Shown here one piece after another: positions 1 through 33,737 of a stretch of 33,737 bases of DNA. Source of the DNA: an uncultured Pelagibacteraceae bacterium (GTDB lineage Bacteria > Pseudomonadota > Alphaproteobacteria > Pelagibacterales > Pelagibacteraceae); the NCBI GenBank assembly GCA_902523095.1, contig CABYYE010000009.1:1-33737 (forward strand), read 5' to 3'. The notes under the pieces were generated by a model. That model was not told the origin of the DNA. It searched no databases and saw only the letters and a list, made by a program, of their open reading frames with translations. Numbering within the stretch: the stretch's first letter is position 1; every line of letters starts with the position of its first letter. The translations under genes and the position numbers were made by a program.

Positions 1-8
1 GATAAAAT

Positions 9-1094
9 ATGCTAATACATAATTCTAAGAAAATTATTATCAAGTTAGGTTCTTCCATAGTGGTTGATAATAAAGGAAAATTTAAGAAAAAATGGGTCAT
101 ATCACTTATAAAAGATATTAAAAAATACGGTAAAAGAAAAAAATTTGTAATAGTTTCCTCTGGTGCTATTGCACTTGGTCAAAAATATTTAAAAATTAGA
201 AAGAAAAAAATTAAATTAGAAATGAGTCAAGCGATTGCAGCGGTCGGTCAAATACATTTAGCAGGTGAGTTCCAAAAGATTTTCGACAAATTTAAAGTTA
301 AGTCTGGTCAAATTCTTATAAGTCCTGATGATACTGAACAGAGAAGAAGAGCTTTAAATATAAGAAATACTTTTGACAACTTATTTGATTTAAATGCAAT
401 TCCAATTGTCAATGAGAACGATACTACAGCAACTGCAGAAATTAAATATGGAGATAATGACAGACTTGCAGCTAGAGTTGCCCAAATTATTGGAGCAGAT
501 ACTTTGATAATACTATCAAACACAAACGGACTGTACGATAGATCAAAAAAGATAATTAAGATTGTAAATAAAATTGATGAAAAGATTTATTCTTTAGCTG
601 ATAAAAGTAAAAACTCATATGGTTCAGGAGGAATGTCTACTAAATTAGATGCTGCAAAAATTTGTATGAACTCAGGGTGTAATATGTTTATTGCTAATGG
701 TGAAAAAAATTATCCACTAAAAAATATTTTAAAAAGCAAAATTTATACTCATTTTATACCTAAAATTTCAAGTTTAGATGCGCGAAAGAAGTGGATTGTA
801 AGTTCATTAAATTCCTCAGGAATCATTTATGTAGATGAAGGTGCTGCTAGGGCACTAACCAACGGAAAAAGTTTATTAGCAACAGGAGTAACAAAAATAA
901 AAGGACTATTTGACAAAGGGGAGAACGTATTGATCGTAGATCAAAATAATAATCATTTAGCAAGGGGGTTAGTATCGTTTAATTCAGAAGAAATTGATAA
1001 AATTAAGGGCAAACATAGTAATGAAATAGAAAAAATCTTAGGTTATTTAAGTAAATCAGAAATAATTCATAAAGATAATATGGTAAAGTTATAA
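9..1094 (+). CDS. proB: Glutamate 5-kinase
   Basis: Phosphorylates L-glutamate with ATP to give glutamyl 5-phosphate, the first committed step of proline synthesis, in the cytoplasm. The protein has 361 residues, close to the usual ~367. An amino-acid-kinase domain fills about residues 1-255, with IKLGSS near the N-terminus, VSSGAIALG (49-57), IPIVNENDT (131-139) and GDND (148-151). A PUA domain follows from about residue 270 to the end, as in full-length ProB. The start is the only ATG before the IKLGSS strand; only eight bases precede it in the window, so its promoter and upstream partner cannot be seen. The next gene, proA, begins on the base after the stop codon, so the two are almost certainly co-translated. 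Family features suggest proline feedback inhibition, but no regulatory site is visible. Confidence 0.97.
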   Translation: MLIHNSKKIIIKLGSSIVVDNKGKFKKKWVISLIKDIKKYGKRKKFVIVSSGAIALGQKYLKIRKKKIKLEMSQAIAAVGQIHLAGEFQKIFDKFKVKSGQILISPDDTEQRRRALNIRNTFDNLFDLNAIPIVNENDTTATAEIKYGDNDRLAARVAQIIGADTLIILSNTNGLYDRSKKIIKIVNKIDEKIYSLADKSKNSYGSGGMSTKLDAAKICMNSGCNMFIANGEKNYPLKNILKSKIYTHFIPKISSLDARKKWIVSSLNSSGIIYVDEGAARALTNGKSLLATGVTKIKGLFDKGENVLIVDQNNNHLARGLVSFNSEEIDKIKGKHSNEIEKILGYLSKSEIIHKDNMVKL

Positions 1095-2336
1095 ATGAAA
1101 TATTTAGAAGCTATTGGAAAAAAGGCAAAAAAAGCATTTGAAGAGCTAAGGGTTATTAAACATGATAAAATAAAAGCATCTCTAAATAGTTACAATAAAT
1201 CATTATTAAAAAATAAGAATAAAATTATCAAAGAGAATCAAAAAGACGTCAAAAACATAAAGAGAGAGCACCTCGTAGATAGACTCATTTTAAATAATCA
1301 AAGAATTGAGGGAATAAGACACTCTATTAATGAAATATCTAAATTTAAAAATCCTGTAGGTAGGGTTCTTGAACGTTGGAGTAGGCCTAATAAATTAAAT
1401 ATAAAAAAAGTTTCAACCCCAATAGGTGTGATTGGAGTCATTTACGAAAGCAGACCAAATGTAACAGCAGATGTTGCTGCATTAAGTTTAAAGTCAGGAA
1501 ATTGTTGTATTCTTAGAGGAGGCTCTGAAGCAATAAATTCAAATAAACTTTTGGCAAATCTTTTTAGAGAAGTTCTACAAAAAAATAAAATTAATAAAAA
1601 CTGTGTTCAGTTTATAGATAATAAAGATAGAAAAATTGTAGATAATATGCTCTCAAAAATGAATAAATATATTGATGTAATTGTACCCAGGGGAGGAAAA
1701 GGACTAGTGGACAAAGTGCAAAAGTTTTCTAATGTACATGTAATAGGTCATCTTGAGGGCTTATGTCATATATACTTGGATAAAAGTGCTAAATTGTCTA
1801 TGGCAAAGAAAATAATTCTTAATGCTAAAATGAGAAGGACAAGTATATGCGGTGCTTTAGAAACACTTCTAGTTGACAAAAATGCTATACACTCTCATGC
1901 TAAAGAAGTTATAAATTCGCTTATTGAGTCCGGATGTGAAGTAAGAGTAGATAATAGATTAAATAAGATTTTTAAAAATAAACTTAAAAAAGCTGTCGAA
2001 AAAGATTGGAAAACTGAATATTTAGATAAGATTATTTCTGTGAAGATTGTGAAAAACGTAGAAGAAGCTATTCAACATATATTAAAATATGGAACATTGC
2101 ATACTGACTGTATAATTTCTGAAGACACAAAAAAGGCTAAAAAATTTTTAGATGGAGTCAATAGCTCAATAGCTATGCATAATGTATCAACACAATTTGC
2201 AGACGGAGGTGAGTTTGGATTTGGTGGTGAAATAGGAATTTCAACGAATAAATTGCCTCCGAGGGGGCCAGTAGGAATTAATCAACTTACATCTTATAAA
2301 TATATTGTTACTGGAGCTGGAATTAGCAGATCATAA
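1095..2336 (+). CDS. proA: Gamma-glutamyl phosphate reductase
   Basis: NADPH-dependent reduction of glutamyl 5-phosphate to glutamate 5-semialdehyde, the second step of proline synthesis; it takes its unstable substrate from ProB. Aldehyde-dehydrogenase fold, 413 residues, normal for the family. ESRPNVTAD lies at 118-126, the RGG and PRGGKGL loops at 141 and 199, and the expected catalytic cysteine is Cys252 in the KMRRTSICG segment. The C-terminal PRGPVG motif is present. The ATG follows the proB stop codon with no gap, and nadD starts three bases after its own stop. Nothing looks degraded. Proline synthesis would be completed by ProC, which is not in this window. Confidence 0.97.
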   Translation: MKYLEAIGKKAKKAFEELRVIKHDKIKASLNSYNKSLLKNKNKIIKENQKDVKNIKREHLVDRLILNNQRIEGIRHSINEISKFKNPVGRVLERWSRPNKLNIKKVSTPIGVIGVIYESRPNVTADVAALSLKSGNCCILRGGSEAINSNKLLANLFREVLQKNKINKNCVQFIDNKDRKIVDNMLSKMNKYIDVIVPRGGKGLVDKVQKFSNVHVIGHLEGLCHIYLDKSAKLSMAKKIILNAKMRRTSICGALETLLVDKNAIHSHAKEVINSLIESGCEVRVDNRLNKIFKNKLKKAVEKDWKTEYLDKIISVKIVKNVEEAIQHILKYGTLHTDCIISEDTKKAKKFLDGVNSSIAMHNVSTQFADGGEFGFGGEIGISTNKLPPRGPVGINQLTSYKYIVTGAGISRS

Positions 2337-2339
2337 TTA

Positions 2340-2879
2340 ATGACAAGTTTGAAAAAGAAAGGTTTAGGAGTTCTTGGTGGTAGTTTCGACCCTCCTCATA
2401 AAGGACATATTAAGATTTCATTAATCGCAATAAAAAAACTTGATATGAAAAAAGTTTATTGGGTTGTTACAAGAAAAAACCCATTAAAAAAGAAACCTTT
2501 TTTTTCAATAAGTGAAAGATTGACGAAATCAAAGAATTTAGTAAAAAAATTTAAAAAAATCAGAGTGATTTTTTTAGAAAATAAAATCAAATCTAATAGA
2601 ACAATTAATCTTATCAAATACTTAAAGAAATTAAATAAGGAAAAGAATCTATATTTGCTATTAGGTTCTGATAATTTAATAAATTTTCATAAGTGGACAA
2701 GTTGGAAAAAGATAGTTAAAATGATTAAATTGGTAGTTTTTTCAAGAAAAGGTTATGATAAAAGAACTAATAACTCAGTTGTGGTAAAATATCTTAAAAG
2801 AAAAAACATCATATTTATTAACAATAAACAAATAAATATTTCATCATCAAGTCTTAGAAAAAAAAATGAGAATAATTGA
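2340..2879 (+). CDS. nadD: Nicotinate-nucleotide adenylyltransferase
   Basis: Transfers AMP from ATP to nicotinate mononucleotide to make deamido-NAD, a late step of NAD synthesis. The nucleotidyltransferase signature GGSFDPPHKGH is at residues 13-23, LLLGSDNLINFHKW lies mid-protein, and the second ATP-binding motif is the ISSSSLR stretch at 167-173. The protein has 179 residues and stops only six residues after that motif. The family normally continues for about 20 more residues, ending in a YI-x3-LY type tail, so the C-terminus looks short. The last 14 bases overlap rsfS, and the join sits in a run of A residues. Gene order nadD-rsfS is the common bacterial arrangement, which supports the call. 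Function is likely retained because both ATP motifs are present. Confidence 0.93.
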   Translation: MTSLKKKGLGVLGGSFDPPHKGHIKISLIAIKKLDMKKVYWVVTRKNPLKKKPFFSISERLTKSKNLVKKFKKIRVIFLENKIKSNRTINLIKYLKKLNKEKNLYLLLGSDNLINFHKWTSWKKIVKMIKLVVFSRKGYDKRTNNSVVVKYLKRKNIIFINNKQINISSSSLRKKNENN

Positions 2880-3213
2880 CATAAAAAAAATAATAGAACA
2901 AACATTAGACAACAATAAAGCAACAAATATCATTTCAATAAATTTAAAAAATAAATCTTACATTGCTGATTACATGATAATAGCTTCTGGTACATCTTCT
3001 AGACACCTACAGGCTCTTTCAGAAATACTCCTCTCAGAATTAAAAAAGGTTGGTCTTGATAATTGTAGGATTGAAGGTAAAAATAGTAATGACTGGAAAT
3101 TAGTGGATACGAACGATATAATCGTACATATTTTTCATCCAGAAAAAAGAGAATTTTATGATCTTGAGAAAATGTGGTCAGAGGAAATACCTAAAGAAAA
3201 GGCAATGATATGA
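2866..3213 (+). CDS. rsfS: Ribosomal silencing factor RsfS
   Basis: Binds ribosomal protein L14 on the 50S subunit and blocks subunit joining, slowing translation when nutrients are scarce. The 115-residue protein covers the whole RsfS/Iojap/YbeB domain: the D-MII-x-GTSSRH core (residues about 36-48 here, with ADYMIIASGTSSRH), the EGK-x7-W-LVD segment, and the closing HIF-x6-YDLE-LW-type motif. The start ATG lies inside the end of nadD (14-base overlap), and its stop overlaps ctpA by four bases in an ATGA junction, so translation of the three genes is probably coupled. No start further downstream would keep the conserved N-terminal helix. Confidence 0.95.
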   Translation: MRIIDIKKIIEQTLDNNKATNIISINLKNKSYIADYMIIASGTSSRHLQALSEILLSELKKVGLDNCRIEGKNSNDWKLVDTNDIIVHIFHPEKREFYDLEKMWSEEIPKEKAMI

Positions 3214-4346
3214 AATTTTTAACTTTGTTATTTTTTTTAGTTTTTAATTTTAATATTATCTACGCTTCAAATTCAAATGAACTCTATGAAAAAATTGATC
3301 TTTTTGGTGAAGTATTAGAAAAAATAAAAAAAGATTATGTTGATGAAATAGATCAATCAAAGATGATGGACTCTGCAATTAATGGCGTATTACAATCTTT
3401 AGATCCTTATTCTGCTTACATGAGTCCTGAATTATTTAAAGAAATGCAAACTGACACAAAGGGGCAGTTTGGGGGATTAGGAATAGAGATAAGTATGGAG
3501 TCTGGTGTAGTAAAAGTAATAGCTCCTATAGATGATACACCTGCAGCAATAGCCGGAATAAAAGCTGGTGACTACATTATAAAGATAGGTAATGATCAAG
3601 TTCAAGGTAAAAGTTTAATGGAGGCGGTTAAATTAATGAGAGGTCCTGTGGGTACTACAATTAAATTAACTGTTAGAAGAAAAAATATAAAAAAACCGAT
3701 TGAATTTAAAGTTACAAGAAAAATAATTGAAGTAAAATCAGTAAATTCTGAAATTTTAGGCACTAATAAAAATCTTGGTTACATTAGACTTAAATCTTTT
3801 AATGAAAATAGTGATAAACAATTTTTAAATATTATTAAAGAATATGAAAAAAATTCAAAAATTGAAGGTTACATACTAGATTTAAGAAACAATCCAGGAG
3901 GTTTACTTACACAAGCTATAAATATTACAGATTTTTTTTTAGATGATGGAGAAATTGTTTCAACAAAAGGTAGAAAAATTTCAGAAACTAGAAAGTTTTT
4001 TGCAAAGAATGGTGATGAAATAAAGGGAAAACCTATTATTGTATTAATTAATAATGGTTCAGCTTCTGCTTCAGAAATACTTGCAGGAGCTTTAAAAGAT
4101 CATAAAAGAGCAATAATATTAGGTGAAAATTCATACGGTAAAGGCTCGGTGCAATCTATTATCCCATTGCGGAATGGAGGAGGTATGCGTTTAACTATAT
4201 CTAAATATTATTTACCTTCAGGTAGTTCAATTTCCGAAGTAGGTGTAACACCGGATATTGTTATTGAAGAGTCTGGTAACGATTTTAAGATTAATTCTAA
4301 AAGTGATAATCAATTAAATTATGCACTTAAATTGTTTAATTCTTAA
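3210..4346 (+). CDS. ctpA: Periplasmic C-terminal processing protease, S41 family
   Basis: Serine protease of the tail-specific (CtpA/Prc) family that trims or degrades envelope proteins from exposed C-termini. Residues 1-20 form a signal peptide (hydrophobic stretch after MKF, ending near YAS). A helical region follows, then a PDZ domain at about 85-155 with the GQFGGLG and AGIKAGD features, then the protease core. By family alignment the catalytic Ser is Ser286 in NNGSASASE and the Lys is Lys311 in GKGSVQ; both are present. At 378 residues it matches the shorter alphaproteobacterial CtpA type without the large Prc extensions. Its start overlaps the rsfS stop by four bases and rppH begins three bases after its end, a common alphaproteobacterial neighbourhood. 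Confidence 0.95.
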   Translation: MKFLTLLFFLVFNFNIIYASNSNELYEKIDLFGEVLEKIKKDYVDEIDQSKMMDSAINGVLQSLDPYSAYMSPELFKEMQTDTKGQFGGLGIEISMESGVVKVIAPIDDTPAAIAGIKAGDYIIKIGNDQVQGKSLMEAVKLMRGPVGTTIKLTVRRKNIKKPIEFKVTRKIIEVKSVNSEILGTNKNLGYIRLKSFNENSDKQFLNIIKEYEKNSKIEGYILDLRNNPGGLLTQAINITDFFLDDGEIVSTKGRKISETRKFFAKNGDEIKGKPIIVLINNGSASASEILAGALKDHKRAIILGENSYGKGSVQSIIPLRNGGGMRLTISKYYLPSGSSISEVGVTPDIVIEESGNDFKINSKSDNQLNYALKLFNS

Positions 4347-4348
4347 AA

Positions 4349-4819
4349 ATGAATAATAGCCTACTTCCATTAAGAGTTGGTGTGGGGGTCATTGTATTAA
4401 ATAAAGAAAATAAAGTTTTCGTCGGAAAGAGAAAAGATAATCCTATTGATAAATGGCAAATGCCTCAAGGCGGTGTTAATAATAAAGAAAGTTTCATAAA
4501 TGCTATGAAAAGAGAGTTAGAAGAAGAAACAAGTATAAAGAGTATAGAAATTGTAAAAGAATTAAAGGGTTGGTTTGAATATGAACTACCTGAAAACCTG
4601 TTAGGTATAATATGGAAGGGAAAATTTAGAGGTCAAAAACAAAAATGGTTTATTGTAAAATTTACAGGAGACGAAAGTGAAATTAATTTAAAAACAAAAT
4701 ATCCTGAATTTATTGAATGGAAATGGATAGAGATTAGTGAACTAACTGAAAAAATTGTTGAATTTAAAAAAAAAGTCTATGAAAAATTATTTCTAGAGCT
4801 CAAAAAAATTAATTTTTAA
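4349..4819 (+). CDS. rppH: RNA pyrophosphohydrolase (Nudix)
   Basis: Removes pyrophosphate from 5'-triphosphate RNA, which opens transcripts to RNase E decay. The 156-residue length and the N-terminal LPLRVGVGVIV strand fit RppH/NudH. The Nudix box runs from Gly41 to Ile63 (G-x5-E47-x7-R55-E56-L-x-E59-E60); the usual Gly near its end is Ser62, a conservative change away from the metal ligands. The WFIVKF strand after the box and the WKWIE segment are typical of RppH. It is the last gene of the plus-strand run and its 3' end overlaps the 3' end of convergent atpC by 11 bases, so there is no intergenic space for a terminator. Confidence 0.93.
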   Translation: MNNSLLPLRVGVGVIVLNKENKVFVGKRKDNPIDKWQMPQGGVNNKESFINAMKRELEEETSIKSIEIVKELKGWFEYELPENLLGIIWKGKFRGQKQKWFIVKFTGDESEINLKTKYPEFIEWKWIEISELTEKIVEFKKKVYEKLFLELKKINF

Positions 4820-5201
4820 TTTCATTTAAGGTATTGATTTTATAAGACAAAAAATATTTTAACTTATCGTTAATTGCCTCGTTTTTGAGTTCTTTTTTGG
4901 AACTCTCTATCATAAAATTTATCTTTTGTTGATCTAGTAGTTTTAAATCTTCAACAGTTGATGAAAGTATGAGAAGTTTGTTGTCTGAAAATTCTACTAC
5001 TCCATCTTCTACATAAAATTTAGTTTCTTTTTTATCTTCCTTAATATCAATAATTCCAGGTCTCAAAAATGTGATTAATGGTATGTGATCTTTTAAAATA
5101 CCAATTTGGCCTTCATAAGCGGGGATTATAGCTTCTTCAATTTCAGATTTTAAGATAGAATTATCTGGACTAATAATTTCTAATAAAAACTTTTCCGACA
5201 T
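4809..5201 (-). CDS. atpC: ATP synthase F1 subunit epsilon
   Basis: Central-stalk subunit that couples rotor turning to catalysis and can inhibit ATP hydrolysis. The N-terminal beta-sandwich is clear: EKFLLEIISPDNSIL at the start, then the PAYEGQIGILKDHIPLIT stretch typical of epsilon. The length of 130 residues is normal, with a helical C-terminal part from about residue 85. It is the last gene of the atpHAGDC cluster, two bases after atpD. Its 3' end overlaps rppH, which is on the other strand. Confidence 0.96.
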   Translation of the reverse strand: MSEKFLLEIISPDNSILKSEIEEAIIPAYEGQIGILKDHIPLITFLRPGIIDIKEDKKETKFYVEDGVVEFSDNKLLILSSTVEDLKLLDQQKINFMIESSKKELKNEAINDKLKYFLSYKINTLNEIKN

Positions 5202-5203
5202 AT

Positions 5204-6625
<1,422 letters not shown>

Positions 6626-7504
6626 CTATAAACTTTCAGCCCCAGATATAATTTCAATTAGTTCTTTAGTAATAGATGCTTGTCTGCTTCTATTGTAATT
6701 AATAGTTAATTTATCAACTAACTCACCAGCATTTCTTGTTGCATTATCCATAGCTGTCATTCTTGAACCTTGTTCACTAGCTGCATTTTCTAAAAAAGCT
6801 TTGAATATTTGTGTAGAAATATTTTTAGGTAGTAAATCTTCTAAGATTTCATCTTCATCAGGTTCAAATTCATATGAATTAACTTCATTTTCTTTATTAT
6901 TTACTGAATTAGTTTCTGCAGGTATCAGCTGCTGCACTTGAGGTATTTGTGTTATTACATTCTTAAAATTATTATAAAATAATAAACATTTATCGAATTG
7001 ATTTTGGGAGAATAAATCTAAAATTTCTTTACCTATTATCTCTGCCTCAGCAAAAGAGATTTTTTTTTTTTCTTTAAAACTAAATTTTTTAATAATATAT
7101 TTTCCATAACCTCTTTTAATTTGATCTAGCCCTTTAGTACCAACACATATAATCTTTAAATTTTTTCCATCATTTAAAATCTTATTAAAATTATTTTTTG
7201 CCAATTTACAAATATTAGAGTTAAAACCTCCACATAAACCTCTATCTGCTGTTAAAACTATACATAAGTAAGTTTTGTCCTGTCCTGTGCCCACTAAAAG
7301 CTTAGGAGCATTTGTTGGATCATTAATTGACTTAGTTAAATTTAAAATTATATTCTGCATTTTCTGACTGTATGGCCTTCCTTTTTCAGCACTTTCTTGG
7401 GCTTTACGTAATTTTGCAGCCGCAACCATCTTCATTGCTTTTGTAATTTTTTGCGTAGATTTAACACTCTTAATTCTTTTTTTTAAATCATCTAAACTAG
7501 GCAT
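6626..7504 (-). CDS. atpG: ATP synthase F1 subunit gamma
   Basis: Rotor shaft of F1, which turns inside the alpha3-beta3 ring. The N-terminal coiled-coil helix is recognisable (RIKSVKSTQKITKAMKMVAA, residues about 10-29), as are TADRGLCGGFN mid-protein and the C-terminal helix with SRMTAMDNATRNAGELVDKL. At 292 residues it matches alphaproteobacterial gamma. The start codon shares a base with the atpA stop (TAATG), so translation is coupled. An uninterrupted run of 12 A on the coding strand (window bases 7060-7071) encodes a Lys cluster in the less conserved middle part and could be a slippage spot. Confidence 0.97.
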   Translation of the reverse strand: MPSLDDLKKRIKSVKSTQKITKAMKMVAAAKLRKAQESAEKGRPYSQKMQNIILNLTKSINDPTNAPKLLVGTGQDKTYLCIVLTADRGLCGGFNSNICKLAKNNFNKILNDGKNLKIICVGTKGLDQIKRGYGKYIIKKFSFKEKKKISFAEAEIIGKEILDLFSQNQFDKCLLFYNNFKNVITQIPQVQQLIPAETNSVNNKENEVNSYEFEPDEDEILEDLLPKNISTQIFKAFLENAASEQGSRMTAMDNATRNAGELVDKLTINYNRSRQASITKELIEIISGAESL

Positions 7505-9030
7505 TATTTATCTTTCTTATATACATCAATAAATTGCGATAATTGTTTTTCTGTGTCCTCTTCGAGTTTTCCAGTTTTTTGAATTATTTCAATTATTTCA
7601 GGTTTTTCAGACTTGATTTTATCTACAATATCTTTCTCAAATTTTTTAATATCTTTTAATTCAACGTCATCTAAATAGCCTTTAACTCCTGTGAAAACTG
7701 ATATTACTTGTTCAGCAACAGTCATCGGTGAATATTGATCTTGTTTTAAAAGCTCAGTTAATTTTGCGCCTCTGTTAAGTAGCTGTTGGGTTGAGGCATC
7801 TAAATCAGATCCAAACTGAGCAAATGCTGCCATTTCTCTGTATTGAGCTAACTCTAACTTTATAGATCCGGCGACTTTTTTCATTGCTTTTGTTTGTGCG
7901 GCAGAACCTACTCTAGAAACTGAAAGTCCTACATTAACTGCAGGCCTTATCCCTTGATTAAATAATTCTGTCTCTAAAAATATTTGTCCGTCAGTTATAG
8001 AAATTACATTGGTCGGAATGTATGCAGAAACATCACCGGCTTGCGTTTCGATAATAGGCAGAGCTGTTAGTGATCCTCCACCATTTTTATCGCTTAATTT
8101 CGCAGCTCGTTCTAAAAGTCTACTATGTAAATAAAAAACATCACCAGGATAAGCCTCTCTCCCAGGAGGTCTTCTCAATAATAAAGACATTTGCCTATAA
8201 GCCACCGCTTGTTTAGATAAATCATCATAAACAATTAATGCATGCATACCGTTATCTCTAAAATATTCTCCAATAGTACAACCAGTATAAGGTGCTAAAA
8301 ATTGTAGAGGTGCTGAGTCAGATGCGGTTGCCGCGACAATTGTTGTATACTTCAAGGCTCCTGCCTCCTCTAAAGTCTTAGATATTTGTGCAACAGTTGA
8401 ACGTTTTTGACCAATAGCAACATAAACGCAATATAGTTTTTTCTTTTCATCTGACGACTCGTTAATTTTCTTTTGGTTTATAATTGCGTCAATTGCTACA
8501 GCTGTTTTTCCAGTTTGTCTATCACCAATGATTAATTCTCGTTGACCTCTACCTATTGGTATAAGAGAGTCGATAGATTTTAAACCAGTTTGCATAGGTT
8601 CGCTAACAGATTGTCTTGGAATTATACCTGGAGCTTTAACTTCAACTCTTTTTCTTGTTTTAGGAGATAAAGTGCCTTTACCATCTATTGGATTTCCTAG
8701 ACCATCAACCACTCTTCCTAACAATTCTTTGCCAACTGGAACATCCACAATGGCTTTAGTCCTTTTAACGGTATCACCTTCTTTTATTTTTCTGTCATCA
8801 CCAAATATAACTACGCCAACATTGTCGTTTTCTAAATTTAAAGCCATTCCTTTTGAGCTATCTTCAAACTCCACCATCTCTCCTGCTTGAACATTGTCTA
8901 AGCCATAAACTCTAGCAATACCATCGCCAACTGATAAAACTGTCCCAACTTCAGATACTTCAGCTTTCTCACCAAAATTTTTGATTTGATCTTTTAGTAA
9001 TTTAGTAACTTCAGATGGATTTATTGTCAT
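7504..9030 (-). CDS. atpA: ATP synthase F1 subunit alpha
   Basis: Non-catalytic nucleotide-binding subunit that alternates with beta in F1 and contributes the catalytic arginine. Walker A is GDRQTGKT at 169-176, followed by the [14 protein letters not shown] strand and the [17 protein letters not shown] Walker B region. The arginine finger segment [13 protein letters not shown] is intact. The length of 508 residues is standard. It starts one base after the atpH stop and its stop shares a base with the atpG start. Confidence 0.99.
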
Positions 9031-9031
9031 A

Positions 9032-9589
9032 TTAATTTTCTATCATAGCAAGTTCATACTTTTTTAATTTACTTTTTATTGAAGTATCAATCATAAAACT
9101 TCCTAATTGAAGCTTTAATCCACCGATTAACGTTTCATCAACTTTGAAATCAAATTTTACTGTCGATCCTGTAGAAGAGGACAATTCTCTACTCAATATT
9201 TCTAGTTCCTCATTAGAAAGTTTTTTAGATGAAATTAGTGATGCTTTTGTTTCTCCTCTTTTAGATAAACAAAATTTTAAAAAATTTAAAAATATTTTCT
9301 TAACAAAAAAAATTCTTCTTTTTTCAATTAGTAAAAATAAGAAATTTTTTAAATTTTTTGAGATATCTAATTTTTGAGAAAGTAGATTAATTAGATTTTT
9401 TTGAGTACTAATTCCTTTAGTCGGGTTTTGAATAAAATTAGTCAATTGTTCGCTATTATCAAACAGAAGTTGTAAATTTCTTACTTCATTCTCAATATTA
9501 TCTAATTGCCCCTCTTCGTTTGCGACCTCAAATAGGGCGCGTGCATATCTCTCTGATGTTTCAGTTGAGAAAGATTTGTTTTTACTCAT
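9032..9589 (-). CDS. atpH: ATP synthase F1 subunit delta
   Basis: Peripheral-stalk subunit that ties the top of F1 to the stator. The N-terminal helix bundle starts with [12 protein letters not shown], the classic OSCP/delta signature, and the C-terminal [23 protein letters not shown] motif is clear. The length of 185 residues is normal. This is the first gene of the F1 cluster, with 83 bases between it and priA, one of the largest gaps in the window and the site of a candidate promoter. The Fo genes (atpB, E, F) are not here; they sit apart from F1 in alphaproteobacteria in general. Confidence 0.96.
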
Positions 9590-9636
9590 TTTTTAATTTT
9601 TTTGAAATTTTAGCGAAATTATGCAGGTTTCGTACC

Positions 9637-9665
9637 ATAAGAGTAAATTTTGATCAAGTTGCCAA
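9637..9665 (-). promoter_or_regulatory. Candidate sigma-70 promoter for atpHAGDC
   Basis: On the minus strand the -35-like box TTGGCA (9660-9665) and the -10-like box TCTTAT (9637-9642) are 17 bases apart. They match the TTGACA and TATAAT consensus at 5 of 6 and 4 of 6 positions. The predicted transcript would start near 9630 and carry a leader of about 40 bases before atpH. The site lies in the only sizeable gap in the minus-strand run from sucC to atpC. In DNA this A+T-rich, chance matches are common, so the call is tentative. Confidence 0.35.
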
Positions 9666-9672
9666 TTAATAA

Positions 9673-11625
9673 TTATGCAAAATTGACAGGATCAACATCA
9701 ACCGTAAGTTTAATTTTTGAGGAAATTTTCAGATTATTAAGTAAATTTTCAATTTTTTTTTGTAATAATGCCTTATTATTAAACTTTATTAATAACCTAG
9801 TCCTAAAATGTTTTTTTACTTTTAATAATGGGGAATCCACAGGTCCTAATATTTCTAAGCCTTTAATTTTTTTATTGATTTTATCTTTTATCTGTTGAGC
9901 CCCAAGTAGACTTAACTTTTGTTGTTTAGAAGAAACTATTATTGCAATAAGTCTCACGAAGGGTGGAAGGTTGTTTTTTTTTCTTATAACAAGTTCATTT
10001 TTGAGAAGAATATCTGGTCTATTTTTTATTATATCATTTAGGATTAAATTTTCAGAAGTCAAAGATTGATAAATAACTAAGGACTCGGAGTTAAAACGTC
10101 CAGCTCTTCCACTTAATTGATGATATAATTGTATATTTTTTTCTGTTGATCGCAGATCATAACCTCTACCCGAAAAATCAGCATCTATAACTACAATACA
10201 ATTTAGTTTTGGGAAATTAAATCCTTTAGAAATCATTTGTGTTCCTACTATTATATCAGTTTTGTTTTCGTTGATTTTTTTAAATAATTTTATAGTTTCT
10301 TTTTTTTTTTTTAAATAATCGCTTGAAAAAATATTTATATCTTTTTTGGGAAATATTTCTTTTAGTTCTTCAAAAATTTTTTCAACTCCTGGCCCAAACA
10401 TTTTGAAATCACAAAAATTATCAATTTTACATTTTGTTTTAATATTTCGTTCGTATAAACAGTGGTGACAAACTACTTTATTCTTTAATCTATGAAAAGT
10501 TAGATACATAGAACAATTTTTACAAATATGTTTAAATCCACACTTCTTACAAACTATATAAGGTGCATAACCTCTTCTATTTATAAAAAAAAGAATTTGT
10601 TCCTTTTTTTTTAAATACTTATCTACCAACTTAATAGTTTCTGGAGCAATAAATTTACCTTTAAGTTTACTGATATTCAAATTTACTATTTTAGTTTCTG
10701 GTAAAGGGTAATCTTTAAATCTTTTAAGAATTTTGAAATGTCTATATTTTTTTTTCTCAATATTATTGTAGGTTTCAATAGAGGGGACAGATGTGATCAA
10801 ATGAATAGGAATTTTCTCAAATGAGGCCCTTGAAATTGCCATATCTCTGGCGTTATAAATTACACCTTCGTCTTGTTTGTATGAGGAATCATGTTCTTCA
10901 TCAACTATAATAACTCCTAAATTTTTAAAGGGTAATAATAATGCGGATCTTGCGCCTATTACTAATTTTATTTTGTTTTTTATAATTCCCTTCCAAATTA
11001 ATCTTTTTTGTTTAGGTGTAATTTTAGAATGCCAAACTGCAGGTTCGAATCCAAAATAATCCTCAAATCGATTTTTAAATTCATTTGTCAAAAATATTTC
11101 TGGTAGTAAGACTAAAGCTTGTTTCTTTTTTTTTAGAATTTTTTTAATTCTTTCAAAATATACTAATGTTTTTCCTGAACCTGTTATTCCTTCTAATACT
11201 GATACATCAAAGTTATTGCTTATATTTTCAACAAATTTTAATGCAGCTGACTGTTCCAGATTTAAATGATATTTTTTTGATTTAGTGTTTTGAATTTTTA
11301 TCTCTTCATTATGGTTTTTAAAAAAACTATCCTTATTTCCAATAACCATCTTCAAAACTAGCCCAATTGGTACTAAGTTATAAATTGAAAACCATTCAAT
11401 AAAATTTATTAAACTTTTATCAATAGAGTATTCGTGTACTTTTCTAATTACTTCTTTAATTTTTATTTTTTCTGGAACAGAATATGTGCTTTTCCAAACA
11501 ACTCCGTACTCTTTTTTTGAGCCAAAAGGCACCTCAACTAAATCTCCTATTTTAGGATTAATATCTTTAGAGTTGTAAGTGAAAGGGTAATTAAATATTT
11601 TAGGTAAAAGCACTTGTACTTTCAT
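9673..11625 (-). CDS. priA: Primosomal replication restart helicase PriA
   Basis: 3'-to-5' DNA helicase that rebuilds replisomes at stalled forks. Residues 1 to about 100 are the fork-binding domain. Walker A is GITGSGKT (146-153), the DEEH box 242-245, and the later helicase motifs include FINRRGYAP and GTQMISKGFNFPKL with QLSGRAGR. The zinc-binding insertion has eight cysteines at 359, 362, 368, 371, 386, 389, 399 and 405; the last pair is C-x5-C instead of the usual C-x2-C. At 650 residues it is shorter than the E. coli protein (732), mostly in the N-terminal part. A run of 13 A on the coding strand (bases 10300-10312) encodes Lys residues. priA next to atpH is a known alphaproteobacterial arrangement. 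It starts 28 bases downstream of the lpd stop. Confidence 0.95.
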   Translation of the reverse strand: MKVQVLLPKIFNYPFTYNSKDINPKIGDLVEVPFGSKKEYGVVWKSTYSVPEKIKIKEVIRKVHEYSIDKSLINFIEWFSIYNLVPIGLVLKMVIGNKDSFFKNHNEEIKIQNTKSKKYHLNLEQSAALKFVENISNNFDVSVLEGITGSGKTLVYFERIKKILKKKKQALVLLPEIFLTNEFKNRFEDYFGFEPAVWHSKITPKQKRLIWKGIIKNKIKLVIGARSALLLPFKNLGVIIVDEEHDSSYKQDEGVIYNARDMAISRASFEKIPIHLITSVPSIETYNNIEKKKYRHFKILKRFKDYPLPETKIVNLNISKLKGKFIAPETIKLVDKYLKKKEQILFFINRRGYAPYIVCKKCGFKHICKNCSMYLTFHRLKNKVVCHHCLYERNIKTKCKIDNFCDFKMFGPGVEKIFEELKEIFPKKDINIFSSDYLKKKKETIKLFKKINENKTDIIVGTQMISKGFNFPKLNCIVVIDADFSGRGYDLRSTEKNIQLYHQLSGRAGRFNSESLVIYQSLTSENLILNDIIKNRPDILLKNELVIRKKNNLPPFVRLIAIIVSSKQQKLSLLGAQQIKDKINKKIKGLEILGPVDSPLLKVKKHFRTRLLIKFNNKALLQKKIENLLNNLKISSKIKLTVDVDPVNFA

Positions 11626-11653
11626 AATCCAATAGTAATTGAAAATTTTTTAA

Positions 11654-13057
11654 TTAAAAATGAATTGGTCTTTTATCAACAGCCAATGCTGCTTCTTTAA
11701 TTGCTTCGGTGTGAGTTGGATGTGCGTGACATGTTCGTGCAATATCTTCCGAACTTGCACCAAATTCCATTGCTAATGCCATTTCAGCAATCATGTCTCC
11801 AGAATGAGGGCCAATGATATGTACCCCTAAAACTTTGTCTGTATTGCTGTCAGCTAAAATCTTTACAAATCCCTCCGTTTCATTATTAACTTTAGCTCTT
11901 GAATTAGCTAGAAAAGGAAATTTACCGACTTTATATGATTTATTTTCATTTTTAAGTTGTTCTTCAGTCTTTCCTACAGTCGCAACCTCAGGTGATGTAT
12001 AGATAACACCAGGTATAACATCATAGTTCACGTGGCCTGCTTGACCAGCTATAATTTCAGCTACTGCAATACCTTCGTCTTCAGCTTTATGAGCTAACAT
12101 TGGACCTTTTATAACATCGCCAATGGCATAAATATTTTTAATTGTTGTTTGAAGCTGCCCATTAACATTAATTCTACCTTTAGAATCTTTTTTAATACCG
12201 ATTTTATCTAGATTTAAACCTTCTGTATAAGGTTTTCTTCCAACTGATACTAAAACTTTATCTGCTTCTATTTTACTTTTTTTATCATTATTTTTATCAG
12301 TATATTCAACTAAAACTTTATCTTTGTCATTGATTACTGAAGTAACTTTAGAATTGAGTTTAAAAATTAAACCTTGTTTTGTTAAAATTTTTTGAAATTC
12401 TTTAGAAATTTCTCTATCCATACCTGGAGTTATATGGTCTAGATACTCAACTACTGTCACTTCGGCTCCTAATCTTGACCACACTGAACCCATTTCAAGA
12501 CCAATATATCCTCCACCAATTATAACAAGTTTTTTTGGTACTTTTGTCAGAGATAAGGCTCCAGTTGATGAAAGTATATTTTTTTCATCAATTTTAATAC
12601 TTGATAAAGAAGTTACCTGTGATCCCGTTGCAATGACAATATTTTTTGTTTTATAAGAAACTCTATTATCATTATTATAAACTACTACATCGTTTTTTGA
12701 AAAAATAACGCCTTTTCCCTTCAGATAAGTGACTTTATTTTTCTTGAATAAATATTCCACTCCTTTAGTTAAAACTTGTACTGATTTTTCTTTAGCTGAC
12801 ATCATTTTATTAATATTGAGTTTAACTCCACTTAGTTCTATACCTTGTTGATTAAATTCTTTTTTTGCTTTATGAAAATTTTCTGACAAGTTAAGCAAGC
12901 TCTTTGATGGTATGCAACCAACATTTAAACAAGTTCCGCCAAGCGTGCCTCTGGACTCAACACATGCTGTTTTCAAACCTAATTGGGCAGCTCTAATAGC
13001 GCAAACATACCCGCCTGGTCCACCCCCAATAACTATTAAATCAAAATTATTATCCAT
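11654..13057 (-). CDS. lpd: Dihydrolipoyl dehydrogenase (E3)
   Basis: FAD enzyme that reoxidises dihydrolipoyl groups with NAD+, serving the 2-oxoglutarate dehydrogenase complex encoded just upstream and possibly other lipoyl complexes. The N-terminal FAD site is [11 protein letters not shown] (10-20) and the redox disulfide is Cys43/Cys48 in [12 protein letters not shown]. The NAD-binding [13 protein letters not shown] stretch lies in the middle, [19 protein letters not shown] binds FAD again, and the C-terminal HAHPTHTEA carries the catalytic His and Glu. The length of 467 residues is normal. It follows sucB by two bases and closes the suc cluster. Confidence 0.97.
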
Positions 13058-13059
13058 TG

Positions 13060-14358
13060 TTAAATATTTAGGAAAAGTCTTTTAGGTTGTTCTAATGACT
13101 CTTTAATTATTTTTAAAAATGATACAGCTTCTTTTCCATCAATTATTCTGTGATCATAAGATAAGGCTAAATACATAATTGGTCTTATTTCAATATTTCC
13201 ATCAATAACTACTGGTCTATCAATTATATTATGCATTCCTAGAACGGCTGATTGTGGTGGGTTTAATATTGGAGTTGACAGCATAGAGCCATAAATACCG
13301 CCGTTGGTAATAGTGAATGTTCCACCTTGTAGATCGTTAATTGTTATATTCCCTTTTCGGGCCTTTTCACCTAATTCAGAAATATTTTTTTCTATATTTG
13401 CAAAAGACATTTCATCCGTCTCTCTTAAAACAGGTACAACTAAACCTCTATCAGTACCTACAGCTATGCTAATATTATAATAATTTTTGTAAACAATTTC
13501 TTCTCCTTGGATTTCTGCATTAATTGTTGGATAGTTTTTAAGTCCCAACACACAAGATTTTACAAAAAATGACATGAAGCCTAACTTAACTCCATACTTA
13601 TTAATAAATTCTTCTTTATATTTATTTCTCATAGAGATAACTTCAGTCATATCAACTTCATTAAACGTAGTGAGCATTGCCGCATTTTCTTGTGCCTCCT
13701 TAAGTCTCTTTGCAATCGTTAAACGCAATCTAGTCATCTTAATTCTTTCCTCTGGGCCATGTTTGATTTTTCTTTCTGATGGGGAAGGTTTTGAACCCAT
13801 TAAACTTAAAATATCTTCTTTTAATATTATGCCATGTTTTCCAGATCCCTCTATTTCATTTATATTTATTTGAGCTTCTGTAGCCATTTTTCTAGCTGCT
13901 GGAGAAATAGATTTATTAAATGCTTTAACTGGTTGACTTGATATTTTTTTTGAGTCCTCATGAATAGTTTCTAATATAAGTGGTTCTTCTATTTGGGTTT
14001 TCTTTTGTCTAACTTTATTTATTTTTGGTTCTTTTAAAATTTCCTTTTTTTGAGGTGACAATTTCTTTGTTGGTGGTGAATAATTTTTTGTTTCTTTAAA
14101 ATCTTTTGACTTTTTAATATCTGAACCATTAATCATTCCCAATAATGAGCCCACATTTACAGTTTGACCTTCTTTCACACTTATACTTTCTAAAATTCCA
14201 TTTGAGGGAGCGGGAACTTCAACATTAACTTTATCTGTCTCTAGTTCGACAATTGGCTCATCGGCATTAACTTTTTCACCCTGGTTCTTTAACCATTTTG
14301 AAACAGTAGCCTCTGTTATCGACTCACCTAAAGTTGGTACTAATATTTTATCTGACAT
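13060..14358 (-). CDS. sucB: Dihydrolipoyllysine succinyltransferase, 2-oxoglutarate dehydrogenase E2
   Basis: Core of the 2-oxoglutarate dehydrogenase complex; it passes the succinyl group from lipoate to CoA. There is a single lipoyl domain (residues 1 to about 77) with the lipoylated residue Lys43 in [10 protein letters not shown] Lys/Pro/Gln-rich linker of about 70 residues is followed by the E1/E3-binding domain at about 150-187 ([10 protein letters not shown]... [14 protein letters not shown]), then the acyltransferase domain, ending with His403 and Asp407 in DHRIIDG. The length of 432 residues is normal. sucA ends directly before the start codon without a single spare base, and lpd follows after two bases. 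Confidence 0.97.
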
Positions 14359-17253
14359 TTACTTTCTAAGTATCTTTTCTAATATTTCTTTTTGTTGTGC
14401 AAGATGTTTATTAACATTTCCGGTCGCAGTTGAAGATGATGCATTTCTTCCTACATATTTTACTCTATCCCTTGTAAAGTATATAATTTCTAAGGTTCTA
14501 TCTATATAGTTTCTCACAGTATTCCATGCACCCATATTTTTTGGTTCTTCTTGACACCAGATAAATTCTGCTTTTTCATATCTTTTTAGCAAATTCGCCA
14601 AGGTTTTTACAGGAAATGGGTAAAGCTGTTCTATTCGTATAAAAACAACACTATCATTTTTGCTATTTTCTCTCTCTTTTAAAAGATCGTAGTAAATTTT
14701 TCCTGAACACATTACAACTTTTTTAATTTCTTCATCTTTTTTTAATTTAATTAATTTATTTTTTACAAAGTAAGAATCGTCCTCAAGGATTCTATGAAAA
14801 GAACTTTTTGTTGTAAATTCATTTATGTTTGAAACACAACGTTTGTGTCTTAACAAAGATTTTGGAGTCATTATCACGAGTGGTTTCCTAAATGCTCTGT
14901 GCATTTGTCTTCTAAGCACGTGGAAATAATTAGAAGGTGTCGTACAATTTACTACTTGTATATTTTCGCCAGCACACATTTGTAGAAATCTTTCTAACCT
15001 TGATGAAGAATGTTCAGGGCCTTGTCCCTCGTAACCATGAGGCAAAAGCAATGTAAGACCACTAGCTCTTCCCCATTTTGACTCACCAGATGTAATAAAT
15101 TGATCAATTATTACTTGAGCGCCATTAGCAAAATCACCAAATTGTGCTTCCCACAGCACCAATGTTTCAGGCTCAGATAATGAATATCCAAATTCAAATC
15201 CTAAAACTGCCAATTCTGATAGTAAACTATCAATAATTTCAAACTTTGCTTGTTCTTTATTTATATTGTTAAGAGGAATATACCTATCATGATTTTTTTG
15301 ATCTCTTATAACAGCATGTCTTTGACTAAATGTGCCTCTTCCAGAGTCTTGGCCTGATAATCTTACTGAAAATCCCTCTGTTAAAAGTGTACCAAATGCA
15401 AGACTTTCAGCCATTGACCAGTCTATTTTATTATTTTCATTTAACATTTCATACCTGTTGTTAAATATTTTCTCTAAAGTTTTGTGAGCACTGATGTTAC
15501 TTGGTATTGATGAGATCCTTTTTCCAATTTTTATTAAATTGTCTTTGTTAAATCCACTTAATCCCCTTTTATCTTTGCCAAGTCCAGGTTTAAATCTAGA
15601 CCAAGCACCTTCGAACCATTTGAGTTCTGATTTATAGTTTTTTGAAGCATTAAATTCTTTCTCAAGAAATATTTTATAGTCCTTTTTTTGTTTATCAATA
15701 TTACCCAAAGAAAGTAATCCGTCATTACTTAACTTATTTGCATATATTGTTAATGTAGATGGATGTGTTTTTATCTTTTTATACATTAGTGGTTGAGTAA
15801 ATGATGGTTCATCGCCTTCATTATGACCATAACGTCTATAACAAACCATATCTATAACAACGTCTCTATTAAACTTTTGTCTAAACTCAGTTGCTATTTT
15901 TGCACAATGCACAACTGCTTCTGGATCATCACCATTGACATGAAATATTGGAGCTTGAGCAGTTTTTGCAACATCAGAAGGATAAGGTGAAGATCTTGCA
16001 AATCTGGGTGCAGTTGTAAAGCCTATCTGATTATTAACAATAATGTGTATTGTTCCACCAATATTGTGTCCTGGTAATCCTGACATGGCAAAACATTCAG
16101 CCACAATTCCTTGCCCTGCAAATGCCGCGTCGCCGTGCATTAAAACCGGAATAACTTTTTTTCTATTTTTATCTCTGTGAAAAAATTGTTTCGCTCTTAC
16201 CTGACCTAACACTACAGGATTAACAGCCTCCAAGTGTGATGGATTGTCAGTCAAACTAATATGAACAGAATTGCCATCAAATTCACGGTTTGAGGATGCT
16301 CCTAGATGATATTTTACATCTCCCTCAAGATTTTTTCTTGAAGATATAGACTTGCCAAAAAATTCGCTAAATATAGCTTGATAAGGTTTACCCATGACGT
16401 TAGCTAAAACATTTAATCTACCTCTATGAGGCATTCCAATTTTGATTTCTTTAGCTCCCAAATTACCACCTTTTTTAATAATTTGTTCCAAAGCAGGAAT
16501 TAAAGACTCTCCTCCGTCTAAACCAAATCTTTTAGTTCCAACAAATTTTACTTGTAAATATTTTTCAAATCCTTCTGCTTGAATAATTTTATTTAAAATC
16601 GCTTTTTTTCCATTTTCTGTAAATTTTACATCTTTTTCTGGCCCCTCTATTCTATTTCTGACCCAAGCCTTCTCGTCTGGGTCACCCATGTGCATGAATT
16701 CATAACCAATATTAGAACAATAAGTTTTTTTTAGAATATTTAAAATTTCGTTTAAATTTCCATATTGAAGTCCTAGCACACCATCTAAAAAAATTTTTCT
16801 ATTGAAATCATTTGCGGCAAACCCATAGGTCTCAGGTTTTAATTCTGGGTGTTCTTGTTTTTCTTGTAAGTGTAATGGGTCTAAATTAGAAATTAAATGA
16901 CCTCTAATTCTATAAGCTCTAATTAACATGATTGCTCTAACAGAGTCTTGTGTGGCTTGTTTAGTTATATCTAAATTAACATCATAGTTACTATTCTCAT
17001 TCTCGTTGTTTTTTTCATTTAAGGTTATTTTTCTTTTTCTTTTTCTTTTTTCAGGTGACCAACTTGGCCCATTCAGATCATTATAAATTAATTTCTGCTC
17101 CTCACTTAATCCCTCAAAAAATTGTCTCCAGCTTGCAGGTAGTGCACTAGGATTTGAGAGATACTCACTATAAAATTCATTTATAAATTCATAATTATTT
17201 CCATCTAAAAAAGAGGTTTTTTTGTAGGTTGTATTATCTTTTGATGATGACAT
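14359..17253 (-). CDS. sucA: 2-oxoglutarate dehydrogenase E1
   Basis: Thiamine-diphosphate decarboxylase that converts 2-oxoglutarate and transfers the succinyl group to SucB lipoate, the rate-setting step between 2-oxoglutarate and succinyl-CoA. The 964 residues span the full E1o. The N-terminal E2/E3-binding helix (SFLDGNNYEFINEFYSEYL) is present, followed by a basic patch (EKRKRKRKI). The TPP site is GDAAFAGQG... NNQIGFTT, and the C-terminal transketolase-like half contains LLPHGYEGQGPEHSS and the GRNASSSTATG tail. It lies 32 bases after sucD and is joined to sucB with no gap. Confidence 0.98.
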   Translation of the reverse strand: MSSSKDNTTYKKTSFLDGNNYEFINEFYSEYLSNPSALPASWRQFFEGLSEEQKLIYNDLNGPSWSPEKRKRKRKITLNEKNNENENSNYDVNLDITKQATQDSVRAIMLIRAYRIRGHLISNLDPLHLQEKQEHPELKPETYGFAANDFNRKIFLDGVLGLQYGNLNEILNILKKTYCSNIGYEFMHMGDPDEKAWVRNRIEGPEKDVKFTENGKKAILNKIIQAEGFEKYLQVKFVGTKRFGLDGGESLIPALEQIIKKGGNLGAKEIKIGMPHRGRLNVLANVMGKPYQAIFSEFFGKSISSRKNLEGDVKYHLGASSNREFDGNSVHISLTDNPSHLEAVNPVVLGQVRAKQFFHRDKNRKKVIPVLMHGDAAFAGQGIVAECFAMSGLPGHNIGGTIHIIVNNQIGFTTAPRFARSSPYPSDVAKTAQAPIFHVNGDDPEAVVHCAKIATEFRQKFNRDVVIDMVCYRRYGHNEGDEPSFTQPLMYKKIKTHPSTLTIYANKLSNDGLLSLGNIDKQKKDYKIFLEKEFNASKNYKSELKWFEGAWSRFKPGLGKDKRGLSGFNKDNLIKIGKRISSIPSNISAHKTLEKIFNNRYEMLNENNKIDWSMAESLAFGTLLTEGFSVRLSGQDSGRGTFSQRHAVIRDQKNHDRYIPLNNINKEQAKFEIIDSLLSELAVLGFEFGYSLSEPETLVLWEAQFGDFANGAQVIIDQFITSGESKWGRASGLTLLLPHGYEGQGPEHSSSRLERFLQMCAGENIQVVNCTTPSNYFHVLRRQMHRAFRKPLVIMTPKSLLRHKRCVSNINEFTTKSSFHRILEDDSYFVKNKLIKLKKDEEIKKVVMCSGKIYYDLLKERENSKNDSVVFIRIEQLYPFPVKTLANLLKRYEKAEFIWCQEEPKNMGAWNTVRNYIDRTLEIIYFTRDRVKYVGRNASSSTATGNVNKHLAQQKEILEKILRK

Positions 17254-17285
17254 TTAAAATTTATTCTAACATAAATTTTTCAGAT

Positions 17286-18161
17286 TCAACCATTAAGTTT
17301 TTCTAAAAGCGTTTTACCAATATCAGCTGGGGATTTAGAGATAGTTATCCCAGCAGATCTCATCTTTTCTATTTTATCCAGGGCACCACCTTTTCCTCCT
17401 GATATAATTGCTCCAGCGTGACCCATTCTTTTTCCAGGTGGAGCTGTTAACCCTGCAATAAATCCCACCATTGGCTTTTTAATTTTTTCTTTTTTGAGAA
17501 ATTCTGATGCTTCTTCCTCTGCTGAACCTCCTATTTCACCTATCATAACGATCGATTCAGTATTATCATCTTTTAAAAAAAGTTCTAGGCAGTCTATAAA
17601 GTTGGTTCCGTTTATTGGATCTCCACCGATTCCTATACAAGTAGACTGACCCATTCCATTGGCTGTAGTTTGAGCTACAGCTTCGTAAGTTAAAGTTCCA
17701 GATCTTGAAACAATACCAACTGTTCCTTTTTTGTGAATGTTTCCTGGCATAATTCCAATTTTACACTCATCGGGTGTTATAATTCCCGGGCAATTAGGGC
17801 CTATCAATCTTGAATTATTTTTTTTTAGTTGTTCTTTAACTTTTAACATGTCAAGTATTGGTATCCCTTCTGTAATACAAACTATTAATTCTATTTTAGC
17901 ATTTATGGCTTCGAGGATCGCGCTTGCAGCAAATTTTGGAGGGACATATATCATTGATGCGGTTGCATCTGTCTTTTTTTTTGCTTCCTCAACTGTATCA
18001 TAAACTGGAAGTCCTAAATGTTTTGTTCCTCCTTTTTTAGGAGTTACGCCACCAACAAGTTTAGTCCCGTATTTAATTGCTTGCTCCGAGTGAAAAGTTC
18101 CATGAGTTCCAGTAAAACCTTGACATAAAACTTTTGTATTTTTGTTTACTAGAATTGACAT
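17286..18161 (-). CDS. sucD: Succinyl-CoA synthetase subunit alpha
   Basis: With SucC, cleaves succinyl-CoA to succinate with formation of ATP or GTP, the only substrate-level phosphorylation of the TCA cycle. The CoA-binding Rossmann domain begins with [16 protein letters not shown] (about 14-29), GPNCPGII follows, and the phosphorylated histidine is His248 in GHAGAII. The length of 291 residues is normal. Its ATG shares one base with the sucC stop codon (TAATG), so equal subunit production by coupled translation is likely. Confidence 0.98.
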
Positions 18162-19321
18162 TATTCAATTACACTCACAATTTTTCTTGCTGCATCATTT
18201 AAATCAGATGCTGATAATATTTTTAAATTTGATTTATCTAAAATTTCTTTTCCTTTTTCAAAATTAGTACCTGCTAGTCTAACTACTAATGGGACTGATA
18301 AATTAATTTCTTTAGCCGCATCTACTACTCCTTGAGCAAGAACATCACATCTCATTATGCCTCCAAAAATATTTATTAATATTCCTTTCACATTTTTATC
18401 TGATAAAATAAGTTTAAACGCTGCAGAAACTTTTTCTTTTGATGCGCCACCACCAACATCTAAAAAATTTGCTGGTTCTTTTCCATGTAATTTTATTATA
18501 TCCATTGTAGCCATAGCCAAACCTGCACCATTAACCATGCAACCAATTGAGCCATTAAGTTTTATATAAGCTAAATCATATTTACTTGCTTCTATCTCAG
18601 AAGGGTTCTCTTCGTTTAAATCTCTTAGTTTGGCAATTTCAGATCTTCTAAATATTGCATTATCATCAAAATTCATTTTTGCATCTAAACAGAGTAATTG
18701 TTTATTTTTCGTGATTATTAAAGGATTAATTTCGATTAAACTTGCGTCCTTCTCAATTAAAATTTTATAAAGAGCATTAATTAATTTATAAGCTTCTTTT
18801 TTTTGTTCATCGTTAAAATTAAAAGGTAAAATAATTTTTTCTATTTCGTTATCATCAATACTTTTTTTAAAATTAATTTTAACAGTATTTATTTTACTTG
18901 GTTGTTCAGAAGCAACTTTTTCTATGTCCATACCTCCTGCGGTACTACTAATAAATGCAATTTTAGAACTCTCTCTATCAATTAAACAAGATAAATAAAA
19001 TTCTTTTAAAATTTCTGAAGCCTCCTCAATATAAAGTCTTTTAACTTCTTTGCCTTCTGGTCCAGTCTGATGAGTGATTAATACTTTTCCCATCATGTTT
19101 TTTGCTTCAGTTTCAAGTTCCGTTATATTTTTTACTAAAACGACGCCTCCTGCCTTACCTCTACCGCCAGCGTGAATTTGAGCTTTGACAACAAAAGATT
19201 TACTTTCTAATCGGGATATTTTTTCCTTTATTTCATCGATTGATTTGATAACAACTCCTTTAGAAACTGGAGCGCCGTATTCTTTAAGTATTTCTTTAGC
19301 TTGATGTTCGTGAATATTCAT
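18161..19321 (-). CDS. sucC: Succinyl-CoA synthetase subunit beta
   Basis: Nucleotide-binding subunit of succinyl-CoA synthetase. It starts with the family signature [16 protein letters not shown]. An ATP-grasp fold covers about residues 1-235 ([17 protein letters not shown], and EINPLIIT with its metal-binding Glu and Asn), and the C-terminal ligase domain contains the [14 protein letters not shown] and [16 protein letters not shown] segments. The length of 386 residues is normal. In this genome sucC does not follow mdh directly: its start faces a divergent glycosyltransferase gene across only 42 bases, so it must either have its own promoter there or be reached by antisense read-through from mdh. 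Confidence 0.98.
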
Positions 19322-19360
19322 TTTAGTCTGCTATTACTACCATAAAATTTATATTAATCC

Positions 19361-19388
19361 ATTATGAAAACAAAAATAATAGTTTTAA
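19361..19388 (-). promoter_or_regulatory. Weak candidate promoter for sucC
   Basis: Reading toward sucC, a -10-like CATAAT (19361-19366, 5 of 6 to consensus) is preceded by TTAAAA (19383-19388, 4 of 6) at a 16-base spacing. The boxes overlap the start codon and first codons of the divergent glycosyltransferase. A transcript would start near 19354, about 33 bases before the sucC start. It is reported because sucC needs a promoter here if the insert has separated it from mdh. A+T richness makes chance matches likely. Confidence 0.2.
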
Positions 19389-20239
19389 CGCCTGTTTATA
19401 ATGATTGGAAAAATTTAATCAAACTTTTAGCTAAAATTAACAATATATTTAAAATAAAAATAAAAACTAAATTTGACTTAGTCGTCATCAATGATTGCTC
19501 TACAGAAAGTTATAATTTTAAGAAATTAAGATTAAATAGGGTTAACAAATTAACGCTCATTAATTTAGATACAAATGTTGGTAGTCAAAGTGCTTTAGCT
19601 ATAGGTATAAAGTATATTTCAAAAAAATATAAAGAAAAATATAATATCGTTATTATTGACTCTGATGGCCAAGACAATCCTCAGGGTATCTTAAAAATGT
19701 ATAACTTAATCAAAAAAAATTCTAAAATTTCTATTGTTGTAAATAGAGGACAAAGAAAAGAGCCGCTGTGGTTTAGATTTTTTTATAGTTTCTATAGTGC
19801 AATTTTATTTATGTTTGTAGGGAAAAAAATTAGATTTGGGAATTTCAGTCTTATAAACTCCGCTCATGTTAAAAATATTAGTCAGGATAAAGATTTATGG
19901 AGTGCTTTTCCACCAACTGTTTCTAATAATACTGATAATATTTCTTATATAACTTTGGATAGAGAAAAAAGATTTTCAGGAAAATCTAAAATGAATTTTT
20001 TTGGATTGATTTTCCATGCTTTAAGAGTGTTTTCAGTTTTCAGATATAGAATTATTTTTTCTTCAATGATTTATTTATTTTTAAATTATGTTATTTTTTT
20101 CAAATCTAATAATTTAATAATATTTTTAATATTTTCTCTAATCCTGCTAACATTTAACTTGAGTAATCTTGTTGTGTATATCATTAATCGACTCAACTTT
20201 GTTATTAATTCAAAAAAAATCAGAGTAAAAATTTATTAA
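19364..20239 (+). CDS. Family 2 glycosyltransferase, GtrB/DPM1-like polyprenyl-phosphate sugar synthase
   Basis: Probably moves a sugar from a nucleotide sugar to polyprenyl phosphate on the cytoplasmic face of the inner membrane. GT-A fold features are visible: TPVYNDWKN (9-17), the VVINDCST strand (40-47), and the metal-binding DSDGQ with Asp99 and Asp101. Further on come R-x-GNFSLI (158-164), which replaces the DFRL motif of GtrB relatives, and RFSGKSKM (203-210), close to their R-x-GxSKY motif. Two hydrophobic segments at about 229-246 and 251-273 are the expected membrane anchor. The 291-residue length fits. It is transcribed away from sucC across 42 bases, and its last four bases overlap the 3' end of the convergent membrane protein gene. 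The sugar is unknown. There is no small GtrA-type flippase next to it. Confidence 0.82.
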   Translation: MKTKIIVLTPVYNDWKNLIKLLAKINNIFKIKIKTKFDLVVINDCSTESYNFKKLRLNRVNKLTLINLDTNVGSQSALAIGIKYISKKYKEKYNIVIIDSDGQDNPQGILKMYNLIKKNSKISIVVNRGQRKEPLWFRFFYSFYSAILFMFVGKKIRFGNFSLINSAHVKNISQDKDLWSAFPPTVSNNTDNISYITLDREKRFSGKSKMNFFGLIFHALRVFSVFRYRIIFSSMIYLFLNYVIFFKSNNLIIFLIFSLILLTFNLSNLVVYIINRLNFVINSKKIRVKIY

Positions 20240-21843
20240 TCACACGTATTTAATTTAATAGAATATATAATTTTATTATAATTTTCTTTTTTGAAACAAT
20301 TTGTTTTTAAAAGATTTTCAAAATTAATGAAATTAAATTCTCCCGATCTACTTTCTACTACATAAATTATTTGTATGTTTTTTTCAGATATTTTTTTTAA
20401 AAACCTCTTATTATAATCATCTAAATATTTATGATTTTTGGAAGTAGGGAAAGTGTTATTTGGATAATACCATCTATTTGGTATGTTTAAATTTGCTCCA
20501 ATAAATGATGAAAAAAACTGATAATGAGTAATCAACATTTTATTTAGTTTGTTGCTGTCAATTATGTCGATCGACTCTTTGATCAATTCTAATTCTTTAT
20601 TTGGGTCTTTATTATAGTTTGGAGTGATCCATTTTAATTTGTTAAATCTATTATCTAAAATAGCCGCATCGATGCTTTTAGATAAGTCTACATTTTGAAG
20701 ATCTATAAACTTTCTTTTTTCGTTATAAACTAGATGATATTTGAACGTCGAAAAAATTACAACACCGATTAAAAAAAGTTTGAACATATTGCTTTTCTTA
20801 AATTTTACTAATTGATCTAATTGAAGAATAAAAAAACCACATAAAATAGGAATTAATGAAAAAATAAAAGTTTGATTAGCTGTTATAAGCTGGTGAAAAA
20901 TAAATCCAAGAGTGCAGAATATTATAAAAATATTTATCAAAATATTTTGATCAAATTTATAATTAGAAAAATTTTTTTTAATATAAAAAATTAACAAAAA
21001 TAAATTTAGGAACAAAAAAAGAAAGATAAATTTAAAATGGCCTAAAGTACCTCTTAAGGTCAATTTATTTGCTAATTTAGCTGCCTCAAAGGCTTTATCA
21101 TCACTTGTTATGCGTCCAAGACCAACATCGAGAGGAAATAAGATTATTTGTGTATAAAAGTCTTTGAAGGTTACCTTAGTAATTATGAAATATAAAAAAA
21201 GTAAAATTAAACAACTTACGGATCCAGTCAAGAATGTCTTTAAATATTTTTTTTTATTAAATAAGACAAAATATATAATTATAAAAATGATAAGAAATAA
21301 ATTTATTATACCTGATGGTAGTTGCATGCACAAAAATGAAAAAAGCATTGTTAATGGTAAGAAAAACCAAAATATTTTTTGTTCTTTAAAAACTGCTAGA
21401 TAAAAAATTAGGATGGAAATAGTGCTTATTATAAATGAGTGTTGATAGGGAAAAGGTGTTCCAATTATTGGATAGCATAGTATCGCTACAGAAATAGATA
21501 GAATAAAATTGTAAAATAAATTTTTATTAAATTGATTCAAAAAATAGAAAAAAAATAAGCTTATTATAACGTTAAATAAGGATGCATGAAAAACATAAGA
21601 TCTCCAGCTGAGACCAAATATTTTGAAAAATAATGCCTGTATATAATCAATTAAAATGCCTGAAATTATCCAAAAATCTTTTATCGGATGTTGACCTTCT
21701 GTAATATAGTACCCAGTATCAAAGAAACTAAATGTATCAATTGGATATAAACCTTTATTTGCATAATAATAATTTATATAAAAAGCAAATAAAATTATAA
21801 AAAATTTGAAAACGAATTTTATTGGAGTATCTTTAATAATCAT
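20236..21843 (-). CDS. Multi-spanning membrane protein, possible GT-C type glycosyltransferase
   Basis: A 535-residue protein with about ten hydrophobic segments between residues 9 and 370, followed by a soluble region of about 165 residues that would face the periplasm. No function is assigned with certainty. The first outer loop (about 31-60) carries acidic residues Asp36, Asp42 and Asp56 in a context (FDTGYYITEGQHPIKDFW) that resembles the first loop of GT-C enzymes, where an Asp is catalytic and polyprenyl-phosphate sugars are donors. Pairing with a GT2 polyprenyl-phosphate sugar synthase next door supports that idea. Alternatives are an O-antigen ligase or polymerase-like protein, or an uncharacterised lineage-specific membrane protein. 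It is divergent from the methyltransferase gene across 41 bases. The sequence is extremely A+T-rich and rich in Phe, Ile, Lys and Asn. Confidence 0.7.
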   Translation of the reverse strand: MIIKDTPIKFVFKFFIILFAFYINYYYANKGLYPIDTFSFFDTGYYITEGQHPIKDFWIISGILIDYIQALFFKIFGLSWRSYVFHASLFNVIISLFFFYFLNQFNKNLFYNFILSISVAILCYPIIGTPFPYQHSFIISTISILIFYLAVFKEQKIFWFFLPLTMLFSFLCMQLPSGIINLFLIIFIIIYFVLFNKKKYLKTFLTGSVSCLILLFLYFIITKVTFKDFYTQIILFPLDVGLGRITSDDKAFEAAKLANKLTLRGTLGHFKFIFLFLFLNLFLLIFYIKKNFSNYKFDQNILINIFIIFCTLGFIFHQLITANQTFIFSLIPILCGFFILQLDQLVKFKKSNMFKLFLIGVVIFSTFKYHLVYNEKRKFIDLQNVDLSKSIDAAILDNRFNKLKWITPNYNKDPNKELELIKESIDIIDSNKLNKMLITHYQFFSSFIGANLNIPNRWYYPNNTFPTSKNHKYLDDYNKRFLKKISEKNIQIIYVVESRSGEFNFINFENLLKTNCFKKENYNKIIYSIKLNTCD

Positions 21844-21884
21844 CTAGACTTTATTATCATGAATTTACTATTATCAAAATCACA
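21844..21884. promoter_or_regulatory. 41-base divergent promoter region
   Basis: This gap must carry the start signals for the membrane protein gene (leftward) and the methyltransferase gene (rightward), unless they lie inside the genes. Rightward, TAGACT (21845-21850) and TATTAT (21869-21874) are 18 bases apart and match 4 of 6 and 5 of 6 consensus positions; the transcript would start almost at the ATG and be nearly leaderless. The octamer TATTATCA occurs twice, at 21852-21859 and 21869-21876. No clear leftward promoter was found. In this base composition all of these may be chance. Confidence 0.22.
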
Positions 21885-22685
21885 ATGTTGAAAATTAAAG
21901 ACAAAATTAGATTCAAACACTCTGAAAATCTCATGAAACAAGAGGGTGATGTTCTTCGTTCAATTGATGATATTCAAAAAAATAAAAATTTATATGTATT
22001 ATTAAAAGAAAGATTTGACTGGATGAATAATTTTATAAAAGAAGACTCAAAAGGTATAGAAGTAGGTGCTGCTGCTGGTTTTTCAAAAAAATTTATCAAA
22101 TCAAAAAATTTCAAAATTAGTGATTTTTCAAATCATCCACATCTAGATTATAAAAATATTGACGCACAAAACACAGGATTTAAGGAGGAAGAATTTGAAT
22201 TTGTTATTTCATCTAATATGATCCATCATCTTCCTTATCCATTAAAGTTTTTTAATGAAATGCATAGAATATTAAAAAAAGGAGGCAAATTAATCATTTT
22301 TGATGCTCACTGCTCAATTTTATTGCAACTAGTTTTAATTATAATGAGACACGAAGGTTTTGATTTTACTAAAAATGTTTGGGATCAAAAAAATCCCTCT
22401 ACCGAAATTGATGATTTGTGGTCTGGTAATAGCGCTATACCATATCTGATATTTAACGAAAAAAAAAAATTTGAAGAAAAATTGGGCGAAAAATTTAATT
22501 TAGAGTATATAAAATTATGCGAGTGTTTAATTTTTTTAAATTCTGGAGGTGTAACATCAAAAACGTTTTACATACCATTAAATTTTTTCTTTTTAAAACT
22601 TGTAAAGTATTTTGATAAGTTTTTAACATATTTTTTTCCAAAAATCTTTGCTTTAGGTTATAAAATTGTTTTAGAAAAAAAATAA
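21885..22685 (+). CDS. Class I SAM-dependent methyltransferase
   Basis: Predicted to transfer a methyl group from S-adenosylmethionine; the substrate is unknown. Motif I is GIEVGAAAG (57-65), the acidic strand end is near Asp80 (KISDFSN), IDAQNTGF (92-99) fits the region that touches the adenine, and FVISSNMIHHLPYP (106-119) with EMHRILKKGGKLIIFD (125-140) matches the Methyltransf_11 pattern. A C-terminal hydrophobic and basic segment (about 223-266) could associate with the membrane. The 266-residue length fits the family. Its place beside a glycosyltransferase and a membrane protein suggests methylation of a sugar or lipid-linked glycan, but this is inference from context. Its stop lies two bases from the convergent mdh stop, and a run of 11 A lies at 22459-22469. 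Confidence 0.82.
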   Translation: MLKIKDKIRFKHSENLMKQEGDVLRSIDDIQKNKNLYVLLKERFDWMNNFIKEDSKGIEVGAAAGFSKKFIKSKNFKISDFSNHPHLDYKNIDAQNTGFKEEEFEFVISSNMIHHLPYPLKFFNEMHRILKKGGKLIIFDAHCSILLQLVLIIMRHEGFDFTKNVWDQKNPSTEIDDLWSGNSAIPYLIFNEKKKFEEKLGEKFNLEYIKLCECLIFLNSGGVTSKTFYIPLNFFFLKLVKYFDKFLTYFFPKIFALGYKIVLEKK

Positions 22686-22687
22686 TA

Positions 22688-23647
22688 CTAGCCAAGAGCA
22701 GGGTCTATTTTTTTGGCAGATTCAAAAAGTAATTTTACAGACTCAACAGATTTTACAAAATTCTTTTTTTCTCCATTCTCTAAATTTAGTTCTATGATCT
22801 TTTCTACCCCTTCTTTACCTATTATAACTGGAACTCCAGCGTATATGGAATTAAATCCATACTCACCATTAAGGTATGCTGCGCAAGGTAATTGTTTCTT
22901 CAAATCTTTAAGATAACTTTCAGCCATTTCTACCCCGGACGCAGCAGGGGCATAAAATGCTGACCCTTTTTCCAAATATTTAACTATTTCAGCACCACCT
23001 TTTTTAGTGCGATTAACTATTTCTTCTAATCTCTCTTTAGAAATCCTACCTTTTTTTACAAGTTCTTCAATTTTGACACCATCAACTTCTGTAGAACCTA
23101 ACATTGCAACCATACTGTCACCATGACCTCCTAACACAAAAGACTTTATTTTCTGAACCGGCACATTAAGTTCTTGAGATAAAAAGTAAATAAATCTTGA
23201 TGAGTCTAAAATACCTGCCATACCTACTATTTTATTTTTTGGAAGGTTTGAGTATTTTTGCAATGCCATCACTATTACATCTAATGGATTAGTAATACAA
23301 ATTACGAAAGCATTTGGTGAAGTACTTTTAATACCTTCAGCTACTTGCTTAATAATCTTTAAATTAATTCCAAGTAGATCGTCTCTTGTCATGCCTGGTT
23401 TTCTTGGCACTCCTGCCGTTACAATTATTACATCGGACTCTTTAGTGTCCTCATATTTATTAGTTCCAGACAATCTAATATTAAATTTATCTATTGGAGA
23501 TGATTGTGCAATATCAAGGGCTTTTCCTTTTGCTATACCTGCAGCAACATCAAATAATACTACGTCTCCCAAACCTTTTAACGCAATTAAGTGAGCTAGA
23601 GTTCCACCAATTTGTCCTGCTCCAATTAATGTAATCTTTTTATTCAT
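22688..23647 (-). CDS. mdh: Malate dehydrogenase, LDH-like type
   Basis: NAD-dependent oxidation of malate to oxaloacetate, the last TCA step. The Rossmann nucleotide site is [12 protein letters not shown] (8-19), Arg82 in [10 protein letters not shown] marks malate rather than lactate specificity, Arg151 is in the LDSSRF segment, and catalytic His175 is in GGHGDSM. The length of 319 residues is that of the LDH-like MDH found throughout alphaproteobacteria. It starts three bases after the mmsA stop, so it belongs to the sdh-mmsA-mdh run. Its 3' end faces the methyltransferase gene, not sucC as is usual. Confidence 0.98.
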
Positions 23648-23650
23648 TCT

Positions 23651-25144
23651 TTATTTCATTGTTGGCATAATAAATTCTGGATCTGATCGCAAACCTGATG
23701 GCCACCTTGATGTAATAGTTTTTAGTTTAGTATAGAATCTAACTCCTTCAGGTCCATGCATATGTTGATCACCAAATAATGATCTTTTCCAACCACCAAA
23801 ACTGTGGAAAGCCATTGGAACTGGAATTGGAATATTAATACCTACCATACCAATTTTAGCTCTACTTGAAAAAGTTCTTCCAGAATCGCCATCTCTTGTA
23901 AATATACTAACGCCGTTTCCATATTCATGGTCATTAACCAATTTTAATGCCTCGTCAAAATCTTTTACTCTAACAACTGATAGAACTGGCCCAAATATTT
24001 CCTCTTTATAAATTCTCATGTTAGGTTTTACATTATCAAATAAACATCCGCCAATGTAATAACCATCTTCGTATCCTTGAAGTTTTAAATTTCTACCATC
24101 TACGACGAGTTTTGCTCCCTCTTTCTCACCAATATCAACGTAATCTTTGACTTTAGCCAAATGTTCCTTAGTTACCAATGGTCCCATTTCAGATTTTTTA
24201 TCCATACCTGGGCCAATCTTTAATGCCTCAACTTTTTTTACTAAATTACCTACCAGCTTATCACCTATATCTCCAACAGCTACTGCTACTGATTGTGCCA
24301 TACACCTTTCACCAGCTGAACCGTAAGCTGCTCCCATTAGTCCATTAACTGCTTGATCTAAATCACAATCAGGCATGACTACACAGTGATTTTTTGCTCC
24401 TCCCAATGCTTGAACTCTTTTTTCATTTTTTGCACAATTTTCATAAATATATTTAGCAATAGGTGTAGATCCAACAAAACTCATAGCTACTACATCACTA
24501 TTATTTATTAAAGCATCAACAGCTTCTTTGTCCCCATTTATAATATTCAAAACACCATCAGGTAAACCTGCTTCACTTAATAATTCTGCTAGTCTCATGG
24601 AACAAGAAGGATCTTTTTCTGATGGTTTTAAAACAAAAGTATTTCCACAAGCTATTGCCATTGGAAACATCCACATAGGAACCATTGCAGGAAAATTAAA
24701 AGGGGTAATTCCAGCACAAACACCAAGAGGCTGTCTAATAGACCAACTGTCTACGTTGGACCCAACATTTTCTGTGAACTCACCTTTAAGCATTTGTGGA
24801 ATACCGCAAGCATATTCGACAACTTCTAAACCCCTGATTAGACTACCCCTTGCGTCTTCATAAACCTTGCCATGCTCAGAAACAATTATTTTTGTTAATT
24901 CATCTGAATTTTTCTCAATTAATTCTTTGAACTTGAACATAACTCTTGCTCTTTGCAATGGTGGTGTATTAGACCAGGTTGAAAAGGCTTTTTTGGCACT
25001 ATCTACTGCTTTATTTGCATCATCAACATTTGCAAGCTTAACTTCTGAAGTCTGTTCACCAGTTGCTGGATTAAAAACTTTACCTTTTTTATTAGAGGCT
25101 CCTGAAAAAGATTTACCATTAATAAAGTGTTCGATTAAATTCAT
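23651..25144 (-). CDS. mmsA: CoA-acylating methylmalonate-semialdehyde dehydrogenase
   Basis: Oxidises methylmalonate semialdehyde to propionyl-CoA, or malonate semialdehyde to acetyl-CoA, with NAD+ and CoA. The 497-residue aldehyde dehydrogenase carries family features of the MmsA/ALDH6 group: ITPFNFPAMVPMWMFP (146-161), FVGSTPIA (223-230), ALGGAKNHCVVMPD, and catalytic Cys281 in GSAGERCMAQS. The glutamate normally present in hydrolytic ALDHs at the LGGK position is replaced by the ALGGAKNH stretch, as expected for CoA-acylating enzymes. It sits between sdhB (24 bases upstream) and mdh (3 bases downstream), where its acyl-CoA product can enter the TCA cycle. In a marine cell the substrate could come from valine, beta-alanine or 3-hydroxypropionate; that part is inference. 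Confidence 0.93.
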   Translation of the reverse strand: MNLIEHFINGKSFSGASNKKGKVFNPATGEQTSEVKLANVDDANKAVDSAKKAFSTWSNTPPLQRARVMFKFKELIEKNSDELTKIIVSEHGKVYEDARGSLIRGLEVVEYACGIPQMLKGEFTENVGSNVDSWSIRQPLGVCAGITPFNFPAMVPMWMFPMAIACGNTFVLKPSEKDPSCSMRLAELLSEAGLPDGVLNIINGDKEAVDALINNSDVVAMSFVGSTPIAKYIYENCAKNEKRVQALGGAKNHCVVMPDCDLDQAVNGLMGAAYGSAGERCMAQSVAVAVGDIGDKLVGNLVKKVEALKIGPGMDKKSEMGPLVTKEHLAKVKDYVDIGEKEGAKLVVDGRNLKLQGYEDGYYIGGCLFDNVKPNMRIYKEEIFGPVLSVVRVKDFDEALKLVNDHEYGNGVSIFTRDGDSGRTFSSRAKIGMVGINIPIPVPMAFHSFGGWKRSLFGDQHMHGPEGVRFYTKLKTITSRWPSGLRSDPEFIMPTMK

Positions 25145-25168
25145 GTGTGTAACTGATTAAATAAGCTT

Positions 25169-25945
25169 TTAGCTTGTTGCAAGCATTTTTTTTATAGAGC
25201 CTATTGCTTTTGCTGGATTTAGACCTTTAGGACAAGAATTAGTGCAATTCATAATAGTGTGACACCTGTAAAGTTTAAGTTCATCAGCAACTTTTTTTAA
25301 TCTTTCTTTTTTATCATTATCCCTGCTATCATTAATCCAACGATAAGCTTGCAATAACACCGCTGGTCCTAAATATTTGTCACCATTCCACCAGTAACTT
25401 GGGCATGATGTAGAGCAGCAAGCGCAAAGTATGCACTCATAATAACCATCAAGTTTTTCTCTATCTTTTTGTGACTGCTTAATTTCTTCTTTTTCTTTAC
25501 CTGTTTGACCTACTTTTAACCAAGGCTGTATGGACTCATATTGTTTGTAAAGAGTGCTTAAATCACCAATGAGATCTTTAATCACTTTTAAATGAGGTAG
25601 TGGATAAATATTTAAATCTCCGTTGATATCTTCATGTGATTTAATGCATGCTAAATTGTTCACTCCATCTATATTCATCGCACATGATCCACAAACACCG
25701 TGTGCGCAAGATCTTCTAAATGTTAACGAAGGATCAATTTCATTTTTAATCTTAAAGAGAATATCCAATACCTTTGGACCACAATTATTCATATCTACTT
25801 CAAAAGTATCTATTCTAGGGTTTTTGTTGTCGGATGGATCCCATCTGTAAACATTGATTTTTCTTAAGTTTTTAGACTTAGTTTTATCTTTAAAATATTC
25901 ACCTACTTCAATTTTTGAATTTTGAGGTAAAGTAAATTGCACCAT
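25169..25945 (-). CDS. sdhB: Succinate dehydrogenase iron-sulfur subunit
   Basis: Carries electrons from the SdhA flavin to the quinone site through three iron-sulfur clusters. All ligand cysteines are visible: Cys80, Cys85, Cys88 and Cys100 for [2Fe-2S] ([12 protein letters not shown]); Cys171, Cys174, Cys177 and Cys238 for [4Fe-4S]; Cys181, Cys228 and Cys234 for [3Fe-4S]. The WW pair after CPSY is the conserved quinone-site region. The length of 258 residues is normal. sdhA ends directly before the start codon. Confidence 0.98.
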
Positions 25946-27721
25946 TTAGTAAACTCTCTCTTTCGGAGGAAAATATTGAACATCGTTTGTGAGTGTTCTT
26001 GAGTGAACATCTCTGTATTTAATCTGAACTTTTTTTCCATCCTGCCAAGCTAAAGTATGTTTCATAAAATTCTTATCATCTCTTTTGCCGTAATCTTCTC
26101 GAGCATGAGCACCTCTACTCTCTTTTCTATTATATGCAGAGTCCATTGTTGTCAAAGCTTGTCTAGCTAAATTATCAAACTCTAAAGTTTCTACTAAATC
26201 TGTATTAAATAATAAGGATTTGTCTTTGACGGACACATCCTCTAGTCCTTCGTAAGGTTTTCTGATTTGATCAACACCTTCTTTTAAAGTCTTTTCAGTT
26301 CTAAAAACTGCACATTTTGATTGCATAGTTTTTTGCATTAATAATCTTAACTCTGAAGTTTTAGTTGAGCCATTTGAGTTTCTAAGTTTATCGAATCTAT
26401 CTAGACACTTATCTGTTTCACTTTGTGAAACTTCTTCATGAGGCATATCTGGCGTAACTAGTTCTTTAGCTCTTTTTGCTGCAGCTCTTCCAAATACAAC
26501 AAGATCAATTAGCGAATTAGAGCCTAGACGATTTGCGCCATGAACTGAAACACAAGCTGCTTCACCTATTGCCATTAAGCCCGGTACTGTCTTCTCTGAA
26601 CCGTTTAAGGTAAGAACTTCAGCTCTATAATTAGTAGGTATGCCACCCATGTTATAGTGAACTGTTGGTACAACTGGAATAGGTTCTTTACTCACATCTA
26701 CGTTTGCAAAAGTTTTTGCTGCCTCGGAAATACCTGGTAGTCTCTCATCTATTACAGACTGATCTAAATGATCTAAATGAAGATTAATATGATCTTTATC
26801 TTTACCCGCTCCTCTGCCTTCATTGATTTCCATTTCCATTGATCTGCTTACTACATCTCTTGAAGCTAAGTCTTTAGCGTTTGGTGCGTACCTCTCCATA
26901 AACCTTTCACCATTTCCATTTACTAAGAAACCTCCTTCACCCCTTACACCTTCAGTAATCAAACACCCTACACCATAAATACCTGTTGGATGGAATTGAA
27001 CGAATTCCATATCTTGAAGGGGCAATCCTGATCTTAAAACCATTGCGTTACCATCCCCTGTGCAAGTGTGTGCTGAGGTTGCAGAGTAGTATACTTTGCC
27101 ATAACCTCCTGTCGCAATTATAGTAATATGTGATCTAAACCTATGTATAGTTCCATCAGTTAAATTCCATGCAATTAAACCTTTGCACTCACCATTTTTC
27201 ATTATTAAATCTAAAGCAAAATATTCGATAAAAAATTCCGTGTTATGTTTTAAGGCTTGCCCATAAAGTGTGTGCAAAATGGCATGGCCTGTCCTATCTG
27301 CAGCTGCACAAGTTCGTTGAACTATTCCATTACCATAATTTTTAGTCATTCCTCCGAAGGGTCTTTGATAAATCTTTCCATCATCTGTTCTGCTAAAAGG
27401 CACACCATATCTCTCCAATTCAACTACTGCTCTTGGTGCTTCTTTACATAAGTATTCAATTGCATCTTGATCTCCTAACCAATCTGAACCTTTGACAGTA
27501 TCATACATATGCCATCTCCAGTCATCTTCACCCATGTTTCCAAGAGCAGCCGAAATTCCTCCCTGAGCAGCTGAAGTGTGACTTCTTGTAGGAAACACTT
27601 TTGATATACAAGCAGTCTTTAAACCACTTTCTGATAAACCAACTGCTGCCCTTAACCCTGATCCGCCAGCTCCTAGAACTACAACGTCGTATTCATGATC
27701 TATAATTTTATAAGCACTCAT
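25946..27721 (-). CDS. sdhA: Succinate dehydrogenase flavoprotein subunit
   Basis: Oxidises succinate to fumarate with covalently bound FAD, on the cytoplasmic face of the inner membrane. The FAD-binding start is [14 protein letters not shown] (13-26) and the flavin-linked histidine is His48 in [11 protein letters not shown]. The active-site segments [18 protein letters not shown] and [11 protein letters not shown] are intact, and the C-terminal [11 protein letters not shown] stretch is present. The length of 591 residues is standard. It follows sdhD by one base and is immediately followed by sdhB. Confidence 0.98.
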
Positions 27722-27722
27722 A

Positions 27723-28046
27723 TTATAATTTTAAAATTCCAGTAATAGTCATTAGTGGTACTATTATAGCAAATATATTTAGTATTTTATTTGCGACATT
27801 TTTGATTTTATCATCTCTTATATAGTCTTCAAATATTTCACTTATTGTTAAAGCTAAATAAAAGTAAGCAATTACAACAAATACAGAGAATAATATTTGA
27901 GATGGTTGAGATGTAAAAAAATCTACAACTAATTGATAATCATTATCATAATTTTTAACTAAGCAGATGATAAACCAGATCATAAATGGAATTAGAAATA
28001 ATGAACTTATTTTTGTAAATAACCATTTTTTTGTAGATTTATTCAT
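27723..28046 (-). CDS. sdhD: Succinate dehydrogenase membrane anchor subunit
   Basis: Membrane anchor that, with SdhC, forms the quinone site and usually the haem b site. The 107 residues contain three hydrophobic helices (about 11-30, 49-69, 86-106), the normal size and topology. The EDY motif is at 73-75, with Tyr75 at the quinone-site tyrosine position of E. coli SdhD. The haem-ligand histidine (His71 in E. coli, FYHAxLG in many alphaproteobacteria) aligns with Tyr63, and the protein contains no histidine at all. Identity is supported mainly by size, the helices, the EDY motif and the operon position between sdhC and sdhA. Confidence 0.88.
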
Positions 28047-28433
28047 TTAAATAAAATTTTTTCCCATCAAATAAAAAAAAATTGTCAGGACAAAAGAACC
28101 TATTAGAACTATTATCCCTGAGATTTTTGCTACTTTTAAATCAAAACCATATCCCACATCCCAAATTAAGTGTCTAATTTCATTTAATATATGGAAACTA
28201 AATGTCCAACATAAAAAGATAATCAAAAATTTTCCAATGGGAGAGCTCATAAATAATTTTGTAAGCTCATAATTATCTTCGCCTAATAATAGAGATAATA
28301 TCCAAAAACAAATAAAAGAAATAGCAAAAAAATTTATTACTCCCACTATTCGATGAGATATAGAAAGTAAAGATGAAATATGTAATTTATAAATTTGTAA
28401 ATGAGGACTAAGAGGATTTTTATTTTGTTCCAT
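28047..28433 (-). CDS. sdhC: Succinate dehydrogenase cytochrome b556 subunit
   Basis: Membrane subunit of succinate dehydrogenase. The N-terminal PLSPHLQIYK motif leads into SISHRIVGV, with Ser24 and Arg28 at the E. coli quinone-site Ser27 and Arg31 positions. His81 in FHILNEIRHLIWD aligns with the haem ligand His84 of E. coli. Three membrane helices are visible in 128 residues. It is the first gene of sdhCDAB; sdhD follows directly and asd lies 14 bases upstream, too close for a typical separate promoter. Confidence 0.95.
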   Translation of the reverse strand: MEQNKNPLSPHLQIYKLHISSLLSISHRIVGVINFFAISFICFWILSLLLGEDNYELTKLFMSSPIGKFLIIFLCWTFSFHILNEIRHLIWDVGYGFDLKVAKISGIIVLIGSFVLTIFFYLMGKNFI

Positions 28434-28447
28434 TTTTATATTATAAA

Positions 28448-29446
28448 TTAAACTTTAAATTTTCCTAGTAAACATTCAGCGATTTGCACAGAGTTTAATG
28501 CAGCACCCTTTAACAAATTGTCAGAAACAACCCAGATATTTATAGCTCTTTTATTTGAATTATCTTTTCTAATCCTTGAAATAAAAGTTAAATTACTACC
28601 TTCTGCTTCAAGAGGAGTTACATAACCACCATCATTATGTTCGTCTACCACTTTACACCCTGGAGCATTAGCTAAAATTTTTTTAACTAATGCTAGATCA
28701 TAATCTTTTTCAAACTCAATATTTACAGACTCTGAATGGGAAGTTTTAATCGGCACTCTTACACAAGTAGCACTTAATTTTATATTGTTGTCTAATATTT
28801 TTTTTGTTTCATTTTCCATTTTCCACTCCTCTTTTGTATAACCATCCTCAACAAAACTATCAATGTGGGGTATCAAATTAAATGCTATTTGTTTTGTAAA
28901 ATTTTTAGAATTAATTTTTTTATCATCTAAATAATCTCTTGTTTGTGAAAATAATTCATCCAAAGGATCTTTGCCTGCTCCAGATACTGCTTGATAAGTT
29001 GAAACAATTACTCTCTTAATTGTAAATTTATCATGCAAAGGCTTTAGTGCCAACATTAGTTGTATAGTGGAACAGTTTGGGTTAGCAATAATATTTTTGT
29101 GTTTTTTTAAATCCTCTGCATTTACTTCAGCTACTACCAATGGAACGTCTTTGTCCATTCTAAAATATTTGGAGTTATCTATTACTATTGTTTTTTTTGA
29201 TGCTTCAGGCACCCATTTTTCAGCAATTTCACTCCCAGCTGCAAAAATTGTTATTTCTGAATTTGAAAAATCATATTTTTCTAACTGTTCAATAACTATT
29301 TCTTTATTACGAAATTTAAGTTTTTTTCCTGCACTTTTTTTTGAAGCAACTAAATGTAAATTATTTATTTCAAGATCTGATTTTTCCAAAACTTCTATAA
29401 TCTTTCTTCCCACGTTTCCAGTGGCACCAATGATTGCAAAATTCAT
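28448..29446 (-). CDS. asd: Aspartate-semialdehyde dehydrogenase
   Basis: NADPH-dependent reduction of aspartyl phosphate to aspartate semialdehyde, the branch point to lysine, diaminopimelate, threonine and methionine. The NADP-binding GATGNVGRKI is at 7-16, catalytic Cys125 is in ANPNCSTIQL, and the substrate-binding RVPIKTSHSESV stretch with its His is intact. The length of 332 residues is normal. It lies 12 bases after leuB, an alphaproteobacterial order, and 14 bases before sdhC. Confidence 0.97.
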   Translation of the reverse strand: MNFAIIGATGNVGRKIIEVLEKSDLEINNLHLVASKKSAGKKLKFRNKEIVIEQLEKYDFSNSEITIFAAGSEIAEKWVPEASKKTIVIDNSKYFRMDKDVPLVVAEVNAEDLKKHKNIIANPNCSTIQLMLALKPLHDKFTIKRVIVSTYQAVSGAGKDPLDELFSQTRDYLDDKKINSKNFTKQIAFNLIPHIDSFVEDGYTKEEWKMENETKKILDNNIKLSATCVRVPIKTSHSESVNIEFEKDYDLALVKKILANAPGCKVVDEHNDGGYVTPLEAEGSNLTFISRIRKDNSNKRAINIWVVSDNLLKGAALNSVQIAECLLGKFKV

Positions 29447-29458
29447 AATTTCCTTATT

Positions 29459-30565
29459 TTATTTTAATTTTGATATTATTGCATCACCCATATCTGTTGT
29501 GGTGACCTCTTTTTTTCCCTTGGAAATAATATCTTTGGTCCTTAATCCATCATCTAGAACTTTTTGAACTGCTTCATCTAGTTTATCTGCTTCTTTTTCA
29601 AGATCTAAAGAGTATCTTAAAGCCATCGAAAGACTTAAGATTGTTGCAATTGGGTTAGCTATATTTTTCCCAGCAATATCAGGGGCGGAACCATGTACCG
29701 GTTCATATAAAGATCTAATTCTTCCATTTTTATCCTTTGCTCCTAAAGATGCAGAGGGTAATAATCCTAGAGATCCAGTCAACATTCCTGCTTCATCTGA
29801 TAACATATCACCAAATAAGTTATCTGCTAATATAACGTCAAACTGTTTTGGATTTCTTAATAATTGCATAGCGCAGTTGTCAGCTAACATATGATCTAGT
29901 TCTATAGATTTATATTCTTTATCTTTAATTACTTGAACTTCTTCTCTCCACAAAACACCGGCTTCCATCACATTAGATTTTTCGCAGGAGGTAACTTTAT
30001 TTTTTCTTTTTTTAGCCAAATCAAAAGCTACCCTTGCTATTCTATGTATTTCGTTAGTTGTATAGCTGTGTGTATTTATACCTTTCCTTTGGTTATTTTC
30101 AATAGGTTCAATACCTCTAGGCTCACCAAAATAAATTCCACCTGTTAGCTCCCTGACTATCATGATATCTAAACCAGAGACAATTTCTGGTTTTAAGGTT
30201 GAAGAATCTACCAATTGTTTAAAGCAAATTGCTGGCCTCAAGTTAGCAAACAATTTAAGCTCTTTCCTTAGTTTAAGGAGTGCTCTTTCAGGTTTTTTAG
30301 AAAATTCTAATTTGTCCCATTTAGGACCTCCACAAGCTCCAAGTATTACAGCGTCTGACTCCAAGGATTTATAAAAAACTTCGTCTGTAATAGGTATCTT
30401 GTTTATATCAATTGATGCACCACCAATTAATTCTTCCTCAAATGTAAAGTCAAGAGATTTTTTATCGTTAAACCAATCTAAAATTTTTTTTACTTCTCTA
30501 ACTACCTCGGGACCTATTCCGTCACCAGGAAGCAGTAAGATTTTTCTTCCATTTTTTTTATTCAT
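29459..30565 (-). CDS. leuB: 3-isopropylmalate dehydrogenase
   Basis: Oxidative decarboxylation of 3-isopropylmalate to 2-oxoisocaproate, the third specific step of leucine synthesis. [10 protein letters not shown] is at 13-22, the [11 protein letters not shown] segment with Tyr145 at 137-147, and the metal-binding Asp253 and Asp257 are in [24 protein letters not shown] near the C-terminus completes the NAD site. The length of 368 residues is normal. The start overlaps the leuD stop by eight bases. Confidence 0.97.
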
Positions 30566-31166
30566 TACTAAAAATCCATGGTTTATTTAAGCTTAATTTT
30601 TTTTCAAATTCATCTATTTGTTTTATCTTATCCATAGATAGAGCTATGTCATCTAGTCCCTCTAATAAACATTTCTTTTTAAATTCATCTAAGTCAAATT
30701 TAATAGATTTATTTCCAAAAGATATTTCTTGCTTAGCTAGGTCAATATTTATTTCTTCTTGTCTAATTGAATACTCTGAAATTTCAGTCACATTTTCTTC
30801 AGAAGTTTTGATTGGTAATATGCCATTTTTAAAGCAGTTATTATAAAATATATCTGCAAAACTAGAGCTAATAACGCATTTGATTCCAAAATCAGACAGC
30901 GCCCAAGGGGCGTGCTCTCTGGATGAGCCACAACCAAAATTTTTACCTGCAATAAGTATTTTTGTATTGTTAAATGGTTCTTTGTTTAAAATAAAATCTT
31001 TTATTTTCTCACCTTTGTCATCGTATCTCATTTCATAAAAGAGACTTTTACCTAAACCAGTTCTTTTTATTGTTTTTAAAAATTGTTTAGGAATAATCAT
31101 ATCAGTATCAATGTTTTGAAGAGACAAATATGCTGGTATACTTTTTAAAGTAGTAAAATTTTTCAT
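30558..31166 (-). CDS. leuD: 3-isopropylmalate dehydratase small subunit
   Basis: With LeuC, isomerises 2-isopropylmalate to 3-isopropylmalate. It has the swivelling aconitase domain: the [14 protein letters not shown] segment near residue 18, the [17 protein letters not shown] loop that binds substrate, and the [17 protein letters not shown] strand. The length of 202 residues is standard. Its ATG shares one base with the leuC stop (TAATG) and its end overlaps leuB by eight bases, so the three leu genes are translated as a tight unit. Confidence 0.97.
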
Positions 31167-32566
31167 TATTGTATTTCTCTTACATCTGAAAGACGACCTT
31201 TGATGGCTGCAGCTACAGCCATTCCAGGACTTACGAGATGAGTTCTGCCACCTCTTCCCTGTCTACCTTCAAAGTTTCTGTTAGATGTAGACGCACATCT
31301 TTCTTTAGGTTTTAATTGATCTGGATTCATACCTAAACACATAGAACATCCAGGTTCTCTCCATTCAAAACCAGCGCTAATAAATATTTTATCTAATCCT
31401 TCCTTTTCAGCTTGAGCTTTTACCAAGCCCGATCCAGGAACAACCATCGCACTTACATTATTTGCAATTTTTTTGCCTTTAAGAAGTTCAGCAGCTAATC
31501 TAAGATCTTCTATTCTACCATTGGTGCAGCTGCCAATAAATATTTTATCAATTTTTATATCAGCAATTTTAGTATTAGCTTTTAAACCCATATATTCTAA
31601 TGATCTTTTCATTGCCATCTTTCTATCTTCATTAGACTCTTTGTTTGGATCTGGAACAACTCCAGTAACGGGCGATACATCTTGAGGTGAAGTTCCCCAC
31701 GTAACTAATGGTTCAATATCTTCGCCATTAATATTAACCTCATTATCAAATTTACAATCTTTGTCTGAATATAAAGATTTCCAATATATAACAGCTTTAT
31801 CCCAATTTTTACCTTTTGGGGACATTGCTTTATCTTTTAAATAATCAAATGTCTTTTCATCTGGAGCGATAAGTCCTGCTCTAGCCCCAGCCTCAATTGT
31901 CATATTACATACTGTCATTCTTTCTTCCATGCTTAAATTCTTAATTACTTTACCAGCAAATTCTATAACATACCCTGTGCCTCCTGCGGTGCCGATTGTT
32001 CCAATGATCTTTAAAATAACATCTTTAGCTGTTACCCCTTTAGGCAGGGTTCCGTTTACATTTATTCTTAAGTTTTTTGATTTTTTCTGAATGAGCGTCT
32101 GAGTAGCAAGAACATGTTCCACTTCAGAGGTGCCGATACCAAAAGCTAAGGAACCAAATGCTCCATGAGTAGCTGTATGACTATCACCACATACTATTAC
32201 TGTCCCTGGTTGGGTAAAACCTTGCTCTGGACCAATAATGTGAACAATACCTTGTCTTTTATCTGTAACATCAAAAAGTTTTACACCAAATTCTTTACAA
32301 TTATTCCGTAATGTGTCGACCTGAATTTTTGACTCCTCATCATCAATACCTTTAGATCTATCTGTTGTAGGAACATTATGATCAGGAACTGCTAATGTAA
32401 GTTCTGGCTTTCTTACTTTTCTATTCTGCAATCTTAAACCTTCGAAAGCTTGAGGGCTTGTAACTTCATGAATAAGATGTCTGTCAACATATATTAATGA
32501 TGTTCCATCAGTTTGTCTATTTACAAGATGGTCATCCCATATTTTATCATATAGTGTTTTTGACAT
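31166..32566 (-). CDS. leuC: 3-isopropylmalate dehydratase large subunit
   Basis: Iron-sulfur subunit of isopropylmalate isomerase. The three [4Fe-4S] ligands are Cys347 (GSCTNGR), Cys407 and Cys410 (GCSMC). [13 protein letters not shown] and the [18 protein letters not shown] stretch are typical of LeuC. The length of 466 residues is normal. It lies 11 bases after rplS with no room for a leader peptide or attenuator, so leucine-dependent attenuation at this point is not supported. Confidence 0.98.
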
Positions 32567-32577
32567 TTAAAATAATA

Positions 32578-33084
32578 TTATTTTTTATCTGTAGTTTGTA
32601 AATCAGTTTTATTTTGATCAGCAGAGGTATCTTTTTTTTCCTCGTTTTTAACGCTTTCTTTATTTACTGATTCTTCACTTTTTAAAGATTTAGACATTGT
32701 TACTGAAATGTCTACACCGATCTTTTTTTTAATCTTTTCAGCTATTCTGGCGGATTTACCTTTTTTATCTCTTAAGTAATAAAGTTTTGCTCTTCTTACT
32801 TTTCCTGACCTTATTACTTTTATTGAGTCAACATTTGGACTGTACAAAGCAAAAGTTCTTTCTACACCTTCTCCAAAAGAAATTTTTCTGACGGTAAATG
32901 AGGAATTTAAATCCCTATTTTTTTTAGCAATGCACACCCCTTCAAAATATTGTATTCTCTCTCTTTTTCCCTCTACAATTTTTACTCCGACTTTAATTGT
33001 ATCACCTGAAGAAAATTCAGTTATTTTTTTATCTGCAACAATTTTTTTTATTGCTTCCTTATTTATATCTTCAATGTTTTTCAT
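32578..33084 (-). CDS. rplS: 50S ribosomal protein L19 with C-terminal extension
   Basis: Large-subunit protein at the interface with the 30S subunit. The conserved core occupies residues 1 to about 120, with [19 protein letters not shown] and the basic [22 protein letters not shown] stretch. Bacterial L19 usually ends near residue 115-120; here about 45 more residues follow, rich in Ser, Lys, Glu, Asp and Asn and without predicted fold. The start codon overlaps the trmD stop by four bases (ATGA). rpsP-rimM-trmD-rplS is a widespread operon, consistent with this placement. Confidence 0.96.
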
Positions 33085-33737
33085 TTTTTATCTAAATATT
33101 TTTTCCAAAGATCAGGTCTCTGGCGACGAGTTATAGCCTCTGATTGAGATAAACGCCAGTCTTTAATTTTAGCATGATCACCAGATAAAAGCACCTCGGG
33201 AGGGCTTTTTCCCTCCCAATTTTTGGGTTTTGTAAATTGAGGATACTCCAATAAATCATTTTCAAATGTTTCATCTTGAGTTGAGCTTCGATTTCCCAAT
33301 ACTCCAGGTATTAATCTTATAACTGAGTCAACTAATACAAATGATGCCGTTTCCCCTCCAGAGAGAACAAAATCTCCAATACTATATTCTTCTATATTTC
33401 TTGAGTCCAAAAGTCTTTGATCAATACCTTCGAAATGACCACATAATAAATTTATTTTTTTTTCTTTACTAAATTTCTTTGCAATTTTTTGATCAAATTT
33501 TTTTCCTTTAGGTGATAAATAAATTATTTTATCATTATTTTTTAAGTTTTTATCTAAGGCTAATGCAGTAACATCAGGTCTTAACAGCATGCCACAACCA
33601 CCACCGAAGGGAGCATCGTCTACCGATCTATATTTATCAACTGCATAGTCACGAATATTAATAACTTTTAAATTCCATAACTTTTTTTCTAGAGCCCTTT
33701 TATAAATACCTATATTAAATGGCCCAGGATATAAGTC
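33081..33737 (-). CDS. trmD: tRNA (guanine-37-N1) methyltransferase, 5' end outside window
   Basis: Methylates G37 next to the anticodon and so prevents +1 frameshifting. The visible 218 codons reach the window edge with no start. An ATG at 33590 is internal: the 49 codons upstream of it encode the TrmD N-terminal region, including [26 protein letters not shown] and GCGMLLRPD. The SAM-binding knot is seen in [15 protein letters not shown] and [12 protein letters not shown], and [13 protein letters not shown] with RRQRPDLW closes the protein. Only about ten N-terminal residues should be missing. Cys replaces the more usual Pro or Ala in the GGGxGM loop. Its stop overlaps the rplS start by four bases. 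Confidence 0.96.

Follow-up and report, generated by a model that had tools for sequence, protein, structure and literature searches.

A variable cassette of predicted glycan genes between mdh and sucC in one SAR11 clade

Results

A block of glycan-type genes at the mdh-sucC junction

In one clade of SAR11 bacteria, the genes for malate dehydrogenase (mdh) and the succinyl-CoA ligase beta subunit (sucC) are separated by a block of genes whose content differs from species to species. We consider it probable that this block, which lies between the mdh stop and the sucC start, is a modular, replaceable cassette for surface-glycan decoration. The block was noticed in a contig of 33,737 nucleotides from an uncultured Pelagibacteraceae bacterium (referred to below, at its full length, as the window), where it fills the gap at positions 19322–22687. 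As the first-pass annotation had described, a plus-strand GT2 gene, a minus-strand gene for a membrane protein (MEMB) and a plus-strand methyltransferase gene (MT) split mdh from sucC; open reading frames and Pfam matches agree on this layout. In mdh-to-sucC order, the left-hand core flank is mdh (22688–23647, minus strand; Ldh_1_N, 2.6e-41; Ldh_1_C, 1.4e-33). It is followed by MT (21885–22685, plus strand; 266 aa), a class I SAM-dependent methyltransferase (Methyltransf_11, 7.2e-13), a 41-bp divergent spacer (21844–21884), MEMB (20236–21843, minus strand; 535 aa), GT2 (19364–20239, plus strand; 291 aa; PF00535, Glycos_transf_2, 4.7e-13), a 42-bp divergent spacer (19322–19363) and the right-hand core flank, sucC (18161–19321, minus strand; ATP-grasp_2, 2.7e-70; Ligase_CoA, 7.1e-34). 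Both spacers are putative promoter regions.

At 33.7 kb, the window is one of 36 contigs in a genome that is 75% complete, so an assembly or binning artefact at the junction had to be considered. However, independent SAG/MAG assemblies (AG-461-E04, TMED128, SAG-MED41, AG-904-O07, AG-917-N08 and AG-426-O05) contain the same arrangement, which rules out an unsupported join at the edges of the block, and we regard the artefact explanation as refuted.

Occupancy of the junction across SAR11

The mdh-sucC junction was compared in a set of 247 SAR11-family genomes, one genome per species. Outside three genera, g1–g3 (g1 takes in a SAR11 IIa.B genome), listed coordinates allowed the junction to be checked in 33 genomes; mdh is directly adjacent to sucC in every one of them, the spacing between the two matches being 6–16 bp. 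Within g1–g3, 69 of 73 complete junctions are occupied, in 34 gene arrangements with inserts of about 1.4–7.7 kb, and the remaining four are empty and seamless (0, 3, 8 and 22 bp). MEMB is found in every occupied junction (69/69), always codirectional with mdh and sucC. GT2 is present in 21 and relatives of MT in 24 of the 69, and both are antisense to mdh and sucC in every case, as is a further cargo protein, c5, in 23 of 23. Relatives of the whole block occupy the same site in g1 and g2, and the nearest pairs (G233/G207 and G118/G129) have the same architecture. On the tree, g1–g3 and g8 form one starred group (98*), and the occupied genomes fall inside it.

The proposal that the site is an insertion hotspot is thus borne out: the block is present in some species and cleanly absent from relatives, and the same three genes with a vertical phylogeny are not a general feature of SAR11. 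In this respect, the site resembles a replacement flexible genomic island, in which one core-flanked position is filled, from one related genome to the next, by genes that differ or are highly diverged but serve similar functions. A search of the open-access literature retrieved no published report of a variable mdh-sucC site. The accompanying idea that a glycan module had entered a core energy operon stands as far as the type of cargo is concerned; a one-off entry does not fit the presence of MEMB in 69 of 73 g1–g3 junctions.

It is very improbable that the window lineage recently acquired a foreign glycan island by horizontal transfer, as had been suggested. Such an import would be in keeping with the glycan-type genes, with the absence of the block from several relatives and with the overall G+C of the three block genes (22.8–24.7%), which is indeed lower than that of mdh (33.9%) and sucC (29.3%). 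However, third-position GC is normal (0.18–0.19 in the block genes, 0.145–0.20 in the neighbours), and low G+C therefore reflects amino-acid composition rather than a foreign signature; foreign origin could not be argued from base composition. Insert G+C is, moreover, uniform over the 69 occupied junctions (0.230, sd 0.012), and relatives of the whole block at the same site in two genera also speak against a recent arrival. Among 189 further alphaproteobacterial genomes in the sample, the MEMB profile had just one clear match (in G333, a distant genome, E 8e-40) and one marginal match; the clear match would suit an import, but such rarity argues against it, and because of it no donor was found. 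No tRNA is present in the window, and no mobility gene occurs among the identified cargo families in a search that covered part of the cargo genes. Repeats around the block are short, imperfect and AT-rich. A defence system was also considered and rejected, since PADLOC returned weak generic methyltransferase matches at most. In one viral contig, L131, a partial MEMB-like open reading frame stands at the very start and phage-type genes come after it; the contig is either a chimera or a case of phage cargo.

Predicted functions of the cassette proteins

No Pfam or NCBIfam model matched the window copy of MEMB, and the MEMB profile retrieved no PDB sequence at E<=1. Its assignment as a predicted GT-C glycosyltransferase comes from the modelled fold and from homologues. 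The AF2 model (pLDDT 86.7, pTM 0.90) has the GT-C fold over its full length. In Foldseek, all matches at E<=1e-3 were OST/PglB or DPY19 entries (best E 2.1e-6), and VIA-align gave Z scores of 15–17 against PMT, DPY19, OST and ArnT (maximum 16.8). PMT_2 was detected in 23 of 44 MEMB homologues at E<=1 (best 1.5e-11), these being weak Pfam matches. MEMB has invariant acidic residues near its N-terminus, e.g., D36, which may correspond to those of PMT_2, ArnT, DPY19 and OST enzymes; unlike these enzymes, it is recognized neither by PDB sequences nor, in the window copy, by family models. The cargo protein c5 is a second PMT_2-like protein and aligns weakly with MEMB (hhalign probability 71). The genome scan was run with a set of 14 closer MEMB rows, the alignment of 44 rows being too diverse for that purpose.

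GT2 is, by sequence similarity, a predicted GtrB-like polyprenyl-phosphate glycosyltransferase of the GtrB/DPM type: it matched PHROG 841 (‘GtrB-like O-antigen conversion’) at 2e-16 and PDB entry 5eke (sll0501) at 1.9e-13 over residues 5–266. GtrA was not found in the window block, and PF04138 was detected in one of 60 family genomes in a scan whose control was positive. Where GT2 is missing (48 of 69 occupied junctions), it must be assumed that the donor is made elsewhere in the genome. Other junction cargo includes FkbM and further methyltransferases, DegT, GNAT, FAD_binding_4 and GSDH, families that are often sugar-modifying.

The nature of the acceptor bears on an alternative that we rate as unlikely, namely that MEMB glycosylates periplasmic proteins, in the manner of OST, PMT or DPY19, and not lipopolysaccharide. 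The Foldseek matches are indeed protein glycosyltransferases, and PMT and DPY19 head the VIA-align list. However, ArnT stands alongside them (Z 15.5), Z differences among GT-C matches are small, and a GT-C fold does not by itself tell which acceptor is used. The GtrB-like partner and the swappable modifying cargo recall O-antigen modification loci.

Probable exchange of alleles and partner genes

MEMB identity between junctions ranges from 28% to 98% and is unrelated to housekeeping similarity: its Spearman correlation with mdh+sucC identity is -0.20, and median MEMB identity is 0.35 at 85–90% and 0.36 at 70–75% housekeeping identity. On the MEMB tree, genera g1–g3 require 12 changes, the minimum being 2. 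Partner genes require fewer changes on the MEMB tree than on that of mdh+sucC (MT, 6 vs. 15, with 18.6 after shuffling; GT2, 9 vs. 14; c9, 2 vs. 6). All of these are quick trees with many open forks. MEMB alleles thus cross genera, and partners follow the allele more than the species. Two mosaics were observed: L158 (G159) combines a window-type GT2 and spacer with MT and MEMB of another type, and in L135 both MEMB and GT2 are of the window type, with an MT that is of another type and lies at a new position. Between G185 and G169, which are 0.89 identical in housekeeping genes, the replacement is wholesale (MEMB identity 0.37), and in the G142/G136 pair dS in MEMB is about double the value in the flanks.

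These observations count against a vertical, fast-evolving resident, an explanation in which a single entry of MEMB at the root of the clade was followed by its adoption into the operon for a housekeeping function in the envelope, while partners came and went by chance and alleles were not exchanged. In its favour, the occupied genomes lie inside one starred group, MEMB is always codirectional with sucC and often only a few bases from it, and most close pairs show similar dS values for MEMB and for mdh and sucC. MEMB is also under purifying selection (NG86 dN/dS about 0.10–0.15 in close pairs, with no positive selection there). A recombination gradient was sought as a trace of exchange, and no identity gradient was seen in the mdh 3′ or sucC 5′ ends near the cassette among allele-sharing pairs, which again suits vertical descent. 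However, allele classes that span genera, partners that track the allele, the G185/G169 replacement, the raised dS in G142/G136 and the existence of empty sites are all difficult to reconcile with such a resident, and we hold it to be rather improbable.

Divergent spacers and expression of sucC

The spacer between GT2 and sucC is 38–41 bp in relatives, with a mean column identity of 91% and 26 invariant columns in eight genomes, and it is conserved although dS of the flanking genes exceeds 1.2 in the window/G098 pair. The MEMB-MT spacer is 41 bp in the window and in L132, L134, L136, L137 and L138, which have a common core, e.g., TTCATGATA. A promoter role of these spacers would be in line with such conservation; a σ70 consensus scan returned fewer promoter-like sites than its shuffles and was uninformative.

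The gene preceding sucC is codirectional with it in 36 of 69 junctions (median gap 3 bp) and divergent in 33, including the window (gap 36–129 bp). The block had been proposed to uncouple mdh from sucCDAB. Uncoupling of sucC is plausible in the divergent half of the junctions, but it is not general. Next to an antisense partner, sucC presumably has its promoter in the conserved divergent spacer; in junctions where its neighbour is MEMB, MEMB would behave as an operon member.

Discussion

In the cassette that we favour, GtrB-like GT2 would act in the cytoplasm and attach a sugar to polyprenyl phosphate. This sugar would be modified by MT or, with other alleles, by an aminotransferase, an oxidoreductase or an acetyltransferase-like enzyme. 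Once it has been flipped to the periplasm, MEMB may transfer it to LPS/O-chain or to a different acceptor in the envelope. MEMB alleles tend to be accompanied by partner enzymes of their own, and replacement of the set may change the surface glycotype, by analogy with gtr operons; DNA inside the conserved core flanks would have been replaced in this way over evolutionary time.

The gtrABC O-antigen modification (seroconversion) operons of Salmonella, Shigella and their phages have a variable transferase that sets the surface sugar (PMC3688519). Like them, the cassette can pair a GtrB-like donor synthase with a highly diverse protein that is a predicted glycosyltransferase; unlike them, it lacks gtrA, consists of strand-alternating genes rather than one operon, sits at a chromosomal core-gene site and carries extra modifying enzymes. 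In SAR11, the O-chain biosynthetic cluster (OBC/HVR2), a replacement flexible genomic island of 10–90 kb and 8–101 genes, lies between the 16S-23S and 5S rRNA genes, and a recent study states that SAR11 genomes hold a single O-chain gene cluster (PMC11898729, PMC7318151). The two loci are alike in having variable glycan-gene content within fixed core flanks in the same bacterial order. The mdh-sucC cassette differs in being far shorter, at another site and inside the mdh-sucCD operon, and in having one constant core gene, MEMB, packed tightly against a TCA-cycle gene.

A broader proposal, which we put forward tentatively as a possibility, is that this clade has a second surface-type locus with many alleles, built around a GT-C gene that is constantly present within a TCA-cycle operon. 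Its alleles, each with matching partners, would have been retained and passed between genera, and in some species its promoters would now control sucCDAB and so link surface type to the expression of central metabolism. If this is true, streamlined SAR11 genomes have a second variable surface locus besides the O-antigen island, with surface-diversity cargo placed within a core energy operon, the expression of which it may alter. One diagnostic gene between two recognizable core genes would then serve as a simple marker of surface type in long-read and single-cell data, and would allow a direct test of pelagiphage or grazer pressure as the force that keeps many surface types in place.

Gene Block between mdh and sucC

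The first-pass annotation had placed three genes between mdh and sucC, and their positions were confirmed: GT2, encoding a GtrB-like glycosyltransferase (19364-20239, plus strand); MEMB, encoding a 535-aa membrane protein (20236-21843, minus strand); and MT, encoding a class I SAM-dependent methyltransferase (21885-22685, plus strand). Both flanks, identified as mdh and sucC by Pfam, are on the minus strand. The G+C content of the block (22.8-24.7%) is indeed below that of mdh (33.9%) and sucC (29.3%), but its third-position GC (0.18-0.19) is no different from that of the window's other genes. The window is contig C9 of a genome of 886 kb in 36 contigs (75% complete). An assembly join at the block was ruled out, since the same type of block is present in independent named assemblies, including AG-461-E04, TMED128, SAG-MED41, AG-904-O07, AG-917-N08 and AG-426-O05.

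Occupancy of the Junction across SAR11

The positions of mdh and sucC were compared in 247 genomes of the family, one per species. In the 33 genomes outside genera g1-g3 with coordinates that allowed the check, the mdh and sucC matches are 6-16 bp apart. Within g1-g3, 73 junctions have both ends on one contig; 69 of them are occupied and four (G245, G187, G193 and G081) are empty, with 3, 8, 0 and 22 bases between the mdh stop and the sucC start. With 34 different gene orders at g1-g3 junctions and clean empty sites in relatives, the earlier suspicion of a variable insertion site is borne out at the level of species. On the mdh+sucC tree, a single starred group (98*) unites genera g1, g2, g3 and g8; the one g8 genome inspected has an empty junction. 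Both a single origin with later losses and an origin after the g8 split fit this tree, which has many open forks. SAG-MED28 (G185), placed in SAR11 subclade IIa.B (PMC7542561), belongs to g1, as does the window's genome; by extension, the entire genus probably corresponds to IIa.B.

MEMB is present in 69/69 occupied junctions, each time codirectional with mdh and sucC, and is the sole junction gene in nine. Among the 69 occupied junctions, GT2 (21), MT (24) and the cargo families c5 (23) and c6 (17) are antisense without exception. The c5 product is a second PMT_2-like membrane protein of about 550 aa (L045 1264-2913; 16 further loci likewise carry both c5 and c6); c6, an 88-aa protein of unknown family, is often paired with it. 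Interrupted copies were also seen: a junction MEMB with one internal stop (G107:C1:11393-12586) and, away from mdh-sucC, a MEMB (G061:C2:111018-112445) and a GT2 (G033:C4:114-947) with several stops each.

Where sucC is preceded by a codirectional gene, the median gap is 3 bp, with overlaps in some junctions; where the preceding gene is divergent, the gap is 36-129 bp (median 60). The GT2-sucC spacer (38-42 bp) has a mean identity of 91% in the window and seven relatives, although the window and its closest relative differ with dS above 1.2 in all genes compared; this suggests a conserved promoter region. A promoter consensus scan adds nothing to this reading, since promoter-like sites were fewer than in shuffles.

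Proposed Exchange of MEMB Alleles and Cargo

More similar mdh+sucC sequences do not carry more similar MEMB (Spearman -0.20); between G185 and G169, for example, identity is 89% for mdh+sucC and 37% for MEMB. Genera are mixed on the MEMB tree (12 changes vs. a minimum of 2), and when g1 and g2 are each taken singly, eight changes are forced by starred branches. Mapping cargo presence onto the MEMB tree took fewer changes than mapping it onto the mdh+sucC tree for MT (6 vs. 15), GT2 (9 vs. 14), c5 (13 vs. 15), c7 (8 vs. 12), c8 (4 vs. 7), c9 (2 vs. 6), c21 (2 vs. 3) and c23 (2 vs. 3), and an equal number for c22. For MT, GT2, c5, c7, c8, c9 and c21, the MEMB-tree value was reached in 0/300 label shuffles. 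Junctions L158 and L135 are mosaics combining parts of different types. The close relatives G142 and G136 differ in content, MT being present in one only, and their MEMB dS is 1.31 vs. 0.67 and 0.72 for the flanks. Pairs sharing an allele showed no extra identity at the mdh and sucC ends, which may count against simple flank recombination.

In close pairs, MEMB dN/dS is about 0.10-0.15 and exceeds that of mdh and sucC in most pairs; judged by this ratio, selection is still purifying. The MEMB profile matched only 2/189 sampled genomes of other Alphaproteobacteria, clearly in G333 (539-aa frame, E 8e-40) and marginally in the second, so no donor emerged from this set.

Related copies occur at other sites. 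A MEMB-MT-GT2 type cassette lies between rpoD and mlaC (L119 4837-7300, L120-L124 and L127). Genomes of g3 and g8 have 3-17 kb between these two genes, and several g2 genomes and two of g1 have about 0.9-4 kb, but in most of g1 and part of g2 the distance is 111-170 bp; in the window's genome it is an empty 151 bp (G000:C5:54181-54331). In two g1 genomes, MEMB and a diverged MT are located upstream of a nuoA-like gene (L125 4482-6835, L126 4317-6670). Viral contig L131 starts with a partial MEMB-like ORF (2-592, 31% identity), after which come phage genes of MazG-like and DNA-methyltransferase type; the contig may be a chimera, or the ORF may be phage cargo.

Predicted Function of the Cassette

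MEMB is a predicted GT-C glycosyltransferase. With its AlphaFold2 model (pLDDT 86.7, pTM 0.90), all Foldseek matches at E<=0.001 were OST/PglB or DPY19, with ArnT close behind. VIA-align gave Z of 15-17 against PMT, DPY19, OST and ArnT (Z above about 13 being notable for a mostly helical protein), and the matches it listed were GT-C proteins throughout. At E<=1, PMT_2 was found in 23/44 MEMB homologues (best 1.5e-11) and not in the window's copy; 19/20 c5 members are PMT_2-like. GT2 matches PHROG 841 "GtrB-like O-antigen conversion" (2e-16) and the solved GtrB-type protein sll0501. The family scan of ten other cargo representatives returned methyltransferases (FkbM among them), DegT aminotransferase, GNAT, glucose/sorbosone dehydrogenase and FAD_binding_4; c5, c6 and c10 gave weak matches or none.

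Our searches of the open-access literature turned up no earlier description of the mdh-sucC site. As a replacement island, the cassette resembles the SAR11 O-chain cluster, reported as the only O-chain cluster in these genomes (PMC11898729), but it occupies another site, is much smaller and is built around one constant gene. Nor do we class it as a gtrABC operon, because the block has no counterpart of GtrA (missing from 59/60 family genomes) and its genes, unlike gtrABC, are not one operon. Protein glycosylation is a live alternative for its function. We propose that the cassette works as gtr seroconversion loci do (PMC3688519), with its donor, acceptor and role inferred. In this working model, a sugar would first be built on polyprenyl phosphate, would then be modified and flipped, and would finally be transferred in the periplasm.

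What the first reader, a model, noticed from the sequence alone, without database searches (positions are those of the whole stretch)
27723..28046. SdhD has no histidine: haem b ligand missing
Seen: none of the 107 residues is His. Known: E. coli SdhD His71 and SdhC His84 ligate haem b; yeast is an exception with Cys in the anchor subunit. Here SdhC keeps its ligand (His81), but the SdhD position aligns with Tyr63 while the quinone-site EDY motif (73-75) is kept. The enzyme may bind haem with an unusual ligand or with only one, or may lack haem, which would save iron in iron-poor surface water.
Basis: partly seen in the sequence, partly recalled or inferred. Interest (0 to 1): 0.55.

Follow-up and report, generated by a model that had tools for sequence, protein, structure and literature searches.

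The report
Haem-less complex II in SAR11 bacteria
The succinate dehydrogenase of this abundant ocean bacterium and most of its sampled relatives has lost amino acids that hold a haem group, much as baker's yeast has done independently, so the enzyme probably works without haem.

Summary
SdhD (27723-28046, minus strand, 107 aa) has no histidine, and Tyr63 aligns with the E. coli haem ligand SdhD His71. It is neither a local quirk nor a sequencing error: in all 77 genomes of the window's genus with sdhD (of 101 searched) the site is Phe (75) or Tyr (2), never His. The glycine one turn after the SdhC ligand has become Glu85 (77 of 77), and the SdhC histidine is itself Gln or Phe in 10 of 77. Across Pelagibacterales (SAR11) ligand loss needs at least two origins, which coincide with loss of that SdhC glycine. 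In the window's clade the surviving SdhC ligand column then changes like a median column, while Glu85 and quinone-site residues stay fixed. Sister genera keep both histidines and the SdhC glycine. The window's His/Tyr pair is that of yeast complex II, which lacks haem by cryo-EM, and where a Gly-to-Glu at the matching position of the other subunit replaces a haem propionate. Best reading: a haem-free, working type C succinate:quinone reductase. No spectroscopy exists; the iron-saving motive is untested.

The parts
27723..28046 (-). sdhD, membrane anchor subunit, 107 aa
   Evidence: TIGR02968 54.8 bits; AlphaFold2 model pLDDT 94, TM (query-normalised) 0.81 to E. coli SdhD 2wu5_D
27858..27860 (-). 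codon 63 (TAT, Tyr) at the haem-ligand position (E. coli SdhD His71)
   Evidence: 75 Phe and 2 Tyr in 77 genus members
27846..27848 (-). codon 67 (ACA, Thr), four residues after the ligand position; Gly75 in E. coli; yeast Sdh4 Glu112 is likewise ligand position +4
   Evidence: yeast Glu112 replaces a glycine
27822..27827 (-). Asp74-Tyr75, quinone-site pair (E. coli SdhD Asp82-Tyr83), invariant
28011..28013 (-). codon 12 (AAA, Lys), E. coli SdhD Arg20 position; proposed partner of SdhC Glu85 by pseudo-twofold symmetry (inferred)
   Evidence: for the column, for the codon; symmetry of SdhD R20 and SdhC R31 from a passage of PMC3290573
28047..28433 (-). sdhC, cytochrome b556 subunit, 128 aa
   Evidence: TIGR02970 125.1 bits
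28191..28193 (-). codon 81 (CAT, His), E. coli SdhC His84 position; kept here, Gln/Phe in 10 of 77 genus members
28179..28181 (-). codon 85 (GAA, Glu), replaces the glycine (E. coli Gly88) of enzymes that keep both ligands
   Evidence: 77 of 77 genus members; unchanged in the 130-row clade
28350..28352 (-). codon 28 (Arg), E. coli SdhC Arg31, quinone and propionate arginine, kept
25946..27721 (-). sdhA, flavoprotein subunit
   Evidence: TIGR01816 952 bits
25169..25945 (-). sdhB, iron-sulfur subunit
   Evidence: NF004616 352.9 bits

Best explanation
This is an ordinary sdhCDAB succinate:ubiquinone oxidoreductase whose membrane anchor has lost haem b. Electrons still pass from succinate through FAD and the three Fe-S clusters to ubiquinone at the conserved SdhB/C/D site, so the haem is bypassed. 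The space and bonds of the haem are replaced by side chains: SdhC His81 and SdhD Tyr63 face each other and can hydrogen-bond directly as in yeast, and SdhC Glu85, in place of a glycine, takes the place of a propionate, probably paired with SdhD Lys12. Shown by sequence: ligand loss, the Gly-to-Glu change, their coincidence on the tree, later changes of the ligand positions, and the kept quinone-site residues of SdhC and SdhD. Inferred: actual absence of haem, the His-Tyr bond, the Glu-Lys bond, and retained activity (by analogy with yeast and a haem-free E. coli variant).
For: (1) SdhD ligand absent in 77 of 77 genus members. (2) SdhC Gly88-equivalent is Glu in 77 of 77 and unchanged in the 130 tree rows of the wider clade. 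(3) Of 180 distinct SdhC+SdhD pairs (173 Pelagibacterales, 7 other), 23 have both His and all 23 keep the SdhC glycine; 157 lack a ligand and all 157 lack it. These rows are related: the fewest origins are 2 for each trait, splitting the rows identically. (4) Where the glycine is gone the two ligand columns changed 15 times in 21.9 branch-length units, against 0 in 11.1 where it is kept (binomial p 0.002; one further change of each column falls on the two transition branches and is left out). In the window's clade (64 rows) SdhC84 changed 5 times (0.49 of SdhC columns change less) and in the sister clade (66 rows) SdhD71 changed 6 times (0.42 change less), whereas SdhC88, Ser27, Arg31, Asp95 and SdhD Asp82, Tyr83 changed 0 times in both. 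(5) In that sister clade all 66 rows have Gln at SdhC84, and 62 of 66 have no His at SdhD71 either: no ligand His at all. (6) Yeast complex II with the same His/Tyr pair has no haem in cryo-EM maps, consistent with its spectra, and its Glu112 'replaces a glycine' and substitutes a haem propionate. (7) A haem-free E. coli variant keeps a significant amount of activity and supports growth on succinate (passage of PMC3290573). (8) The genome has ferrochelatase, so the organism is not simply unable to make haem.
Against: No spectroscopy or structure of any SAR11 complex II is known to me. E. [quoted passage not shown] an E. coli SdhD His71Met crystal structure, 2wu5, whose haem content I did not check). 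The yeast parallel was long disputed: a cited 1999 title reports a stoichiometric cytochrome b562 in yeast, and the 2026 paper calls haem there a controversy. Residues that contact haem or its propionates in E. coli stay conserved (SdhC His30 75 of 77, Arg31 76 of 77, His91 76 of 77 in rows lacking SdhD His), though Arg31 is also a quinone-site residue. Not every ligand position drifts: SdhD71 changed only 2 times in the window's clade (0.22 of columns lower) and SdhC84 is fixed as Gln in the sister clade. Four sister-clade rows keep SdhD His71. Outside Pelagibacterales 3 of 75 rows with both His lack a ligand+4 glycine, so that marker is not perfect. Most of the genus has Phe63, which cannot make the yeast-type His-Tyr bond.
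Confidence: 0.8

Rival explanations
1. Haem b is still bound, five-coordinate or loosely, through SdhC His81 alone, with Phe/Tyr63 as a non-ligand on the other face.
For: SdhC84 is still His in 67 of 77 genus members, window included; propionate contacts are conserved; E. coli single-ligand mutants are reported to retain haem (title only).
Against: The His changes repeatedly (5 changes in the clade, median column rate); in the sister clade 62 of 66 rows have no ligand His at all; Glu85 replaces the glycine in all 77 members; yeast with one His has no haem.
Confidence: 0.13
2. Tyr63 (or another residue such as Glu85) is a new axial ligand, giving an unusual His/Tyr haem.
For: Tyr can ligate haem in other proteins (recalled); the window has Tyr at exactly the ligand position.
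Against: Only 2 of 77 genus members have Tyr and 75 have Phe, which cannot ligate; Glu85 is one helical turn from the ligand position; yeast His/Tyr does not hold haem.
Confidence: 0.04
3. Misannotation, frameshift or sequencing error removed the histidine.
For: His to Tyr is a single-base change.
Against: ORF intact, family match over cut-off; the 76 other genus genomes with sdhD also lack His here; 1 sdhD match in the window's own assembly.
Confidence: 0.01

Closest known systems
Saccharomyces cerevisiae complex II (Sdh3/Sdh4), haem-less by cryo-EM (PMC13066397; PDB 9qdl/9qdm)
   Same: SdhC-type His kept and Tyr at the SdhD-type ligand position; a glycine four residues after a ligand position replaced by Glu; quinone-site Arg and Tyr kept
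   Different: In yeast the Glu is on the SdhD side (Sdh4 Glu112); here it is on the SdhC side (Glu85) with Thr67 in SdhD. No yeast-type N-terminal extension of SdhD. Most of the bacterial genus has Phe, not Tyr. Independent origin is likely, because sister SAR11 genera keep both His.
E. coli succinate dehydrogenase SdhCD (type C, bis-His haem b)
   Same: SDH operon with the same four subunits, SdhD fold (TM 0.81) and quinone-site residues
   Different: Lacks SdhD His71 and SdhC Gly88 equivalents
Haem-less complex II of Tetrahymena and Perkinsus (as cited in PMC13066397)
   Same: Membrane domain without haem b
   Different: Tetrahymena SDHC/SDHD are much reduced and joined by 11 ciliate-specific subunits (passages); this one is a compact canonical SdhC/SdhD. 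The Perkinsus structure was not read.
Type D quinol:fumarate reductase (E. coli FrdABCD), no haem
   Same: No haem in the anchor (E. coli Frd lacks heme, passage)
   Different: SdhC and SdhD match the SDH families, not the Frd families; SdhA best matches TIGR01816, forward SDH

Membership tests
Type C SQR (two anchor subunits, one bis-His haem b) | Two small anchor subunits of the SdhC and SdhD families beside sdhA and sdhB | tested here: met
   SdhD model with E. coli SdhD fold
Type C SQR (two anchor subunits, one bis-His haem b) | One haem-ligating residue (His in mammals and E. coli) from each anchor subunit | tested here: not met
   SdhC His81 present, SdhD Tyr63
Type C SQR (two anchor subunits, one bis-His haem b) | Ubiquinone site residues (SdhC Ser27, Arg31; SdhD Asp82, Tyr83) | tested here: met
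Type C SQR (two anchor subunits, one bis-His haem b) | Haem b bound | not testable with these tools
   needs spectroscopy or structure
Haem-less type C SQR, yeast sub-type | SdhC-side His kept, Tyr at SdhD ligand position | tested here: met
   His81/Tyr63 in the window; but Tyr in only 2 of 77 genus members, one of which has Gln in SdhC
Haem-less type C SQR, yeast sub-type | Glu in place of Gly at SdhD ligand+4 | tested here: not met
   Thr67 in SdhD; the Gly to Glu change is at the matching SdhC position, Glu85
Haem-less type C SQR, yeast sub-type | Absence of haem | not testable with these tools
   no protein data
Type D QFR (FrdCD) | FrdC/FrdD family sequences | tested here: not met
   SdhC: Sdh_cyt 5e-32 vs Fumarate_red_D 0.04 (14.6 bits, cut-off 25); SdhD no Frd match listed

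The most novel reading that the evidence does not exclude
Haem b has been lost from complex II at least twice inside SAR11, and a substitution of the glycine one turn after a ligand (to Glu, Cys, Ser, Asp) marks haem eviction; after it the ligands are free to change. A related signature, Tyr for the SdhC His with Glu at SdhD ligand+4, recurs in four other alphaproteobacterial genomes (L173, L174, L177, L179), and yeast has the same Glu, so haem-less type C enzymes would be widespread, predictable from sequence, and include those of some of the most numerous heterotrophs in the sea.
Probability: 0.6. Interest if true: 0.75.

Novelty: new variant of a known kind. Interest (0 to 1): 0.62.

Why it matters
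Why type C complex II carries a haem that electron transfer does not seem to need is an old open question. SAR11 would supply a natural experiment: close relatives with both ligands, either one, or none, among them cultivated strains (if the contig-length matches below are right). It would also mean that complex II of a large part of ocean bacterioplankton is wrongly assumed to contain cytochrome b556, which matters for iron budgets and for naming SdhC 'cytochrome b556 subunit'.

Tried and rejected
Considered and rejected: sequencing error (the 76 other genus genomes with sdhD lack His too); a second intact sdhD in the same genome (1 match; the assembly is 75% complete); Tyr as a conserved new ligand (2 of 77). 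Cys at SdhC88 as a replacement ligand in family f2 is not general: genera g10 and g11 have Ser and Asp there. Association of ligand loss with glycine loss outside Pelagibacterales: one search reported 83 rows, of which 3 (L164, L166, L167) are Pelagibacterales that I had wrongly included; of the remaining 80 (E. coli among them), 72 have both His and both Gly, 5 have a ligand and a glycine lost, and 3 have both His but a glycine lost. Fisher with the 3 wrong rows in gave p 4e-9, which also ignores relatedness and should not be used. The tree-corrected test (99 rows, 16 of them Pelagibacterales representatives) has only 3 independent pairs on supported branches (2.7 of 3 agree on average, 0 oppose, p 0.25: underpowered). 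The zero changes of ligand columns among rows chosen for having both His is true by selection and is not used as evidence. Rows dropped: L081 (10-base dummy); 6 duplicate SdhC+SdhD rows of 186; L240, with an unread ligand codon, left out; the 27 later genus loci are not in the tree. The 30 'class' loci are the best-scoring of 275 matching genomes, so a biased control; one search was aimed at low scorers and no-match genomes to offset this (31 of 43 matched, 30 read, 3 of them Pelagibacterales). Alignment A2 contained a mistaken 10-base entry and was not used. A search for human SDHD G106D gave nothing usable. SdhC was not modelled, and the SdhC-SdhD pair cannot be modelled together here, so the Glu85-Lys12 and His81-Tyr63 contacts are unmeasured.

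Full report
OBSERVATION. The window carries, on the minus strand, leuC-leuD-leuB-asd-sdhC-sdhD-sdhA-sdhB (the leu and asd names are my reading of the ORFs, not from a search). sdhD is 27723-28046, 107 codons, no His, and scores 54.8 bits against TIGR02968 (cut-off 41.8). The window is on a contig of an 886,159-base assembly of 75% completeness with a single sdhD match. In an alignment with E. coli SdhD, Tyr63 occupies the His71 column, with EDY at 73-75. SdhC His81 sits in the His84 column.

IT IS A CLADE TRAIT. Of 101 genomes of the genus searched, 77 have an sdhD match, among them 7 of 7 that are at least 90% complete. I read all 77: at the SdhD ligand site 75 Phe, 2 Tyr (the window and L289), 0 His. 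At the SdhC ligand site 67 His, 8 Gln, 2 Phe. At the residue one turn after the SdhC ligand (E. coli Gly88) 77 Glu.

WIDER ORDER. From an order-level search (263 of 297 genomes matched) I read 69 further loci (listed in 22, 25), one of them again of the window's genus, plus three of genus g10 and 57 named Pelagibacterales contigs. States written as SdhC84/88 - SdhD71/75, counts: genus g3 (29 rows) is Q/E with SdhD F (15), Y (9), N (1) or H (4); g6 (1 row) Q/E - F/T; family f2: g8 (23 rows) Y/C - H/G, g11 (1) N/D - H/G, and g10 (3) Y/S - H/G. Genera g2, g4, g5 and g9 (13 rows) are H/G - H/G; g7 (1) is H/G - H/S. The 30 top-scoring other alphaproteobacteria and E. coli are H/G - H/G. Thus some lineages lost the SdhD ligand, others the SdhC ligand, and 25 of 29 g3 rows lost both.

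TREE. A maximum-likelihood tree of 180 distinct SdhC+SdhD rows (quick search, LG+G4), with the four trait columns left out, needs two changes for 'any ligand lost' (27 rows in f2; 130 rows in g1/g3/g6), and starred branches force at least 2. The SdhC glycine splits the rows in the same way (2 changes). Within the 130-row clade parsimony cannot fix whether a ligand went on the same branch as the glycine or soon after in each subclade, nor whether the His in four g3 rows is kept or regained. Where the glycine is kept (11.1 units of branch length) neither ligand changes; where it is gone (21.9 units) SdhC84 changes 7 times and SdhD71 8 times; one more change of each falls on the transition branches (binomial p 0.002, assuming changes proportional to branch length on this one tree). 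Per column: in the window's clade (64 rows) SdhC84 changes 5 times, near the median of SdhC columns; in the sister clade (66 rows, g3 and named relatives) SdhD71 changes 6 times, again mid-range (0.42 of SdhD columns change less). The partner already replaced is steadier: SdhD71 changes 2 times in the first clade (0.22 of columns lower) and SdhC84, Gln in all 66, changes 0 times in the second. SdhC88 (Glu) changes 0 times in both, as do Ser27, Arg31, Asp95, SdhD Asp82 and Tyr83. So the histidine left in the window's SdhC evolves like an average residue, while the quinone site and the new glutamate are guarded.

MECHANISM. In E. coli the haem propionates are held by SdhC Arg31 with SdhD Gln78 and by SdhD Arg20 with SdhC His91 and SdhB His207; SdhD Arg20 and SdhC Arg31 are equivalent under a pseudo-twofold axis (passages of PMC3290573). 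In yeast complex II, which shows no haem in the maps, consistent with its spectra, Sdh3 His156 bonds directly to Sdh4 Tyr108, and Sdh4 Glu112, four residues on, replaces a glycine and takes the place of a propionate on Sdh3 Arg97 (PMC13066397; sections 8 and 13 read in full, other passages by search). Earlier work claimed haem in yeast (a 1999 title in a reference list); the 2026 authors call it a controversy now resolved. The window has the same His/Tyr pair, and a Gly-to-Glu at the corresponding position of the other subunit. By the pseudo-twofold axis Glu85 would face SdhD Lys12 (Arg20 position). This last step is inference; the column is Lys or Arg in 77 of 77 rows lacking SdhD His, but also in 41 of 42 Pelagibacterales rows with it and 30 of 30 class rows, so it does not discriminate. 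A haem-free E. coli variant keeps significant activity and supports growth on succinate (passage), so a haem-free SAR11 enzyme can be functional. Ferrochelatase is present (2e-110), so the cell can still make haem.

STRUCTURE. AlphaFold2 of window SdhD on a 50-sequence alignment gives pLDDT 94 and helices at 3-31, 37-45, 47-75 and 79-105. The best Foldseek hits are SdhD chains of E. coli and M. smegmatis (top E 0.0056, probability 1.00; TM 0.81 to E. coli SdhD His71Met, 2wu5_D); yeast Sdh4 appears lower (9qdm_D, TM 0.61). No hit passes E 0.001. The fold is normal; the ligand site differs by sequence.

OUTSIDE THE ORDER. Of 80 non-Pelagibacterales rows (minus three misplaced), 72 keep both His and both Gly; 5 lack a ligand and a ligand+4 glycine: L173, L174, L177, L179 have SdhC Tyr with SdhD His-x3-Glu, and L155 has SdhD Tyr-x3-Ser. 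Three have both His but a changed glycine (L154, L180, L181), so the glycine is a strong but imperfect marker. Tree-corrected evidence is thin (3 independent pairs).

NAMED STRAINS. Six single-contig lengths equal genome lengths that I recall: 1,308,759 HTCC1062 (L083, Q/E - F/S: both ligands gone), 1,456,888 HTCC7211 and 1,343,202 HIMB5 (both genus g3; sdhCD not read), 1,237,371 HIMB114, 1,160,202 LSUCC0530 and 1,284,727 IMCC9063 (L061, L060, L053; all H/G - H/G). The names are recall, not tool output. If right, cultivated strains of both kinds exist.

LITERATURE. Searches for succinate dehydrogenase/heme ligand/SdhD/lack (4 papers), complex II/heme b/lacks heme/SDHD (30 of 93 listed), SAR11 + succinate dehydrogenase + heme (13 papers), Pelagibacter/complex II/heme/histidine (15 of 707 listed), SdhC + SdhD + Pelagibacterales (0 papers) and heme-free/axial ligand/alphaproteobacteria (7 papers) listed no title or abstract start on haem loss in SAR11 complex II. 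I read passages of one Pelagibacter paper (PMC4013037), with nothing on it. The library is open-access only, and listings were capped, so this is not proof of absence.

VERDICT. Observation confirmed; interpretation improved: probably a haem-less, otherwise canonical type C SQR in a clade that dismantled the haem site on both subunits, convergent with yeast. Haem absence itself remains to be measured.

Noticed in passing
L054 and L186: Genus g7 (L054) and the named L186, sister to the large haem-site-loss clade, keep both His and the SdhC glycine but already have Ser at SdhD ligand+4: a possible intermediate in which the SdhD glycine went first.
   Followed up: partly
L173, L174, L177, L179: Four alphaproteobacteria outside SAR11 have Tyr at the SdhC ligand with Glu at SdhD ligand+4, the mirror image of the SAR11 case and, for the Glu, the same relative position as yeast Glu112.
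   Followed up: partly
genomes G138, G302, G011: Same-genus genomes of 98, 88 and 86% completeness with no sdhD match in the family search; assembly gap or real absence not checked.
   Followed up: no
window 28046-28047 and 27721-27723: sdhC stop and sdhD start abut with no spacer, and sdhD and sdhA are one base apart: a very compact operon.
   Followed up: no
L066, L073, L088, L089: Four genus-g3 rows have Gln at the SdhC ligand but His at the SdhD ligand, placed among Tyr/Asn rows: either His kept with several independent losses or regained.
   Followed up: partly
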